Part shown: positions 1-64,000 of the stretch, piece after piece
Numbering within the stretch: the first letter of the stretch is position 1
How the letters are laid out: every line of letters begins with the position of its first letter
NCBI RefSeq assembly: GCF_900104695.1
Contig: NZ_FNSW01000001.1
Span: forward strand, 4,694,501-4,758,500
Direction: 5' to 3'
DNA: 64,000 bases
DNA from: Paenibacillus sp. GP183
Lineage (GTDB): Bacteria; Bacillota; Bacilli; Paenibacillales; NBRC-103111
Program-made: the position numbers and the translations under genes
The notes under the pieces: generated by a model
What the model was told of the DNA's origin: nothing
The model's input: only the letters and a program-made list of their open reading frames with translations
The model's database searches: none

Positions 1-237
1 AAATTCTTGTTTTATTTTCAAAAATTCATTGGAAACCAGACCCTGTTCACGGTCACTCCCTCCGCCCATGAAGCAAATATCAACCGTCGAAAAGTTCAAT
101 GAAGCAGTCGATTTGATATCCACAACTGTTAATTCAATGCCTCTCCATTCGCACCGTTTTTTAAGAACTAGCACATTTCCTTTATCTCCGTACAAATTTA
201 ACCGATCCGGGAAAAAGTTATAAAGGATAAGCTTCAT
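1..237 (-). CDS. gatD: Lipid II isoglutaminyl synthase, glutaminase subunit GatD (partial)
   Basis: The first 79 codons of a gene read leftward and cut by the window edge. The translation starts MKLILYNFFPDRLNLYGDKG and contains FMGGGSDREQ, the signature of the GatD class I glutamine amidotransferase. GatD supplies ammonia to MurT, which amidates D-glutamate in the lipid II stem peptide. The catalytic Cys and His lie outside the window. The start ATG (237-235) lies inside the end of murT, overlapping it by 20 bases, so the two are translationally coupled as in the usual murT-gatD operon. Confidence 0.9.
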   Translation of the reverse strand, partial: MKLILYNFFPDRLNLYGDKGNVLVLKKRCEWRGIELTVVDIKSTASLNFSTVDICFMGGGSDREQGLVSNEFLKIKQEF

Positions 238-1564
238 TTTCCTTTTTCACACTCCTAACAAGATACTTTTTCACCTGCTGCAAGGCTGTATAGGTTGGCA
301 ACAAATAAGTGTGCATAGGATGATTAAGCGCGTATTTTATGGCCTGATCTATAGAAGGAATTTTAAACACTTTATTGGGATCAATCCCGGCATACTTAAG
401 ACGCAACAGCAAGTCGGATGCGCGGCTGCCGGAGCATACTATTGTTTTGATATCTTCCCTTTGAAGGCATTCGAAATCTATATCCCAAATCCATGACACA
501 TCTTCACCATCGGCAATAAAGTCATTAATAAAAAAGACGATCTGCTTCTCGTGATTCGTAGAAAGGATTTCCGACAATGAGACATTCGTGCCGGATGGAT
601 TTTTATTGAGATTAACGATGAAGGGAAATCCCCTAAATTGAAACACCTGCATACGTCCATTGTCGGGATGAAACTTATATAAGGATTCTTGTATGTTCTT
701 AACATGAACCCCTAATTCCGCTGCGCAAGCAACCGCCGCTAATACGTTGTAAACATTATAGGCGCCAGTCATATTGATCCTGTACGTTTTATTGTTCAGT
801 GAAAAAGTTAAGGGGTTGCATTGAACGCTGTCGATTTCATAATGAGGGTCCGGGCGTTCAAATCCACAAGAGCAGGTAAAAAATCCAAGCTGGCCAAAAT
901 GAACGTGATCATACTTCATTTCCTCACCGCATATCGGACAATATTTAGATTCACACATGCCGTAATCTCCAAAATGGTAGGACTGTTTGCCAAGCCCGAA
1001 AAAGACATCCTCTTTGCCAAAAGAGCTCAATCGAAAAACCAGCGGATCATCGGCATTTAAAATCAATTTTGTTTGAATGGGATGAATGGCAGCACCAATA
1101 TGGTTAATCAGAGTATCTATCTCCCCATAACGATCTAATTGGTCTCGAAAAAAATTAGTTATAACGACCATTTTCGGAGTAACTTGCTTCATAACCACCG
1201 GTAAGCTGGCTTCGTCAATTTCCAATACAGCGTAATCGTACTTCAGTCTACCGGATATTGAAGCGTGATTAACCATGCACGAGGCTACCCCTGAGATCAT
1301 ATTTGAGCCTTCAGTATTATTCAAAACTTTCATTCCCGCTGACCTCAAGAGATGCGCTAACAGATTGGACGTTGTCGTTTTTCCATTTGTACCGGTAATA
1401 AAAATAAAATATTTAATTTGTCCGGATATTTTCGATAAAATTTTCGGGTCAATTTTCAATGCGACAACTCCAGGCAGAGTGGTACCCTTATGACCTGTCA
1501 GCCGACTTAATTTACCTGCCATTTTACCGGAAATGAGAGCAGCATTTTTTTGTATTTTCCTCAA
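218..1564 (-). CDS. murT: Lipid II isoglutaminyl synthase, Mur ligase-like subunit MurT
   Basis: 448 residues, a normal MurT length. A P-loop GTNGKTTT lies near residue 60, followed by a Mur ligase central domain. A Cys4 zinc ribbon (CPICGEE ... CSCGFERPDP) interrupts it near residues 205-240 and is typical of MurT. The C-terminal part is the DUF1727-type domain. With GatD it converts the alpha-carboxyl of D-Glu in lipid II to an amide, on the cytoplasmic face of the membrane. The start is TTG (1564-1562) behind a close GGAG. It is first in a two-gene operon with gatD. Identity is by motif and gene order. Confidence 0.93.
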   Translation of the reverse strand: MRKIQKNAALISGKMAGKLSRLTGHKGTTLPGVVALKIDPKILSKISGQIKYFIFITGTNGKTTTSNLLAHLLRSAGMKVLNNTEGSNMISGVASCMVNHASISGRLKYDYAVLEIDEASLPVVMKQVTPKMVVITNFFRDQLDRYGEIDTLINHIGAAIHPIQTKLILNADDPLVFRLSSFGKEDVFFGLGKQSYHFGDYGMCESKYCPICGEEMKYDHVHFGQLGFFTCSCGFERPDPHYEIDSVQCNPLTFSLNNKTYRINMTGAYNVYNVLAAVACAAELGVHVKNIQESLYKFHPDNGRMQVFQFRGFPFIVNLNKNPSGTNVSLSEILSTNHEKQIVFFINDFIADGEDVSWIWDIDFECLQREDIKTIVCSGSRASDLLLRLKYAGIDPNKVFKIPSIDQAIKYALNHPMHTYLLPTYTALQQVKKYLVRSVKKENEAYPL

Positions 1565-1804
1565 CTCTCCATTCTTGTTTTAGCAAATTATTCGCAAAGG
1601 ATATTGACAAGTAATATTCCCTCCCATGAGAGAAAAATACGTTAAAAGGGAAACCAACCGACTCCGTTTTTTCATGCGAAGCAACTAGAACAACAGGGAG
1701 TGAGGGCTTTATTGCTATTACTACAAAAAAACTCATAATCAGATGGATTAAAGTCGATAAATAGAAGATAAATAGAATATAAAAAATATCTCACGGGAGA
1801 ATCC

Positions 1805-2674
1805 ATGAAAAAATTTAACATTCGAATTCTGGTGGCAGCGGTTGTGATAGGACTTAGCTTTACGGCGGGTGTTTACGCTCAGGACGTTCTTCAGAAAGTG
1901 GAAGCTTATTTACGACCTGATTTTAAAGTTTTTGTAAATGGAAAACCGGTGGTATTAACAAGTCCACCATTGATCTATGACAATAATTCATACCTTCCAT
2001 TGAAAAGTATTGCACAGTATCTCGATGCACAGGTCAACTGGGATAATGAAGCGAAAGCTATTCATGTTAACAGCAGGATTTATAGTGATCAACTCAGTGA
2101 TAAAGTAACTGATGTTATTACGATGATGAGCGCTTCTTCTCAAACCTTACAGTATTTAGGTAGTACATATACAATATTGACGATTTATAATGCACAAGGA
2201 AAGATTCATTATCGGTTGTCCGATGCTCATAAAATGGGAATCGATACCAAGGGGCTTACAATTTCAAAAGAAAAGTACACGGAGGATTTGTTTGTCAGCG
2301 AAGAAGAATTAAAAAAAGCTTGGAAAGAGACTCCAAAACCTAACTATACATATGACTATACGAATCCAATTCCAATGACCGGGATCACCGATAAGAAAAA
2401 AATCGATGCTTTGAACACTTTCGTTAATTCCGTTAAGAGTTATGCAATCAGCGATAAATATTACTATACATTGCCTGTATTAATTGAACCGAGGAAAGAG
2501 GAAAATCAATTTATTTACTGGTGTACGGTAAATGGAAAATTCGCAAGATACGACATTACATTAATTCCATATGAACAATTATATAACAGGCCGGTGGATC
2601 CAAACGGGCAGCAATATCTGCCAAGCGGATATACCTTTAAACAAATAATCCCCGATCAACCGAATCATTATTGA
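1805..2674 (+). CDS. Secreted protein with copper amine oxidase N-terminal (stalk) domain
   Basis: 289 residues. A signal peptide covers about residues 1-26 (hydrophobic AAVVIGLSFTAGVYAQ). Residues about 38-95 carry the stalk domain seen in copper amine oxidase N-termini, with VFVNGKPVVL, YLPLKSIAQYL and VNWDNEAKAIHV. The remainder (about 100-289) has no motif I recognise. The domain is common in secreted and surface proteins of Paenibacillaceae and does not imply amine oxidase activity. A GGGAGA ribosome site precedes the ATG. It is transcribed alone and divergently from murT. The substrate is unknown. Confidence 0.75.
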   Translation: MKKFNIRILVAAVVIGLSFTAGVYAQDVLQKVEAYLRPDFKVFVNGKPVVLTSPPLIYDNNSYLPLKSIAQYLDAQVNWDNEAKAIHVNSRIYSDQLSDKVTDVITMMSASSQTLQYLGSTYTILTIYNAQGKIHYRLSDAHKMGIDTKGLTISKEKYTEDLFVSEEELKKAWKETPKPNYTYDYTNPIPMTGITDKKKIDALNTFVNSVKSYAISDKYYYTLPVLIEPRKEENQFIYWCTVNGKFARYDITLIPYEQLYNRPVDPNGQQYLPSGYTFKQIIPDQPNHY

Positions 2675-2733
2675 GGTTTAAACACGAGGTGACCACGAAC
2701 GCAGAGAATAGAACGTATGTTACATAGCAAATC

Positions 2734-2772
2734 AATAATCCCCACAAGCCTTATCGCTTTGTGGGGATTATT
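2734..2772 (+). terminator. Hairpin after the stalk-domain gene
   Basis: An inverted repeat with arms AATAATCCCCACAA and TTGTGGGGATTATT around an 11-base loop, 60 bases after the stop codon. No long T run follows, so termination is plausible but not certain. A sequence-related hairpin occurs at 5230-5266. Confidence 0.55.
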
Positions 2773-2935
2773 GCGAGTAAGTTTTGCTCCAGAGCAGCTC
2801 ACAGATCACTTTTAAGAGGGATCAAGGGCTTTTTCAGAAAACTGTAGCAATGCACACAGAATAATAACTTATTCATTGCTATAATGTAATTCTATATAGT
2901 TACAAGTCTAGCTAAAAATCGAGGGAACAAGATAG

Positions 2936-3184
2936 ATGAAAGCCTTGGAAGAAGTTCGAGCTTTAGAAGACCATCCTAAATCTCTTCAAGAATGTGTTGA
3001 CATATTACTTGATCTCCAAAGAAACAGCGGTAAAGTAGCGGAGATCATAACTATTCTAAAATACGAAAAACCCCTTCTGCATTCACGTTTGAAGAAACGT
3101 TTATCGAGTAACCCTGGAATATTCTTACTAATGGATCTATCCATAGGCTATGAGCAAGCAAAAGAAAGTCTGAAATTAACATAG
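2936..3184 (+). CDS. Small hypothetical protein
   Basis: 82 residues starting MKALEEVRALEDHPKS, with GAGGGAACA about ten bases before the ATG. The protein is predicted mostly helical and soluble, with no signal peptide or recognised motif. It may be co-transcribed with the zinc-ribbon gene 54 bases downstream. I do not recognise the family. The good ribosome site and clean intergenic setting support it being a real gene. Confidence 0.55.
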   Translation: MKALEEVRALEDHPKSLQECVDILLDLQRNSGKVAEIITILKYEKPLLHSRLKKRLSSNPGIFLLMDLSIGYEQAKESLKLT

Positions 3185-3238
3185 CCCTTCTAACTTCCCT
3201 TCATCAATTTAAAATCCAGTTAAGAAGGTGTTAGCGAG

Positions 3239-3580
3239 ATGTTGGTTGAAAATTGCCCTGAGTGTGGACGTTTATATCAGAAAACTAGCAGGAATATGTG
3301 CCAATCGTGCAGCAAACGAGTGGACAAGGAAATCTTGGATTGCAAGGAATACATGTGGCATCATCCAAACATAACAACGGAGGAACTTTCAAGGGCGATT
3401 AACGTTGATGTTTTGGCAATTTACCAAATGATCAAGGATGGAATACTTGCCAAGAGTTATCCCAATCTCACGTATCTCTGTGAATCATGCGGTGTACCCA
3501 TACATAAAAATCGCCTATGTATTCAATGCTTAGAAAAAATGAATGCATTAGGTAATAAGTTGAGACAATCTCTTCACTAA
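3239..3580 (+). CDS. Double zinc-ribbon protein, YvyF/TIGR03826-like
   Basis: 113 residues. An N-terminal zinc ribbon (CPECGRLY ... CQSC) and a C-terminal one (CESCGVP ... CIQC) flank a helix-turn-helix-like centre (ITTEELSRAINVDVLAIYQM). This layout matches the YvyF proteins encoded in flagellar regions of Bacillales, and phrases such as PNLTYLCESCG fit that family. No flagellar genes are nearby, so this is probably a stand-alone paralogue rather than the flagellar-locus copy. A role in regulation or DNA/RNA binding is inference only. AAGGTG precedes the ATG. Confidence 0.65.
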   Translation: MLVENCPECGRLYQKTSRNMCQSCSKRVDKEILDCKEYMWHHPNITTEELSRAINVDVLAIYQMIKDGILAKSYPNLTYLCESCGVPIHKNRLCIQCLEKMNALGNKLRQSLH

Positions 3581-3691
3581 TGAAGCCATTATTTTTATGG
3601 TCAGCAAACCACATAAAGATAATCGTCCCCTATAATTTCCACTCAACGGATCACTCATCTATTGATAAAATTATCTTAGGTGATGCTTTTT

Positions 3692-4273
3692 ATGTTTATT
3701 ACTCCAATGCTGCTCGAGGAGACTGACAAACCATTTAACGATCCCGCATATTTATTCGAGCCGAAGATAGATGGCCATAGGTTGATCATGTCCTATAAGA
3801 ATGGTGAAACAAGGTTATTTACCAGACACAATAATGAATGTACCAAACAGTATCCGGAACTATGGAATCCAGCGGTGCTCGGTGAAGATATAGTCCTGGA
3901 CGGGGAAGTCTGCAGCTTGGATCCGGACACGGGCCAAATAGATTTTGAGAGAGTTATGGAAAGATTCCAACTATCTAAGAAAGCAAGAATAAATGCCGCG
4001 GCAAAGATTAGGCCTGTGCATTACATTGTTTTTGATGTTTTGAAACATGATGGCCGGGATCTGCGCCGGATGCCGTTGATAAAGCGGAAATCTATACTGG
4101 AGTCCATAATAAAGCCCAATCCGTACATCAGTATCATTCCTGTCACGGAGAACAATGGGACGGAACTGTATAATGTTATTTGTGAGAATAAAATGGAGGG
4201 CATTGTCGGGAAGCGAAAAGACAGTCATTATGTTAGCAAAAGAAGCAGTGACTGGCTGAAGATTATCCGATAA
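3692..4273 (+). CDS. ATP-dependent DNA ligase, adenylation domain only
   Basis: 193 residues from the preferred ATG at 3692, which has AGGTGAT seven bases upstream; an in-frame GTG at 3680 is less likely. KIDGHR holds the AMP-accepting lysine (ligase motif I, KxDG). DGEVCSLD and YIVFDVLKHDGRD correspond to motifs III and IIIa, GIVGKRKDSHY to motif IV and DWLKI to motif V. The protein ends right after motif V, so the OB-fold domain normally present in LigB/LigC/LigD-type ligases is missing. It may be a minimal repair or spore ligase, or may need a partner. No Ku or polymerase gene is adjacent. Confidence 0.75.
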   Translation: MFITPMLLEETDKPFNDPAYLFEPKIDGHRLIMSYKNGETRLFTRHNNECTKQYPELWNPAVLGEDIVLDGEVCSLDPDTGQIDFERVMERFQLSKKARINAAAKIRPVHYIVFDVLKHDGRDLRRMPLIKRKSILESIIKPNPYISIIPVTENNGTELYNVICENKMEGIVGKRKDSHYVSKRSSDWLKIIR

Positions 4274-4284
4274 GAAACAGCAGA

Positions 4285-4336
4285 AATAATAGGACTGTTC
4301 ATTTCAGAGGAGAAATGAGTGAACAGTCCTATTATT
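4285..4336. terminator. Strong bidirectional terminator
   Basis: Perfect 16-base arms AATAATAGGACTGTTC and GAACAGTCCTATTATT, with a further inner pairing (ATTTC/GAAAT). It lies between the convergent ligase and SASP genes and can serve both. Confidence 0.85.
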
Positions 4337-4345
4337 GTGCCTGTA

Positions 4346-4561
4346 TTACCTGTTAAAACCCATTAATTGCTGCTCAGCGATCTGTACCATTCTTCTAACC
4401 ATATGACCGCCGATGGCTCCGGTATCTCTTGTTGCCATGTAGCCATAATAACCATCAGCAGGAATGGTGATACCCAGCTCTTGGGCCACTTCATACTTTA
4501 ACTGCTGTAAAGCTTGCTGTGCTTGGGGGACAACTGGAATGTTGTTAGATCGATTAGCCAA
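4346..4561 (-). CDS. Alpha/beta-type small acid-soluble spore protein
   Basis: 71 residues from a TTG start at 4561, chosen because AAGGAG lies eight bases upstream; an in-frame GTG at 4570 sits on the ribosome site. It shows both SASP signatures: KYEVAQELGI, containing the GPR protease cleavage site, and TRDTGAIGGHMVRRMV. These proteins coat DNA in the developing forespore and protect it from UV and heat. A sigma-G-like promoter lies upstream. It is one of three paralogues in the window. Confidence 0.93.
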   Translation of the reverse strand: MANRSNNIPVVPQAQQALQQLKYEVAQELGITIPADGYYGYMATRDTGAIGGHMVRRMVQIAEQQLMGFNR

Positions 4562-4592
4562 GGAAATCACTCCTTAAGTGTGTATTAATGGG

Positions 4593-4622
4593 TAGTATGA
4601 GAATTGTTTTGCATATTTATCC
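4593..4622 (-). promoter_or_regulatory. Sigma-G-like promoter of the SASP gene
   Basis: On the minus strand the -10 reads CATACTA (4599-4593), a good forespore sigma-G match. A weaker -35 (GGATAA, 4622-4617) lies 17 bases upstream. It precedes the SASP start by about 30 bases. Confidence 0.6.
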
Positions 4623-4681
4623 TTTATTTCTAAAAATTTTATGGCGGATTAGAGTGAGGGAACACTATGTAAGTGTCAGCC

Positions 4682-4876
4682 CTATCTAATGATGCTCCCG
4701 CTTCTCGTTATTGTTGCGCTAATGTTAGAAAATATCAAGGCTTGGTCACCCGTAATGCCAGCGCCGGAACCATTGATAGATTTAAAGTTTTGAGTTGGAG
4801 AGATGATATTCGAATTACCGTTAATTATGGTCCCTGTATTAATGATTACTTTACAGGTGCCGGTTATAGTTGACAT
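4682..4876 (-). CDS. GerPA/GerPF-like spore germination protein
   Basis: 64 residues from ATG 4876, with AAGGATT eight bases upstream (in-frame ATG at 4882 and TTG at 4885 are alternatives). The core NIISPTQNFKSINGSGAG-ITGD resembles the ISPKS...GSGS-NTGD core of the short GerPA/GerPF proteins. Those proteins act in the spore coat and inner layers to let germinants through. It is a lone gene here, whereas gerP genes often form an operon, so it is a solitary paralogue. Family placement is from pattern only. Confidence 0.55.
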   Translation of the reverse strand: MSTITGTCKVIINTGTIINGNSNIISPTQNFKSINGSGAGITGDQALIFSNISATITRSGSIIR

Positions 4877-4966
4877 TTTCATCAATCCTTATCTTTGTGA
4901 TATCCATATTGTATGTGAGCTTGACCTTATTGTGCGGGCTCGTCATTCTAATGGTTTATTAGTTGA

Positions 4967-5223
4967 TTTTGCATAATAACTTTTGATAAAATAAAAAAAT
5001 CATTGCCACTCTTTGTGCAAAGAATTATACAATTAATGGGGGATGATGAATTAGATGCAACAAAAGCCGCTGCTAAAGCTGCAAATGATGTTTTGCAAGC
5101 AATCCAATGAATTAGCTTATCTAAAACTACAAAGTAATGAAAAGGCTCATTATGCAAGAATTATTGGCAATTGCTTTTAGAGAAGACGAAAAATTTTCTC
5201 CAAGCTCAGAATCAACCGGTTAG
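4967..5223 (+). pseudogene. Apparent frameshifted gene remnant
   Basis: Three overlapping plus-strand reading frames carry protein-like sequence in succession. The first (4967-5110) contains FVQRIIQLMGDDELDATKAA, the second (within 5055-5180) NELAYLKLQSNEKAHYARI, and the third (5152-5223) QELLAIAFREDEKFSPSS. None has a good start and signal alone; a 41-residue frame from ATG 5055 is possible. Read together they look like the helical C-terminus of one gene with two small indels. I do not recognise the family. This fills the otherwise empty 4.9-5.2 kb stretch. Confidence 0.35.
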
Positions 5224-5229
5224 AAAAAA

Positions 5230-5266
5230 ATAATCCCCGCAAGCCATATTGGCTCGTGGGGATTAT
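5230..5266 (-). terminator. Terminator of the lmo0937-like gene
   Basis: A hairpin with arms ATAATCCCC and GGGGATTAT plus inner pairing (AAGCC/GGCT). On the minus strand it is followed by a run of seven T. It lies 17 bases past the stop codon of the minus-strand gene at 5283-5429. Confidence 0.75.
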
Positions 5267-5282
5267 GCTAAAATGATTGCCG

Positions 5283-5429
5283 CTATCGGCTTCTTCTTCC
5301 AGCGAACAAATTATAAATCAATGAAATCAGAGCTAAAACCAGGAGGATATGTATAAGTCCACCTGCGACGTGAAAAGCAAAACCTAAACCCCATACGACG
5401 AGAAGTATAACAAAGATTGTCCAAAGCAT
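5283..5429 (-). CDS. lmo0937 family small membrane protein
   Basis: 48 residues: MLWTIFVILLVVWGLGFAFH, then a second hydrophobic stretch ending LIYNLFAGRRSR. The start MLWTIFVILLVVW, two short membrane helices and a basic tail are the hallmark of the lmo0937 family, common in Firmicutes and often stress-related. GGAAGTGATG precedes the ATG. Function is not established. Confidence 0.8.
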   Translation of the reverse strand: MLWTIFVILLVVWGLGFAFHVAGGLIHILLVLALISLIYNLFAGRRSR

Positions 5430-5604
5430 CGTCATCACTTCCTTTCAAAATGATTTTGGGCTTCCTTAAAATTTTAACCATATTTACGATTCTTTAATCA
5501 ACCAAGGATAAACGACTAGTCCGTCTTTAAAATGACGAGTGCGTTTGTCAATGTTGATTCCGAAGCAAGCTAAGCTTAGAAAAGCTTATACTTTATTACC
5601 AACT

Positions 5605-5636
5605 AAAAAAAGGTGGCCATGTCGGCCGCCTTTTTT
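5605..5636 (-). terminator. Terminator of the second SASP gene
   Basis: On the minus strand a GC-rich stem (GGCGGCC paired with GGCCACC) is followed by seven T. It starts 11 bases after the SASP stop codon. Confidence 0.8.
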
Positions 5637-5646
5637 GTTTACTGAA

Positions 5647-5880
5647 TTATCTGCCGCTTGTGTTGCTGCCAGCAAGTTGCTGCTCGGCGATTTGAACAAG
5701 GCGGCGGGTGATGTGACCCCCGATTGCTCCGGTGTCACGAGTAGCCATAAAACCATAATAGCCGTCTTGTGGAATTTGAATCCCCAACTCTTGGGCAACT
5801 TCAAATTTCAGTTGTTGCAAGGCTTGGTTCGCTTGTGGAACTACAAGGATGTTATTGCTGCGAGATTGTCCTGAACCCAT
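5647..5880 (-). CDS. Alpha/beta-type small acid-soluble spore protein
   Basis: 77 residues from ATG 5880, behind a near-perfect GGAGGTGAT. It contains FEVAQELGIQI (GPR protease site region) and TRDTGAIGGHITRRLV. The N-terminus MGSGQSRSNNILVVPQANQA is nearly identical to the SASP at 13740, so the two are recent paralogues. It binds forespore DNA for protection. Confidence 0.95.
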   Translation of the reverse strand: MGSGQSRSNNILVVPQANQALQQLKFEVAQELGIQIPQDGYYGFMATRDTGAIGGHITRRLVQIAEQQLAGSNTSGR

Positions 5881-5902
5881 TTTTATCACCTCCAGTAATA
5901 GG

Positions 5903-5931
5903 TAGTATCCTCGAATGTACCGTTTTTACTC
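5903..5931 (-). promoter_or_regulatory. Sigma-G-like promoter of the second SASP gene
   Basis: Minus-strand -10 GATACTA (5909-5903) and -35 GAGTAA (5931-5926), separated by 16 bases. The pattern fits forespore-specific expression. Confidence 0.55.
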
Positions 5932-6041
5932 TTGTTGGTGTATGGTAATAATCACCAACTTTACATCGGCTGTGACAAACGACAATGGTAAGCAGCTCTG
6001 GTATAATGGGTATAACAAACAGCAAGCAGTTGGAGGCGCTT

Positions 6042-6518
6042 ATGTTTCAATTACAACTTGACCAATGGTCATTTGATAAGGATTTGCAGCTTATCCATGC
6101 CGATGTTACGCTGAGCGTAGACGATAACAGGATCATTGAAGAGCCTCTTTGCATCGACGTAGGTCTCCCCGCCCTATTGGCAAGCGGTCTTCAGGATACA
6201 GAGCCCAATCGCTGGGCTCCGGCGGACGAATGGCAGCGGATGCCTTTTTTTATTTGCGGCTGCGGGGATCCGGAATGCCGCGGTTTTTCTTTTGCGGTTC
6301 GACACCTGAATAAGGACAAGGTTGAATTCACCTGGGTAGAGGAGAGACAGAACCGACCTTTTCGCGAGATGGAAAGCTATGTGCTGGACTCAAAAGCTTA
6401 TAGAGAGCAGCTGCTCTTGCAAGGGAATCAATTTTTGCATTTTGTCAAAGACTTGGATTACAGGCCTTATTTAGCCGATACGGTTTCACTTGTTGAGCAG
6501 TTGATCCTGCGTTTATGA
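6042..6518 (+). CDS. Conserved hypothetical protein with CGCGDPECRG motif
   Basis: 158 residues from ATG 6042, preferred because TTGGAGGCG sits just upstream; the frame is open back to 5985. A Cys cluster CGCGDPECRGF near residue 75 could bind a metal. The rest is acidic and soluble, with no signal peptide. TATAAT at 6002-6007 may be the -10 box. I do not recognise a characterised family. The next small gene starts 12 bases downstream. Confidence 0.6.
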   Translation: MFQLQLDQWSFDKDLQLIHADVTLSVDDNRIIEEPLCIDVGLPALLASGLQDTEPNRWAPADEWQRMPFFICGCGDPECRGFSFAVRHLNKDKVEFTWVEERQNRPFREMESYVLDSKAYREQLLLQGNQFLHFVKDLDYRPYLADTVSLVEQLILRL

Positions 6519-6530
6519 AGGAGACCATAG

Positions 6531-6659
6531 ATGCTGATTTGGAGCTATCCGAACCAGGGAAGGTTATCGAAAACGTCCGATGATCCTTCGTTTGCTGGAA
6601 TCCATGGCCAGGCTGGTATCGCCGATTCTTTAGAGCAGTTATTCATTATCATAGACTAG
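6531..6659 (+). CDS. Possible small protein, 42 residues
   Basis: The frame MLIWSYPNQGRLSKTSDDPS... ends before rnhA and is preceded by AAGGAGACC seven bases upstream of the ATG, a strong ribosome site. It lies 12 bases after the preceding gene. No homology is recognised. The good initiation signal is the only support. Confidence 0.35.
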   Translation: MLIWSYPNQGRLSKTSDDPSFAGIHGQAGIADSLEQLFIIID

Positions 6660-6679
6660 TTTATTGGGGTGTTCAAAAC

Positions 6680-7330
6680 GTGGCGCAAAACAAGTTTTAT
6701 GTAGTCTGGGTAGGCCATAATCCCGGTGTTTACCGCACTTGGGCCGACTGCCAGGCCGAGACCAAGGGGTACCCGCAGGCTAAATTCAAAGCTTATGAGT
6801 CCGAATCCGAAGCCTTGCAAGCTTTTGCCAAAGGATGGCAGAAATCGCTCCAATTTAAGGGTAAAGCTGCTCAAATCTCAGAGTCTGCAAGTCAAATCGG
6901 CAAAGCTTCCGGCACTGCGCCAGAAATCAATTATGACAGCATCTCTGTAGACGTGGGATGCTCGGGAAATCCGGGAGTTGTTGAATATAAAGGTGTGGAC
7001 ACCCGCACGGGTGAGGTGCTTTTTTATAAGGGTCCGATCAGCAAGGGGACTAACAATATGGGAGAGTTCCTCGCGATCGTTCATGCGCTTGCTTACTTAA
7101 GGAAGCAGGGCAGCAACAAGACCATTTATACCGATTCGGTTACTGCGCTAAGCTGGCTCCGTAAAAAGGAAGTAGCCAGCAATCTGGTACGGGACGCTTC
7201 TACAGAAGAAATATGGATACTGGTCGATAGAGCGCTGAATTGGCTGCAAAGCCATACGTATTCAAACCCTATTGTGAAATGGGATACCCGTAAATGGGGT
7301 GAGATTAAAGCGGACTTCGGACGCAAATAA
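6680..7330 (+). CDS. rnhA: Ribonuclease HI with N-terminal viroplasmin-like domain
   Basis: 216 residues from a GTG start. Residues 1-50 (KFYVVWVGHNPGVYRTWADC ... KAYESESEALQAF) form the caulimovirus viroplasmin/RNase H1 N-terminal domain, which binds RNA-DNA hybrid. Residues about 88-216 are the RNase H fold, with acidic residues in VDVGCSGNPG, NNMGEFLAI, YTDSVTALSW and ADFGRK. It cleaves RNA in RNA-DNA hybrids in the cytoplasm. This two-domain form is typical for rnhA of Bacillales. Confidence 0.9.
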   Translation: MAQNKFYVVWVGHNPGVYRTWADCQAETKGYPQAKFKAYESESEALQAFAKGWQKSLQFKGKAAQISESASQIGKASGTAPEINYDSISVDVGCSGNPGVVEYKGVDTRTGEVLFYKGPISKGTNNMGEFLAIVHALAYLRKQGSNKTIYTDSVTALSWLRKKEVASNLVRDASTEEIWILVDRALNWLQSHTYSNPIVKWDTRKWGEIKADFGRK

Positions 7331-7369
7331 GTGTGCCGTTTGGCCCGAAAGCGGGTTTCGTTTTTTAAG

Positions 7370-7780
7370 CTAGCGATGCGCGCGAAGCCTCTTAATTTGA
7401 TAATACAAGGTGCATCCGATACAGTAACCGCAGATGGCAACGAAAGCGGCAAAGGCGACAATCCCGGCAAAAATAAATGCGGCTGTATTAAAGCCCAGCG
7501 AGAAGCAAATTACAGATAAGGTAAGTAGGACGACCGCAATCGTATTATTAAAACGCTGAAGCTCTAAGGCCTCTGTGTGTGAACGTGCTACCAGGCTGGC
7601 AAGAAACGGACGGGCGATGCTCACGAACAAGTTGCCTTTTGCCCCGAACACTAAACCGGCGACTTCAACAGCGAAAACAATAAGAATGATCCAAGGCTGC
7701 TGAAAAATGGCCGAAAGGGCAATAAGAATAACCATTGAGGCCTGATTGCTTCGAACATAGGGGATAGGAACCTCTTTCAA
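7370..7780 (-). CDS. DUF4395 family membrane protein
   Basis: 136 residues with about four membrane segments. The opening PIPYVRSNQASMV, the central GNLFVSIARPFLA and the C-terminal CGYCIGCTLYYQIKRLR fit DUF4395 proteins, whose CxxC sits in the last helix region. TTG start at 7780 behind GAGGAGCG. Function unknown; members are often found near thiosulfate or redox genes, but none is adjacent here. Confidence 0.75.
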   Translation of the reverse strand: MKEVPIPYVRSNQASMVILIALSAIFQQPWIILIVFAVEVAGLVFGAKGNLFVSIARPFLASLVARSHTEALELQRFNNTIAVVLLTLSVICFSLGFNTAAFIFAGIVAFAAFVAICGYCIGCTLYYQIKRLRAHR

Positions 7781-7940
7781 AACGATTCACGCTCCTCATA
7801 TAATGGATGAGAATATCATAGCATACTGCCCTGCCCGGTAGTATAAATTTCCTTTGGTGGGCAAATCAGTAAAGAAGAAATTTTATAATGAATATGATAT
7901 GATAGATTCTAAAATAGAAACATATTTGGAGGAACTTTCA

Positions 7941-9626
7941 ATGGCAAAAGCTAAAATGCGCAGCGATATGATCAAAAGAGGATTTGACCGCGCCCCACAC
8001 CGCAGCTTGCTGCGTGCTGCAGGCGTTAAGGAAGAGGATTTTGACAAACCGTTTATTGCGGTTTGCAACTCGTATATAGATATCGTACCGGGCCATGTGC
8101 ATCTTCAGGAGTTCGGTAAGCTTGTGAAGGAAGCCATTCGTGAAGCGGGCGGCGTACCTTTTGAATTTAACACGATTGGTGTCGATGACGGTATTGCCAT
8201 GGGCCATATCGGGATGCGCTATTCGCTTCCGAGCCGCGAGATTATTGCCGATTCCCTTGAAACGGTTGTGAATGCTCACTGGTTCGATGGACTTATTTGT
8301 ATTCCTAACTGCGATAAAATCACTCCGGGCATGATGATGGGACTCTTGCGCGTCAACATTCCAACGATCATGGTGAGCGGGGGCCCGATGAAGGCCGGTA
8401 AAGATAAGAATGGCAAGTCGATTTCCTTATCCAGCGTATTTGAAGGTGTTGGCGCATTTCAAGCGGGGAAAATTGATGAGCAGAGTTTAACTGAGCTTGA
8501 ACAGTATGGATGTCCAACATGCGGATCTTGTTCGGGTATGTTTACCGCTAACTCCATGAACTGCTTGGCTGAGGGTTTAGGCCTTGCACTTCCTGGGAAT
8601 GGCACTATTCTGGCCGTTGCTGAAGAGCGTAAAGAATTCGTGAAACAATCCGCCAGACAGCTTATGGAGCTGATTAAGCTGGATATTAAACCTAGAGATA
8701 TTGTGACCATTGAAGCTATTGATAATGCGTTTGCTTTAGATATGGCGATGGGCGGATCCACCAATACCGTTCTTCACACCTTGGCATTGGCCCATGAAGC
8801 CGGAATTGATTATCCGATTTCTCGCATTAACGAAGTAGCCGAGCGTGTGCCTCATTTGGCTAAAATTGCTCCGGCATCCGAATACCATATCGAAGATGTG
8901 CATAATGCCGGTGGCGTAAGCGCGATTATCAATGAGCTGCTGAAAAAGCCGGGTGCTTTGGATGGCGATCGCATTACGGTTACCGGCAAGACCCTTCGCG
9001 AAAATGTGGCAGGCTGCGAAATTCTCAATACCGATGTTATTCATACACTTGAAGATGCACATAGTAAAAAAGGCGGTTTGGCTGTGCTATTCGGCAACCT
9101 GGCACCTGACGGCGGTATCATCAAGGTAGGAGCCGTGGACAAGTCCGTAGGCGGACGCCATGTAGGGCCTGCCATCTGCTTTGAATCCCAGGAAGAAGCG
9201 CTTTATGGGATCGCCAATGGTAAAGTCAAAGAAGGCCATGTCGTAGTTATTCGCTACGAAGGACCAAAGGGCGGACCGGGCATGCCGGAAATGCTGGCTC
9301 CAACGTCACAAATTGTCGGTATGGGTCTGGGCGCCAAGGTTGGTCTGATTACAGATGGCCGGTTCTCCGGCGCATCCCGCGGCATCAGCGTAGGCCATAT
9401 TTCTCCGGAAGCTGCAGAAGGTGGACCGATTGCTTTTGTTGAAGACGGCGATATCATCGAGCTGGACCTGGACAATCGTAAAATTGAGCTGCAGATCAGC
9501 GACGAGGAAATGAGTAAACGCCGCGCCAATTGGAAAGGCTTCGAGCCGAAAATCAAAACCGGTTACCTGGCCCGATATTCCAAGCTGGTAACCTCCGCGA
9601 GCACCGGCGGAGTTATGAAAATATAA
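7941..9626 (+). CDS. ilvD: Dihydroxy-acid dehydratase
   Basis: 561 residues from ATG 7941 ([10 protein letters not shown]), with GGAGGAACT nine bases upstream; the frame is open to 7854 but the extension is not IlvD-like. It dehydrates 2,3-dihydroxy-isovalerate or -methylvalerate in valine, isoleucine and leucine synthesis. Motifs include [13 protein letters not shown] and [19 protein letters not shown] with the iron-sulfur cysteines, and [19 protein letters not shown] near the C-terminus. It is monocistronic, away from other ilv genes, and ends with a strong terminator. Confidence 0.97.
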
Positions 9627-9638
9627 TTGCCTTTAAAT

Positions 9639-9689
9639 AAAGGGGCTGTCCCATAAGTAGATGAATCTACTTGAGGGGACAGCCCCTTT
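9639..9689 (+). terminator. ilvD terminator
   Basis: Long stem AAAGGGGCTGTCCC with GGGGACAGCCCCTTT, topped by an inner AGTAGAT/ATCTACT stem. It starts 12 bases after the ilvD stop and can also serve the convergent epimerase gene. Confidence 0.85.
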
Positions 9690-9729
9690 CACAGTTTCAA
9701 GGGCAAACATACAGCTCCCATAGCTCTTG

Positions 9730-10677
9730 TTACGTATAAACAAGTTCCAGCTTTACTTCCATGTCGATGGATTGTCCAGGTTCAATACCGATGATCCCTG
9801 TCACTTCGGGATCCAGATCCAGATTGGGTGCGTTGGTTACCCAGGTATAAGGCTCGAGACAAATATAGTTATCGGTCTCACCCTTCGTATAGATCACCCA
9901 ATGCTTGAACTGCTCGGAAGCTGTGTATCTTAGCTCAAAGCCTTCTTTTCGTAAAACAGCCTGCCGCTGATTGGATCCGATTTGGAACACTGTATCCATA
10001 TTTTGTCCCTGCAGGCTAATCCCATGAGGAAGATCGGCATAACGGCCTAGCGGGAGAATGGTGCCAGTCGGAATCAATTCCGGGTCGAGCTCCCATATTC
10101 CGTTTACGGGCAGCTCAAAGGACCAATTTTGCGGCTCATGATCCAAAAGAAACCAAGTATGAAGTCCATATCCGAATGGGGCTTTCGTATTGCCGGCATT
10201 TGTTGCTTTTAGCTTGTGAGTAAGAGTTGAACCCGAGAGCACATAGGTGACTTCCAATGTTAATGGATGGGGATAAACCTTGAAGGTATCAGGGATATCC
10301 TGGATATTTAAGGATGAGGTGATCGCTATGCTGTCGTCTTCTTCCGATATATCCGTAACTTTCCAATGGAGATTGCCGATCACGCCATGAATATGATTCT
10401 CGTTAGCTGTATTGATGGGGAATTGGTAGGTTCTCCCGTCGTATTCAAATTTTCCTCTCCGGATCCGGTTGGGCGGCATCATAATTGGAGTTCCATAATG
10501 AATGCGAGCCTCTGCCAATGTTTTTGGACTCTCGGGTACGCGGAGCAGCTCACGGTTTAGCTTTTTGTCCCAAATGCTGTATACGTTGTTGTTGATAGAG
10601 GGACACAGGCTGAAGGAAAGTATGTCATTAGATACGGTATATACTTGAACTCCTTGCCAATCTTCCTTCTTGATCAT
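9730..10677 (-). CDS. Aldose 1-epimerase family protein
   Basis: 315 residues. Family features include NRIRRGKFEYDGRTY, NHIHGVIGNLHW (substrate-binding His), GYGLHTWFLLD (catalytic His region) and CLEPYTWVTNAPN (catalytic Glu). These enzymes interconvert alpha and beta anomers of hexoses. The exact sugar is unknown because no sugar operon is adjacent. The ATG follows AAAGGAGACTATGAGGA. It is divergent from the trpS T-box promoter. Confidence 0.82.
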   Translation of the reverse strand: MIKKEDWQGVQVYTVSNDILSFSLCPSINNNVYSIWDKKLNRELLRVPESPKTLAEARIHYGTPIMMPPNRIRRGKFEYDGRTYQFPINTANENHIHGVIGNLHWKVTDISEEDDSIAITSSLNIQDIPDTFKVYPHPLTLEVTYVLSGSTLTHKLKATNAGNTKAPFGYGLHTWFLLDHEPQNWSFELPVNGIWELDPELIPTGTILPLGRYADLPHGISLQGQNMDTVFQIGSNQRQAVLRKEGFELRYTASEQFKHWVIYTKGETDNYICLEPYTWVTNAPNLDLDPEVTGIIGIEPGQSIDMEVKLELVYT

Positions 10678-10733
10678 TCCTCATAGTCTCCTTTTTTTAA
10701 CCGTTTATCTGTTTTATTGTATCATACATTTGG

Positions 10734-10761
10734 TTGACATTCTAAAACAGGTGTGTATAAT
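10734..10761 (+). promoter_or_regulatory. Sigma-A promoter of the trpS leader
   Basis: A perfect -35 TTGACA (10734-10739) and a perfect -10 TATAAT (10756-10761) with a 16-base spacer. Transcription would start near 10768, just before the T-box leader. Confidence 0.85.
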
Positions 10762-10767
10762 AAGAAC

Positions 10768-11060
10768 AAATCAATACCGCGATGACAGGAACAAGTAGGC
10801 TTGTGTTCGTTGCTGCAGAGAGCCGATGGTTGGTGCGAATCGGTGTAACAGACAGGCTGAATGGATCCTTGAGCTTAAGGCTGAACGGAACATAGCGATG
10901 TATATTATCTATCATATGGATGATGCTGCATCAGCTTGCTCTCATTATGCCGAACGGAAGCTCTCCGTTACAGGAGCTTTAAGACTTCTTGCTGAAGCTG
11001 GCAGAAGTAAATTAGGGTGGTACCACGGTCTCTCGTCCCTTGCGGCGAGAGGCCTTTTTT
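10768..11060 (+). ncRNA. T-box leader riboswitch, tryptophan-specific
   Basis: The T-box core AGGGTGGTACCACGG lies at 11014-11028 and is followed by a terminator (CTCTCG/CGAGAG stem at about 11029-11052 plus a T run to 11060). Upstream, CAGAGAGCCGATGGTTGGTG is the stem I AG-bulge and loop region. The specifier position after GAA reads TGG (10862-10864), a tryptophan codon, matching the downstream trpS. Uncharged tRNA-Trp would stabilise the antiterminator and permit trpS transcription. Confidence 0.95.
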
Positions 11061-11100
11061 GTTGTCTAAAATCATGCAAGCTCAGGGGAGGGTTTAACCG

Positions 11101-12084
11101 ATGAAACGAGTCTTATCCGGTATTCAACCAAGCGGTCAGTTGACGATTGGGAATTACATCGGGGCGCTTAGCAAGTTTGTAAAGCTGCAGCATGATAATC
11201 GCTGTTTTTTTATGATTGTGGATCTTCATGCGATTACGCAGCCACAGGAGCCGGAGGCATTGAGAGAGCAAAGCGAATCCGTTTCGGCTCTTTATCTGGC
11301 AGCTGGAATTGATCCAAGCAAAGCATCGATTTTTCTCCAATCCCATATACCTGCTCATGCCGAGCTTGGATGGCTGCTGACGACTCTCACCTACATGGGA
11401 GAGCTGGAGCGTATGACACAGTTCAAAGATAAATCTTCCGGTAAAGAGTCCATTGGTGTTGGTTTGTTCACTTATCCCTCCTTGATGGCAGCGGATATAC
11501 TGCTCTACCAAGCTGATCTTATCCCGGTTGGCGATGATCAAAAGCAGCATATAGAGCTAACAAGGGATCTGGCGCATCGTTTTAATAGCCGTTTCGGTGA
11601 ATTTTTCACCATGCCTGAGCTATATATGGATGAATTGGGCGGCAGGGTGATGTCGTTGGATGATGCTTCCAAAAAAATGAGCAAGAGCAATCCCAATCCT
11701 GCAAGCTTTATAGCCATGCTGGACGAACCGGATGTTATTCGAAAAAAGCTGAGCAGAGCGGTAACCGATTCAGGCAGAGAGGTGAAGTACGATCCGCAAA
11801 ACAAGCCGGAAATCGCCAATTTGATGGGGATTTACTCCCATTTTGCCGAGATGAGCATCGCCGAGATAGAGGCCAGATACGAAGGACAAGGCTATGGGCC
11901 TTTCAAAAAGGATTTGGCCGAACAGCTCGTAGCCGTCCTTGAGCCGATACAACAGCGTTATCGTGAAATCCGAAAGTCGGGAGAAGTAGCGGGGGTTCTT
12001 AAAAAAGGAGCCGAGGAAGCGGCTGTCATTGCCAATGAGACCGTGCTGGAAGCGAAGAAGCGTATGGGGTTTCTTATCAATTGA
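11101..12084 (+). CDS. trpS: Tryptophanyl-tRNA synthetase
   Basis: 327 residues, the normal length for the bacterial enzyme. The class I signatures are PSGQLTIGNYIGAL (HIGH-type, as TIGN) and KKMSKSNPN (KMSKS). It charges tRNA-Trp with tryptophan using ATP. GGGGAGGG precedes the ATG. It is controlled by the T-box leader immediately upstream and transcribed alone. Confidence 0.98.
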   Translation: MKRVLSGIQPSGQLTIGNYIGALSKFVKLQHDNRCFFMIVDLHAITQPQEPEALREQSESVSALYLAAGIDPSKASIFLQSHIPAHAELGWLLTTLTYMGELERMTQFKDKSSGKESIGVGLFTYPSLMAADILLYQADLIPVGDDQKQHIELTRDLAHRFNSRFGEFFTMPELYMDELGGRVMSLDDASKKMSKSNPNPASFIAMLDEPDVIRKKLSRAVTDSGREVKYDPQNKPEIANLMGIYSHFAEMSIAEIEARYEGQGYGPFKKDLAEQLVAVLEPIQQRYREIRKSGEVAGVLKKGAEEAAVIANETVLEAKKRMGFLIN

Positions 12085-12095
12085 GCAAATAAAAT

Positions 12096-12145
12096 AAACC
12101 CGCCGGGGAGATGAGTACCTGTGAATCCCCGGGCGGGTTTTTTTT
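12096..12145. terminator. Bidirectional terminator between trpS and bshA
   Basis: A stem AAACCCGCC-GGGGA paired with TCCCC-GGGCGGGTTT, followed by eight T on the plus strand. The convergent bshA stop is 14 bases further on. Confidence 0.85.
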
Positions 12146-12158
12146 GCCTTTATTTCCT

Positions 12159-13307
12159 TCAAGAAGACAAAGCGGTTTCACACAGCTCAGGCTGTGCGAC
12201 TCGATAATAAATTTGCTCATACTGCTTAGCAATCAATTCTGCGGAAAACTTGGTTTGGGAGCAATGCACCCCGGCAGCAGAAAATTGTTCGTAGAGTATC
12301 GGGTCTGTTAAAAGCTTGATAGCATAAGCGGCCATTTCTTCCGTGTTCCCGACAGGAGCCAAGAAGCCATTCTCACCGTGTTGGATGACTTCAGGAATGC
12401 CGCCGGCGTTTGATCCAATGGTGGGAACTCCCCCGGCCATTGCTTCAAGCGCGACCAGCCCAAAGCTTTCCTTCTCCGAAGGCAGCAGCAAAAGATCCGA
12501 CATGGCAATGATATCAGCTATGTTATTTTGTTTACCGAGATAATGTACGCGGTCGGACAGCCCAAGCTCCTTGATGCGTTTGACCGCATGCGTCAGATCG
12601 GGTCCCTCACCGACAAACATAAGTCGGGAAGGCACCTGGTCATGAACACGGGCGAAAATATCAATGACATCCTTAATGCGTTTGACGGGGCGAAAATTGG
12701 ACATATGTAAAAGAATTTTCTCATCCGGTGCAGCAAATTGGGCTCTCAACTGCGGATTGGCTGGCGCCGCATAATCCCGCGGATCTACAAAGTTGTAGAC
12801 CAAATCTATGGGCTTGTTAATCGCCAGGACGTCACGGGTTTCCATCAATAAGTCCTGGGAGACTGCCGTAACCGCATCACTCTGATTTATGGCCATGCGT
12901 ATCAAATCCTTTAGTGATGGATCATGACCCAAAATAGTAATGTCGGTTCCATGCAGGGTGGTGACAACCTTCAGATGATCACCTACCATTTGTTTAGCCA
13001 AGTAAGCGCAGATGGCATGGGGAACGGCGTAATGAACATGTAGCAAATCGAGCTTTTCTTGTTTGGCGACTTGAGCAAGTTTGTTGGCCAGCGCGAGATC
13101 ATAAGGAGGATAGCGAAATACATAATAATCGCTGACTTCGACTTCATGGTAATGGATGTTGGCTTGAAATTGGCCCAAGCGAAAGGGCATGCGATCGGTG
13201 ATAAAATGGACCTCGTGGCCTTTTTCCGCCATAAACTTGCCGAGCTCAGTGGCAACAACACCGGATCCGCCGAGAGTTGGATAACAAGCAATACCAATCT
13301 TAAGCAT
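12159..13307 (-). CDS. bshA: N-acetyl-alpha-D-glucosaminyl L-malate synthase
   Basis: 382 residues from ATG 13307 with GGTGAT five bases upstream; an in-frame GTG lies at 13316. It is a GT4 glycosyltransferase. The start KIGIACYPTLGGSGVVATEL, the HVHYAVPHA segment and the donor-binding PSEKESFGLVALEAMAGG are characteristic of BshA. It makes the first intermediate of bacillithiol, the low-molecular-weight thiol of many Firmicutes. bshB and bshC are not in the window. Confidence 0.93.
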   Translation of the reverse strand: MLKIGIACYPTLGGSGVVATELGKFMAEKGHEVHFITDRMPFRLGQFQANIHYHEVEVSDYYVFRYPPYDLALANKLAQVAKQEKLDLLHVHYAVPHAICAYLAKQMVGDHLKVVTTLHGTDITILGHDPSLKDLIRMAINQSDAVTAVSQDLLMETRDVLAINKPIDLVYNFVDPRDYAAPANPQLRAQFAAPDEKILLHMSNFRPVKRIKDVIDIFARVHDQVPSRLMFVGEGPDLTHAVKRIKELGLSDRVHYLGKQNNIADIIAMSDLLLLPSEKESFGLVALEAMAGGVPTIGSNAGGIPEVIQHGENGFLAPVGNTEEMAAYAIKLLTDPILYEQFSAAGVHCSQTKFSAELIAKQYEQIYYRVAQPELCETALSS

Positions 13308-13442
13308 GATGATCACCGCATTCCTTTACAAGTTGGGAAGTATTATATAGTCATATTCCTCTAATTCGTCCAACATACTGGCATTGTGTTTAGATGAATA
13401 AACTGTACACAATAAAATTATAGCTTGATGGTTCAAATAGTG

Positions 13443-13628
13443 TCAATTGTTGCGATTTTGCTTTTTGCGCATTTTCGCTTTAACTCCGAAGCCGTACCCG
13501 ATAAAAAGCAGTGCGGCAATGGAAGAGATTAGGACCATCCAAGGCATGCCTTGACTGATAAAAAAACTGATGGAGGTCAGCAAAAGGATACCCACAACAG
13601 CGAATAAAAAAGCCAGTGGTTTACTCAT
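13443..13628 (-). CDS. DUF5325-like small membrane protein
   Basis: 61 residues, MSKPLAFLFAVVGILLLTSI, with a second hydrophobic helix and a basic tail (KAKMRKKQNRNN). The second of two adjacent ATGs (13628) is five bases from AAGGTGAT and is preferred over 13631. It resembles DUF5325 proteins of Bacillales. Function unknown. Confidence 0.65.
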   Translation of the reverse strand: MSKPLAFLFAVVGILLLTSISFFISQGMPWMVLISSIAALLFIGYGFGVKAKMRKKQNRNN

Positions 13629-13647
13629 CATATCACCTTCTTTCGGA

Positions 13648-13677
13648 TGTATAGTTTAAAAATTTCTTCGCATACTA
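13648..13677 (+). promoter_or_regulatory. Sigma-G-like promoter of the third SASP gene
   Basis: -35 TGTATA (13648-13653) and -10 CATACTA (13671-13677) with a 17-base spacer, about 60 bases before the SASP start. Fits forespore expression. Confidence 0.65.
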
Positions 13678-13739
13678 TGTTTGCAAGCTTGCAGATAGAT
13701 CAAATGCCAATAAGTATATCGAAGGGAGTGCTGATCCTT

Positions 13740-13973
13740 ATGGGTTCAGGACAATCAAGAAGCAATAACATTCTGGTAGTTCCACAGGCTAACCAAGCTT
13801 TACAACAATTAAAGTATGAGGTAGCTCAAGAGCTTGGCATCCAGATACCTCAAGATGGTTACTATGGTTATATGGCTACTCGTGATACCGGTGCCATCGG
13901 AGGACACATTACCCGTCGCTTGGTACAAATCGCAGAGTCTCAACTGTCAGGCATGCAAGGACAAGGCCGTTAG
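13740..13973 (+). CDS. Alpha/beta-type small acid-soluble spore protein
   Basis: 77 residues from ATG 13740 after GAAGGGAGTG. It holds YEVAQELGIQI and TRDTGAIGGHITRRLV and is nearly identical over its N-terminal half to the SASP at 5647-5880. DNA-protective spore protein degraded by GPR at germination. The frame is open upstream, but only this start lies downstream of the sigma-G-like promoter and next to a ribosome site. Confidence 0.95.
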   Translation: MGSGQSRSNNILVVPQANQALQQLKYEVAQELGIQIPQDGYYGYMATRDTGAIGGHITRRLVQIAESQLSGMQGQGR

Positions 13974-13989
13974 ACTGGAATTGCATATT

Positions 13990-14020
13990 AAAGCTCAAGG
14001 GAAATATCCCTTGAGCTTTT
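13990..14020 (+). terminator. SASP terminator
   Basis: A stem AAAGCTCAAGGGA/TCCCTTGAGCTTT with a four-base loop, ending in TTTT, 17 bases after the SASP stop. Confidence 0.85.
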
Positions 14021-14060
14021 CCAACATATGGATGAATCTTCCAATAGGCACTTCTGCGAT

Positions 14061-15044
14061 CTAATACGTGTCCACTCGCATTTTTTTCTCCAGACGTGAA
14101 TCGCTAACCCATCCTACATATGAATCCAACGGATTTAACTCTTGATCCATCAATAAAACAGCGACGAAAGGATACTGCTTGCGATGGCGGTATCTCACAT
14201 CCGCCCATCTCACCTCATAACCCCAGCTATGCTCTTTAAATTCCGCACAAGCAAAGGATGAGAAATACAAGAGAGATTGAATATCCTCGTGTTTTTTCGA
14301 GGCTTCAACGGCGGGATGATCTGCGCATTTGACCTCATCAATCCATTTAAGGCTGCCGTTTCGCAATTCTCCCACTACAAAAATGCCATTGCTTTTGCGT
14401 TTGACTACATTCCATACATAATAATTAATGGTTACAATCAAGTAATACTTGTCACCCGGCTCATAGGCAGGATCCTTCTTAGGCAAGCCTCTTTCTTGAA
14501 TATAATGCTCCAGGCTGCGCCAAATGTAATATAAACCCAAAAGGATGTACAATGTTGGGAATATAAGCGCAGGACTTGCCACTCGAAAGGACCAGGCAAA
14601 GATGGCGATCAAATGGCTGATAAAGATAAAAGGATCAAAAATGTGTATGATGTTCCAAGAAACCCACCTCTCCGAGAAGGGGCGCAGAGCCTGAGTTCCA
14701 TACGTATTAAATAAATCCGTGAATACATGAAAGACAACGGCAATGCCAGTCCATATGGCAATGTGAGAGAGTGGAAGTCCTTTGAAAATCAGGCCAAGGA
14801 ATCCAGTGATTAATAGGGTCCATATAATTAGTGTTGGCAGGGAATGTGACCGCCCGCGATGATTGCGGATGTAGAGTGCGTTCCCTTTGAAGCGCAGCAG
14901 ACTATCTGAATCCGGTATCTGGGAGCCGATTATGGTTCCAATCAATACAGCGGCTGAAGTCATTCCATCAGAAGCTACAACAGGGTCGATTTGTGCCAGC
15001 CCGGCTAGTCCCAGGCCAATAACAAGATGTGTTCCCGTATCCAA
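14061..15044 (-). CDS. DUF457-type membrane-bound metal-dependent hydrolase
   Basis: 327 residues from TTG 15044 behind GGGAGGA. The N-terminus MDTGTHLVIGLGLAGL, then SQIPDSDSLLRF, RNHRGRSHSLP and HVFTDLFNTYGTQALRPF carry the conserved His and Asp residues of the YdjM/DUF457 family, set among four to five membrane helices. The C-terminal third (about 200-327) is soluble. Family members are often annotated as inner-membrane hydrolases; the B. subtilis homologue YdjM-like group has no settled substrate. Confidence 0.8.
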   Translation of the reverse strand: MDTGTHLVIGLGLAGLAQIDPVVASDGMTSAAVLIGTIIGSQIPDSDSLLRFKGNALYIRNHRGRSHSLPTLIIWTLLITGFLGLIFKGLPLSHIAIWTGIAVVFHVFTDLFNTYGTQALRPFSERWVSWNIIHIFDPFIFISHLIAIFAWSFRVASPALIFPTLYILLGLYYIWRSLEHYIQERGLPKKDPAYEPGDKYYLIVTINYYVWNVVKRKSNGIFVVGELRNGSLKWIDEVKCADHPAVEASKKHEDIQSLLYFSSFACAEFKEHSWGYEVRWADVRYRHRKQYPFVAVLLMDQELNPLDSYVGWVSDSRLEKKMRVDTY

Positions 15045-15144
15045 GTTAGTTCCTCCCGAGAGTTTTCTTTGTCTAAAGGAAAACTTGTTCTTCTCCTAGT
15101 TTACCACGTTACGTTTAAAAATAAATCATGAAGGGGTCCAAAAA

Positions 15145-15345
15145 ATGCACAAAGTTTTTGTTGAGTATTCCATCCTTCAAGATATGCGGTTAATTTATCT
15201 TAATCATATGCGGGAATGGTTGAAACGGGAAGGGCGGTTGGAACTTCTGAAGGGGAGTGTTCAACCCGGGCTTTTTGTGGAGATTTGGAATGATGATGTG
15301 TCACACGAGGAATATGAAGACAAAAAAAACCGCGATTCTGAATGA
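15145..15345 (+). CDS. Small conserved hypothetical protein
   Basis: 66 residues, MHKVFVEYSILQDMRLIYLN, with AAGGGGTC seven bases upstream of the ATG. It has an alternating beta/alpha look without membrane segments. I do not recognise the family. Its last codons overlap the transcription terminator of the convergent gerQ gene. Confidence 0.55.
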   Translation: MHKVFVEYSILQDMRLIYLNHMREWLKREGRLELLKGSVQPGLFVEIWNDDVSHEEYEDKKNRDSE

Positions 15346-15359
15346 CACAGAAACCGCGG
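15330..15359 (-). terminator. gerQ terminator
   Basis: A stem CCGCGATTCTG/CAGAAACCGCGG, followed on the minus strand by eight T. It lies inside the last codons of the convergent 15145 gene. Confidence 0.75.
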
Positions 15360-15373
15360 ATTCACTTTTGTGT

Positions 15374-15844
15374 TTAGCGACCAGTTGGGCTGCCTCCAGG
15401 AACTCCACCGATTCCTGAACCGAAGGAAGGGAGATATTGGAGCTCCTCTTCAAATGTAATGTAATCCAGATTGACCATGAGCAGAAGGTAGCGCAGACCC
15501 GTTTGGGGATCACTGATGATTAAATGGTCACGGCCGGCAGCTTCAATTCTGCCTTTGAAAATTTTTGCATTCCACTCCCTGTTGTTCTCAAAGGTCATAT
15601 AGACAGTCGCTATTTTCCCGATATTCAGCCGCAAAATATTTTCGATGTAGGATTCTTCAATGGGCATCTGTTGTCCGGGAGCGTTTGTGCCGCTTGGTTG
15701 TCCGCCAACACCCATGGCTCCACCGTTCATCGGTGGCATCATGGGAGGAGCTCCACCGGGTGTCCCTTGATAACCGCCCTGATAAGGCGGCATAGGATAA
15801 CCGTAGGGAACTTGCATCCCTGGTTTGTAAGGGTTATTCATCAT
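15374..15844 (-). CDS. gerQ: Spore coat protein GerQ
   Basis: 156 residues. The first 70 are a Pro/Gly/Met-rich spacer (YGYPMPPYQGGYQGTPGG). Residues about 75-145 are the conserved GerQ domain: EESYIENILRLNIGKIATVY, then NREWNAKIFKGRIEAAGRDH and QTGLRYLLLMVNLDYITF. GerQ is cross-linked into the spore coat by transglutaminase Tgl and is needed to localise the cortex lytic enzyme CwlJ for germination. AAGGAGG precedes the ATG. cwlJ, adjacent in some Bacillus, is not seen here. Confidence 0.92.
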   Translation of the reverse strand: MMNNPYKPGMQVPYGYPMPPYQGGYQGTPGGAPPMMPPMNGGAMGVGGQPSGTNAPGQQMPIEESYIENILRLNIGKIATVYMTFENNREWNAKIFKGRIEAAGRDHLIISDPQTGLRYLLLMVNLDYITFEEELQYLPSFGSGIGGVPGGSPTGR

Positions 15845-15971
15845 CGCATGTAATCCTCCTTGGCTTTTGGATAGTCCATAATTTTCTTAATTATCATATT
15901 GTGCATTCGCCCAATTGGTGACGAACGGAAAGAGCTTTTTTTGATAAAGAAAATGAAGCACAGAATGCTCG

Positions 15972-15988
15972 TGTCAATAAAAATTACA
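15972..15988. promoter_or_regulatory. TnrA/GlnR-type nitrogen box upstream of urease
   Basis: TGTCAATAAAAATTACA is a perfect match to the TnrA/GlnR consensus TGTNA-N7-TNACA. It lies about 120 bases before ureA, about 46-48 bases upstream of a start that would follow the TATAAA at 16014-16019, near the position from which TnrA activates in B. subtilis. Confidence 0.7.
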
Positions 15989-16035
15989 TAGTTTCATCTA
16001 CTTGATATTACGGTATAAAATCTGACATTATGTTA

Positions 16036-16064
16036 TTTACTTCTCTAATAGACCCCCATATAAT
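16036..16064 (+). promoter_or_regulatory. Candidate sigma-A promoter of the urease operon
   Basis: -35 TTTACT (16036-16041) and a perfect -10 TATAAT (16059-16064), 17-base spacer. It starts transcripts about 40 bases before ureA. A second candidate -10 TATAAA at 16014-16019 is spaced to suit activation from the nitrogen box. Confidence 0.6.
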
Positions 16065-16108
16065 AAGTAGAAGAAGGTCCCATTATTCGGATTTAATGAG
16101 GTGATTAG

Positions 16109-16414
16109 GTGCATCTGACTGAGAGGGAAAAGGAAAAATTGCTGATTACCGTAGCTGCAGATCTTGCTCGCAGAAGGCTGGCCAGAGGATTGAAGCTCAA
16201 TTATCCTGAAAGCATCGCGCTCATTTCCTCGGAGATCATGGAAGGAGCCAGGGATGGATTGATGGTGACTCAGCTTATGGAATTAGGTACGAAGCTGTTA
16301 AAAGCGAATCAAGTGATGGAAGGCGTTCCGGAAATGATACATGAGGTGCAGGTGGAAGCAACCTTCCCTGATGGAACGAAACTGGTTACCATCCACCAAC
16401 CGATTACGGGATGA
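16109..16414 (+). CDS. ureA: Urease gamma subunit
   Basis: 101 residues from GTG 16109 after [43 protein letters not shown] and [18 protein letters not shown] are invariant urease gamma features. It is the small structural subunit of the nickel enzyme that hydrolyses urea to ammonia and carbamate in the cytoplasm. First gene of the operon ureABCFGD, under a nitrogen-type regulatory box. Confidence 0.97.
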
Positions 16415-16438
16415 CGATTGCAGAAAGGGGACAAGGTT

Positions 16439-16804
16439 ATGATACCCGGAGAGTACCGAACCGCCAAGGGCTTTATTGAAATGAATGTCGGACGAAATAC
16501 AGTTGAACTTCTGGTGACCAACACAGGGGATCGGCCCATTCAGGTAGGCTCTCACTTTCATTTTTTTGAGGTTAACCGTGCCTTGGAGATGAAACGGGAG
16601 CTTGCTTTTGGCATGAGGCTTGACATCCCCGCCGGAACTGCAGTCCGTTTTGAGCCGGGTGAAGAGAAGCCCGTACAGCTTGTGGAGCTCGGTGGATCCA
16701 AGCTTGCCCATGGTCTTAATGGCTTATCTCAGGGGGTTGCTGAACAGGGAAAGATGTCCAGTGAAATTCTGGCAAGATGGAAAGCATGGGAGGCGAAGCT
16801 GTAG
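16439..16804 (+). CDS. ureB: Urease beta subunit
   Basis: 121 residues from ATG 16439 ([11 protein letters not shown]), with AAGGGGAC upstream; a TTG at 16418 is an alternative. [16 protein letters not shown] and [16 protein letters not shown] are diagnostic. Its stop TAG shares a base with the ureC GTG (TAGTG), which couples translation. Structural subunit of urease. Confidence 0.96.
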
Positions 16805-18519
16805 TGAATCGAATGGATCGCAAAGCCTATGCGCTGACTTTCGGGCCTACCACGGGTGACGCCGTCCGTTTAGCGGACACCGGATTATGGGCGGAGATTG
16901 AGCATGATTATACAGTGTACGGCGACGAGTGCAAGTTTGGCGGCGGCAAGGTTATTCGTGACGGCATGGGACAATCGAGCGGAGCTGCGAGACATCAAGG
17001 TGTCCTGGATACTTTGATTACCAACGCGGTCGTTATTGATCATTGGGGTATTATAAAAGGTGATATCGGCATCAAAGACGGCGTTATTGTGGGGATAGGC
17101 AAGGCGGGGAATCCAGACATCATGGATGGTGTTAATCCGAATATGATCGTCGGTGCCAGCACGGAGGTCATTGCCGGTGAAGGCAAGATCGTCACTGCCG
17201 GCGGCATTGACTCGCATATTCATTTCATCTGCCCCCAGCAGATTGAGGCTGCCCTTTCATCGGGCGTTACTACCATGATTGGAGGTGGCACGGGACCCGC
17301 AACCGGTACCAATGCAACCACATGTACGCCGGGTGCCTGGCATCTGCAAAGAATGCTGGAAGCCGCTGAAGCTTTTCCCATGAATCTGGGCTTTACCGGA
17401 AAAGGAAACGCATCCTTTCTGGAGCCGCTGACGGAACAGATTGAAGCTGGGGCAATTGGCCTTAAGCTGCATGAGGATTGGGGCACCACGCCTTCGGCGA
17501 TCGATGCTTGTCTGGAAGCAGCCGACCGTTACGACGTTCAAGTGGCCATACACACGGATACCTTGAATGAGGCTGGGTTCCTTGAAGATACTCTGGCGGC
17601 TATCAAGGGCAGAACCATTCACACCTATCATACAGAAGGAGCAGGAGGCGGTCATGCCCCGGATATTATTCGTGCCGCTGCCGAGCTGAATATACTTCCT
17701 TCTTCGACGAACCCTACACGTCCTTATACGATCAATACCATAGAAGAGCATTTGGATATGCTCATGGTTTGCCATCATTTGGACAGTCGAATTCCGGAGG
17801 ATGTCGCATTTGCAGACTCCCGGATTCGTCCGGAGACGATTGCAGCCGAAGATATCCTGCATGATCTTGGCGTTTTCAGTATGCTGAGCTCTGACTCCCA
17901 GGCTATGGGACGCGTGGGCGAGGTGATTATCAGAACTTGGCAGACTGCGGATAAAATGAAGCGTCAACGCGGACCGCTGGCACCTGACACCGAGCAGAAC
18001 GATAACTTTCGGATCAAAAGATATATCGCCAAATATACAATCAATCCAGCCATTACACACGGCATTTCACATGTGGTAGGCTCTATAGAGCCTGGGAAAT
18101 TTGCCGATCTTGTCATCTGGAGTCCCATGTTCTTTGGGGTCAAACCGGATCTGGTGCTCAAAGGTGGAAGTATCGCTTATGCACAGATGGGGGATCCGGG
18201 CGCTTCCATTCCAACACCTCAGCCTGTATTCGGCAGATACATGTTTGCGGCTTTTGGCCGCTCCCTGACGCAGAGCTCGATTACCTTTGTTTCTCAAGTC
18301 GCTTATGACCGCGGTCTCGCTGAGAAGTTAGGCTTGCAGAAGCGTATTATACCCGTTATGGGATGTAGAAGCATCACGAAAAAGGATATGATCCATAATG
18401 ATGCGACGCCATCCATTGAAGTAGATCCGGAAACCTACGAGGTGAAGGTGGACGGGGAAGCGATAACCTGTGAGCCGGCAACCGAGCTGCCGATGACGCA
18501 GCGGTATTTCTTGTTTTAA
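16804..18519 (+). CDS. ureC: Urease alpha (catalytic) subunit
   Basis: 571 residues from GTG 16804, which overlaps the ureB stop and has GGGAGG ten bases upstream; in-frame ATGs at 16777 and 16813 are alternatives. All active-site elements are visible: [11 protein letters not shown] (nickel His pair), GLKLHEDWG (the Lys that is carbamylated), HTDTLNE, the mobile flap MVCHHLD and [11 protein letters not shown]. It hydrolyses urea at a dinickel centre. Confidence 0.98.
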
Positions 18520-18544
18520 CAGGACATCGGCAGAGGTGACTTCA

Positions 18545-19243
18545 TTGACAGATGGTTCTAAAGTGCATTGGCTGGCTTACCAGCAGCTTCTGGATTCGGC
18601 GCTTCCCATCGGCGGCTTCTCGCATTCCTTTGGCCTTGAAGCTTTGGTGCAGCAAGGCCGTATTCAGAATATGGAACAGCTTGAAGCCTACATCAGAAGC
18701 TTGCTGACACTTAGCTGGGCTCCATTCGATGCTATGGCGATCAAGGCTGTCCATATGTACGCACCGTCCCAAAATTGGGAGCTATTGTGGGCAATCGACC
18801 ATATGCTGCACGTGCAAAGGGCATCTAGTGAAACAAGAAGCGGAGTCCAGAAAATGGGGAGAAGGCTGCATCAGCTAGTCCGCACCTTATACCCGGATTG
18901 GGATTGGTTACCGCTGGAGACGGCCGTCCAATCAAAGGCATGCGCCGGTACCCATGCCCTTATCCACGGCTGGGTGAGTTATCACCTTCAGGTTCCCATG
19001 GATAAAGCCGTCGAGGGCTTTCTGTACAGCTGCATCGTCACTTGCATCAACAGCGCATTGAGACTGATGTCCATGGGTCAAACGCAAGGCCAGGTACTGC
19101 TTGCCAAGCTGCTGCCTTTTACCGAAACCGCCTGGCAGCAGGTCGCCCATCTGGACCCGGCGGATGCCTACACGAACACCCCGTCCGCTGATCTTGCCAT
19201 GATGCAGCATGAAACTCTGTATTCCCGACTCTTCATGTCTTGA
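18545..19243 (+). CDS. ureF: Urease accessory protein UreF
   Basis: 232 residues from TTG 18545, chosen because AGAGGTGA lies five bases upstream; the GTG at 18536 is the alternative. QQLLDSALPIGGFSHSFGLE is the UreF hallmark, and a helical body and C-terminal MQHETLYSRLF follow. UreF joins UreD and UreG on apo-urease and gates GTP-dependent nickel insertion. It directly follows ureC; no ureE intervenes. Confidence 0.93.
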   Translation: MTDGSKVHWLAYQQLLDSALPIGGFSHSFGLEALVQQGRIQNMEQLEAYIRSLLTLSWAPFDAMAIKAVHMYAPSQNWELLWAIDHMLHVQRASSETRSGVQKMGRRLHQLVRTLYPDWDWLPLETAVQSKACAGTHALIHGWVSYHLQVPMDKAVEGFLYSCIVTCINSALRLMSMGQTQGQVLLAKLLPFTETAWQQVAHLDPADAYTNTPSADLAMMQHETLYSRLFMS

Positions 19244-19278
19244 TCCAGCGATTTTAATCCAGAGGAGGAACTAACCAA

Positions 19279-19938
19279 ATGTGCCAAGGACAAAATCACA
19301 CTCATGATCACTGGGAAACACCGGTGGCCGACAAAACCCGCCCGATGCGAATCGGAATCGGAGGTCCCGTCGGGTCAGGCAAGACAGCACTCGTGGAACG
19401 TCTGGCCCGGAGATTGTCAGATCGCTACAGCATCGCGGTTATCACGAATGACATCTATACCAAAGAGGATGCGCGAATCCTGATCCGTTCCGAAGCTCTT
19501 TCGGAGGACCGTATCATAGGCGTAGAAACAGGCGGCTGCCCGCACACGGCTATTCGTGAGGATGCCTCGATGAACTTCGAGGCGATTGAAGAGCTGGAAA
19601 GGCGTTTTGAGCATCTGGACATTATTTTTATCGAAAGCGGAGGCGACAATTTGGCGGCGGCTTTCAGCCCGGAATTGGTGGATCGATTCATTTACATTAT
19701 CGACGTGGCACAAGGTGAGAAGATTCCCCGTAAAGGCGGTCCCGGCATTATGCGCTCGGATATGCTGATCATTAATAAAATTGATCTGGCGCCTTACGTG
19801 GGAGCGAGTCTTGAAGTTATGGAGGAAGACACGAAGAAAATGCGCGGCAATCGTCCGTTTATATTTTCCAATATGTTCAACGGACACGGATTGGACGATA
19901 TCGTTACTTGGCTGGAGAGTGAGTGCACCCATGCCTAA
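19279..19938 (+). CDS. ureG: Urease accessory GTPase UreG
   Basis: 219 residues. The P-loop is [15 protein letters not shown], followed by [10 protein letters not shown], the nickel-binding [19 protein letters not shown] (CPH motif), [11 protein letters not shown] and [15 protein letters not shown]. It delivers nickel with GTP hydrolysis. The first 15 residues, [13 protein letters not shown], hold one Cys and three His. This could bind metal and may matter because the operon has no ureE. GGAGGAACT precedes the ATG. Confidence 0.96.
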
Positions 19939-20809
19939 GGTGAGCGGGGAGATTGTCGCGGAATTTGCAGCTCGCGAAGGCCGGACCGAATTGATCCGCA
20001 AATTTCACACATCTCCGCTCAAAATTGCTAAAACCTTTCGTTACGAGAATGAAAAGCTGTCTGCCGGAAGCAAGCATCTGGATCAAATAGGCGTCTATAT
20101 GATGGACTGTTCACCTGGACTCATGTCAGGAGATCACTATGAGCTGAGCTTTCACCTGCAAAAAGGGACTTCTGTATTTTTGACCAATCAATCTTTTACC
20201 AAAGTACACCCATCGGTCGAACAAGGCTCCTCGCAGAGGCAAACTATTGTTGTTGAAGAGGGTGCATTGCTGGAATATATACCGGAGCCGCTTATGCTTT
20301 TTAAAGAAAGCTGCTACAGTGGAGAAACCGAGGTTCGGCTGGAACCTGGGGCTGTCTTTATGATGTCCGAGCTTTTATGTCCGGGTCGAACGCAGCGAGG
20401 TGAAAGGTTTCATTATAAGCGATATGGAAACCGGCTGAAGGTGTTTAATGGGGAAGAGCTGATCTTTTATCAGCATCAAGTGATCGTGCCTGAATTCATG
20501 AATCTTCAGTCCCCAGGCAGTTGGGAAGCTGAAACCCATCTAGGCAGCCTCTATGTATTCTCAGAGACTATCCGCCAATCCCATGTAGATGAATTACTTG
20601 CTGCATTAGACGAAGTCCATCCCTTTGCTGAGATTAAGCCTGGAGGCTCAACTTCACTCCGCTATGGCGCAAGCTTAACCTATAAACATGGATTGGCGCT
20701 TAATGTTATGGGTCTCCATGCCTGGCAATTGCAGCGTTTGATTTCCATTGCTTGGGGTATTATGCGTTCCATCCTTTTGTCCATTGCGCCCTTGCGTGTA
20801 AACAAATAA
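19931..20809 (+). CDS. ureD: Urease accessory protein UreD (UreH)
   Basis: 292 residues from ATG 19931, which overlaps the ureG stop by eight bases (ATGCCTAA), indicating coupling. The frame is open further upstream inside ureG, but that is a shadow. [38 protein letters not shown] and [17 protein letters not shown] fit UreD. It is the scaffold that binds urease and recruits UreF and UreG. Last gene of the operon, followed by a terminator. Confidence 0.93.
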
Positions 20810-20814
20810 TACTA

Positions 20815-20846
20815 TAAAAAGTGAGCCGAAAGGCTTTCTTTTTTTG
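20815..20846 (+). terminator. Urease operon terminator
   Basis: A stem GAGCC-GAAA-GGCTT extended by A/T pairing (AAAAAGT/CTTTCTTTTT) and ending in seven T, directly after ureD. Confidence 0.8.
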
Positions 20847-20905
20847 TGATGGGAATAATAAATGGCAACAGAATCGACAATATCATGACATTAGTTCCCC
20901 TTTCA

Positions 20906-20934
20906 TTGTCAAACCGTGTTCGGGTTGGTATGAT
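20906..20934 (+). promoter_or_regulatory. Sigma-A promoter of ctaB
   Basis: -35 TTGTCA (20906-20911) and -10 TATGAT (20929-20934) with a 17-base spacer, about 87 bases before the ctaB start. Confidence 0.65.
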
Positions 20935-21020
20935 AAAAAAAGGATAATTCATGTCATGTTCAGCCGATTTCCGGCAGCGAAGAATAACCGGAGATTTACG
21001 ATACAGGAGGTTTACAAAAA

Positions 21021-21995
21021 TTGGATAAACAAATTAGCTTTGAGGCGGCTTCAAGTATCGCGGTGAATGCGACGGATCTTCCAGGCTCAGTCGAGAGCGA
21101 TGCAACCCAGGTGCAAGCTGAACCTGTTACATGGAAGGACTTTTATCATTTGGCCAAGCCAGGCATCCTATATTCGAATTCCATGACAACTTTCGGAGGA
21201 TTTTGGGTAGCTTCCAAATGGAATATAGATCTGTGGGCGCTTTTTTTTACCTTGATCGGAACTGCACTCGTGATGGCTTCCGGCTGTGTGCTCAACAATT
21301 ATCTCGACCGGGATATGGATACCAAAATGGCAAGGACACAAAACAGAGCGCTGCCCAGCGGGAAAATAAGTCCCAACGTTGTGCTGTGGTACGGGATTAT
21401 TCTTGGCGTTCTCGGTATTTCAACATTATATTTCCTGGTACAATCCCCGATGGCCACTTTGCTCGGGATTATCGGATTGTTCGTTTATGTATGGGTGTAT
21501 ACGGCTTGGTTTAAGAGAACATCGGTCTGGAGCACATTTGTCGGCAGCTTTTCAGGCGCGATGCCTCCGATTATCGGATATTGTGCAGTTTCGGGAACGA
21601 TGGACATGGGTGCATGGATTTTGTTCGGCATTCTTTTCTTATGGCAGCCGCCGCATTTCTGGGCGCTTGGCATCAGGCGCAAGGAAGAGTATCGGGCGGC
21701 CGGGTTCCCGCTTTTACCCGTAGTCAAAGGGGCGTTTGTAACTAAAATCAGTATGATGCGCTATATCGTTCTGCTGGTGCCGGTAACCGTTATGCTTAAC
21801 TTGTATGGATATGTGGGATATATTTATTTGATCGTTGTTACGGCCATGGGACTAGTCTGGGTATGGATGAGCGTAAAAGGCTTTAATGCCAAGGATGAAG
21901 ACAAATGGGCTAAGGGAATGTTCCTTTATTCGCTTGCTTACTTGACTTTAATGTTCATTTTGATGGTAGTCGATACGAGAGGCGTCATTAGCTAA
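21021..21995 (+). CDS. ctaB: Protoheme IX farnesyltransferase (heme O synthase)
   Basis: 324 residues from TTG 21021 behind AGGAGG. A UbiA-type prenyltransferase with about nine membrane helices. The first Asp motif region is NNYLDRDMDTKMARTQNRAL, and FLWQPPHFWALGIRRKEEY is specific to CtaB/CyoE. It attaches a farnesyl group to heme B to give heme O, the precursor of heme A for cytochrome oxidase. It pairs functionally with ctaA at 40443 and is co-transcribed with the SCO gene 15 bases downstream. Confidence 0.96.
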   Translation: MDKQISFEAASSIAVNATDLPGSVESDATQVQAEPVTWKDFYHLAKPGILYSNSMTTFGGFWVASKWNIDLWALFFTLIGTALVMASGCVLNNYLDRDMDTKMARTQNRALPSGKISPNVVLWYGIILGVLGISTLYFLVQSPMATLLGIIGLFVYVWVYTAWFKRTSVWSTFVGSFSGAMPPIIGYCAVSGTMDMGAWILFGILFLWQPPHFWALGIRRKEEYRAAGFPLLPVVKGAFVTKISMMRYIVLLVPVTVMLNLYGYVGYIYLIVVTAMGLVWVWMSVKGFNAKDEDKWAKGMFLYSLAYLTLMFILMVVDTRGVIS

Positions 21996-22010
21996 AACGG
22001 GGGTGCACGC

Positions 22011-22640
22011 ATGGGCAACTATTTACGGAAGAATTGGTTCATGCTGGCTGTATCTGTCATTTTGCTGGGGATGATCGTATCCTTCGGATACAAGCTTTGG
22101 TTTTCACCTGGAGCTTCAGCGGATGATCATTTGAAGCCGATGAAAGCAGCGCCTAACTTTCAATTAACCGATGTGGATGGAAAAATCGTAAATTCCCAGG
22201 ATTTGAACGGGAAGGTCAGGCTGGTATATTTCTTCTATTCCAGCTGTCCGGATGTCTGCTTGCCGACTTCGCAGATCCTATCCAAGGTTCAGGATTCTCT
22301 CCAGAGTAAAGGATACTTGGGGAATAAGGCGGAAATCATCTCGATCACGATTGATCCTGCCAAGGATACGCCGGAGGTGCTCAAGAAATTCGGGGACACT
22401 TTTCATGCGGTGCCAGGAGTGTGGAGATTCTTAAGAGGCGATGAGAAAAAAACAGTCGATCTTGCTGAGCAGTATGGCATTATGGTGGTCAAGGATAAGC
22501 AAGGGAATATAAGCCATTCCAATGCGATTTTGATCGTAGATCCCAAAGGTGTAATGCGGACTTATTACGATGCCAGCGATCCGCAGTTGGATCCCGAATA
22601 TATCGTGAAAGATGTCATCGCGTTATCCAAAGGTAAGTAG
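22011..22640 (+). CDS. SCO1/SenC family copper chaperone
   Basis: 209 residues. One N-terminal membrane anchor (about 9-28), then a thioredoxin-like extracytoplasmic domain with APNFQLTDVDGKIVNSQDL. The copper-binding CPDVC sits in YSSCPDVCLPTS, and a partner His is in ISHSNAILIVDPKG. It delivers copper to the CuA site of cytochrome c oxidase. The operon with ctaB supports that role. Confidence 0.93.
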   Translation: MGNYLRKNWFMLAVSVILLGMIVSFGYKLWFSPGASADDHLKPMKAAPNFQLTDVDGKIVNSQDLNGKVRLVYFFYSSCPDVCLPTSQILSKVQDSLQSKGYLGNKAEIISITIDPAKDTPEVLKKFGDTFHAVPGVWRFLRGDEKKTVDLAEQYGIMVVKDKQGNISHSNAILIVDPKGVMRTYYDASDPQLDPEYIVKDVIALSKGK

Positions 22641-22641
22641 A

Positions 22642-22995
22642 TTAGTCCAAGGCAGGAATTGGGGGAGGGTAAATGATATACTCCTCAAGTCCTGCCTTTT
22701 CCAGTTGCTGGATCAGGTATTCCTCAGGCGTCCCTTCGACTCCAGCGAATCCTTTGCGTGTGTAAATCTGTTCTGCATCGGGAAATACATCACGGAGGAT
22801 GCCGCTGATTCTTTTGCCGGAGGAATCGTTATCTGTAAATATATAAATCTGGCGGTCAGCCGCTTGCTTTTTCAGCTTCTCCAATGCGGCAACGCCTGGT
22901 GTGCCAAACGTGCATAGGATCAGAACTTCCTTTGTGAGCACTCGCCTGATACGGCTTTTGTCATTTTTTCCTTCAACGATGATGGCAATGCACAT
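22642..22995 (-). CDS. Toprim domain protein, YusF/RNase M5-like
   Basis: 117 residues from ATG 22995 behind AAGGAGATT; upstream codons to 23025 are probably not translated. IAIIVEGKNDKSRIRR carries the Toprim glutamate, and IYIFTDNDSSGKRI the DxD metal motif. This is the compact Toprim fold of RNase M5 and B. subtilis YusF. Stand-alone members have no established substrate. It converges on the SCO gene with almost no gap. Confidence 0.8.
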   Translation of the reverse strand: MCIAIIVEGKNDKSRIRRVLTKEVLILCTFGTPGVAALEKLKKQAADRQIYIFTDNDSSGKRISGILRDVFPDAEQIYTRKGFAGVEGTPEEYLIQQLEKAGLEEYIIYPPPIPALD

Positions 22996-23080
22996 TGAAA
23001 TCTCCTTCCACTTGTTCAAAATCATAAGTCTGTTTGTAGTATAAACAGTTTTAGGATTCGTTCCAAGTGGAAAAAGATAA

Positions 23081-23111
23081 TCAGGTCCTTATTTCATCGA
23101 ATAAGAACCTG
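23081..23111 (-). terminator. Hairpin after the YjcZ-like gene
   Basis: Arms TCAGGT-CCTTATT and AATAAG-AACCTGA. On the minus strand it is followed by TTATCTTTTT, so it likely ends the YjcZ-like transcript. Confidence 0.6.
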
Positions 23112-23134
23112 AAAAGAGCAATGGATCTACTGTA

Positions 23135-23236
23135 TTAAAATGTTCGTAATATAATAACCAACAAAATAAAGAGGACCAGGATAATTCCTATAGGACTACC
23201 ATAGCCGTAACCTCCACCGTGTACAACTGCACCCAT
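23135..23236 (-). CDS. YjcZ family sporulation peptide
   Basis: 33 residues: MGAVVHGGGYGYGSPIGIIL, then a hydrophobic helix ending VIILRTF. A Gly/Tyr-rich start plus one membrane segment is the YjcZ/SscA pattern of small spore-assembly proteins. AAAGGAGTG precedes the ATG. Confidence 0.8.
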   Translation of the reverse strand: MGAVVHGGGYGYGSPIGIILVLFILLVIILRTF

Positions 23237-23351
23237 TCCGATTCACTCCTTTCCGAATCAGATGTCAACTTACACTGTATCCTATGTGTATCTGGGTATT
23301 TCGACTGTGCATCCACCTATGTTTGGCCGAAAATAGGCTGGTTGCTCTTGC

Positions 23352-24512
23352 TCAAGCTGCTTTGGGTATATGGATGGTTCGAAGAGGCAACAGCGCTAAA
23401 GCTAGCATCAGCATAAAAAAAGCTATGAAGTACGGGGACAGTTGGTCTCTTAAGTTTCCGGCAAGTACAGGACCGATAAAAGCACCGATCGAAAAGGAAA
23501 TGGACAGCAGCGAGAAAATGCGCCCATAGCGGTTGCTGCTGGTAATGCTCGCCAGCAAAGCTGCCAAGGCAGGATAAATGACGCCTTTGGCCATTCCGAT
23601 TAAAAATAATGAAACATATAGAGGAATTGGCATTTGAACCGCAAGGGTAAAGAAGATAAAAGCAAGCGCCAGGCTTCCGAAAATCGTGCGGAGAAAAGGA
23701 GAAATCCGATTTAAGAACAAGAGGCTAAGGGTGCAGAGCGCCCCCAGGCTTACTAAAGAAAAGAAGATCCCGGAAGTAAGTATGGAGCCTCGAGCTACTT
23801 TCATAAGCGGAAGCTCAAAGAATAAAATGCCCTGAGAGCACGAGAGTGAAAGCGGAATTAAAAAGAAAAGCCAAGGCAAAGAGCTCGAGTCGGTTGGTTC
23901 TAACGATTTCCCCGCATGCAAATCAGCCACTGATCCTGGAGCCGGAAGCTTTAATTTCTTGGTATATTTCCGCTCCTTTACTCCGGGAATCGCCAAAAAG
24001 CCAGTGATGATCAGCAGCCAGCCGAGAACGGTGAATGAGGTTGTGAAACCGAGTTTGCTGACCAGAATCGCTCCTGCGGCCGGTGAAACGACAGAGGCAA
24101 GCGTGTGTACGAGGCCATTGCCTGCCATGAGCTTGCTCTGCTGTACGCGGTCCTCGGCAATTTTCGCAAGCAGTGCCAAGCAGGAGGGTGACAAAAAAGC
24201 CAGGACAAAACCGCTGATCGAGCGAATATACAGCAGCTGCCAGGGATCTTTGACATTAGATTGAAAAATAAGTACAATCCCTGCTACAATCAAGCTACAT
24301 ACGATAAAAAGCTTGCTCCCGTATTTATCCACCCAATATCCTGCAAGCAGATTTCCCGGTAAATGGGTGATAGAGTAAACACCGAGAATCAATCCGATAA
24401 AGGATGGCGCGGCTCCGAGTGATAGAGCAAATGGGGAAAGAATAGGATACTGCGCATGCAGATCGAAAAAAGCTACAAACATGAATAAATAAAGCCACAC
24501 AGCTGTTTTCAT
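23352..24512 (-). CDS. MFS transporter
   Basis: 386 residues with about 12 membrane helices. The loop 2-3 signature appears as GYWVDKYGSKLF near residue 60, and helix 5 as GLVHTLASVVSPAAGAILVSKLG. It probably exports a small molecule or drug by proton exchange; the substrate cannot be told. AAGGAGTGAGAAA precedes the ATG. Transcribed alone. Confidence 0.88.
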   Translation of the reverse strand: MKTAVWLYLFMFVAFFDLHAQYPILSPFALSLGAAPSFIGLILGVYSITHLPGNLLAGYWVDKYGSKLFIVCSLIVAGIVLIFQSNVKDPWQLLYIRSISGFVLAFLSPSCLALLAKIAEDRVQQSKLMAGNGLVHTLASVVSPAAGAILVSKLGFTTSFTVLGWLLIITGFLAIPGVKERKYTKKLKLPAPGSVADLHAGKSLEPTDSSSLPWLFFLIPLSLSCSQGILFFELPLMKVARGSILTSGIFFSLVSLGALCTLSLLFLNRISPFLRTIFGSLALAFIFFTLAVQMPIPLYVSLFLIGMAKGVIYPALAALLASITSSNRYGRIFSLLSISFSIGAFIGPVLAGNLRDQLSPYFIAFFMLMLALALLPLRTIHIPKAA

Positions 24513-24628
24513 TTTCTCACTCCTTATTTGTTTAACCCTGCCCGGAACTTGTCTCTTCTAAGATGTACGCCTTTGTTCTTGCGGTTATGCCCATTTTTCA
24601 AAGATGTCAAATATGGAGGAGGAACCGC

Positions 24629-24784
24629 ATGGACCGTACATTATGGCTGCTGGTGGCAATTTTGCTGCTCTGGTTTTTATTCCGTTTCAACTACGCCCGG
24701 CGCAAGATTAAAAAGAATCAGTATAAAGGCGAGGAAATACAAGAAAAGCTGCGGCGATTGAGAAAAAAAAGAGATGAAGAGTAA
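24629..24784 (+). CDS. Small membrane protein with basic coiled tail
   Basis: 51 residues from ATG 24629 behind GGAGGAGG. One membrane helix (LWLLVAILLLWFLFRF), then a strongly basic helical tail (ARRKIKKNQYKGEEIQEKLR). No family recognised. It precedes the 40-bp tandem repeat. Confidence 0.6.
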   Translation: MDRTLWLLVAILLLWFLFRFNYARRKIKKNQYKGEEIQEKLRRLRKKRDEE

Positions 24785-24812
24785 CCGCAGGCTGTAGTAT
24801 GATAGGAAGGGC

Positions 24813-24909
24813 TTTTCTAAAGAAAACTCAAGGTCAATGCTTACGAAGTAAGTTTTCTAACGAAAACTCAAGGTCAATGCTTACGAAGAAAGTTTTCTAA
24901 AGAAAACTC
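24813..24909. repeat. 40-bp tandem repeat, 2.4 copies
   Basis: Units start at 24813, 24853 and 24893 (the last partial), with an exact 40-base period and three substitutions between the first two units. Each unit junction contains the palindrome AGTTTTCTAAAGAAAACT or a close variant, able to form a 7-bp hairpin. The array ends 15 bases before the TTG start of the next gene, so it lies in the untranslated leader. Confidence 0.9.
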
Positions 24910-24924
24910 TGAGGAGGGGTCAGC

Positions 24925-25359
24925 TTGGATCAATGGATTACTTTTGCGCAAGATCGATGGTATTGGATCGTCGGGGCTGTGATTTTGCTTTTTATTGTGA
25001 TTGGACTTGTAAAGACCGTCATCAAATGGATCATAGTTATTGCAATCATTGGAGCTCTTGTGTTATATGGAGCCAATTACAAGGACAAACTGCAAAGCAT
25101 CGGCACTACCGTTTTAGCTAAAGCAAGTAAGGAAGCCCAGGATGGAGTATCCAAGGCCATTGCAGCGGAAGCCAAGGACGCCAAGTATACGGCTAATCAA
25201 GACGGCACGTTTGTGATCACAACGAAAAGCCTTAAAGTGGAAGGGAAATTGGGTTCAAACGATGTTCAAGTAACCTTTATGGGCGCTAAATTCACCATGA
25301 AGGCTGATGGAGTTATGAAAACCTTTATCGAACAGGCAATGAAAAACGGCAGTTCATAA
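24925..25359 (+). CDS. Membrane-anchored hypothetical protein
   Basis: 144 residues from TTG 24925 behind GAGGAGGGG. Two close hydrophobic segments (WIVGAVILLFIVIGLV and WIIVIAIIGALVLYGA) are followed by a soluble domain with beta-rich repeats (FVITTKSLKVEGKLG, VQVTFMGAKFTMK). No family recognised. It is followed after 25 bases by the transglutaminase-like gene, so the two probably work together. Confidence 0.6.
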   Translation: MDQWITFAQDRWYWIVGAVILLFIVIGLVKTVIKWIIVIAIIGALVLYGANYKDKLQSIGTTVLAKASKEAQDGVSKAIAAEAKDAKYTANQDGTFVITTKSLKVEGKLGSNDVQVTFMGAKFTMKADGVMKTFIEQAMKNGSS

Positions 25360-25384
25360 TGCTTTAAAGTGAGGAGCAAAAGGC

Positions 25385-26530
25385 ATGGCTGACACAGTCC
25401 ATTCTTTGACCACCCTTAATTTCATCACGATAGCCATTCTTTTGACTTTGATCGGTTCAGTGATCCAGGGCATGTTTCGCGGAGCATCCGGCTCGGCCCG
25501 TTATTTGCTGCTCATGCTGGTAGAGGGCGTCATGGCCATCATCAGCATCTATTTGACATGGAAAGGTGTGCAATTGCTTTCTCCGCTGATCCAAAACTGG
25601 CTGAAGCTGCAGAACCTGCAAATTCCTACCCGGGAAATCGGCATCTGGAAGCAGATGTATTATACGATTGTCACCAGCATCCGGGATTTTCCGCTGCTCC
25701 GCTTCGGCGTATTGTTTTTGATTGGTTATATCCTGATCAAGCAAATCCTGTATCGGCTTGCGGATCCGCTGCTGCAAAGGGCTCTCGCTGGCAGGTGGGG
25801 TAGATCCTCCAGCCGCAAAACCGTATGGAGCACAGCCGCTGGAGGTCTTATAGGAAGCATTGCCGGAATCACCAGAGCGCTGATCCTGATCGCTGTATTA
25901 TTTATTTTTGTTACGCTGTTTCCAACCCAGCCATTGACTAAATATATCGAGGCATCACCTTTGTATCAAAAAGGGGCAAAAGAAGTTATCGCTCCTTTCA
26001 CCGGCGATTTTATCGCTGATAAAGTGCCGGTATTCACTAGGGCCGTTGAGCAGGAATTCAGCAATATTTTACAGCGAAAGTATGAAGTGCTGGATGCCAG
26101 GATATCACCGGACATCGCTGTAGCTGCCAAGGAGGTTACAGCAAGCGGACAGACGGACGAAGAGAAGGCGAAACTGCTGTATAAATGGATAGGTTCCCGC
26201 GTTCAATATGACTTCGAAAAAGTTAAGCTTTACGAAGAGAAGCGGATCTGGAAGGAACAAACACCGGAAGATACTTTCCTTACCAAAAAAGGAGTTTGCA
26301 TAGATTACTCCCGATTGTACGCGGTTATGGCCAGATCGATCAATCTCGATGTGAAGGTGGTCACGGGTCTTGGCTATGATGGTCAGGGAAGCTATGGCCC
26401 TCATGCCTGGAACGAGGTTTATTTAAAGGAGAAGCAGCGCTGGGTACCTCTGGATTCCACCTGGGTAGCAAGCGGAGGCAACTGGTTCAATCCGCCAAAC
26501 TTCGATCAAACTCATATCAAGGAAGCTTAA
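25385..26530 (+). CDS. Membrane protein with transglutaminase-like domain
   Basis: 381 residues. Residues 1-190 hold about five membrane helices. Residues about 230-381 form an extracytoplasmic transglutaminase-like (papain-fold) domain. The triad is visible as Cys305 in KKGVCIDYS, His340 in GPHAWNEVY and Asp357 in PLDSTW. Such domains act as peptidases or transglutaminases on envelope proteins or peptides; the substrate is unknown. Likely in one operon with the preceding gene. Terminator follows. Confidence 0.82.
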   Translation: MADTVHSLTTLNFITIAILLTLIGSVIQGMFRGASGSARYLLLMLVEGVMAIISIYLTWKGVQLLSPLIQNWLKLQNLQIPTREIGIWKQMYYTIVTSIRDFPLLRFGVLFLIGYILIKQILYRLADPLLQRALAGRWGRSSSRKTVWSTAAGGLIGSIAGITRALILIAVLFIFVTLFPTQPLTKYIEASPLYQKGAKEVIAPFTGDFIADKVPVFTRAVEQEFSNILQRKYEVLDARISPDIAVAAKEVTASGQTDEEKAKLLYKWIGSRVQYDFEKVKLYEEKRIWKEQTPEDTFLTKKGVCIDYSRLYAVMARSINLDVKVVTGLGYDGQGSYGPHAWNEVYLKEKQRWVPLDSTWVASGGNWFNPPNFDQTHIKEA

Positions 26531-26534
26531 GACG

Positions 26535-26580
26535 AAAAGAAGCCATTCCCTCTCATTATTTGAGATGAGGCTTCTTTTTT
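26535..26580 (+). terminator. Terminator of the transglutaminase-like operon
   Basis: A stem AAAAGAAGCC/GGCTTCTTTT with an inner TCTCA/TGAGA stem, ending in six T. Confidence 0.85.
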
Positions 26581-26610
26581 CTAGGTTAATAAATATGGTA
26601 CACTAGGATC

Positions 26611-27321
26611 ATGTATAAACCGCTTAGTCAGTATAAAATGATTTTTTTCGATGCCAGTGACACCCTGATCACTATTCCTGAGGCAAGGCGGATTTTTCAG
26701 GAGTATTTGTCTCTGCGATCGTTACAAAGAGAAGAAACACAAATCGATGAACTTTTGACGGAGGCCTTTCGTCTGTTTTATTACGACAAGCAGCCTGGAC
26801 TGTTTGAAAGCTGCACACCGGAATCTGACAGGGAATTTTGGAGGGAATTATATACATTTGTGCTGCAGAAGCTAGGTGCTCATGAAGTTTGGAGCGACGA
26901 CGAAATCCATCAATACAGCCATGAACTCTATGATATCTATACAGCACCTGAGCATTACCATCTGTTTGATGATGTAATAGAAAGCCTTACCCGTTTACAG
27001 CAGATGGGACTTCGGCTCGGCATTATAAGTAATTTTGCCCCGACACTGCAGTCTGTTCTTGAAAGTAAAGGTATTGCCCATTTCTTTGATCTGGTTATTG
27101 TTTCTACAGAAGTAGGCTTGGAAAAGCCGGATCCAGCCATCTTCAAGCTGGCCATACAGCGTTCCGGACTTGCTTCGGAAGATTTACTTTATATCGGAGA
27201 TCATGAAATCAATGACATTTGGGCTCCGCGGCAAGCAGGCATGGATGCCGTCCAAATTGTCCGTTATAAACATCAAGCAGCAGGTAAAGGCATTCATTCA
27301 CTGCTCGAGCTGTTTTCATGA
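26611..27321 (+). CDS. HAD family hydrolase (HAD-IA type)
   Basis: 236 residues. Motif I reads FFDASDTLI: the nucleophile Asp is present, but the second Asp of DxD is Ser. Motif II is LGIISNFAP, motif III LEKPDPAIF with the Lys, and motif IV IGDHEINDIWAPRQAG. A helical cap lies between residues 20 and 90. Probably a phosphatase-like protein of unknown substrate; the Ser substitution resembles HDHD3-like members. Ribosome site weak (AGGATC). Confidence 0.8.
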   Translation: MYKPLSQYKMIFFDASDTLITIPEARRIFQEYLSLRSLQREETQIDELLTEAFRLFYYDKQPGLFESCTPESDREFWRELYTFVLQKLGAHEVWSDDEIHQYSHELYDIYTAPEHYHLFDDVIESLTRLQQMGLRLGIISNFAPTLQSVLESKGIAHFFDLVIVSTEVGLEKPDPAIFKLAIQRSGLASEDLLYIGDHEINDIWAPRQAGMDAVQIVRYKHQAAGKGIHSLLELFS

Positions 27322-27349
27322 ATTTCATCGTTAAAGAATTGTTCGAGAT

Positions 27350-29434
27350 ATGCTCAAGAAAGGGTTGTATCAACTGATGAAGCCATCCATGCACATGGAA
27401 GATCCTTTAAAGAAAGAACAAAATAGACGGCGTCATTTCTCATTTCGGATTAATCTGTTTTTTTTCTGCACATTTTTGCTCTTTTCCGTGCTGATCGTGA
27501 GGCTGGCCATCCTTCAATTTGTGGAAAGCAAGCAGCTTGCCGCTGAGGAGAACACAACAACGAATACGTTTACGAAGATTGCCCCGATTCGCGGCAATAT
27601 TTACGATCAAACAGGCGCTCCGCTCGCCTACACCATTCCAGTGCAATCCTTGTTTTTCCGGATTGAACCGGGCCAGCAGGATAAAGAAGTTGTCATCGGA
27701 CTTGCCACCAAGCTTGCTGATGTTTTCGAAAAATATGGCAAAAAGGATCAAAAGAAGATCACGGCGGCGGATATCGTGCTGGCCATGGATCTCGGTTATG
27801 ATATCAACAAGAATCCGGTCAAGGCCCCGAGCTTTTATTCCGTACCGCGAAGGATCAAAACAGATTTAACCAAGGCAGAAATCGCTTATTTGCTGGAGCG
27901 CCGAGATGAGTTCAAGTGGCTTGAGGTTACGGAAGAAAGCATCCGCACTTATGAAACGACAGAAGATAAAACAACCATAGCTACTCAGCTTGTCGGCTAT
28001 CTCAAATCATATTCGACTGAAGTTGCACAGGAAGCCTACAAGAATAACCCAAATGCCAAGGATTACCTGGGTACGGAAGATGTGGGAATCGACGGTATCG
28101 AAGAAATGTATCAAGACGTTCTGCGCGGGAAGAACGGGGAGAAAATGTATCCTGTTAACGCCGCCCAAAAAATTATCGGCAGAGTGACGGTGACCCCGCC
28201 GAAAAAAGGCAATAATCTGTATTTGACGATCAATAAGGATATGCAGCTGGCGACGGAACAGGCTATTACCGATCAACTGGCATACTTAAGGTCAAATGAA
28301 GCGAGAAATTTGCCTTATGTTAATGCAGGCATCAATGCCCGTTCAGGATATGCCGTGGCCATGGAAGTAAAAACGGGAAAAGTCGTTTCCATGGCCAGTA
28401 TGCCCGATTATAATTCAAACCTGTGGACTGGCGGCATTCTCAAAACCGACTATGACAGCATCCAGTCATTTATAAATAACGGAACGATCAGAACGGCACT
28501 TCCGAATTACCCCCCAAAAGAATTGGGCAAACATGCTTCTTCCATAGTTTTTATGGGATCGACGATTAAACCGTTATCGGTGTTGATTGGTTTGAATGAG
28601 GGAGTTATCTCACTGGGAACCACATATAACGATACGGGATCCTTTACCTTTGGTAAGGGCAAGGGCAGCACGATTACCAATTCAGGCGGCACGGCTTATG
28701 GGCTCATGAATCCAACTATGGCGATTCAGCATTCCTCCAACACATTCATGTCTGAAAAGGTAGGAATTCCTTTTTACTCGAAGTTCGGCGGTGAGAATAA
28801 GGCCGTTACGCAAAAGTGGGCCGAATACTTGGCCAAGTTTGGTCTTGGTGTCTCAACTGAGAGCGGACTTCCGGGTGAATTTCCGGGCGCGAATGATTTT
28901 CTCAAAAACGCTGTGAAGGATAGTTATCAATCTGCTATGGTCTACGCCTCATGGGGCCAAAATGAGAGGTATACGACCTTGCAGTTGGCCCAATTCGCTG
29001 CGACTCTAGGAAGCCGCGGTAAACGAATGAAGCCTCAATTTGTGGACACGATTAAAACGTATGAGGGCGAAGTTGTGCAGAGCTTCAAACCGGAGGTTCT
29101 GGATGAAGTCAAGTTCCCCGACGTTTATTGGGATGCCGTCATTAAAGGGATGAAAAGCGGTGCCGAAGGTATCGGTGGTGAAGGCTTGGATGATCTGCCT
29201 TATCATGTCGCCCGTAAAACAGGAACATCCACACAGGATGTATCCGGCGGCAGAGTGGACAATGCGGTCTTTATCGCTTTTGCCCCTGCGGAGAATCCGG
29301 TTCTGGCCGTAGCGGTTGTTGTTCCCGAGGGCGGCTTTGGCCGTTATGGCGCATCACCTATTGCAGGTAAAATGTTTGAAACTTATGACAAATTGTATAA
29401 TGGTGCACTCACCGCAGCCGCCACGAAAAAATAG
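27350..29434 (+). CDS. Class B penicillin-binding protein (transpeptidase)
   Basis: 694 residues if begun at ATG 27350. ATGs at 27377 and 27389 are possible and none has an ideal ribosome site. One membrane anchor lies near residues 32-55, then a PBP dimerisation domain and a transpeptidase domain. The active site is Ser404 in STIK, with SSN at 462-464 and KTGT at 623-626. It cross-links peptidoglycan during division or elongation. No C-terminal PASTA repeats are present. It is alone, outside the dcw cluster, so it may be an accessory PBP2-type enzyme. Confidence 0.9.
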   Translation: MLKKGLYQLMKPSMHMEDPLKKEQNRRRHFSFRINLFFFCTFLLFSVLIVRLAILQFVESKQLAAEENTTTNTFTKIAPIRGNIYDQTGAPLAYTIPVQSLFFRIEPGQQDKEVVIGLATKLADVFEKYGKKDQKKITAADIVLAMDLGYDINKNPVKAPSFYSVPRRIKTDLTKAEIAYLLERRDEFKWLEVTEESIRTYETTEDKTTIATQLVGYLKSYSTEVAQEAYKNNPNAKDYLGTEDVGIDGIEEMYQDVLRGKNGEKMYPVNAAQKIIGRVTVTPPKKGNNLYLTINKDMQLATEQAITDQLAYLRSNEARNLPYVNAGINARSGYAVAMEVKTGKVVSMASMPDYNSNLWTGGILKTDYDSIQSFINNGTIRTALPNYPPKELGKHASSIVFMGSTIKPLSVLIGLNEGVISLGTTYNDTGSFTFGKGKGSTITNSGGTAYGLMNPTMAIQHSSNTFMSEKVGIPFYSKFGGENKAVTQKWAEYLAKFGLGVSTESGLPGEFPGANDFLKNAVKDSYQSAMVYASWGQNERYTTLQLAQFAATLGSRGKRMKPQFVDTIKTYEGEVVQSFKPEVLDEVKFPDVYWDAVIKGMKSGAEGIGGEGLDDLPYHVARKTGTSTQDVSGGRVDNAVFIAFAPAENPVLAVAVVVPEGGFGRYGASPIAGKMFETYDKLYNGALTAAATKK

Positions 29435-29510
29435 AGCATGCTTGCAAATTATGCTATAATTATCTTTCGTAAAGCCTGATATTGATGATTGTGTGGAGGT
29501 GTAAGTCACC

Positions 29511-31388
29511 ATGTGTGGTATAACCGGGGTCATGTATTTTGAAGACAGAGAACCGGCTGTTTCTATGCTGGAGCAGATGACGAATGTCATTCATCATCGC
29601 GGACCCAATGATTCCGGATTTTGGACCGATAACCGCATTGGCCTCGGCTTTCGCAGATTGTCGATTATCGACATTCAAGAAGGTCATCAGCCGTTGAGCA
29701 ATGAAGATGATTCGGTCTGGATTATTTTTAACGGTGAAATTTATAATTACAAAGCCTTGCGCGGGATGCTGATTGACAGAGGTCATCAGTTCCGCACACA
29801 GACTGACACTGAGGTCATAGTCCATCTCTATGAGGAGTACGGGGAAGATTGCGTGAAGCATCTTCGGGGGATGTATGGATTTGTGATTTGGGATAAGAAG
29901 AAGCGGCAGCTGTTTGGCGCCAGAGACCATTTCGGCATCAAGCCGTTTTATTATCACAGGAATGACCGCCAATTCTTGTTTGGTTCCGAAATCAAAAGCT
30001 TGCTAGCCGCTGATGGCATGAATCGGTTGATTCACACGGACAGCCTGCTTAATTATTTGACGTTTCAATATGTACCGGAGCCAAACACGATGTTCCAAGG
30101 CATTCAAAAGCTGCCTCCCGCGCATTATATGAAGGTGAGCTGGGACGGTGAAGTATCGATACATAAATATTGGGATCCGATGTTTGAGCCGGAGGAACGG
30201 CCTTTTGATGAATATGTGGAACAGCTTCGTTCGACACTGAAGGATTCTGTCGTTCACCATATGGTCAGCGATGTAGAGCGGGGCTGCTTCCTTTCTAGCG
30301 GCATTGACTCCACTGCAATTGCGACTTACATGAGTTCGATCGAAGCGATTCGGACCTTTTCGGTCGGGTTTGACGGGCCTAACAATGAAACGACCATCGC
30401 CAAGCAAACGGCGGACGCTTTAGGGACTGACCATTATGCAAAAATCATCACGCAAAACGATTTTATTAATACGCTGCCTAAAGCGATCTGGCACCAGGAT
30501 GAGCCGGTTGCGGATCCATCTGCAATCGCGCTTTATCATGTAGCGCAGCTGGCAGCAGAGCATGTAACCGTAGTGCTCTCCGGCGAAGGAGCCGATGAAT
30601 TATTCGGCGGCTACCGGATTTACCGAGAGCCGCAATCCTTAAGGCCGATCGAACGCCTGCCGCTGTCGGTTCGCCGAGCCCTGAACCGGGTGGCTCGTGC
30701 TTTGCCGAGGGGTATAACAGGACGTAATTATTTAATTCGCGGAACCACGCCGCTCGAGGAACGCTTCCTCGGAAACGCCAAAATCTTTTCCGAAGATATG
30801 AAAGCGGAAATGCTGCGTTTGGACAAAGAGGTGCTCAGGGAATATAAGAATCCACAGCAAATCGCCGGGGATTACTACAAAAAAACGAAGCATCTCGATC
30901 CCGTTTCGCGGATGCAATATATTGATATGAATCTTTGGATGCCCGGTGATATTCTGATGAAGGCCGATAAAATGACCATGGCTCATTCCTTGGAGCTTCG
31001 GGTCCCTTTTCTGGACAAGGAGCTGTTTGAGGTCGCACGCCGCATTCCAGCGAAATATCGCATCGCTAACGGAACAACAAAGTACATTTTCCGCAAGGCG
31101 ATGGAAGGCATTATCCCGGATTTCATCCTGAACCGTCCGAAGCTTGGGTTTCCTGTACCGCTGCGAGACTGGCTAAAGGGGTCCATGGGCGGCATGCTGC
31201 TGGAGCAAATCAAAGCCAGCGGTATTGAAGACTACATCAGCATTGATGCGGTTGAACAGATGGTCATCAAGCATCGTAATGGGCAAGGCGATTATGCCCG
31301 CCGGATTTGGACGATCTATGTCTTTGCCCTGTGGCATAAAACATATATGGAGCAGGTTCCGAGCTTGTCACTCGCAGGGGCTCGATGA
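29511..31388 (+). CDS. asnB: Asparagine synthase, glutamine-hydrolysing
   Basis: 625 residues. Cys2 of MCGITGVMYFED is the N-terminal nucleophile of the class II glutaminase domain (about 1-205; RGPNDSG and NGEIYNY visible). The synthetase domain follows with the PP-loop LSSGIDSTAIATYM and VVLSGEGADELFGGY. It makes asparagine from aspartate, ATP and glutamine. B. subtilis has three such enzymes (AsnB, AsnH, AsnO) and I cannot assign which this is; asnB is used generically. GGAGGTG precedes the ATG. Confidence 0.92.
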   Translation: MCGITGVMYFEDREPAVSMLEQMTNVIHHRGPNDSGFWTDNRIGLGFRRLSIIDIQEGHQPLSNEDDSVWIIFNGEIYNYKALRGMLIDRGHQFRTQTDTEVIVHLYEEYGEDCVKHLRGMYGFVIWDKKKRQLFGARDHFGIKPFYYHRNDRQFLFGSEIKSLLAADGMNRLIHTDSLLNYLTFQYVPEPNTMFQGIQKLPPAHYMKVSWDGEVSIHKYWDPMFEPEERPFDEYVEQLRSTLKDSVVHHMVSDVERGCFLSSGIDSTAIATYMSSIEAIRTFSVGFDGPNNETTIAKQTADALGTDHYAKIITQNDFINTLPKAIWHQDEPVADPSAIALYHVAQLAAEHVTVVLSGEGADELFGGYRIYREPQSLRPIERLPLSVRRALNRVARALPRGITGRNYLIRGTTPLEERFLGNAKIFSEDMKAEMLRLDKEVLREYKNPQQIAGDYYKKTKHLDPVSRMQYIDMNLWMPGDILMKADKMTMAHSLELRVPFLDKELFEVARRIPAKYRIANGTTKYIFRKAMEGIIPDFILNRPKLGFPVPLRDWLKGSMGGMLLEQIKASGIEDYISIDAVEQMVIKHRNGQGDYARRIWTIYVFALWHKTYMEQVPSLSLAGAR

Positions 31389-31420
31389 AACTACCACTCA
31401 AACTTCTTTTCAAATCTAAT

Positions 31421-31596
31421 ACCTCCCCCTCAATCCCCCACAGGGGGACTCCAAGGGTAACGCCCCCTGGACGACTTTTGAAACACTGGTCAATGAGGGA
31501 GACAGGATTTTTTGAAGGGGCATGAGTAGTAGGAGCACTTTAGTCCATGTGAAGATGGTCTTGTTTGCACAAGACTATCTTCACACGGACACGCTT
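31421..31596 (+). repeat. Composite intergenic repeat, copy A
   Basis: This fills the 385-base gap after asnB. A GC-rich part (31425-31500) contains GGGTAACGCCCCTGG-like sequence and GACGAC. After about 40 bases comes GGAGCACTT and a 21-bp imperfect hairpin (31543-31563 with 31570-31590, ends GTCC and GGAC), then ACACGCTT. An inverted copy lies at 58644-58837 with the same order of parts. Confidence 0.75.
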
Positions 31597-31773
31597 TAAT
31601 GGGGAGCAGAGGGCGATGCTGCTTGGAAGAACAGATAAGCCGTAAAATACGGCTTACTGTAAGAAAAAAAAGGATACTCGTTCGTCATTATGATGTACAA
31701 TACGTCTTAATGGAGCCCAACACCAAAAGACGTTTTGTACTGTTTATTGCAAGAGCAGACGCCAGGAGGGCAT

Positions 31774-32511
31774 ATGGGAAAATACAAATTGATCGCGCTC
31801 GACATGGACGGAACGCTGCTCAATGAAGAAAAGCTGATTTCAATACCCAACCGCAAGGCCATTTTGTCTGCGCTTGAAACGGGGGTTACGGTGATCTTTT
31901 CTACGGGTCGCGGTGTTCAGAGCGCAATGCCTTACGTTGAGGAGCTCGGCCTTCAGACGCCAATTGTGACCGTGAACGGCAGTGAGGTGTGGAAAACGCC
32001 GGGAGAGCTGCTTAAGCGGCATCTTATGCCCGCAGAGCAGGTGCGTAAGCTTCATGAATTAGCTGTCAAGCACGACACTTGGTGGTGGGCTTACGCTGTT
32101 ACAGGAATGTACAACACCGAGAAATGGACAGATGATATAGATGGCACCCAGTGGTTAAAGTTTGGTTACTATACGGAGGATGCCGCAGTATTAAGCGAGA
32201 TTCGGAGATCAGTGGAGGCTTGGGATGTGTTCGAGATCACAAATTCTCACCCCAGCAACATTGAGCTTAACCCCAAGGGGGTCAGCAAAGCCAGCGGGAT
32301 TGCAGAGGTTTGCAAAATCCTGGGGATTCAAATGTCTGAAGTAATCGCCATGGGAGACAGCGAGAATGATATCGCTATGATCCGTTCCGCCGGACTCGGT
32401 GTGGCCGTGGGAAATGCGCAAGAGGGGGTCAAGCGGATTGCCGATATAACGACCGTAACCAATGATGAGCATGCTGTTGCCCGAATTATCAACGACTACA
32501 TTCTTGCCTAA
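31774..32511 (+). CDS. Cof-type HAD-IIB hydrolase
   Basis: 245 residues from ATG 31774 behind AGGAGGG; the frame is open to 31735. Motif I is ALDMDGTLLNEE, motif II FSTGRGVQSA, and the motif IV region is IAMGDSENDIAMIRSAGLGVAVGNA. The C2B cap lies between about 80 and 180. Such enzymes dephosphorylate sugar phosphates or other small metabolites; the substrate is unknown. It is probably co-transcribed with the broken DUF456 gene. Confidence 0.88.
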   Translation: MGKYKLIALDMDGTLLNEEKLISIPNRKAILSALETGVTVIFSTGRGVQSAMPYVEELGLQTPIVTVNGSEVWKTPGELLKRHLMPAEQVRKLHELAVKHDTWWWAYAVTGMYNTEKWTDDIDGTQWLKFGYYTEDAAVLSEIRRSVEAWDVFEITNSHPSNIELNPKGVSKASGIAEVCKILGIQMSEVIAMGDSENDIAMIRSAGLGVAVGNAQEGVKRIADITTVTNDEHAVARIINDYILA

Positions 32512-32540
32512 AACCCAATCATGAATTGGAGGTTTGGACA

Positions 32541-32873
32541 ATGGAGCTTGTTGGTTGGCTGCTGGTCATCGCGCTTTTTATCGTCGGTATGATAGGTATC
32601 GTATATCCGGTGCTTCCCAGTGTTTTGGCGATTTACGGAGCATTTTTCATATATGGATGGTTTATTAGCTTTAAACCGTTTGGTGTATGGTTCTGGCTGT
32701 TTCAGACCTTGATCGTGGCTATTATTTTAATAGCCGATTATGCGGTCAGCGCCTATGGTGTCAAAAGATTCGGTGGATCCATAGCGTCCATGATCGGCAG
32801 CACGATTGGTTTGATTATTGGTCCTGCAGCTCACCATGATTGTATTGTTTGCAGTTTGGGTTTTGTGATTTAA
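32541..32873 (+). pseudogene. DUF456 membrane protein with internal deletion
   Basis: The frame from ATG 32541 (behind TTGGAGG) reads as DUF456 for about 93 residues: IGIVYPVLPSVLAIYGAFFI, ADYAVSAYGVKRFGGS and STIGLIIGP. It then becomes AAHHDCIVCSLGFVI and stops. In the next frame from 32824, LQLTMIVLFAVWVL and a stop look like the normal C-terminus of the family. About 40-50 residues, including the glycine-rich FGxxxGPFLGAxxGE part, are missing. I infer an internal deletion that also shifted the frame. Confidence 0.65.
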
Positions 32874-32901
32874 AATTAACTTATAGGGGAGTTTTTGGCG
32901 G

Positions 32902-33624
32902 ATGATCAGAGTGCTGGTTTGGAACGAAAATATGCACGAGAGAACGGATGAAGAGGTTCAAAAGGTGTATCCGGAAGGGATTCATAGTGCAATCGCGCAG
33001 GGTATTGAGCATGAGGATTTTGAAGTGCAGACGGCTACCCTGGAACAACCTGAGCATGGCCTGACCCAAGAGATTCTGGATAACACGGATGTGTTAATAT
33101 GGTGGGGACATCAAGGACATCACATGGTGGCGGATGAAATTGTGAACCGTGTCCATCAGAGAGTACTGGACGGGATGGGTTTAATCGTGCTGCATTCCGG
33201 TCACTTCTCCAAGATTTTCAAGAAGCTCATGGGAACCTCCTGTGATTTAAAGTGGAGAGAAGCGGATGAAAAGGAGCGCATTTGGGTCGTTAATCCTGCA
33301 CATCCGATTGCAGCGGGGCTTGGCGAGTATTTTGAGCTTGAGCGTGAGGAGATGTATGGCGAGCACTTTGACATACCGGCACCGGATGAACTGATTCTGG
33401 TCAGCTGGTTCGAAGGCGGAGAGGTTTTCCGCAGCGGCTGCACATACCATCGCGGTAACGGCAAGATTTTCTACTTCCGTCCAGGTCATGAAGCTTATCC
33501 AACCTTTTACGATACCAACGTGTTGAAGGTGATTTCCAACGGAGTCAGATGGGCTGCCCTGCAAGGAGCTGCAAAGCCTGTTTACGGCAATCATAAGCCG
33601 CTGGAAAAAATTAAGTTGAAATAA
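32902..33624 (+). CDS. ThuA-like (trehalose utilisation) domain protein
   Basis: 240 residues. [53 protein letters not shown] and a C-terminal [13 protein letters not shown] characterise ThuA domains, a class I glutamine-amidotransferase-like fold without the amidotransferase Cys triad. ThuA is linked to trehalose or sucrose catabolism in rhizobia, but biochemical roles differ among members. The short gap to the flippase gene suggests an operon of unrelated functions. Confidence 0.85.
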
Positions 33625-33642
33625 CGGAAGAAGGTACGGGCT

Positions 33643-35328
33643 TTGACTAAGGATTCACTGGTAAAAGGAACGCTGATCCTGACGGTTGCCGCGCTGATTG
33701 CCCGATTTCTCGGCGTATTTCAGCGTATTCCGCTCGTTTATTTGCTCGGCGACGAAGGCATGGGCAGCTACACGATAGCGTTTAACCTTTACTCAACACT
33801 GCTTGTTATTGCGACTGCCGGAATTCCAAGCGCATTAAGCAAATTAATCTCCGAAAAGACAGAGCTAGGGCGCCAAGCTGAAGCCGATAAAATTTATCGT
33901 GCGGCAGCTTTGTTTGCTTTAGTCGCGGGAGTGATAATGGCGGTACTGCTTTACATCCTGGCGCCTTTTTATGCTCATGGCATTTCCGGTGATCCGAATG
34001 CAGTTCTGGCCACGCGGGCTATAGCGCCCGCCCTTCTATTTTTTCCAATGATTGCGATCATGAGAGGCTATTTCCAAGGCAGGCAAAATATGATGCCAAA
34101 CGGAATTTCGCAGGTAATCGAGCAAATCATCCGGATTATTACCGCTGTTGGCTTCGCCGTTCTATTATTAAATGTAAGCCTGGAATGGGCGGTCGCAGGT
34201 GCTTCATTCGGAGGCGTGACAGGTGGCTTTGCTGCTCTTTTTATCATGATGTATTTTGCTCGAAAATTGCGGAGGGAAGATCGAAAAGGGTCTTCGCGAA
34301 ATGCCCAAACGGCTAGAAATCAAATGGCTGCTATGGGATATAAACCAATCCATTCCAACAGAGTCGAGAGTCTTAGCTATTCAAGGATTTACATAGATTT
34401 GCTAAAGCTCTCCATCCCCATTGTCATCTTTTCTATTACGGTCACCTTCATTTATAATATTGATTCATCCATTATTATTCGTCTGTTGGGAGATAAGCTT
34501 GGGGATAAAGTTGCGCTAAATCTCGTGGGGATATTGGGAGGACGCGCGCAGTCTTTGGCAGGCTTGCCTATTATTCTTGCAATCGCATTAAGCCAATCGG
34601 TAGTTCCTATTATTTCCGCTGCTTTTTCTCGTAAGGATTTGAAACAAGTAGGGCATCAAACAAGCCGTGTCCTGCAGCTGGCAATTTTGTCGGGACTTCC
34701 AATGGTGCTCGTGATAAGCATTGCCGCAAGGCCGATAGACTGGTTTATTTTCGGCTATGAAGATTCGAGCTATGGTCTCGCCCATGGTCCTTATATGATC
34801 TCATTATTGACGATAAGTGCGATGTTCCAGATTGTTATGCAAACCAGCGGAGCCGTTCTAATGGGGATGGGACGCATGAAGCTCTTGATGATCAGTGTTG
34901 CGGTCGGAGTCGCGGTTAAACTGGCAGGCAGTTATTTACTTGCACCTTCCACTGGTATTTATGGCATTATTGCTTCAACAGGCCTGTGCTTTATGGTCAT
35001 GTCATGGATGAACCTGAGAGACTTACGCAAGGTGGTCAACTTTCGAATTCTTGGGAATCGCTGGAGCGGATTGCTTCTTTCGATAGCCATTATTGCAGGG
35101 GCAGGATCAGGTGTGGAGTGGCTGACTCACAACTATGTTCATCTGTTTGGAAATAGGATTGATGAAGGAATTCGTGCCGTCCTGGTTAGTGGGGTTGTAC
35201 TCGGGTTATATCCGCTCCTGCTAATAATGACTCGAGTAGTTACTAAAGAAGATGTAGAGAGCTTTCCGAAACCTCTGCAAAAGCTGATCGCCAAATCAGC
35301 GCGACTCTTAAAGCGGTCCAATTCTTAA
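33643..35328 (+). CDS. MurJ/YtgP-like flippase of the polysaccharide/MOP superfamily
   Basis: 561 residues from TTG 33643 behind GAAGGTACGG, with about 14 membrane helices. The start SLVKGTLILTVAALIARFLG and GIPSALSKLISEK fit the SpoVB/YtgP branch of the MOP exporters. YtgP is the lipid II flippase (MurJ) of B. subtilis; SpoVB is its sporulation relative, and I cannot separate them by eye. The stop overlaps the convergent DUF2515 gene by four bases. Confidence 0.83.
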   Translation: MTKDSLVKGTLILTVAALIARFLGVFQRIPLVYLLGDEGMGSYTIAFNLYSTLLVIATAGIPSALSKLISEKTELGRQAEADKIYRAAALFALVAGVIMAVLLYILAPFYAHGISGDPNAVLATRAIAPALLFFPMIAIMRGYFQGRQNMMPNGISQVIEQIIRIITAVGFAVLLLNVSLEWAVAGASFGGVTGGFAALFIMMYFARKLRREDRKGSSRNAQTARNQMAAMGYKPIHSNRVESLSYSRIYIDLLKLSIPIVIFSITVTFIYNIDSSIIIRLLGDKLGDKVALNLVGILGGRAQSLAGLPIILAIALSQSVVPIISAAFSRKDLKQVGHQTSRVLQLAILSGLPMVLVISIAARPIDWFIFGYEDSSYGLAHGPYMISLLTISAMFQIVMQTSGAVLMGMGRMKLLMISVAVGVAVKLAGSYLLAPSTGIYGIIASTGLCFMVMSWMNLRDLRKVVNFRILGNRWSGLLLSIAIIAGAGSGVEWLTHNYVHLFGNRIDEGIRAVLVSGVVLGLYPLLLIMTRVVTKEDVESFPKPLQKLIAKSARLLKRSNS

Positions 35329-36611
35329 GGGCTGAAGCTGAAGGGTTCGCCTGCTAATATGGCAAGCTCAAGCTTATTCAAACCCAAGCAAGCTTCCGAA
35401 GTCATATCGAAAAGAAAAGGCACTTGAATCGACGCCAAATGGCGCAGAGGCTGAGATGGTTTCTTCGGGTCAAACCAATCTCCAGGCTCCAATGAGCCCA
35501 AGGGACGGTCGGACCAAGCATCCTTCAGCATGGCGCTGTACAGCGGTTCTGTTTCTTTGATCAACTGACAGCCCGTCAGCCTCTCCTTGAATGCAAGCTC
35601 TGGAGGGGCTTTTCTGATGGAAGCGAACAATTGGGGCCAATAATCCATCCGGGATCCGGTGTGGGGAGTCTTTTCGGCAAAGGCTATAATTCCTTGATGC
35701 ACCGTGTGGAGACCGAATAGAATAGCATACAGCTTTTTGCCAAATTCGATGCGTTCCTTCAAATCATTGAAATCTTCAAGAATAAGTCCAGCCAGCCTGG
35801 GTTCGCGCGCCGAGTCTGTAAAATAGGGAAAAATGACATGATTAAGCTGCATCAGTGATTGAAGGAGAAAGGTGATTGTGCCGAGCACTGACTTCTTGTA
35901 GTAAGGATCTTGAACGATTCTTTGCTCGATATAGTTTTGCTCATTGATAATCAGTGAAATCGTCAGCACGGAAGGTTCCCGATGCATCCAGAAATGCTCC
36001 CAAACCGGATGCATAAATGCGGAAACCTGCAGGAAGGGCAGCAAATGAAAGAGGCTTCGATTCACACGTTTACTCTCCACATACAACAGCAGCTGTGGAT
36101 AGGCATCATGAAAAATCAGCCCGTTCGCCTTTTCCAAAAAGGCAAATATGCTTTCAATCTGGGAGGTATTAAGCAGTTGGGGAAGCAAATCCCCTTTGAG
36201 ATCGGTCATACACCAGCCGCCGTTTCGCGAAACCATATGAGCAAGCAAGGCCCAATGCAGTTCAGAATGGTTTTTGTAAACGTGCCAGTAAGCTTGTGTG
36301 CGTGTAACATTATTGCGATTATGCCGCTGGGTCTGCCGGCGAATTTGATCGATCATTTGTAGTTCTACTGCATGGAGGGAAGGGATTGCTTGCGATACAG
36401 CTTGTGAGTTCTTCTTATGTTCCAGCAAAACTTGTCGAATATGTTTTACCGCAGCAGGGGAAACCACAATCATGTTGGCGCTTTGAGCCATCTTGGCCGA
36501 ATAGGAGAGAGTCTTTATTTTTTCGGTCGCCAGCTTAAACAAGGTTACAGGGAGCCGAAGGAGTTTGCTCGCGAGATGCTCCAAGCTTCTTTCTTCACGG
36601 GTGCCGGCCAT
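35325..36611 (-). CDS. DUF2515 family protein (YppC-like)
   Basis: 428 residues, soluble and rich in aromatic residues: QTQRHNRNNVTRTQAYWHVY, HWALLAHMVSRNGGWCMTDL and FFLEKANGLIFHDAYPQLL-like segments are conserved in DUF2515, known in B. subtilis as YppC. GGAAGTGAG precedes the ATG. No biochemical function is established. Transcribed alone, convergent with the flippase gene. Confidence 0.83.
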   Translation of the reverse strand: MAGTREERSLEHLASKLLRLPVTLFKLATEKIKTLSYSAKMAQSANMIVVSPAAVKHIRQVLLEHKKNSQAVSQAIPSLHAVELQMIDQIRRQTQRHNRNNVTRTQAYWHVYKNHSELHWALLAHMVSRNGGWCMTDLKGDLLPQLLNTSQIESIFAFLEKANGLIFHDAYPQLLLYVESKRVNRSLFHLLPFLQVSAFMHPVWEHFWMHREPSVLTISLIINEQNYIEQRIVQDPYYKKSVLGTITFLLQSLMQLNHVIFPYFTDSAREPRLAGLILEDFNDLKERIEFGKKLYAILFGLHTVHQGIIAFAEKTPHTGSRMDYWPQLFASIRKAPPELAFKERLTGCQLIKETEPLYSAMLKDAWSDRPLGSLEPGDWFDPKKPSQPLRHLASIQVPFLFDMTSEACLGLNKLELAILAGEPFSFSP

Positions 36612-36633
36612 GGATGCTCACTTCCTTTTTTCA

Positions 36634-36732
36634 GTTGATAAGAAAGTATAATTTTTTTCTAAATTTATCTTGCTTCGCATCAACCTTGACAAACGCGCTC
36701 GTCATTTTGGACGGCTTAGGCGTTCATCCTTG
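36634..36732 (+). repeat. Dispersed ~100-bp structured repeat, copy 1
   Basis: It begins GATAAGAAAGTATAA and ends TTCATCCTTG. It shares CTTCGCATCAACCTTGACAA and CGCGCTCGTC with copies at 40224-40324 and 55344-55444. It contains an AT-rich inverted repeat (weaker here) and a CGTC/GACG hairpin. It lies in the intergenic gap that starts next to the yppC-like start codon. Confidence 0.85.
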
Positions 36733-36917
36733 TAAGCTTTCCCATTATCCGGGTTTCCATTACTTCTAGGTTATGGCTGTTTTACTCGATTAATTTCCTT
36801 TTTTTATGCGAAAAAAATAAAAGTGGTGAGTCTTTTTACTCTAGTCAGGCGTATAATCTATTGCTATAGTTTTAATAAGAAAGCTAGTCCAGAAGAGCAA
36901 AGGAGAATGATGTAATC

Positions 36918-38486
36918 GTGATTCGTACATATGGGAAAAAGCTGGCTTGTGGACTGCTCGCTGCCGCGATGGTAGTGGTTGCCGGTTGCCAAAGCGTTGG
37001 CGGCGTGGATATAAACCAACCTGTCGTCAATAACTTTAAAGTAGTTTCGAGCGAGGCTTCCATGAATGTAGCTGTTGAACTTATTCCTCCAGCATCCGCC
37101 ACACCTGAGCAAAAGGCAGTTCTAGACAAGCTCAAGAATATTGCTATCACATTTAATTCAAAAAAAGAGGACGCTCAGCATGCTTCTTATGACGGTTTTC
37201 TTACTACAGCGCGTGGAAAGATTTCTTTTAACATCTATACGAGTGGGGAGCAGACGGTCATCAAGATTGAAGGCGCGAGCAAGCCAATCGTACTGAATGT
37301 AGGAAAAACACTTCTTAGCTCAGTCATGAATGGCTCCCAAACGAGTTCAATCACCCAATCGGTGCTTGATATGATCAGCGCTCCATTGATGCAGAAGTCC
37401 GCAGATCTGCTGCCATTATTCGCCGGTTATATTACCGCGCATGTGGAGACAAATCCGAAGAATATCTCGATCACTCCAGTAACAGAGACCGTACACGGGG
37501 AATCCCTCAGCTTAAATAAGCTTCATACCGAAATATCAGGCACCGAAGCGGGCCAAATGCTTCAAAAACTGATGACCAGCATTGTAGCAGATGAAAAAGG
37601 CATGAAAGAATTGCTCGGTTCGCTTTATGATGTGCTGGCGCCGGAGATTTTGAAAAATAAGGAAAGCTTGAATCCTTTGGTTGCTATCGTCATATCCAAT
37701 AAAGAAACCGCTGTTAACTTTTTGTACGGTATGGTTCAAGAGTATGCAGTCTCGTTTGCGGAAAAAACTACAGCGAGCATCAAATCGAGTGAAATGTTTA
37801 CCGATCAAATGTACGTGAAATCGGATTTTTATTTGGACAGAGGACTATTGGCCCGCAAATCGGCGGTTGAAGTTCTTCTCCCAGCTCCGGCAAGCAACAC
37901 GAAGGTTATTAGCGCAATTAAAATAATGGCTTCCGGCGAAAGCTGGAATCAGAATAAGCCAGTTAAAGCCGATGCTTATACGTTGACGGGTGATTCTCTA
38001 AAATTAGGAGGGAGCGAGGGCGGCAAATTCTTGAATCCTTCCAAGCTGCTCAGCATATTTGACAAGCAGTCTACAGCTTATCTGACCTTCCGGGAAGATT
38101 TGCAGCTAACACGCAAAAGATTGGCAATGAAGATGGGTCAGGATGCAGGGCAAGATCCGGGTGAGAGCGGTAAGCCTTTTATCCAAAACGGCTTTACGCT
38201 GGTTCCCGTTCGATACGTGGTTGAACAATTGGATGCCGAAGTGAAATGGGACGGCGTCAAAAGAGAGGTTACCGTGAAGGATGAGCTGACCGGTAATAGT
38301 ATTGTCTTCACCATCGGCAGCAAAACGGCGTTGTTAAACGGAAAAGCAGTCACACTGGATACTGAAGCCATCATCAACAGCGGCGGCAGCACCTATGTGC
38401 CCGTTCGGTTTATCACCGAGCAAGGACTCGGAGGTACCATCAGCTGGAATAACGCCACACGAACCGTCACCATAGCACGGGATTAA
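36918..38486 (+). CDS. Lipoprotein with C-terminal copper amine oxidase-type stalk domain
   Basis: 522 residues from GTG 36918. A lipoprotein signal ends in VVVAGC with lipidated Cys24. Residues about 30-400 resemble nothing I can name and are rich in Lys/Ser. Residues about 410-522 hold two stalk-type repeats (LVPVRYVVEQLDAEVKWDG and YVPVRFITEQGLGGTISW). It is attached to the outer face of the membrane; function unknown. TATAAT at 36852-36857 may be its -10 box. A strong terminator follows. Confidence 0.78.
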   Translation: MIRTYGKKLACGLLAAAMVVVAGCQSVGGVDINQPVVNNFKVVSSEASMNVAVELIPPASATPEQKAVLDKLKNIAITFNSKKEDAQHASYDGFLTTARGKISFNIYTSGEQTVIKIEGASKPIVLNVGKTLLSSVMNGSQTSSITQSVLDMISAPLMQKSADLLPLFAGYITAHVETNPKNISITPVTETVHGESLSLNKLHTEISGTEAGQMLQKLMTSIVADEKGMKELLGSLYDVLAPEILKNKESLNPLVAIVISNKETAVNFLYGMVQEYAVSFAEKTTASIKSSEMFTDQMYVKSDFYLDRGLLARKSAVEVLLPAPASNTKVISAIKIMASGESWNQNKPVKADAYTLTGDSLKLGGSEGGKFLNPSKLLSIFDKQSTAYLTFREDLQLTRKRLAMKMGQDAGQDPGESGKPFIQNGFTLVPVRYVVEQLDAEVKWDGVKREVTVKDELTGNSIVFTIGSKTALLNGKAVTLDTEAIINSGGSTYVPVRFITEQGLGGTISWNNATRTVTIARD

Positions 38487-38496
38487 CAGGGATCAC

Positions 38497-38545
38497 CACA
38501 TAAAAAGGCTGTAAGGAGATTTCCTCCTTGCAGCCTTTTTATGTG
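38497..38545. terminator. Strong terminator
   Basis: Arms CCACATAAAAAGGCTG and CAGCCTTTTTATGTGG, with an inner AAGGAG/CTCCTT stem. It serves the lipoprotein gene and possibly the convergent ribbon-helix-helix gene. Confidence 0.85.
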
Positions 38546-38598
38546 GGCTTGTGGGTGACCAGCCGTCTTGCAGTACCAAACCGCGCGGTATGAAAAGC

Positions 38599-38808
38599 CT
38601 ATTCTTCAGCGCCATCACCCGCATTTGGCGTGTCGGAGCTCGTAAGATCAGGGCGCGGACGCGGCAGCCGTCCGGCTCGCAGCAGTGCTTCGCGGAGCAG
38701 GTATTCGATGTGGCCGTTCACGCTGCGAAATTCATCCTCCGCCCAGTGTTCCAAAGCTGCATGCAGCTTTGGATCGAGGCGAAGAGGGAAATTCTTCTTG
38801 GGAGCCAT
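38599..38808 (-). CDS. Arc/ribbon-helix-helix-type DNA-binding protein
   Basis: 69 residues from ATG 38808 ([20 protein letters not shown]); upstream codons belong to the SPFH gene region. The [11 protein letters not shown] strand and the two helices ending [16 protein letters not shown] are the ribbon-helix-helix pattern of short Arc-like proteins. It starts four bases after the SPFH stop and lacks its own ribosome site, so it is translationally coupled. It may bind DNA or modify SPFH function; no toxin partner is seen. Confidence 0.78.
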
Positions 38809-38812
38809 GGAG

Positions 38813-39652
38813 CTAGTAGAGCGACCCGGTATTGATGACCGGACTCGCCGAACGGTCCGATACGATCGCAACAAGCAAATTGTTGATCATAGCGGCCTTC
38901 TTTTCCTCATCCAGCTGCAAGCCCTCTGCCTCAAGCTTGCTGATAGCCATTTGCACCATGCCTACCGCACCTTCCACTATCGTTTGGCGAGCGGCGAGAA
39001 TGGCAGATGCTTGCTGGCGCTGCAGCATCGCGCTGGCAATTTCGGTGGCATACGCGAGGTGAGTCAACCGCGATTCCATGACCTCCACACCCGCTACAGC
39101 CAGGCGAACCTGCAGCTCCTGGTTCAACTCAGCTGCTACCTCATCTGCGTTCCCCCGCAGCGAGTAGCCTTCTCCGTCGAACCGGTCATAGGGGTACCTG
39201 CTGGCAACATGACGGAGGGCAGTTTCGCTTTGGATTTCAACAAACTTTTCGTAATTGTCAACCTCGAACAGAGCTTTATAAGTATCCACAACCTTAAATA
39301 CGACAACTGCTGCAATTTCAACTGGATTTCCTTCAACATCATTGACCTTCAGCTTTACGCTGTTGAAGTTGCGCACACGCAAGGAGATTTTTTTGCGTAT
39401 GGAAAAAGGAATAATCAACCATAGCCCGCTCTTGCGAATAGTACCCACGTAGCTACCGAAAAACGTAACCACAGAGGCTTCATTGGGCTGAACCACAGTA
39501 ATGGTGGAGGCGAAAATAAAGGCGATTACTATCAGTACGATGCCAGGGACGATGATTTCTTGCACCAATAACCATATACCGATGGCGACAGCTATCAAAA
39601 ATAAAAGCAACCCGATAAATCCATTAATCGACCAAGCTTTACGTTCATTCAT
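38813..39652 (-). CDS. SPFH/Band 7 domain membrane protein
   Basis: 279 residues. Two close N-terminal membrane segments ([18 protein letters not shown] and [17 protein letters not shown]) are followed by the SPFH domain ([58 protein letters not shown]) and a helical C-terminus with [16 protein letters not shown]. Such proteins form membrane-bound oligomeric scaffolds. Fixed pairing with a small ribbon-helix-helix gene is unusual for scaffolds and may be a conserved module. Confidence 0.85.
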
Positions 39653-39812
39653 TCGCCATTCTCCTAGTCATTGATATAATATTTAATTGATATTTATATG
39701 ATATCACTTTTCCCTTTAAATGTAAATCGTTCCTAACTGTATTATTGACATTTACAGTATCTGCATGCTATAAGTAAGTAAATTCAAAAAATTGTCCAAC
39801 GAGGTGATTAGG

Positions 39813-40154
39813 ATGAAAAAGATCTCAAAAGAGCAGGATTTTCAAGCTTTAATAACTCTACCTCAAATTACAGTTGCTGTGTTTAAAACGACCTGGTGCC
39901 CGGACTGCCATTATATTGAGCCTTTTATGCCGGATCTCGAGAAAAAATACGATCAGATCTCCTTCATCGAGCTGGATCGGGATGAGCTGCCTGAGCTTTG
40001 TGAACAGCTTAACATTCTCGGCATTCCAAGCTTCCTGGCCTTTTATGATGGTCAAGAATTAGCTCGCTTTGTTAGTAAACTGCGCAAAACACGAGAAGAA
40101 ATCGAGGAATTCCTGGAGAAAGCCATTGAAGCTTCGGGTGCTTACGTGAAGTAA
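39813..40154 (+). CDS. Thioredoxin family protein with CPDC active site
   Basis: 113 residues from ATG 39813 behind GAGGTGAT. The motif is KTTWCPDCHYIEPFMPDLE, followed by a cis-Pro segment (LGIPSFLAFYDGQ) and a normal thioredoxin fold length. The CPDC redox centre differs from the CGPC of TrxA (59501). Cytoplasmic thiol-disulfide exchange is likely; partners unknown. Divergent from the SPFH gene. Confidence 0.85.
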   Translation: MKKISKEQDFQALITLPQITVAVFKTTWCPDCHYIEPFMPDLEKKYDQISFIELDRDELPELCEQLNILGIPSFLAFYDGQELARFVSKLRKTREEIEEFLEKAIEASGAYVK

Positions 40155-40187
40155 GATGGCCAGAAGCGATTCATATCGCAGCAAGTA

Positions 40188-40221
40188 AAGGCGGTTCCTG
40201 CCATACCGGGGCCGTCTTTTT
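40188..40221 (+). terminator. Terminator of the thioredoxin-like gene
   Basis: AAGGCGG pairs with CCGTCTT (one G-T), followed by T5. Repeat copy 2 begins three bases later. Confidence 0.6.
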
Positions 40222-40223
40222 GC

Positions 40224-40324
40224 GTTGATCAGAAAGTATAAGTTTTTCAAAACTTATCTTGCTTCGCATCAACCTTGACAAACGCGCTCGTCTTTTAAGA
40301 CGGCGTAGCCGTTTATCCTTGGTT
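40224..40324 (+). repeat. Dispersed ~100-bp structured repeat, copy 2
   Basis: GATCAGAAAGTATAAG to GTTTATCCTTGG. It has the perfect hairpin ATAAGTTT-TTCA-AAACTTAT and a CGTCTT/AAGACG hairpin. About 85 percent or more identical by eye to copy 3 (55344-55444) and slightly less to copy 1. It lies right after a terminator and before ctaA. Confidence 0.9.
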
Positions 40325-40442
40325 GAACGTCAGCTTCAATGGTTTGTAACATTTGCGAATGGCTTTGCCTTCCATTAACGGCTATAATGATACTGGTATG
40401 TCCTGAACCTACCGCATTTTCACCATAGAAGAAGGTGCAAGC

Positions 40443-41363
40443 ATGCATAAAATCATAAAGAGATTGGCCAGCTTGTCCGCCATCGGAATGTTCATTGTGC
40501 TGGTTATGGGCGCGCTTGTAACCAAAACCGAATCCGGAAGAGGCTGCGGCGATGATTGGCCGCTTTGCAACGGCAAATTTGTGCCGGCCTATACGATCTC
40601 ATCTTTCATCGAATACAGTCACAGAGCCGTAGTCGGCATTGTCACCTTGCTGCTGGTGGTTACAGCATTGCTCGTATTTCGTTATATAAAGCGTAGTGAT
40701 GCAAGGTTATTCGTAGCCGGAGCCGTTTTTTTTACACTCCTACAAGCGGTATTGGGAGCCATGGCTGTTAAATGGCCACAATCCTCTGCGATATTGGCTT
40801 TACATTTTGGACTGTCGCTGCTGGCCTTTGCTTGTACGCTGCTTCTGGCCTTAGTGTTTACCCGGTGGGGCGATTACACCTCAAAAATCGGAGGAAATCT
40901 TACTAAAGGTTTGCGAATTCTCGTTTGGGTTACCGCCATTTATTGCTATGCAGTTGTCTATTTGGGTGCCTTCGTTCGACATACGGTATCTTCGGGAGGC
41001 TGTTCAGGCTGGCCGCTCTGCAATGGGCAGCTTATACCTGATATGTCCGGCGCGACGGGGATTGTGTACACACACCGTATTGCTGCATTGCTGCTTTTCT
41101 TCTGCATCCTGATCTTATTTTTGACTGCAAGAAAAGGATATCACCCCACAGAACCCATCGTACAGGGAAGCAAGTGGGCGTTTATTCTTGTCCTTACCCA
41201 GGTCATCAGCGGTGCTGTAGTAACCTGGTCCATCGGAAATGATTTATTCTACTTATTCGCAGGGATGATGCATGCAGTTATCATCGCTTGTTTGTTTGGA
41301 CTTCTTAGCTACCTGTGTGTATTAACGTTCTATTATAAGAAAACCTCTATCGAGATCAGATGA
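40443..41363 (+). CDS. ctaA: Heme A synthase
   Basis: 306 residues with eight membrane helices in two homologous halves. Each half has the paired cysteines: RGCGDDWPLCNG near residue 37 and GGCSGWPLCNG near residue 193. Heme-ligand His residues are in EYSHRAVVG and YTHRIAALL. It oxidises the heme O methyl group to give heme A for cytochrome oxidase, the step after CtaB (21021). AAGAAGGTG precedes the ATG. Confidence 0.96.
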   Translation: MHKIIKRLASLSAIGMFIVLVMGALVTKTESGRGCGDDWPLCNGKFVPAYTISSFIEYSHRAVVGIVTLLLVVTALLVFRYIKRSDARLFVAGAVFFTLLQAVLGAMAVKWPQSSAILALHFGLSLLAFACTLLLALVFTRWGDYTSKIGGNLTKGLRILVWVTAIYCYAVVYLGAFVRHTVSSGGCSGWPLCNGQLIPDMSGATGIVYTHRIAALLLFFCILILFLTARKGYHPTEPIVQGSKWAFILVLTQVISGAVVTWSIGNDLFYLFAGMMHAVIIACLFGLLSYLCVLTFYYKKTSIEIR

Positions 41364-41395
41364 GCGATCACGAGCGGAGGAAGGGGTAAATAAGC

Positions 41396-43156
41396 ATGAT
41401 TCACCAAAATCTTAGAGCCTTTATTGATGTGCTTCGCCAGGAAAATCAAATCGTCGAGATTTCAGCTCCTGTAGATCCTTACCTGGAGCTGGCCGAAATC
41501 CATAGGCGTGTCATTGATGATCAGGGACCCGCTTTATTGTTTACGAATGTCAAGGGCAGTCCTTTTCCGGTCGTGACGAATCTCTTTGGGACAAGCCGCC
41601 GCGTCGATTTGGCTTTCGGGCCCAAGCCGGAGCAGTTTATGAAAGCGGTTGTGAACGCTTCAAGCTCGCTGCTTCCGCCTACTCCGCAAGCGCTCTGGGG
41701 CGAGCGAGCCCTGATCTTCGATCTGCTCAAGGTGGGCACCAAAGAGGTGCCCGCGAGCCAGGCTCCCATCCTGGGAGCCTGCAACCGCGAAACCCCGCTG
41801 GCGCAGCTGCCCGTCCTGACGTGCTGGCAGGAGGACGGCGGCCCGTTCGTCACGCTGCCGCTGGTATACACCGAGCATCCCGACGGGGGGCATCATAACC
41901 TGGGCATGTACCGCATGCAGGTGTATGATGACCGCACCACAGGGATGCACTGGCAAATCCACAAAGGCGGCGGCTTCCACTATCACGAAGCCGAGCTGCG
42001 GGACCAGGCCCTGCCCGTCACCGTGTTCCTGGGAGGGCCTCCCGCGCTCATCGCCTCGGCGATCGCGCCCGTGCCCGAACACCTTCCCGAGCTGATGCTC
42101 GCTTCGCTCATCCTCGGGAAGAAGCTTCCCATGGTCAAGGACCCCCATGGGAAGCACCGCCTCGTGGCCGAGGCGGAATTCGCGATCAGCGGCCTTGTGC
42201 CGCCGCGGATCAGACGCCCCGAAGGGCCGTTCGGCGACCACTTCGGGTATTACTCGCTCACCCATGATTTCCCCGTCTTCAACGTGAATCATGTGTGGCA
42301 CCGCAAAGACGCGATCTATCCGGCTACGATCGTCGGCAAGCCCCGCCAGGAGGATTACTTCCTTGGCGAATTCCTGCAAAGGCTGCTGTCGCCAGCCTTC
42401 CCGATGGCCATGCCCGGCATCAAGTCGCTATGGACGTACGCCGAGACCGGCTTCCATCCATTAGCCGCCGCCGTCGTCCGTGAAAGCTACAAGCGCGAAG
42501 CGATCGGCTCGGCCTTCCGCATCCTGGGGGAAGGGCAGCTGACGCTCACGAAGTTCCTGATCGTCACGGATCAACCCGTGGAGCTGTCGGACTTCCCGCT
42601 GCTGCTGGAAACCGTGCTGGAGCGCTTTGATCCGCATAGAGATTTGTTTATCTTCAATCATACATCGCACGATACGCTCGACTACACGGGCGATCAGCTC
42701 AATCACGGCAGCAAAGCCGTCATGCTCGGCATCGGCGCGCCTGTTCGGGAACTGCCACGCGCCTACACAGGCGGCGAGCTGCCAGAGATTAACGGCGCAG
42801 CCGTTTACTGCGGAGGCTGTCTGGTCGTTTCCGGCGCCGCCTATGCGCAGGAGCCTCAGCTTCCGCAGCGCTTGCTGGCGAACTCCGCACATCGCCTAAA
42901 AGAATGGCCACTGGTCATCTTAGTGGACAGTATCGATATCGCTTCGGACCAAACACAGTTTCTTTGGACCGTATTTACCCGCTTTAATCCGGCTGCGGAT
43001 ATGTATGCAGAGTCCAGTGTGAATCGCCATCATATCGGATATGAATTTCCGATTGTGATCGATGCCCGGATGAAGCCCGGCTACCCGGATGAGCTGTTTC
43101 CGCGCGAAGATATCGTAGAGCTGGTGGACCGCCGCTGGAAGGAATACTTCGGATGA
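41396..43156 (+). CDS. UbiD family decarboxylase
   Basis: 586 residues. It has the prenylated-FMN enzyme signatures HHNLGMYRMQVYDDRTTGMH, GGPPALIASAIAP, and RRPEGPFGDHFGYYS with the conserved Arg-Glu and an Asp in place of the last Glu of the triad. Members decarboxylate unsaturated or aromatic acids. Because mqnE of the futalosine pathway is in this window, it could be MqnL, acting on the naphthoate intermediate of menaquinone; this is inference. Its middle (41.66-42.62 kb) is clearly GC-richer than neighbours. The stop overlaps the next start (ATGA). Confidence 0.85.
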   Translation: MIHQNLRAFIDVLRQENQIVEISAPVDPYLELAEIHRRVIDDQGPALLFTNVKGSPFPVVTNLFGTSRRVDLAFGPKPEQFMKAVVNASSSLLPPTPQALWGERALIFDLLKVGTKEVPASQAPILGACNRETPLAQLPVLTCWQEDGGPFVTLPLVYTEHPDGGHHNLGMYRMQVYDDRTTGMHWQIHKGGGFHYHEAELRDQALPVTVFLGGPPALIASAIAPVPEHLPELMLASLILGKKLPMVKDPHGKHRLVAEAEFAISGLVPPRIRRPEGPFGDHFGYYSLTHDFPVFNVNHVWHRKDAIYPATIVGKPRQEDYFLGEFLQRLLSPAFPMAMPGIKSLWTYAETGFHPLAAAVVRESYKREAIGSAFRILGEGQLTLTKFLIVTDQPVELSDFPLLLETVLERFDPHRDLFIFNHTSHDTLDYTGDQLNHGSKAVMLGIGAPVRELPRAYTGGELPEINGAAVYCGGCLVVSGAAYAQEPQLPQRLLANSAHRLKEWPLVILVDSIDIASDQTQFLWTVFTRFNPAADMYAESSVNRHHIGYEFPIVIDARMKPGYPDELFPREDIVELVDRRWKEYFG

Positions 43157-44106
43157 ACCGGGAAACCATCAAAAAGCTTTTGCCGCATCTGGGGTTCGTT
43201 CTGGTTTACATTCTATGGGGAATTAATATGACCTCATTAAAAATAGGCGGTAAAGAATGGGACCCCCTTGTTTTTAACGGTCTTCGGTTCGCCAGTATTA
43301 TTCCGTTCTTGTGGGTGTATACTTACTTTTACTTTCGTTCCCGCTCGATGAAGCTTCGGATCGCCGGCAAAGATTTGCTGAAGGCATGTGCTTTGGGCGT
43401 TCTAACGGCTTTGGGCATGGAAACTATGCTACAATATGCGCTGCAATATTCCAACGCAGCGAACGGAGCCGTATTAGGGAGAGGCTTTATGCCGATCATT
43501 ACAGCTCTCATGGCCTTATTGATGGGTCAGATGCGTCTGACCTGGCGGATAGCTCTGGGCGTGCCCTTGGCTTTTCTCGGGGTGATTGTGATTGTTTCGG
43601 CTGGCCCTTCCGGCTTCCATATGGGAGCTGACACCTTCCGCGGGGATGCGCTGCTGCTGCTCAGAAGCTTACTTGGAGCTTTGTACTTGATTGTTATGAA
43701 TCGGCTGATGCTTAAATATCCGCCCATTTTGTTGATTTCCCTGGAAATGACTGCAGCGGCGCTAACCTTGCTGCCTTTTGTGATATGGAAAGCGGATGCT
43801 GCTTATTTGTCAGGCATCACTCACGTCGGATGGATCACACTCGCTTACACAGCCATTTTTGCATCAGCCATCGGTTTTTTTGTTCATAATTTGTGCTTGG
43901 CCAGTCTGGGGCCTTTCCGAGCCTCGGCCTACGGTTACCTACTGCCTATTACTGCAGCCATTGCCGGTGTATGGATTGCTGGAGAATCCATTACTCTGTA
44001 TCAATGCCTTGGCGGCGCCGGGGTGTTGATTGCCATGTATTTGGTACAGCGCGACAGTTTACAAACGATTCGTCAATCGGAGCAAACTCGGGACAATCCA
44101 ATCTAG
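43153..44106 (+). CDS. EamA/DMT superfamily transporter
   Basis: 317 residues, ten membrane helices in two EamA repeats (LVYILWGINMTSLKIGG; AALTLLPFVIWKADAAYLSG). The GRGFMPIITALMALLMG segment ends the first repeat. It probably exports a metabolite. The ATG overlaps the UbiD stop by four bases, so the two are translated together, but the reason is unclear. Confidence 0.85.
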   Translation: MNRETIKKLLPHLGFVLVYILWGINMTSLKIGGKEWDPLVFNGLRFASIIPFLWVYTYFYFRSRSMKLRIAGKDLLKACALGVLTALGMETMLQYALQYSNAANGAVLGRGFMPIITALMALLMGQMRLTWRIALGVPLAFLGVIVIVSAGPSGFHMGADTFRGDALLLLRSLLGALYLIVMNRLMLKYPPILLISLEMTAAALTLLPFVIWKADAAYLSGITHVGWITLAYTAIFASAIGFFVHNLCLASLGPFRASAYGYLLPITAAIAGVWIAGESITLYQCLGGAGVLIAMYLVQRDSLQTIRQSEQTRDNPI

Positions 44107-44132
44107 CTCAATAGACAAGGTGAGGTGAACGA

Positions 44133-44840
44133 ATGCTAAGAATTTTATTCCATGAGCCCAGGCGCAAAGATTCCGGAAAACTGCTTACAGCTGGTAATGC
44201 TATTCGCGGCTACTTGGCCGTTTTACACTCCAAAGAGAGCAAAGTTCCCCAAATCCAAGTGCAGCATCACCGTTTTGCGATCTGGAGCCAAAGCTTTATC
44301 GATGCGCTGGATGAATTGGAGCAAAGCCAGTACTGCAGCGAGCAGTATGCCGCAAGGATCCATGATGCGTTTCTGGAGCAAATGAGTCCTGATGAGCTTG
44401 ACGATTACCGCCGTTTTGTTTATTTTTATAAAAATGCATTCATTCGCTTATTCTCGATTCTGGATAAACTGGGTTTCTTTTTGAATGAATATTTTGAACT
44501 CAAAACTGAGACGCTTAAAGCGCGGTTCTCTTACTTCACTGTGCTGCGAAGAATGCACCAGCTCCATCTGCATGCATCCCTTGAGCAACAGTTGTATGAT
44601 TTAAAGACAGTCAACAAAGAACCGCTGGATCGGCTGCGAAATCTAAGAAATATGGAAATTCATTCTATCAACGCCGAAATGCTTGATGATCTATCGAAAG
44701 AGCTGTCGACGTTCAGCAGCCGGATTCATGTGGAAAATGTGAAGGGGAATATCGAGGATCTCCGCATCGGGTTCGACATGGTTTGCACCACACTGACATT
44801 CGCGTTTACTTATATTACCGATAAAGCGGCAAAGGGGTAG
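44133..44840 (+). CDS. HEPN-like protein (Cthe_2314 type)
   Basis: 235 residues, all-helical. A motif RNMEIHSINAE gives R-N-x3-H, the Rx4-6H pattern of HEPN ribonucleases. Its length and the preceding FKARFSYFTVLRRMH-like segment recall the Cthe_2314 HEPN family of Firmicutes. No antitoxin-like neighbour (MNT) is present. It sits in a string of genes with the UbiD, DMT and SDR genes. RNase activity is not established. Confidence 0.55.
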   Translation: MLRILFHEPRRKDSGKLLTAGNAIRGYLAVLHSKESKVPQIQVQHHRFAIWSQSFIDALDELEQSQYCSEQYAARIHDAFLEQMSPDELDDYRRFVYFYKNAFIRLFSILDKLGFFLNEYFELKTETLKARFSYFTVLRRMHQLHLHASLEQQLYDLKTVNKEPLDRLRNLRNMEIHSINAEMLDDLSKELSTFSSRIHVENVKGNIEDLRIGFDMVCTTLTFAFTYITDKAAKG

Positions 44841-44846
44841 AGGACT

Positions 44847-45638
44847 GTGAGAGAGGCACGGAAAACTGCACTGATTACCGGAAGCGCCAAAGGTTTGGGA
44901 AAAATAACAGCGCTAGTGCTGGCCAGACAGGGGTGCAACATAGTAATCAACTATGTCAATAGTAAGGTGGAAGCGCTTGAGCTTGTTCAGGAAATTGAAC
45001 GGCTAGGTGTAAGAAGCATCGCGGTACGGGGGGATATTTCCAAACGCGACGATATTGTGCGTATCGTTGAAGAGGTTCGCGAGCAATTTGGCCGTGTGGA
45101 TATTCTCGTCAATAACGCGGGACCCTTTATCAGGGAAAGGCGGCATTTTGTCGATTACAGCCTCGATGAGGTGGACTATATCACTCGCGGCAACATGCTT
45201 GGAGTCATGGAGCTCGACGCACTCATTTTACCCATGATGCAGGAGAACAAGTGGGGACGTATCATCCATTTTGGCTTCGGCAAGGCCTCGGAAGCCAGAG
45301 GCTGGATGCATCGGGCAGCCTATGCGGCAGCAAAGGTGGGGCTGGTTTCCTTCACCAAGTCCTTGGCGGAGGAGGAGTCGGGGAGCGGGATCACGGTCAA
45401 CATGATATGCCCCGGCGATATCCGCGGCATATTCAAAGAACGTTCAATTGACGAAGCACGCCGAAGCTTCGATCCGGAAACGCCTGTGGGCCGGCAGGGA
45501 ACAGGTGAGGATGTGGCCCGCATGATCGCCTTCCTGTGCCATCCCGATTCGGATTTTATCACAGGCAATATTATCGATATATCCGGCGGTCTGGATCCGA
45601 TTGAAACACTGCCTGCTTTACAGCAGCGCAAGGGCTAA
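44847..45638 (+). CDS. SDR family oxidoreductase
   Basis: 263 residues from GTG 44847. The Rossmann motif is TGSAKGLG, then NNAGPF and catalytic YAAAK. The usual active-site Ser, 13 residues before the Tyr, is not found: the strand reads GRIIHFGFGKAS. It is close to FabG-like reductases in length, but the altered catalytic centre argues against a standard ketoreductase. Six bases after the HEPN-like gene. Confidence 0.8.
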   Translation: MREARKTALITGSAKGLGKITALVLARQGCNIVINYVNSKVEALELVQEIERLGVRSIAVRGDISKRDDIVRIVEEVREQFGRVDILVNNAGPFIRERRHFVDYSLDEVDYITRGNMLGVMELDALILPMMQENKWGRIIHFGFGKASEARGWMHRAAYAAAKVGLVSFTKSLAEEESGSGITVNMICPGDIRGIFKERSIDEARRSFDPETPVGRQGTGEDVARMIAFLCHPDSDFITGNIIDISGGLDPIETLPALQQRKG

Positions 45639-45743
45639 GCCGAGCCTAAGGGACTGGTTCCTGGTTCAACGCCATCAGTTAAGCCTGCACATCCCCGTCA
45701 AAAAGAGCCTGCCTCTTCGGCAAGCCCATTTCAAACTTATATC

Positions 45744-45989
45744 TTAAAATACCTGTACAACTTCTTGAATGCCTTCCACTTCTTCCAACAACGCGCGCTC
45801 GATACCGGCTTTCAGCGTAATGGTTGAACTTGGGCAGCTTCCACAGGCACCCATGAGTTTCAGCTTAACGATACCGTCTTCTACGTCTACGAGCTCGACG
45901 TCACCGCCGTCACGTTGCAGAAATGGCCGAAGCTTATCGAGAACCTCAAGGACTTCGTCATACATTTCTATTTGTGTACTTTCAGTCAT
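45744..45989 (-). CDS. NifU-like Fe-S scaffold (YutI type)
   Basis: 81 residues from ATG 45989, with GGGAG nine bases upstream; an in-frame ATG at 45998 sits on that site. [19 protein letters not shown] and [16 protein letters not shown] with the CxxC are the NifU C-terminal domain. It carries and transfers Fe-S clusters in the cytoplasm. It is near other Fe-S and redox genes as in the B. subtilis yut region. Confidence 0.92.
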
Positions 45990-46171
45990 TTGATCCATCT
46001 CCCTTCTTCTCTTATTATAGTACATTTTCATAAAATTAAAAAGCCTCTTTGATGTTGCAATATTTTCAGGATGAGGTACCCTATAAGGATACGATCCACG
46101 GAAGTTGGCTTCGCCTAAAAACAGGTAAACACATCCGTTTATAATTATAGATGATTAAGGTGGACTTGAAC

Positions 46172-46426
46172 ATGAGACCCATTATTGAATTCTGCGCAAG
46201 CAATATGCATCACGGCACAGACCGTGTGATGAAAAAACTCGAAGAGAACCCGGATTACGATGTAATCGAATACGGTTGTCTCGGCAATTGCGGGCAGTGC
46301 TATATGGAGCCCTATGCGCTGCTCAATGGCGAGATAATCGCGGCATCTGATGCAGACGAGCTTTATGGCCTAATACTGGACAAAATAAAAGAGATCGAAG
46401 CAATGTATGATCTCTTTGGTGAATAA
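46172..46426 (+). CDS. YuzB/DUF1450 family protein
   Basis: 84 residues from ATG 46172 behind AAGGTGGA. RPIIEFCASNMHHGTDRVM and YGCLGNCGQCYMEPYALLNG hold four cysteines, suggesting an Fe-S or metal site. Same family as B. subtilis YuzB, which neighbours yutI and yutJ there. Function unknown. Confidence 0.88.
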   Translation: MRPIIEFCASNMHHGTDRVMKKLEENPDYDVIEYGCLGNCGQCYMEPYALLNGEIIAASDADELYGLILDKIKEIEAMYDLFGE

Positions 46427-46430
46427 TATT

Positions 46431-47495
46431 TTATCCAAAATGACGCTTTGACATCCATAACACGCCGCTTTTTAGTGCTCTGGCGATTTTGCCAGTCATG
46501 ACGGTGCGTTTGCCCATAAGGCCGAAGCCGGACTTTTTGCCGAGCGATCCCAGAACCCCTTTGAGCTTGATTTTTCCAAGCCGAGGGGTTTCTCCTTTCC
46601 AAATCGCCTGAATCACTTCAGCAATTTGCTTGCCTTGTGCCTCAGCGACTTGCGCGCTGGGCGAGAAGGGAAGACTGGCACAATCGCCTACCACATACAC
46701 ATCCGTATAATTCGGGATCTGATGATACTCATTCAGAACCACTCGGCCCGTCGGATCCTTGTCCACATTCAATGCCTGCACAACGGGGCTTGGTTGAATG
46801 CCTGCGGTCCAGATCGTAACATCGGTGCGAATGATTTCTTCATTATTGTATAAATCCCCGCCATCAAGCCTCACTAATGAGACAAGGGGTCTCAGTTCGA
46901 TTTGATGTAACTCCATCCATTCCCGCACATACTGCTGAAGGTTTCCCGGGAATCCGGACATCAGGCTGGGCCCGCGGTCAATCAGCCTTATATTGAGATC
47001 CGGCCGGCTTTCTCTAAGCTCGGAAGCCATTTCCACACCGCTGAGGCCGCCTCCAATAATGGAGACTTGACCGTATGGCGCAACATCGTTCACTTTTTGA
47101 TAAGTTTCTCGCGTCTTGCCAAATGTCTGTATGCTGTTGGAGTAAGTCTCGGCACCGAGGATTCCATGATAATTGTCTACGCATCCAAGCCCAATGACCA
47201 GCCAGTCATACTCCAGTGGCTCTCTGTTCGCAAAACGAACCTCTTTAGTCTCCAGATCAACAGCACTCACTTCGCCATAGGTCAGAATAAGCCTTGGATC
47301 AACAGGAAAGGATACTCGAATATGCGTCTCGGCAATCGTTCCCGAAGCAAGCGCATAATACTCCGTTTTCAATCCCTGGAACGGCATCCGGTCAATCAGA
47401 ACGATCACTGTATCTTCCGGCAGATCCTTCTCGAGCAAATGGTTGGCTATGGTAAATCCGCCATAACCACCACCGAGAATTACAAGCTTCTTCAT
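46431..47495 (-). CDS. NADH dehydrogenase-like flavoprotein (YutJ type)
   Basis: 354 residues. Two nucleotide-binding folds: ILGGGYGGFTIANHL at the N-terminus for FAD and SIIGGGLSGVEMASELRE for NAD(P)H. VYVVGDCASLPFSPSAQVAEAQG is the FAD-closing segment. It resembles type II NADH dehydrogenases but is shorter than Ndh at 51599; the B. subtilis counterpart is YutJ. Converges with the yuzB-like gene four bases away. Confidence 0.85.
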   Translation of the reverse strand: MKKLVILGGGYGGFTIANHLLEKDLPEDTVIVLIDRMPFQGLKTEYYALASGTIAETHIRVSFPVDPRLILTYGEVSAVDLETKEVRFANREPLEYDWLVIGLGCVDNYHGILGAETYSNSIQTFGKTRETYQKVNDVAPYGQVSIIGGGLSGVEMASELRESRPDLNIRLIDRGPSLMSGFPGNLQQYVREWMELHQIELRPLVSLVRLDGGDLYNNEEIIRTDVTIWTAGIQPSPVVQALNVDKDPTGRVVLNEYHQIPNYTDVYVVGDCASLPFSPSAQVAEAQGKQIAEVIQAIWKGETPRLGKIKLKGVLGSLGKKSGFGLMGKRTVMTGKIARALKSGVLWMSKRHFG

Positions 47496-47536
47496 ATTTT
47501 GCAGGTTCCCTTCTACCGATTGTAGTTATATTATCT

Positions 47537-48637
47537 CTAATAAATTTTGATTTCATTATAAAAGGTATCGCGCTCAACGGGTATACGTCCTGCGCCCTTG
47601 ATTAGCCAAACCAGCTCGTCACGGGTTAGTCCATCTGGAGATAACGCTCCTGCCGCATGAGAAATACGCTCATTGACGATCGTTCCATGGGCATCTGAGG
47701 CTCCGAAGTTTAATGCAATCTGAGTTAATTGGGTCCCGAGATTGATGAAATATGCTTTAATATGTTGGATATTATCCACCATCAGGCGGCTGATGGCTAT
47801 GGTCTTCAGGTCATCAAAAGCGGACACTCTGCGTTTGATTCCGGCATTTACACTTGCCGGCTGCACGGCATTAGGGATAAACACCATAAAACCGCCTGTC
47901 TCATCTTGCAGTTCGCGCAAATAAATCATGTGCTGAAGGCGTTCCTCCAGCGTTTCGATGGAGCCATAAAGCATAGTCGCATGCGTCCGCAGCCCGAGGG
48001 AATGAGCTACACGCTGCACTTCAAGCCATTGCTCGGTATTTGCCTTCCCTACCCCCATCTTCTCGCGATAACGCTCGGACAAAATCTCAGCACCGCCACC
48101 GGTGAGGGTGCTAAGGCCGGCGTCCATCAATGTTTGCAGGACTTCCTTGTAGCTAAGGCCGCTAATCCGGGAAAAAAATTCGATCTCGGCAGCCGTATGC
48201 GCCTTAATGGTGACATTAGGATAATGTTTTTTTAGTGCTTTAATGGAATCCACATAGTAGTCAAATGAAACTTCAGTGTTGTGTCCGCCAGTAATATGAA
48301 ATTCACGCATAGCAGGATGATAATGCTTGCCGATATAGTCGATCATTTCATCTGGAGTCAGCGTATAAGCCCCTTGTTCGCCGGGATCTCTGCGGAAATG
48401 GCAGAATGCGCAGTGTGCTTCGCAAACATTGGTGAAATAAAGGCTCATGTTTTCGATAAAATAAACTTTTTTACCGTTCATTCGAAGATTGACCTTGTTG
48501 GCTAACTGCCCAATGGTCAACAAGTCATCTGACTGATATAGAAATAATCCGTCCTCCAAGCTCAGACGTTGTCCATTCTCAACCTTGTCGGTGATTTCGG
48601 CCATTCGTTTCTCCGGATTGCTAATAACGACGCTCAT
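47537..48637 (-). CDS. mqnE: Aminofutalosine synthase (radical SAM)
   Basis: 366 residues from ATG 48637 (MSVVISNPEK); the frame is open to 48739. The radical SAM cluster motif is CEAHCAFCHF. YQSDDLLTIGQLANKV, KAHTAAEIEFFSRISGLS, GGGAEILSERYREK and LRELQDETGGF distinguish MqnE from MqnC. It builds 6-amino-6-deoxyfutalosine from a chorismate-derived enolpyruvyl benzoate, early in the futalosine route to menaquinone. This implies the organism does not rely on the classical Men pathway. Confidence 0.9.
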   Translation of the reverse strand: MSVVISNPEKRMAEITDKVENGQRLSLEDGLFLYQSDDLLTIGQLANKVNLRMNGKKVYFIENMSLYFTNVCEAHCAFCHFRRDPGEQGAYTLTPDEMIDYIGKHYHPAMREFHITGGHNTEVSFDYYVDSIKALKKHYPNVTIKAHTAAEIEFFSRISGLSYKEVLQTLMDAGLSTLTGGGAEILSERYREKMGVGKANTEQWLEVQRVAHSLGLRTHATMLYGSIETLEERLQHMIYLRELQDETGGFMVFIPNAVQPASVNAGIKRRVSAFDDLKTIAISRLMVDNIQHIKAYFINLGTQLTQIALNFGASDAHGTIVNERISHAAGALSPDGLTRDELVWLIKGAGRIPVERDTFYNEIKIY

Positions 48638-48867
48638 ACTTATTACCCACTTTCTATTCAAATTAATAATCGCAAAAAAATGCCGCACATGTAGTCCGAT
48701 AACTATTATAAACCTAGTAGGGGGGAGGGGCAACCTCAATTCCTATACCCTTGAGGATTATCGTGCATAGGAGTATAATAAGGATAAGGCATGCTAGCAA
48801 CCTTACTCACAAGGTATGACGAAGGGTATTCTTTATGAATCCCTATTTCGATAGGAGGTTATCCGAC

Positions 48868-49239
48868 ATGATTAACATTAGCGAATCAGCATCCGATAAG
48901 ATCAAAGAACTTCTATCTGCTGAAGAAACACCTAACCTGTTCATGCGTCTTGGCGTCAAGGCTGGAGGCTGCAGCGGTTTCTCATACGGTATGGGCTTCG
49001 ACGATGATCAGAAGCAGGATGATAAGGTTTTCGAGATTCACGGGCTTAAAGTTGTAGTGGATGCGGAAAGCTCCAAGTATTTATACGGGGTGGAAATTGA
49101 CTACAAAGATTCCGGCATGGGCGGCGGCTTCACGATCAACAATCCGAATGCGGTAGCTTCCTGCGGATGCGGTTCCTCGTTCAAGATGAAAGATGAAGAG
49201 GGTCTTGTGGAGAAATGCGACGATAAAGTCGAGGTTTAA
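48868..49239 (+). CDS. HesB/IscA family Fe-S assembly protein (YutM type)
   Basis: 123 residues from ATG 48868 behind AGGAGG; codons back to 48835 are not needed. MINISESASDKIKELL, LGVKAGGCSGFSYGMGF and ASCGCGSSF hold the three conserved cysteines of A-type carriers. It delivers Fe-S clusters to apoproteins such as MqnE nearby. TATAAT at 48774-48779 is a likely -10 box. Confidence 0.93.
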   Translation: MINISESASDKIKELLSAEETPNLFMRLGVKAGGCSGFSYGMGFDDDQKQDDKVFEIHGLKVVVDAESSKYLYGVEIDYKDSGMGGGFTINNPNAVASCGCGSSFKMKDEEGLVEKCDDKVEV

Positions 49240-49264
49240 AAAGCGATTTTCAATAAATCATTAC

Positions 49265-49317
49265 GACCTTTCCAAGCTTGTGTATGATGTATATACATGG
49301 GATTGGGAAGGTTTTTT
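49265..49317 (+). terminator. Terminator of the HesB-like gene
   Basis: GACCTTTCC pairs with GGGAAGGTT around a long loop, followed by TTTTTTA. Confidence 0.65.
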
Positions 49318-49405
49318 ATTTTGAATTATAAAGGTTACAGGATTCCAGAATATGGGTAATAGTAATGTATGGGGTGTTCCTCATTTAAATTGAGGGGGCG
49401 AAAAA

Positions 49406-49597
49406 ATGTTCAAACACGGAAAACGAATTGGCCGCATTCTTTATGTAAAGACTCTCGGCGGAAAATGGATCGAGCTGCGGATGCTGACAGGTAAATGGGA
49501 GGACGAGGGAGGCGATTCCGGAATGGCATTTTTTTCGTATTTTACAGAGATCCCTCCAGATAAGGGGCTGCTATCTTCTTCGACTCTTTTACATTAA
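49406..49597 (+). CDS. Small hypothetical protein
   Basis: 63 residues, MFKHGKRIGRILYVKTLGGK, with GAGGGGGCG seven bases before the ATG. Basic N-terminus, acidic middle (WEDEGGDSG). No family recognised. Confidence 0.5.
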   Translation: MFKHGKRIGRILYVKTLGGKWIELRMLTGKWEDEGGDSGMAFFSYFTEIPPDKGLLSSSTLLH

Positions 49598-49630
49598 AAA
49601 AAAGTCATCATAAACCATATACAAACAAAC

Positions 49631-49657
49631 AGACTTTTTCCAAAAAGGAAAAGGTCT
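49631..49657. terminator. Bidirectional terminator
   Basis: GACTTTTTCC-AAAAA-GGAAAAGGTC stem with T-rich flanks on both strands, between two convergent small genes. Confidence 0.7.
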
Positions 49658-49669
49658 TTTCGTTTTCCT

Positions 49670-49777
49670 CTAACGGGAGGAATAGAAGGAAAAAACGATA
49701 AAAGCGACGATAACAATGCCTGTTACAACAATAATTCCAACAATATGGCTGAAGCCGACTTTGGATTTGGTTTTCAT
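49670..49777 (-). CDS. Single-helix small membrane protein
   Basis: 35 residues: MKTKSKVGFSHIVGIIVVTG, continuing through one membrane helix to FYSSR. AGAGGTGC lies seven bases before the ATG and a terminator follows. Function unknown. Confidence 0.6.
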   Translation of the reverse strand: MKTKSKVGFSHIVGIIVVTGIVIVAFIVFSFYSSR

Positions 49778-49829
49778 TTGTGCACCTCTTTGGGAACTTT
49801 TAGCCTGCACAGCTAGTTTCCCTTAAAGG

Positions 49830-49991
49830 TTAATAAATCATGCGGCCGTTAATTTTTACATTCTCGCCATACTTGGCTTTCATTAATTTGCTCTGTTCAA
49901 GCATGAAAGCATAGATTTCTTTTAATGATTTCTTGCGCGGCTGAATGGTTTCCTTGATTACACCATTGAGTACAATATCGTATACGATCAT
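49830..49991 (-). CDS. Small hypothetical protein
   Basis: 53 residues: MIVYDIVLNGVIKETIQPRK ... YGENVKINGRMIY. GGGTGAT precedes the ATG. Compact alpha/beta character; no family recognised. Confidence 0.55.
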   Translation of the reverse strand: MIVYDIVLNGVIKETIQPRKKSLKEIYAFMLEQSKLMKAKYGENVKINGRMIY

Positions 49992-50114
49992 ATCTATCAC
50001 CCTCACATTTGTTTTTACTTTTTCAGTGTAAGGGGGTTATGTTAAAGCAGGATTAATATTCCGTAGCGATTTTGTGAACTTCATGTGTTTCTACTGTAAA
50101 TGTAAAAATTGAAA

Positions 50115-50213
50115 TGTGCATAACTTTATCCACAAATCCACACTACAGGTTTGTGAATTATTAGTCCTTATTCACTTAATACTCACAGCTTATGCACAAA
50201 TTAATGTGGATAA
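50115..50213. promoter_or_regulatory. DnaA-box cluster
   Basis: Four perfect TTATNCACA boxes: TGTGCATAA (50115-50123, minus), TTATCCACA (50126-50134, plus), TTATGCACA (50190-50198, plus) and TGTGGATAA (50205-50213, minus). Two one-mismatch boxes lie between (50152-50160 minus, 50168-50176 plus). The arrangement is two inverted pairs. No dnaA/dnaN genes are near, so this is an off-origin DnaA-binding site downstream of yumC. Confidence 0.8.
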
Positions 50214-50265
50214 GCATACAAAAGGTACATCCCGTAATGTTAATAAGAGGAGATGTACCCAAATT

Positions 50266-51267
50266 TTAAAACTTCATATTGCTGCTATGTCCAGGGGACA
50301 ATTTGGCAGATGGATCAATATATACCTTCGCATTGTTAATGGCAGTAGGCGCTTCTCCAAATCCTACAGCAATCAGCTTAAGCTTGCCCGGATAAGTGGT
50401 GATGTCACCAGCCGCAAAAATGCCGGGAATGCTCGTCTCCATGCGGGAATCTACCACAATGGACCCGCTATCAATCTCAAGTCCCCATTCAGCGATAGGA
50501 CCGAGCGCGGAAACGAAGCCGAAATTGATGATGCAAGCATCTACTTCATGGAGAGTTTCCATGCCGGATTTAATGTCCTTCAAAGTGATTTGTTCAATGA
50601 GATCCGCACCGTGAAGCTTGGTGATTTCTGTGGGTGTGATGATTTCAACCTTGGAGCTCATCAATTTTTCCACACTGTGTTCATGGGCGCGGAATTTATC
50701 TCTTCGATGAATCAACTTAACATTAGCTGCGATCGGTTCAAGCATTAATGCCCAGTCCACGGCCGAGTCGCCGCCGCCGCTGATCAAAACATTTTTACCG
50801 GTAAATGCATTCAAATCATTGACAAAATAATGCAAGTTTTTCTTCTCATACTGTGCGGCTTCCGGAAGCTCCAATTTTCGCGGTTCAAAGGCGCCTACGC
50901 CTCCGGAAATGATGACAGCACGACTGAGATGGCTCATTTTGTCCGTCACAATTTCAAATAAACGTTCTTCCTTCTTGATCACTTGGAGCACTTTCTCTTC
51001 CAAACGAACATCTATCGGGAAATGCTTCATTTGCTCCAGTAAATTATTAACCAGCTGTTGAGCCGTTACTTTTGGAAATCCGGCTACATCGTTTATGTCC
51101 TTTTCCGGATATAAAGCGGCCAGCTGCCCCCCGAGCTGAGGCATACTCTCGATAATTTTGGCTGATGCCTGGCGCATTCCCGCATAGAAGGCGGCGAACA
51201 TCCCGGCAGGGCCTCCTCCGATCACTGTAATATCGAGAATTTCTTGGTCTAAAACACGTTCGTTCAA
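50266..51267 (-). CDS. yumC: Ferredoxin/flavodoxin-NADP+ reductase (thioredoxin reductase-like)
   Basis: 333 residues from TTG 51267 with GAGGAGAG six bases upstream; the frame extends to 51369. FAD motif [24 protein letters not shown] motif [18 protein letters not shown], then [33 protein letters not shown] and [17 protein letters not shown] are the YumC signature. No CxxC redox pair, which separates it from thioredoxin reductase. It shuttles electrons between NADPH and ferredoxin/flavodoxin. Essential in B. subtilis. Confidence 0.95.
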
Positions 51268-51535
51268 CTCGATCTCTCCTCTGTGTATTTTCCTCTTCAG
51301 ATCTTCTTTAATCATTATTCCATTATAAACGCACGTATTGGCGAAAGAAACAGAAAAATATGATTTCAACAGGGAATCAGCTTTTTAGTTGGCAAATTAG
51401 CACTTGAAATTTGTTTTTGTACATTATATGATGGTTGAAGGATTGATTTTTTTCTGCGGCTAATTCCATTTTCTGTCCTCATACTAAGTTGTAGTTTCGA
51501 GCAAACTATGAACTGCATTCATTTTTCGAGGCAGA

Positions 51536-51553
51536 TTGTGTAATTTTTCACAA
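51536..51553. promoter_or_regulatory. Rex-type redox operator upstream of ndh
   Basis: TTGTGTAATTTTTCACAA matches the Rex operator TTGTGAA-N4-TTCACAA at 13 of 14 defined positions. It lies 46 bases before the ndh ATG. In B. subtilis Rex senses NADH/NAD and represses ndh, so the site and gene agree. Confidence 0.72.
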
Positions 51554-51598
51554 AGTACAAAAATAGACAAAAAACACGGATATGGAAGTGACAGAGAC

Positions 51599-52789
51599 AT
51601 GAGTCGAATACCAAGAATCGTCATCCTGGGAGCAGGATATGGTGGAATCGTTACAGCGATTCGTCTGCAAAAAGAGCTGAATTATAATGAAGCCGACGTT
51701 ACACTTGTCAATAAGCACGATTACCATTACATCACCACCCACTTGCATATGCCTGCTGCCGGAACGGACAACCCTGAGAATGCGCGTGTCGATATCTTAA
51801 AGCTGATTGATGAGTTTAAGGTCGATTTTGTAAAATCTACCGTTACACAAATTCGTCCGCATGAAAAGAAAGTTATTTTGGAGGACGGCACACTTTCTTT
51901 TGATTATCTGGTTATCGGGCTGGGCGGAGAGCCGGAAACCTTTGGCATTCCCGGACTTAAAGAATATGCGATGAATATTCGCAGCATCAATAGCGTCAGA
52001 CTCATTCGCGAGCACATTGAGTATCAATTTGCCAAGTTCAAGCGTGAACCGGATCGCAAGGATTACCTGACCTTTGTCATTGGCGGCGCAGGCTTTACCG
52101 GCATCGAGTTCATTGGAGAGCTGGCGGACCGTATTCCAGAGCTTTGCAAGGAATTTGATGTCGATCCATCGTGGGTGAAAATTTATAACGTTGAAGCTGC
52201 GCCGACCATGCTTCCTGGTTTTGACCCTGAACTTGTCGAATACGGAATGAAGGTTCTTGAGCAAAAAGGCGTTACCTTTAAAATCGGAGTTGCGATTAAA
52301 GAATGTACCCCGGAAGGCGTGCTTTTAGCTGGAGATGAGTTCATTAAATCGACTACAGTGATTTGGACCGGCGGTATTCGCGGCAACCATATGCTGGAGG
52401 ATGCCGGCTTTGAAACGATGCGCGGAAGAATTAAGGTCGATGAATATCTGCGTTCACCGCAATTTGAAAATATATATATTGTAGGGGATTGCTCCATCGT
52501 GATGAACGACGAAGGCAGGCCTTTCCCGCCAACTGCCCAAATTGCTACGCAACAAGGCGAGGCTTGCGCTCACAATTTGATCGCATCCATTCGTAATACA
52601 CAGCCGAAGCCGTTCAAATTTTCAAATAAAGGCGTTGTGGCTTCTCTGGGTAAAGGGGAAGCGATCGGTATCGTAGGTTCACGTAAACTCAAGGGAAATA
52701 CGGCTGCAATTATGAAAAAAGTTGTTGATATGAGATACCTTTACATTATTGGAGGCATACCCCTGGTTATCCGCAAAGGTCGGTTCTAG
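51599..52789 (+). CDS. ndh: Type II NADH dehydrogenase
   Basis: 396 residues from ATG 51599 after GGAAGTGA; the longer frame would run through the Rex site. FAD motif VILGAGYGGIVTAIRLQK, NADH motif VIGGAGFTGIEFIGEL, YIVGDCSIVMNDEGRPFPP and a C-terminal membrane-associating helix. It oxidises NADH and reduces menaquinone without proton pumping. Divergent from yumC as in B. subtilis yumB/yumC. Confidence 0.93.
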   Translation: MSRIPRIVILGAGYGGIVTAIRLQKELNYNEADVTLVNKHDYHYITTHLHMPAAGTDNPENARVDILKLIDEFKVDFVKSTVTQIRPHEKKVILEDGTLSFDYLVIGLGGEPETFGIPGLKEYAMNIRSINSVRLIREHIEYQFAKFKREPDRKDYLTFVIGGAGFTGIEFIGELADRIPELCKEFDVDPSWVKIYNVEAAPTMLPGFDPELVEYGMKVLEQKGVTFKIGVAIKECTPEGVLLAGDEFIKSTTVIWTGGIRGNHMLEDAGFETMRGRIKVDEYLRSPQFENIYIVGDCSIVMNDEGRPFPPTAQIATQQGEACAHNLIASIRNTQPKPFKFSNKGVVASLGKGEAIGIVGSRKLKGNTAAIMKKVVDMRYLYIIGGIPLVIRKGRF

Positions 52790-52803
52790 AACGGAGAATT
52801 TCC

Positions 52804-53079
52804 ATGAGACACTGCAGTGTCCAAGTTAGAGGACTCCTAACCCGAGATGAATTGGACCGCTATAATGCTTTGATGGATGTGGGCCATTTTTTGGAGAGTT
52901 CAAGCAGATACGATCTGGTTGCTGTTATTCAAAAAGAAATCGATATCCTCATATTGCCTGCGATTGAACGGTTGAAAGAAAAAGGCCGGCAGCGTGACCG
53001 CGATACGGAAGAATACCTGGCCCGCAAAGCTCAGATAGAAGCGGAGCTCGCTGCGATCCGGGATGAGGATGAAGAGTGA
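52804..53079 (+). CDS. Small hypothetical protein
   Basis: 91 residues, MRHCSVQVRGLLTRDELDRY, helical and charged, ending in an acidic tail (RDEDEE). Close behind ndh (14 bases) with GGAGAAT before the ATG, so probably co-transcribed. No family recognised. Confidence 0.6.
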   Translation: MRHCSVQVRGLLTRDELDRYNALMDVGHFLESSSRYDLVAVIQKEIDILILPAIERLKEKGRQRDRDTEEYLARKAQIEAELAAIRDEDEE

Positions 53080-53095
53080 ATTAGAGGGAAGCTGC

Positions 53096-53121
53096 GCTTT
53101 TAAGCGACAAGCTTCCTTTTT
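53096..53121. terminator. Terminator between the ndh operon and hemQ
   Basis: GGAAGCTGCGCTT/AGCGACAAGCTTCC stem with one bulge, then five T. Confidence 0.75.
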
Positions 53122-53129
53122 GTTTCATT

Positions 53130-53876
53130 TTAAAGGCTCAGCAGTTTGTTAAAGCCATCTTGATTCAGGATATTGCCGACATAGAAATCACCGAATTCTC
53201 CATATCTTGCACTGACTTCATCAAAGCGCATTTCGTAGACCAGCTTCTTGAATTGAAGGGCATCCTCGGCAAATAAGGTGACTCCCCACTCCCAATCGTC
53301 CAGGCCAACGGAACCCGTGATGATTTGTTTCACTTTTCCGGCATAAGTACGGCCGATCATTCCGTGGCTGCGCATCATCGTTTTGCGGTCTTCGGCCGGG
53401 AGCATATACCAGTTATCGCTGCCTTCGCGGCGTTTATTCATCGGATAGAAACAAATATGTCTCGCCTTCGGAAGAATCGGCTTCAGTCTGGCCGCAAGCT
53501 CCGGATCGTCCATGGGATCTATTCCAGGCTTCGCTAGATAACTGCTTAGTTCCACTATAGATACATATGAGTACACAGGGATTGTAAAATCAGCAAACGC
53601 CGATTTATTAAACGCGTTCTCAAGCTCATTAAGCTCTTCCAAGGTTTCACGCATATGCATAAACATAAAATCGGCCTTTTGCCCGACGATGCTGTATACG
53701 GCGGTACTTCCAGTTTTATCGTTTTCTATTTGCTGCCACTCGTTCAAGAAAGCTTCAAGCTCCTCCTGTGCAAGCTTACGGTGCTTAGGATCTGCGGCTT
53801 TCCATGCATTCCAGTCAATCAAGCGGAAATCATGCAGAGCATACCAGCCCTCCAGCGTTTGTACGGCTTCACTCAT
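53130..53876 (-). CDS. hemQ: Coproheme decarboxylase (HemQ/ChdC)
   Basis: 248 residues, chlorite dismutase-like fold. [18 protein letters not shown] carries the radical Tyr, and [14 protein letters not shown] the proximal heme His. [13 protein letters not shown] and [14 protein letters not shown] are typical of the Firmicute HemQ. It removes two propionates from coproheme with peroxide to finish heme B in the coproporphyrin-dependent pathway. Its product feeds CtaB and CtaA. Confidence 0.95.
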
Positions 53877-54064
53877 CGCGGTGTCACTCCCTTATTCATA
53901 TGTACAGGCCATCGGCTTAAATTCCACTTCATTGTATCCAATTCCCTGCGAAAGGGCAAATGAACAAAGCATGGCGGCGAAAAAGTTCATTTTGTGTACA
54001 CTTTACCTTGGGTATTGCGTGGATTACAATAATGGGAGAACGATTCTCAAGGAGCTGAAAGTTT

Positions 54065-54346
54065 TTGATACAATTAATGATCGTGACGGTGCTGCTGCTC
54101 GTCTTGTTTTTTGGAATTGGCTTCATTTTAAATATGCTGATGAAGACCACTTGGTTTCCGATTTATGCTTATTTTGCAGTGGTCATCATTTTCGTTGTGT
54201 ATTGGGGGACCGCGGGGTCATTAACCAGCAATGTATCCGGCTACACCTATGCAGATTATATTCCTGCTGTTGGCGGTCTTGTTGGAGCTGTTTTAAGCGG
54301 ATCTGCGATCAAGGCACTGCGTGTGCGTGGGTTTAAAATGTTTTAA
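54065..54346 (+). CDS. YuiB-like membrane protein
   Basis: 93 residues from TTG 54065 with AAGGAGC nine bases upstream. Three hydrophobic segments (MIVTVLLLVLFFGIGFIL; FAVVIIFVVYWGTAG; VGGLVGAVLSGSAIKAL). The FFGIGFILNMLM start resembles B. subtilis YuiB, encoded near yumB/yumC there. Function unknown. Confidence 0.65.
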   Translation: MIQLMIVTVLLLVLFFGIGFILNMLMKTTWFPIYAYFAVVIIFVVYWGTAGSLTSNVSGYTYADYIPAVGGLVGAVLSGSAIKALRVRGFKMF

Positions 54347-54420
54347 GAATGGACCAATAATCTTGATTAAAATGGGTCACTCTAAAAGGGAAAGCAATTT
54401 TTTCAATTGGAGGTAAGCCC

Positions 54421-55299
54421 ATGCCCAAAATAGAGGTTAACGGTACAGTACTGCATGTTCATAAAACCGGCAAGGGAATCCCGATCGTGTTTATTCATCC
54501 GCCGCTGCTCACAATTGAAACGTTTAATTACCAAAAAGCGCAGCTTTCGGATGAGTTTGAGGTGATCACGTTTGATATCCGCGGTCATGGTGAAAGCAAA
54601 CCGTCCGAACGTAAACTGACCTATCCTCTGATCGCGGAAGATATGAGACAACTGCTTGATGCATTGGATATAGAAAAAGCCTACTTTTGCGGATATTCCT
54701 CTGCGGGTGCCATCGTGCTCGAGGCGCTTATGGCCTACCCTGAGAGAACTCTAGGTGGCATTATTGTCAGCGGCATGGCGGAGCTCAGTGTCGGTTTGCA
54801 CCGAGGTGCGGCTTGGCTGTCGGCCCAAATGTCTTCGATTCGGCCGCTGCGTTCTCTTGTGTCGGCTGCAATATCACTGGGCAACGCCGATATGAGGCTC
54901 ACCTTCCAAAATTTGCGAAGGAGCTCCTTGCGGGGGGACCCCCGTAACCAGCAGCAATATTTTGAATACAGCCGCCGTTATAATTACGTAAACAGGCTGC
55001 ACAGCATACAAAAGCCTGTGTTATTGATATATGGTCAAAATGACACCACTTATCACAGTTACGCACATCTGCTGCATGAAAGGCTGCCGAATAGTTCCTT
55101 ATATTTTATTAAGGACGGGCAACACCATATCCCCATCAAGCACGCATCGCGGATGAATGATCTCATCCGGCTGTGGGTTCAAAGCCTTGATGATCAAGTC
55201 ATCGATCGAAATGAGCTTGATTTGAAAATAGCGAAAAAACTCAATCCAGAGATGTATTTACACGAAGAAGATCTTCAAAAAGATTTGCCCGTAAGCTAG
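54421..55299 (+). CDS. Alpha/beta hydrolase
   Basis: 292 residues. Oxyanion region FIHPPLLTIETFN (HP rather than HG), nucleophile elbow GYSSAG, acid Asp in IYGQNDTTYHSY and His in GQHHIPIKHAS. The cap is small. A serine hydrolase of unknown substrate. GGAGGTAAG precedes the ATG. Monocistronic. Confidence 0.85.
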   Translation: MPKIEVNGTVLHVHKTGKGIPIVFIHPPLLTIETFNYQKAQLSDEFEVITFDIRGHGESKPSERKLTYPLIAEDMRQLLDALDIEKAYFCGYSSAGAIVLEALMAYPERTLGGIIVSGMAELSVGLHRGAAWLSAQMSSIRPLRSLVSAAISLGNADMRLTFQNLRRSSLRGDPRNQQQYFEYSRRYNYVNRLHSIQKPVLLIYGQNDTTYHSYAHLLHERLPNSSLYFIKDGQHHIPIKHASRMNDLIRLWVQSLDDQVIDRNELDLKIAKKLNPEMYLHEEDLQKDLPVS

Positions 55300-55316
55300 G
55301 CCGGAATATTGAAGAG

Positions 55317-55341
55317 ACCTGACCGCGAAGCAGGTTTTTTT
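55317..55341 (+). terminator. Terminator of the alpha/beta hydrolase gene
   Basis: ACCTG-ACCGCGAAG-CAGGT followed by seven T. Repeat copy 3 begins three bases later. Confidence 0.8.
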
Positions 55342-55343
55342 GT

Positions 55344-55444
55344 GCTGATATGAAAGTATAAGTTTTTCTAAACTTATATAGCTCCGCATCAACCTTGAAA
55401 AACCCGCTCGTCGTTTAGGACGGTGTAGCCGTTTATCCTTGGTT
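55344..55444 (+). repeat. Dispersed ~100-bp structured repeat, copy 3
   Basis: GATATGAAAGTATAAG to GTTTATCCTTGG. Perfect ATAAGTTT-TTCT-AAACTTAT hairpin and a CGTC/GACG hairpin. As with copy 2 it starts right after a terminator. It lies before dnaB. Confidence 0.9.
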
Positions 55445-55527
55445 CTCGGATGCATCTATTTGTGGTAGACTGATAGAGAGTTAGTTAAGTAATAGACTTT
55501 GATTTTGGCAGGATGGAGCTTAGAGAT

Positions 55528-57036
55528 ATGCGAATTACGAATATGCTGCATTTTACGGAAAATCATCGTTTCTGTGTGAATCGCGACTTTTCTTTAAGCG
55601 GCTTGGACTACAAAATGCTGACCATGATGTACCAGCCAATGGTTGGTGCATATGCCATAACCCTCTATCAAACACTGTCCCAACAGCTAAGCTCCGAGCG
55701 GACAGGATACTCCCCATTAGAGCAGCAGCGGAGGCTGTTTCTGATGCTGGAGCTGGAGCAGGGGGAACGCGGACGCAAATTTTTCATCGAGCAATCCTCG
55801 AAGCTTGAAGCGATCGGGCTGCTGCAGACATCGAGAAAGTATATAGCTGCAGAAGAGGATTATATGTATGAATATACACTGTTTGCACCGCTAAGCCCGA
55901 ATGAATTTTTTCGCAACCAGCATCTGACGCTGCTGCTTAGGGATAAGGTAGGCAAGTTCATGCTGCTTGCCCTGAGGGACGAGCTGTTATCGCCAGAGCC
56001 GGAAGAAAGCCGCGGCGAGAATTCGGAGAATCTATCGGTACCCTTCTATGATCTATTCCAACTGAACACGCAGGTGATCGATTATGAGCTGGAACAGGCT
56101 TTGTATGAAGCTTCAGCGGCTAAACACACGGATCCCCACCTTGATGTATCGACTAAAGGCTTTGAATATGCCGATATCATCATGCGTTTTCCGCGTGGAT
56201 CAAGCAACCGAATCTTTGTAGAGGCGTTAAAGCATAAGCCGGATCAAATGGTTTCCATCAATATTGCGGCCAAAAAATATAATTTATCCTTGCAGGAAAC
56301 ATGTCGGCTGCTGGACGAAGATGGTGTTTTCACCGAAGAGGGCATGCTGCTGACCGATAAGCTGCAATACAATGCCAATTTATTTTACAGGCAGAATAAA
56401 AAGCGGACCGAGGAGAGAGAACGCGTACTCGCTAGATCGGATGATCGTGCATCCGGTGGGCAGGAAGCCTCACAGGAGAACGAGCAGTCTGGGGAAAAAT
56501 CCGTGGAGATGCAATATTACCTGGAGGTCCCGACACAGTTGCGGAAGGAATGCACGGACCATCAATACAACTACATTTTGCGTAATGAGCCTTATACCTA
56601 TGTGCTGAAGAAGTTTTTCACCCAAGGCTCAATCCCGGACGGTGTGCTTAATATTTTTGAAAAAATTGATTTGAATTATAAATTGAATGAGGAAGTCATT
56701 AATGTCCTTATCCATTTTCTACATATTGACCGCCGTTCTTGGGCGAAGTCATCGATTGAAGCCGTGGCGTCCGATATGCTGGGCAAGCAGGTTGTAAGCT
56801 ATGAGCAGGCCGTTGATTATGTGCGTGAGAAGCTGCGTTTTAAAGAGAAGGCCCAATCCAAAGTGGAAGCGGCCAAATCAGGCGGAAGCTCGGCTACGCG
56901 CGGCAGGCAGGGCAATAAGCAGAAGCCGAATATTCCCATCATTCAGGATTCCGCTCAAGCCTTAAGACTCACAGACGAAGAATTGGAAATCATGCGAAAA
57001 AGAGCTCAAAAGCTTGATGAGAAATTCAATCGGTAA
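55528..57036 (+). CDS. dnaB: Replication initiation/membrane attachment protein DnaB
   Basis: 502 residues from ATG 55528, with GGAG seven bases upstream; ATG 55513 is the alternative. N-terminal DnaB_2 winged-helix region (FSLSGLDYKMLTMMYQPMVG), then a DnaD/DnaB-type domain near 350-450 with KFFTQGSIPDGVLNIFEKID and EVINVLIHFLHID. A charged linker lies between. It helps load the replicative helicase at the origin with DnaD and DnaI. Followed by dnaI, the standard pairing. Confidence 0.92.
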   Translation: MRITNMLHFTENHRFCVNRDFSLSGLDYKMLTMMYQPMVGAYAITLYQTLSQQLSSERTGYSPLEQQRRLFLMLELEQGERGRKFFIEQSSKLEAIGLLQTSRKYIAAEEDYMYEYTLFAPLSPNEFFRNQHLTLLLRDKVGKFMLLALRDELLSPEPEESRGENSENLSVPFYDLFQLNTQVIDYELEQALYEASAAKHTDPHLDVSTKGFEYADIIMRFPRGSSNRIFVEALKHKPDQMVSINIAAKKYNLSLQETCRLLDEDGVFTEEGMLLTDKLQYNANLFYRQNKKRTEERERVLARSDDRASGGQEASQENEQSGEKSVEMQYYLEVPTQLRKECTDHQYNYILRNEPYTYVLKKFFTQGSIPDGVLNIFEKIDLNYKLNEEVINVLIHFLHIDRRSWAKSSIEAVASDMLGKQVVSYEQAVDYVREKLRFKEKAQSKVEAAKSGGSSATRGRQGNKQKPNIPIIQDSAQALRLTDEELEIMRKRAQKLDEKFNR

Positions 57037-57077
57037 CACAGCAGCCCGCATGCATATGAAGTTAGGAGTAGTGTCCA

Positions 57078-58028
57078 TTGGAATCCCTGTCTAATCTGTT
57101 AAAATCAATGCCAAACTCCGAATGGAGAAAAATTGCGGAAGCCAAAGTTAATCTGGTTCTCAATGATCCTCTCATTCACAATTTTCGCCAAAAACATCCG
57201 GAAGTCGACGATTATACCTTAAAAATTAACATGAACAAACTGTATCAACACGTGACCGAGAATAAAAATTGCGCAAACTGCCCCGGGCTCGAGCTCTGCC
57301 CGAATGATATGCAGGGACATTACACCTTGCTTGATGCGGAAATATTAAATGGGCGGCCTTTTGTACATGAAGAGAAAGTAGCCTGCAAGCTGTTCACAGC
57401 TAAACAAATGCAGGATGCGATCAGCAATCGGATACATACCTTCCACGTTGATCCCCATGTATTCAGCCGAGCATATTCCTATGGCGATATTTTGGAAAAG
57501 GATTTGGACCGGGCAAAGGCTGTAGACCAAATCAATCATTATGTGGAAAAAACGATCGATAACGGACTGCAAAACACCGGTCTCTATCTGGTGGGTTCGT
57601 TTGGAACAGGGAAAACTTTCCTCATGTGCTATATGCTTTATCAGCTGGCGAAAGTCGGTATGACCGGCGCTATCGTCTATACACCTGACTTCGCGGAGGA
57701 CCTGAAGGGTATGTTCCAAGAGCCTTACAAGCTGAAGGAGACGATAGATCTGCTGAAGGATGTGGATTTGCTTGTGTTCGATGATATCGGAGCCGAGAAC
57801 CTGAATCCATGGCTGCGAGACCATGTGATGGGGGCAATCCTCAATCATCGGATGAACCGCAAGCCGACCTTTTTCACTTCGAACTATGACTTATCCGGGC
57901 TGGAGAAGCATTTCAGCTTCACCAACAAAGACGGAGACGAAGAATTCAAGGGCCAACGCATCATGGACCGAATTCGCCCATTTGTCGATTTGGTGCATGT
58001 GAAGGGTTCGAACAAGCGTGGAAGCTAA
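57078..58028 (+). CDS. dnaI: Primosomal helicase loader DnaI
   Basis: 316 residues from TTG 57078 behind TTAGGAGTAG. The N-terminal zinc-binding region includes CANCPGLELC and a later Cys in EEKVACKLF. The AAA+ domain has Walker A GSFGTGKT, Walker B LLVFDDIGAE and sensor 1 TFFTSNYDLSGLE. It loads the replicative helicase onto DNA. Co-transcribed with dnaB. Confidence 0.95.
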   Translation: MESLSNLLKSMPNSEWRKIAEAKVNLVLNDPLIHNFRQKHPEVDDYTLKINMNKLYQHVTENKNCANCPGLELCPNDMQGHYTLLDAEILNGRPFVHEEKVACKLFTAKQMQDAISNRIHTFHVDPHVFSRAYSYGDILEKDLDRAKAVDQINHYVEKTIDNGLQNTGLYLVGSFGTGKTFLMCYMLYQLAKVGMTGAIVYTPDFAEDLKGMFQEPYKLKETIDLLKDVDLLVFDDIGAENLNPWLRDHVMGAILNHRMNRKPTFFTSNYDLSGLEKHFSFTNKDGDEEFKGQRIMDRIRPFVDLVHVKGSNKRGS

Positions 58029-58056
58029 GACTGTTTACTTGGTTTTTTCCATAAAA

Positions 58057-58102
58057 AAGAAGCTGCTCTTATGGTCAATTGGACCATTTGGCGCAGCTTC
58101 TT
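58057..58102. terminator. Bidirectional terminator after dnaI
   Basis: AAGAAGCTGC/GCAGCTTCTT stem with an inner GGTC/GGACC stem, between dnaI and the convergent YqzM-like gene. Confidence 0.8.
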
Positions 58103-58121
58103 CACATAGGCACTTCGTTCA

Positions 58122-58268
58122 TTAACCTCTCATCATTGTAATTATAGTGGCCACAATGCCCATGAGCAGCAAGAAACCGAAAAAAGCGCCGAATCCAATG
58201 GCTGTATCCATGAAATCATTGCGCGGCTCCTCATTCACATGAAGCTCCGGGTGTTTAGGATCACTCAT
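58122..58268 (-). CDS. YqzM-like small membrane protein
   Basis: 48 residues from ATG 58268 behind AAGGGGG. A polar start (MSDPKHPELHVNEEPRNDFM) is followed by one membrane helix (GFGAFFGFLLLMGIVATIIT). The RNDxxDTAxGF pattern resembles the YqzM family. Function unknown. Confidence 0.6.
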   Translation of the reverse strand: MSDPKHPELHVNEEPRNDFMDTAIGFGAFFGFLLLMGIVATIITMMRG

Positions 58269-58359
58269 GCTTGTACCCCCTTCATAACGTTCAAAATTGG
58301 TTGTATGCATAGTATACCCAACTTCAACAAACCTTGTAAAGGCAGAGGAAGTGACAATT

Positions 58360-58485
58360 ATGCAAACACTGCATTATGTTGGCATGCTGGGCTGTGGAAA
58401 CTGCTCCAGTGTCCTAGGGTTGTGTCTTGGGCATCCGGTTCAAAGATGCCCGAGCAATAGCCAAAGCGGTAACACCTTTGGCTAG
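58360..58485 (+). CDS. Small Cys-rich peptide
   Basis: 41 residues, MQTLHYVGMLGCGNCSSVLG, continuing to a fourth cysteine in QRCPSN. GAGGAAGTG sits seven bases before the ATG, a strong ribosome site. The four cysteines are at residues 12, 15, 22 and 30. No family recognised; it could be a metal- or disulfide-bearing peptide. Coding status rests on the ribosome site. Confidence 0.45.
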   Translation: MQTLHYVGMLGCGNCSSVLGLCLGHPVQRCPSNSQSGNTFG

Positions 58486-58511
58486 ACACCGCGAAGCGGT
58501 TATCTTTTGAC

Positions 58512-58637
58512 CTGCTCTTGCTCTTCCCCTTGCTCTTGCTCTTGCTCTTGCTCTTGCTCTTGCTCTTGCTCGTGCTCTTGCTCGTGCTCTTGCTCGTGAA
58601 CTTGCTCGTGAACTTGCCCTTGCTCTTGCCCTGCTCT
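58512..58637. repeat. Hexanucleotide tandem repeat (TTGCTC)n
   Basis: About 20 units of CTTGCT/TTGCTC and single-base variants (CTCGTG, CTTGAA). The tract abuts the composite repeat copy B. Long low-complexity frames over it on both strands are artefacts of the repeat. Confidence 0.9.
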
Positions 58638-58643
58638 AGCTGT

Positions 58644-58837
58644 AAGCGTGTCCGATTGAACGTGCTTTGCCTAGGCAAAGTACGTTCAATCGGACGTCAA
58701 GCGCTCCCAACACCCTGGCTCCATACCCCAACCTACCGTTGCTCATTGACCGAGCCCTATAGTCGTCCAGGGGACGTTACCCCTGGGGTCCCCCTTTTAG
58801 GGGGATTTAGGGGGTTGGCCCTAGGGGTGTGGGGAGG
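58644..58837 (-). repeat. Composite intergenic repeat, copy B (inverted)
   Basis: Minus-strand order is the same as copy A: GC-rich segment with GGGGTAACGTCCCCTGGACG and GGTCAATGAG, then GGAGCGCTT, a 21-bp hairpin (58650-58670 with 58675-58695, four-base loop, one G-T pair) and ACACGCTT. With the hexamer repeat it accounts for most of the 456-base gap before the merR gene. Confidence 0.78.
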
Positions 58838-58875
58838 TGAAAAATGTTTTAAGAAAAAAGATTTACATTTTGCCC

Positions 58876-58907
58876 TTGACCCTGACATTAGTGTCATGGT
58901 TTATAAT
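58876..58907 (+). promoter_or_regulatory. MerR-type promoter and operator
   Basis: -35 TTGACC (58876-58881) and -10 TATAAT (58902-58907) are separated by 20 bases, too long for normal sigma-A use. The spacer holds the dyad TGACATTAGTGTCA. This is the hallmark of promoters activated by MerR-family twisting. Confidence 0.85.
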
Positions 58908-58941
58908 AAACTTATATCAACCAAAGGGAGGCGGCCCATAG

Positions 58942-59325
58942 ATGCGAATCGGAGAACTTGCTCAGGAAACAGGTGTCAGCATACGCTCATTACGCTACTA
59001 TGAAGCCAAGCACCTGATTGTATCGGATAGGGAAGAAAACGGATATCGCATTTACAATAAAACCGCAGTGGAGCGAGTGAAGACGATTCAGTTTTATTTG
59101 AGCCTTGGTTTTAATACGGATGAGATTGAGAACTTTTTGAACTGTGTGATGGTCAGCAGGGAAGCCTTCTGTGAACAAATTTTACCCATGTACGAACAGA
59201 AGCTCCAAGTCATTGATAAGCAGCTCCATCAACTGAATCAGGTTCGCTCCAATCTGCTCGAACGGATTGAGTTTATCAAGGAAGATCAGAAGCAGCAGGT
59301 ACCTCTACACACATCCGAACGCTGA
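58942..59325 (+). CDS. MerR family transcriptional regulator
   Basis: 127 residues. MRIGELAQETGVSIRSLRYY is the winged-helix DNA-binding start, then ENGYRIYNKTAVERVKTIQF and a dimerisation coiled coil (about 80-120). A single Cys pair (CVMVSREAFC) might sense something, but no classical metal-binding motif is present. It follows its own MerR-type operator, so it is probably autoregulated. No obvious partner gene. GGGAGGC precedes the ATG. Confidence 0.9.
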   Translation: MRIGELAQETGVSIRSLRYYEAKHLIVSDREENGYRIYNKTAVERVKTIQFYLSLGFNTDEIENFLNCVMVSREAFCEQILPMYEQKLQVIDKQLHQLNQVRSNLLERIEFIKEDQKQQVPLHTSER

Positions 59326-59500
59326 AAAGCAGAGGGTGAAAACCTCTTTTTCCATGGTAATTGCGAACTACCCACGATTCCCGCAGGCTGTCCGTTTGGT
59401 TGAAATGCACTTGCTTTGTGGTATACTTTAGTATGGTGACAAATCAGTAGTGATCTACTGGATGATCATAAATTCATTCAAATATAAGGAGGAAACAATC

Positions 59501-59815
59501 ATGTCGATTGTAAATGTATCCGACCAAAGTTTCAAAAGCGAAGTAGAAGGCGAAGGCGTAGTGCTTGTGGATTTCTGGGCACCATGGTGCGGACCTTGTA
59601 AAATGATTGCGCCCGTTCTTGAGGAACTGGACAAAGAGATAGATGCTTTGAAAATTGCCAAATTGAACGTGGATGACAATCCGGAATCCGCTTCGCGTTT
59701 CGGGGTCATGAGCATTCCTACATTAATCGTGTTCAAAGATGGACAGCCTGTAGATAAAGTGGTGGGCTTCCAATCCAAGGATGCACTGAAAAATGTAGTA
59801 TCCCGTCATCAATAA
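59501..59815 (+). CDS. trxA: Thioredoxin
   Basis: 104 residues from ATG 59501 behind [27 protein letters not shown] carries the WCGPC active site, and [20 protein letters not shown] the cis-Pro loop. General cytoplasmic protein disulfide reductase. Lies before uvrC, as in B. subtilis. Confidence 0.97.
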
Positions 59816-59823
59816 TCGGAGCC

Positions 59824-59842
59824 TTCGAATCTAAGATTCGAA
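59824..59842. other. Perfect 19-base palindrome between trxA and uvrC
   Basis: TTCGAATCTAAGATTCGAA, nine-base arms around one base, nine bases after the trxA stop. No T run follows directly. It could be an operator or a processing hairpin. Confidence 0.55.
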
Positions 59843-59853
59843 AATCCGTGAGA

Positions 59854-59892
59854 AAAAGCTCTTTTTCTGCTATGCTGAAAAAGGGCTTTTTT
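59854..59892 (+). terminator. Terminator after trxA
   Basis: AAAAGCTCTTTTTC pairs with GAAAAAGGGCTTTT, ending in six T. uvrC starts 28 bases later. Confidence 0.65.
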
Positions 59893-59919
59893 CGTTTTTT
59901 TGAAAGGAGAAGAACGGGT

Positions 59920-61788
59920 ATGCTTGAACAAGAAACTATACGCCATAAGCTTTCGCTGCTGCCGGATAAGCCGGGCTGCTATCTCATGAAAAATGCAGAA
60001 GGCACGATTATCTACGTGGGAAAAGCCAAGGTGTTAAAAAATCGCGTACGCTCCTATTTCAGGGGCAGCCATGACGCAAAAACGCAGCTGCTGGTCAGCG
60101 AAATCCGCGATTTCGAATATATTGTGACCTCCAGCAATATGGAGGCACTGATTTTAGAGTGCAATCTGATCAAGAAGCATCATCCGCGTTATAACGTTTT
60201 GCTGAAGGATGACAAAACGTTCCCTTATATCAAGATCACGCACGAGGAGCACCCGCGGCTGGAAGTTACGCGGCGGGTATTCAAGGATAAGGGCAAATAT
60301 TTCGGCCCTTATCCCAATGCTTTTGCGGCCCAGCAGACCAAGAAGCTGCTGGACCGCTTGTATCCGCTGCGCAAGTGCAAGACATTGCCCGATAAAGTAT
60401 GCCTATACTTTCATATTGGGCAGTGTCTGGGACCTTGCGTGCAGGAAGTATCCGCGGCAGAGAATGAGCGGATGGTGCTTGAGATCACCCGTTTCCTGAA
60501 CGGGGGACATCATGAGATCAGGAGCGAGCTGCAGACCAAGATGATGGCCGCTGCCGAGAATCTTAATTTTGAGCGCGCCAAGGAGCTGCGTGATCACATC
60601 GTCAATATCGACGCAGTGATGGAGAAGCAGAAGATCACGACCATTGATGCCGTAGACCGCGATGTGTTCGGCTATGTCGTTGAAAAAGGCTGGATGAGCG
60701 TGCACATCCAGTATATGCGCCAAGGTAAGCTGATTGAGCGGCATGTATCGCTGTTTCCGTATTACGGAGAAGAGTATGAAGATTTTATTTCTTATGTCAC
60801 ACAGGTGTACAGCGACAATCCTGCACTGCCCAAAGAAATATTTTTGCCGGGACCGCCGGAGCTGGAGCCCGGAGCTGTACCTGACGGAGTAACCCAAACT
60901 ACGGAAGTTGGGGAAAAGGATGTTAAGGAAGCGCTGGAAGCATGGCTGAAGCTGAAGGTGCTGTTTCCTCAGCGTGGGCTTAAAAAGCAGATGGTCGAAA
61001 TGGCAAGGGACAATGCCCGTGAAGCATTAGAGGAGAAGTTCAGAATGGTTGAGCGGGACGAGAAACGTTCGGTTAAAGCGGTTGAGAATCTTGGAGAATG
61101 GCTGGGAACAACGGCTATAAATCGCATTGAAGCCTTCGATAATTCCAATATCCAAGGATCGAACCCTGTCTCCGCGATGGTTGTATTCGTTCATGGGAAG
61201 CCGGATCGCAAGGAGTATCGCAAATATAAGGTGAAAACCGTACAAGGTCCAGACGATTACGAGACGATGCGCGAGGTCATCCGTCGACGCTATGAGCGAG
61301 TGCTGAAGGAGAATCTGCCGATGCCCGATCTGATAGTTGTCGACGGCGGCAAAGGCCAAATCTCTGCAGCCGTTGACGTGCTGGAGAACGAGCTGGGGAT
61401 CTTTGTTCCGGTTTGCGGACTTGTGAAGGACGCCAAGCATAAGACCGCGCAGCTAATGATTGGCGATCCAGCAGAGGTCGTTCCGCTTCCGCGCGACAGC
61501 CAGGAATTTTATTTGCTGCAGCGCATCCAGGATGAGGTCCATCGATTCGCCATTACATTTCATCGGGAGACGAGAGCAAAGTCTATGGTGGTATCGAAGC
61601 TCGATGCCATACCGGGGATTGGCGAGAAGAGAAGGAAGCTGCTGCTCAAGCACTTTGGATCCGTGAAACGGATTAAAGAAGCCAGGATCGAGGATTTTCG
61701 CTCATTGGGTATCGGCGAAAAACTGGCGGGGGAAATTCTGCTTGCCCTTCAAGATGCCGTTGAAGTTCCAAACCCTCAAGATATGTAA
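59920..61788 (+). CDS. uvrC: Excinuclease ABC subunit C
   Basis: 622 residues from ATG 59920 behind GAAAGGAG. The GIY-YIG nuclease domain is at the N-terminus ([20 protein letters not shown]), the UVR domain near 200-235, the RNase H-like domain in the middle ([31 protein letters not shown]) and tandem HhH at the end ([20 protein letters not shown]). It makes both incisions in nucleotide excision repair. An insertion sequence lies immediately after its stop. Confidence 0.97.
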
Positions 61789-61790
61789 AT

Positions 61791-63234
61791 GAGCATTTTG
61801 CATAATTCGATTTTTGACTTAAAAAGGGAAAAAACTAATAACCTCAGGGCTATTGCGTAGCTGGATTCTAAAAATAGGCAGACCTGCAGAATTTCGTGTT
61901 TGCTAATTTTTCAAACTGCTGCTACTTGGATCTTTCTAGAAGCAACGGAAAGGGCAGATACAAGCAGTACAATGGCATTCAGATACTGGTGAGTCGTTAC
62001 TTTCTGAATACCCCAGACATGCATGTCGTCTGCCGTAAGATAAGTTTTCATTCTGGAGTTGCATCGTTCTACGCTGGTGCGTTCGTTGTAAAGCTCTTTC
62101 CAGCGCTTTGTGTCCCGATGCGGGCTGCAATAACGCCGGAGATCGTCCTTTACATCTACTTTAACGACCATGCCATAGTTGGAAGATGAACAGGCGGCCA
62201 TGCCTAACGGACACTCGACTTTGCCTACAGCGTGAGGACAACGGAACTTCAAGTAATCGCCGTCAGCGCCCCAGTATGTCATGGAGAACCCCATCGAGCA
62301 ACATGGCGTTCCGTTTGTTGTCATTGCAGCAGGCGGTTCTTTTTCTCCTCGGGGGTTGAGGGGGATAATGGCTTGCGCCCTCACGTTTCGAGCGGCTTCG
62401 TAAACCTTCATTTGGTCGTAGCCCGCATCAAGCATGAAGAATTGTGTGTTCGTTTTAACAGCTACTTTCTCAATCAGACCGGGCGCCATCTCCCCGTCAT
62501 TGACATGCGCCGGCGTGACTTCCAGTGCTAGCGGAAGCTCACTTTTCGTGTCTACAGCTAGATGGAGCTTATAGCCGAACCAAGTCATTTTGTTGCCGAA
62601 TGAATCAAACTTCGCACCCCAGTTCGCATCGCCGGTCTGCTCACTTTTGCGCTTGGGCTGCTTCTTCTCATAAGAATGGATGGCGGCGCTGTCGATCGCG
62701 ACATGGCTGCCGTCGATGATGCCCTCATGCTGGCAGCGTTTGACCAAATCCTCGAAAAGCTGCTTTGCCAAGTTTTTCTTGGTCAACACGGCGAAGACTC
62801 GGCTTAGCGTAGAGACAGACGGCGCTTCGCGATCTAGCGGAAGTCCACACTGATAGCGAAATCGAAGATCCGTTTCCAGCCGATGATGCAAACCAGTAAA
62901 CGTATGGATGTGCTCGAGCGGTGCAGCTAGAAGCGCACGTAGCAAACCTTCTCTACAGTGGCCGTCAGCGCCTCGGGGTGAACGACTTCTCAACTCTTTG
63001 GCGTAAGGACGAAGATCGAGAACGCTAAAAAAGATTGGTAATCGATCTTTTGATTGCATTTTCAGCAGATCCTCAAAGGAAAATAGACTTTCTTGGAGAA
63101 TATACAAGGTGACTTCCTCCGTTCTTGGGTTTTTGGTTTGGTCACCGAAAAACTTCGCCAAGTTGGGGTGAAGTCCCTTTTTTTATGCCTCAAAATCCTT
63201 GCGTATCAAGGGCTCATGTTAATGCAAAATGCTC
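61791..63234 (-). mobile_element. Insertion sequence, 1444 bp, IS4/IS1182-like
   Basis: Terminal inverted repeats GAGCATTTTGCAT (61791-61803) and ATGCAAAATGCTC (63222-63234) are perfect over 13 bases. A direct repeat AAAT flanks both ends (61787-61790 and 63235-63238), a 4-bp target duplication. One transposase gene fills it. The left duplication overlaps the uvrC stop codon. Confidence 0.92.
61911..63107 (-). CDS. DDE transposase (IS4/IS1182-like, DUF772-containing)
   Basis: 398 residues from TTG 63107, with GGAGG eight bases upstream; the frame is open to a TTG at 63161. The N-terminal DUF772 region (REGLLRALLAAPLEHIHTFT, LSRVFAVLTKKNL) is followed by the catalytic core: Asp in HVAIDSAAIHSYEK, Asp in FMLDAGYDQMKVYEAAR and Glu in NERTSVERCNSRMKTYL. 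No internal stops, so likely active. It cuts and joins the element ends. Confidence 0.9.
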   Translation of the reverse strand: MYILQESLFSFEDLLKMQSKDRLPIFFSVLDLRPYAKELRSRSPRGADGHCREGLLRALLAAPLEHIHTFTGLHHRLETDLRFRYQCGLPLDREAPSVSTLSRVFAVLTKKNLAKQLFEDLVKRCQHEGIIDGSHVAIDSAAIHSYEKKQPKRKSEQTGDANWGAKFDSFGNKMTWFGYKLHLAVDTKSELPLALEVTPAHVNDGEMAPGLIEKVAVKTNTQFFMLDAGYDQMKVYEAARNVRAQAIIPLNPRGEKEPPAAMTTNGTPCCSMGFSMTYWGADGDYLKFRCPHAVGKVECPLGMAACSSSNYGMVVKVDVKDDLRRYCSPHRDTKRWKELYNERTSVERCNSRMKTYLTADDMHVWGIQKVTTHQYLNAIVLLVSALSVASRKIQVAAV

Positions 63235-63269
63235 AAATAAATGCTGGGGAAATCCAGAGACCAGCAATG

Positions 63270-63302
63270 AATACCGGAGGAGCTCAGGCCTGCCGGTATT
63301 TT
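63270..63302 (+). terminator. Displaced uvrC terminator
   Basis: AATACCGG pairs with CCGGTATT, then TTTGCG. It lies in the sequence that would directly follow uvrC if the insertion sequence were removed. Confidence 0.65.
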
Positions 63303-63389
63303 GCGTTTAACCTTGGTTCGTTTTGCCGTAGAAGGCAGTCAGCGATTATAATGAAGGCACACGCAGTAAGGGCAAGGAGGGATGGAGCC

Positions 63390-64000
63390 GTGAAACAGGT
63401 TTCACTGCGTCTGCGTATGACTGCCAGTATTCTATTAATTACGGTTGCGGCATTCGTCATAATCGGAGTTACTAGCTATGCTGGTACTATTGTTCCATTT
63501 GAAGATTTTGAAGCACCCTTGCAAGCTCTTTTAAGCAAAACCGTACTTGCCATAGCCATAGCCATTGCCCTTATAGCAGGTCTTTTGATTGTTCTGCTCA
63601 ATCGCGAAATCATTCTGATCAGGAAGCTTGTAACCACCAATAGAGATATTATCGAGCAAAAACAAGTTCAGGCGGATTTAATAAAAGCCAAGCAAGAAGC
63701 CGAAGATGCAAATCAAATGAAAGGGGAGTTTGTGGCGCGTATCAGCCATGAAATAAGGACTCCACTCAGCGGTATAATCGGATTAGCCCAATTAATGCAA
63801 AAAACGGCAATGAACGATATTCAAAAAGATTATCTGGACAAAATGCTAAGCTCCTCCTATGCAATGCTCGCCATTATTAATGAAATTCTCGATTTCTCCA
63901 AGGTTGAAGCCGGTAAGCTGGAGCTGGAAAGCATCTCTTTCTCACCGGAGTGGCTGCTTGGCAAGGTTGCCGATATGATTGGTGTATTTCTTATTGAAAA
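63390..64000 (+). CDS. Sensor histidine kinase (partial)
   Basis: First 203 codons of a gene cut by the right edge; GTG start behind AAGGAGG, with TATAAT near 63343 as a possible -10. Two membrane helices (about 10-32 and 52-72) flank a very short extracytoplasmic loop. Then comes a HisKA domain with ARISHEIRTPLSGIIGLAQL, the H-box with the phosphorylated His, and DFSKVEAGKLELE. The ATPase domain lies outside. The short sensor loop and H-box sequence suggest a hybrid-type kinase. Confidence 0.85.
   Translation, partial: MKQVSLRLRMTASILLITVAAFVIIGVTSYAGTIVPFEDFEAPLQALLSKTVLAIAIAIALIAGLLIVLLNREIILIRKLVTTNRDIIEQKQVQADLIKAKQEAEDANQMKGEFVARISHEIRTPLSGIIGLAQLMQKTAMNDIQKDYLDKMLSSSYAMLAIINEILDFSKVEAGKLELESISFSPEWLLGKVADMIGVFLIE

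Follow-up and report, generated by a model that had tools for sequence, protein, structure and literature searches.

The cluster of DnaA boxes downstream of yumC in Paenibacillus sp. GP183 is very probably the DnaA-binding control array of sda, orphaned from its gene. The array has been kept in this genome while sda, the LexA-type site and the promoter that lie beside it in relatives are absent, and it is this combination that argues for an orphaned sda control array. Since sda is absent from the locus, the descent of the array is deduced from synteny and layout.

The DnaA boxes downstream of yumC in GP183

A scan of the window, by which we mean the whole stretch of 64,000 nucleotides that was analysed, located the exact DnaA box TTATNCACA four times within 99 bp, at 50115-50123 (-), 50126-50134 (+), 50190-50198 (+) and 50205-50213 (-). 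The initial annotation had described these four boxes downstream of yumC as two inverted pairs with two one-mismatch boxes between them. The pairing holds for these four, although the conserved array itself has six positions, and exactly two one-mismatch sites were found within 50115-50213, of which only the one at 50168-50176 is a conserved position; the other, at 50152-50160, lies outside the conserved array positions. The window contains 7 exact boxes against 2.3 expected, a number reached in 2 of 100 shuffles, and the whole genome contains 249, where the reversed control pattern gives 137. On contig C1, which carries 237 of the sites, 50115-50213 is the sole place with four exact boxes in 99 bp, and this was the outcome of the genome-wide ranking that the annotation had proposed; among the sites listed on contig C2 (12 exact boxes) there was no cluster. 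The oriC of GP183 has five exact boxes in 283 bp, and two further places have three in 300 bp. No case of four boxes in 99 bp arose in 20,000 random placements of the 237 sites, which rules out chance clustering, as had been supposed, and dnaA is 1.18 Mb from the cluster, in keeping with the statement that no origin gene is near. An exact-box density far above chance outside oriC, the mark of an extra-oriC cluster, was thus found at 50115-50213. Phage origin was also rejected, positions 49800-50300 having no match in the phage collection.

Other groups of boxes were noted on contig C1. The second-densest cluster (L238, G000:C1:3684338-3684402) has three exact boxes in 65 bp, 116 kb from dnaA. 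A gene for a ribosome hibernation factor (TIGR00741) lies some 530 bp downstream of it and is followed by what looks to us like secA. Another (L237, G000:C1:3064168-3064286), again with three exact boxes, spans 119 bp and is flanked by the 3' ends of two genes, one for an ABC-F-like ATPase and one that by eye is leuA-like. We take ydiF to be an ABC-F gene, which makes L237 a possible counterpart of the B. subtilis gcp/ydiF DnaA region. That region lies downstream of gcp and ydiF in the part of the source available (PMC4447404).

The array in GP183 consists of six positions at offsets 0, 11, 53, 64, 75 and 90, with orientations < > > > > <, all of which are present at the exact offsets; four are perfect, one has one mismatch and one has two. 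Box 1 (TTATCCACA, 50205-50213, minus strand, offset 90) is the box nearest sda in relatives and is exact, as is box 2 (TTATGCACA, 50190-50198, plus strand, offset 75). Box 3 (ATACTCACA, 50179-50187, plus strand, offset 64) is conserved in relatives and degraded here, with two mismatches, and box 4 (TTATTCACT, 50168-50176, plus strand, offset 53) has one mismatch. A central spacer of 33 bp (50135-50167), variable in sequence and within 1 bp of this length in the aligned relatives, separates these boxes from two more exact ones, box 5 (TTATCCACA, 50126-50134, plus strand, offset 11) and box 6 (TTATGCACA, 50115-50123, minus strand, offset 0). Beyond box 6 lies a gene for 53 amino acids with no assigned function (49830-49991, minus strand), and on the near side lies the syntenic neighbour that the initial annotation named yumC (50266-51315, minus strand).

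Between box 1 and yumC is a junction of 52 bp (50214-50265). In relatives this interval holds the LexA-type site, the sda promoter and sda; in GP183 it holds a hairpin (-14.4 kcal/mol, z -3.6) that is a candidate yumC terminator. No Sda match was found at the array locus, no LexA-like site within one mismatch was found in the junction, and the exact GAACN4GTTC next to box 1 is absent. The best promoter hexamer pair after box 1 scored 8.2, below the shuffled mean of 8.9. On the other side of yumC, the sequence TTGTGTAATTTTTCACAA at 51536-51553 of the window, upstream of an ndh-like gene, resembles a Rex site, as had been noted at first.

The array and sda in relatives and in other Bacilli

Public genomes were scanned with YumC, giving 80 named loci, mostly from Paenibacillus and Cohnella, which together with GP183 and the same-genus relative G001 made a set of 82 yumC loci. 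In many of these, exact boxes recur after yumC at matching relative positions, against a background of 0.034 boxes per kb outside the 700 bp that follow the gene. With a threshold of at least 27/32 on the outer four boxes and a slack of 2 bp, 63 arrays were scored; the 25 of 88 array matches that fell below the threshold were left out, among them L052 and L064, which have the look of half-arrays. The distance from array to yumC ranged from 55 bp in GP183 to 1324 bp. In all 63 arrays boxes 1 and 2 are 15 bp apart and boxes 1 and 5 are 78-80 bp apart, and alignment of the arrays added two box positions, bringing the number to six. A sequence model (R1) was built from the 63 arrays, which had been chosen downstream of YumC matches, the presence of Sda not being a criterion. 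Among the matches listed, this model found one strong copy per genome (55-84 bits) in 97 of 104 family genomes and, beyond these, nothing above 31.4 bits. The comparison across relatives that the initial annotation had called for thus showed the boxes to be conserved. Two loci (L031 and L041) each have two extra exact boxes between yumC and sda, within 160 bp of yumC.

The array tracks sda, not yumC. In relatives a small ORF lies between array and yumC, reading away from the array, and in two examples it was identified as Sda by PF08970 matches of 55 and 53 bits. Array and sda occurred together at 62 of the 82 yumC loci and neither occurred at 16, while three had sda without a scored array and a single locus, that of GP183, had an array without sda. 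Put differently, 16 of the 17 yumC loci lacking sda also lack the array and the 17th is GP183; in six of the 16 the yumC copy is not in its usual neighbourhood. Of the 97 strong family arrays, 92 lie beside a listed Sda match, all of them divergent in the yumC orientation, with a spacing of 55-78 bp in 90 cases and of 167 and 196 bp in the other two. Four more were confirmed locally, so that 96 of the 97 arrays are directly upstream of sda and read towards it, the sole exception being GP183 (G000). Among the matches listed, four of the seven family genomes without a strong array have no Sda match either (G004 and G019, 99% complete; G006 and G008, 68-70% complete), and three of the 104 family genomes have Sda and no strong array (G014, G015 and G021).

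The sequence that follows the array in relatives is also shared. An exact GAACN4GTTC, which we take to be a LexA (DinR) site, immediately follows box 1, read in the sda orientation, in 44 of the 63 family arrays and in 23 of 27 arrays from the wider class, against 7 of 3150 random 40-mers. As read from the scan, the site in many loci overlaps a -35-like TTGTTC with a -10-like element after it. The promoter hexamer scan gave a slight excess over shuffled sequence (mean 9.8 versus 8.9), and in 44 of 62 loci the top-scoring pair begins 9-12 nt beyond box 1. A Spo0A box in the central spacer was set aside as a candidate element: GTCGAA, presumably the Spo0A-box word, is found in some of the array sequences only and is absent from GP183. 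This arrangement may be set beside what the available parts of the literature on B. subtilis report, namely that LexA represses sda and DnaA activates it (PMC11925247), and that Sda, the product of this DnaA-activated gene, inhibits KinA and KinB (PMC12112137). In the accessible portion of PMC4447404, the sda upstream region, with 8 sites, belongs to the ten regions that DnaA bound most strongly in vitro, with a Kd of 0.15 µM with ATP and 0.51 µM with ADP, and about 50-fold more of its DNA was recovered with ATP-DnaA than with ADP-DnaA at 55 nM.

The same layout was found in other Bacilli. Thirty loci outside the family were chosen by Sda score only, with about 1.5 kb on each side, and 27 of them carry the six-box layout upstream of sda at a score of at least 40/48 with a slack of 1 bp; one of the 27 (L191) scored only 3/8 at the first box. 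The mean layout score over the 30 loci was 42.3, compared with 26.4 (maximum 29) for a downstream control and 34.3 for the best of ten permuted layouts scored on the same upstream stretch. Neither yumC nor any other window neighbour tested was found within the roughly 1.5 kb on each side of any of the 30. A joint model (R2) was then built from 27 of the 30 class arrays and 28 of the 63 family arrays, GP183 included, which makes its recovery of those same arrays circular. In 299 class genomes it gave 93 matches of at least 40 bits, and among the matches listed 90 are followed by Sda on their own strand. The other three are the array of GP183, the sequence upstream of dnaA in G333 and a partial array in G185. 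Sda was listed in 127 class genomes, 38 of which lack an array match of at least 40 bits, 16 of the 38 having a weaker match beside Sda; the layout is thus common and not universal.

The partial match in G185 (L231, G185:C53:5644-5764; 44 bits) has no Sda or LexA-like site and is possibly a second orphaned array. Matches in G019, G333 and G306, for which no Sda match was listed, had also been considered as orphans, but they sit upstream of dnaA and so belong to oriC. With the sda-array model the dnaA-upstream regions of G333 (C2:10335-10433) and G306 (C1:49-145), both of family f17, score 32-40 bits, hinting that the sda array may share its layout with part of oriC. The offset steps of 11, 11, 11 and 42 bp each come close to an integral number of helical turns and may reflect phasing of the boxes. 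A fixed chromosomal address was set aside as a conserved property. Measured from dnaA, the array is found at 0.10-0.26 of the chromosome in 17 family genomes (0.217 in GP183), but sda at 0.16-0.38 in eight other Bacilli, most genome sizes having been rounded; synteny thus explains the position of the array better.

These results bear on the interpretation first given to the cluster, according to which it might link replication to the NADPH or NADH state by way of yumC or ndh. What stood of that interpretation is a real extra-oriC cluster that is conserved in relatives; the redox link was not supported, since in relatives the array belongs to sda. In favour of such a link, the array is 52 bp downstream of yumC, and yumC and ndh keep their synteny in relatives. 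In addition, yutJ, which we take to be an NADH-dehydrogenase-like gene of the yumC/yut neighbourhood, contains a weak DnaA region in B. subtilis. This region (number 16, with 5 sites) has a Kd of 2.5 µM, much weaker than that of sda, and the comparison with the B. subtilis regions that had been suggested places sda in the top ten, with no mention of yumC in the part of the source available (PMC4447404). Against the redox link, the array sits downstream of yumC and follows sda rather than yumC across the 82 loci, and at Bacilli loci with neither yumC nor ndh, sda is preceded by an array of the same layout. Regulation of the redox genes was rejected on these grounds, and we regard it as most improbable.

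Fate of the array in GP183

The orphaned-array reading suggests the following course of events. The ancestral locus would have had the six-position array upstream of sda, a small checkpoint gene that delays sporulation during ongoing replication; in B. subtilis, according to published work, DnaA activates and LexA represses it, and its product inhibits kinases at the start of sporulation. The gene, its promoter and the LexA-type site would then have been lost from the interval between box 1 and yumC, a deletion being the simplest route, leaving the six-position array in place. Such an array could still bind DnaA cooperatively, would have no transcriptional output towards sda, and would act at most as a DnaA sink. 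Among the matches listed, the only PF08970 match in GP183 is at C1:5056545, 312 kb from the array, and no DnaA box or LexA-like site within one mismatch was found in the 400 bp upstream of this paralogue, so the checkpoint may be uncoupled from both regulators. Spo0A is present in GP183, indicating that at this step the pathway to sporulation has been retained. The same-genus relative G001 has kept sda, with an array that scores 40/48 and a half-lost LexA-type site, which suggests that change in the module had already begun in this genus.

One could envisage that the array has been taken over by the 53-amino-acid gene, whose start is 123 bp beyond box 6. Related ORFs are present on the same side in 17 of the 63 array loci, but other ORF families occupy that side elsewhere, one of them in 31 loci, with the array unchanged; no promoter was established for the gene, and its product had no Pfam or NCBIfam match. 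We consider this control improbable.

Two other outcomes are sub-cases of the orphaned array, and the state of the boxes bears on both. The six-box score of GP183, 45/48, is joint third among the 63 arrays, with two higher, and all four outer boxes are perfect in only two of the 63, GP183 included. Relative to the consensus of 12 clade members, three of the 48 core positions have moved towards the DnaA-box consensus and two away from it, while 30 of the 45 spacer positions have changed; the identity of the GP183 spacer to that of single relatives is 0.29-0.40. The four-fold sites of yumC are near saturation in the comparison with G001 (JC 1.65). For a neutral branch of 0.5 with the loss of sda at a random time, a rough estimate of the probability that the 32 outer core sites remained intact is 0.062.

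That the array is a relic, in which sda was lost recently and the boxes are decaying without function, has in our view about an even chance of being correct. It is consistent with the orphaned state having been found in one of 97 arrays only and with the mismatches in boxes 3 (two) and 4 (one); the perfection of the four outer boxes, and the departure of box 2 from the clade state towards the consensus, argue against it. The other outcome, selection having kept the array as a sink that titrates DnaA and delays initiation, is possible, though we lean against it. The high score, the core changes that improve the boxes amid a largely altered spacer, and the low chance of neutral retention beside near-saturated yumC sites point in this direction, as do the B. 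subtilis extra-oriC clusters reported to delay initiation in the available parts of PMC5295017 and PMC13220808. Against it, a very recent loss of sda fits the same data, box 3 is degraded, and the array of G001 is poorer in spite of the retained sda. Moreover, the 16 other yumC loci without sda (the six non-syntenic copies among them) are also without the array, and neither G004 nor G019, nearly complete genomes with no Sda match listed, has a strong array.

A broader proposal, which we put forward tentatively and think rather unlikely, is that the array is a self-standing DnaA-assembly scaffold with a fixed architecture, which serves to drive sda across Bacilli, and that the GP183 lineage has detached it from the checkpoint and kept and partly improved it as a dedicated sink. 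If true, DnaA titration and the control of sporulation would here have been separated by nature. More generally, the comparisons define at the level of single bases the DnaA array coupling replication with sporulation that is common to distant Bacilli, with six positions, fixed distances and an abutting LexA-type site. The orphaned copy is a natural setting in which to ask whether arrays of this kind have a role independent of the gene under their control. A literature search, partial in its reach and with Burkholder 2001, Veening 2009 and Okumura 2012 outside it, found no description of the fixed six-box layout or of an orphaned array.

Comparison with known DnaA-box systems

Like datA and DARS of E. 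coli, the array is a non-coding DnaA-box element; datA and DARS are described, in the sources as far as available, as acting on DnaA, and the activity that marks them is the promotion of DnaA-ATP hydrolysis or nucleotide exchange. It also resembles the extra-oriC DnaA-box clusters of B. subtilis in having dense exact boxes outside oriC and in being a candidate DnaA sink. Deletion of six such clusters led to early initiation in B. subtilis (Okumura et al. 2012, as cited in the available parts of PMC5295017 and PMC13220808). It has no B. subtilis counterpart at yumC among the DnaA regions given in the part of PMC4447404 available. The closest likeness is to the yqeG-sda region of B. subtilis, in its published description as far as available a multi-box DnaA array upstream of sda. 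The GP183 array differs from that region in having no sda, promoter or LexA-type site and in having yumC as its neighbour; the comparison is made by way of the 27 of 30 Bacilli loci outside the family that share the same six positions, usually together with a LexA-type site.
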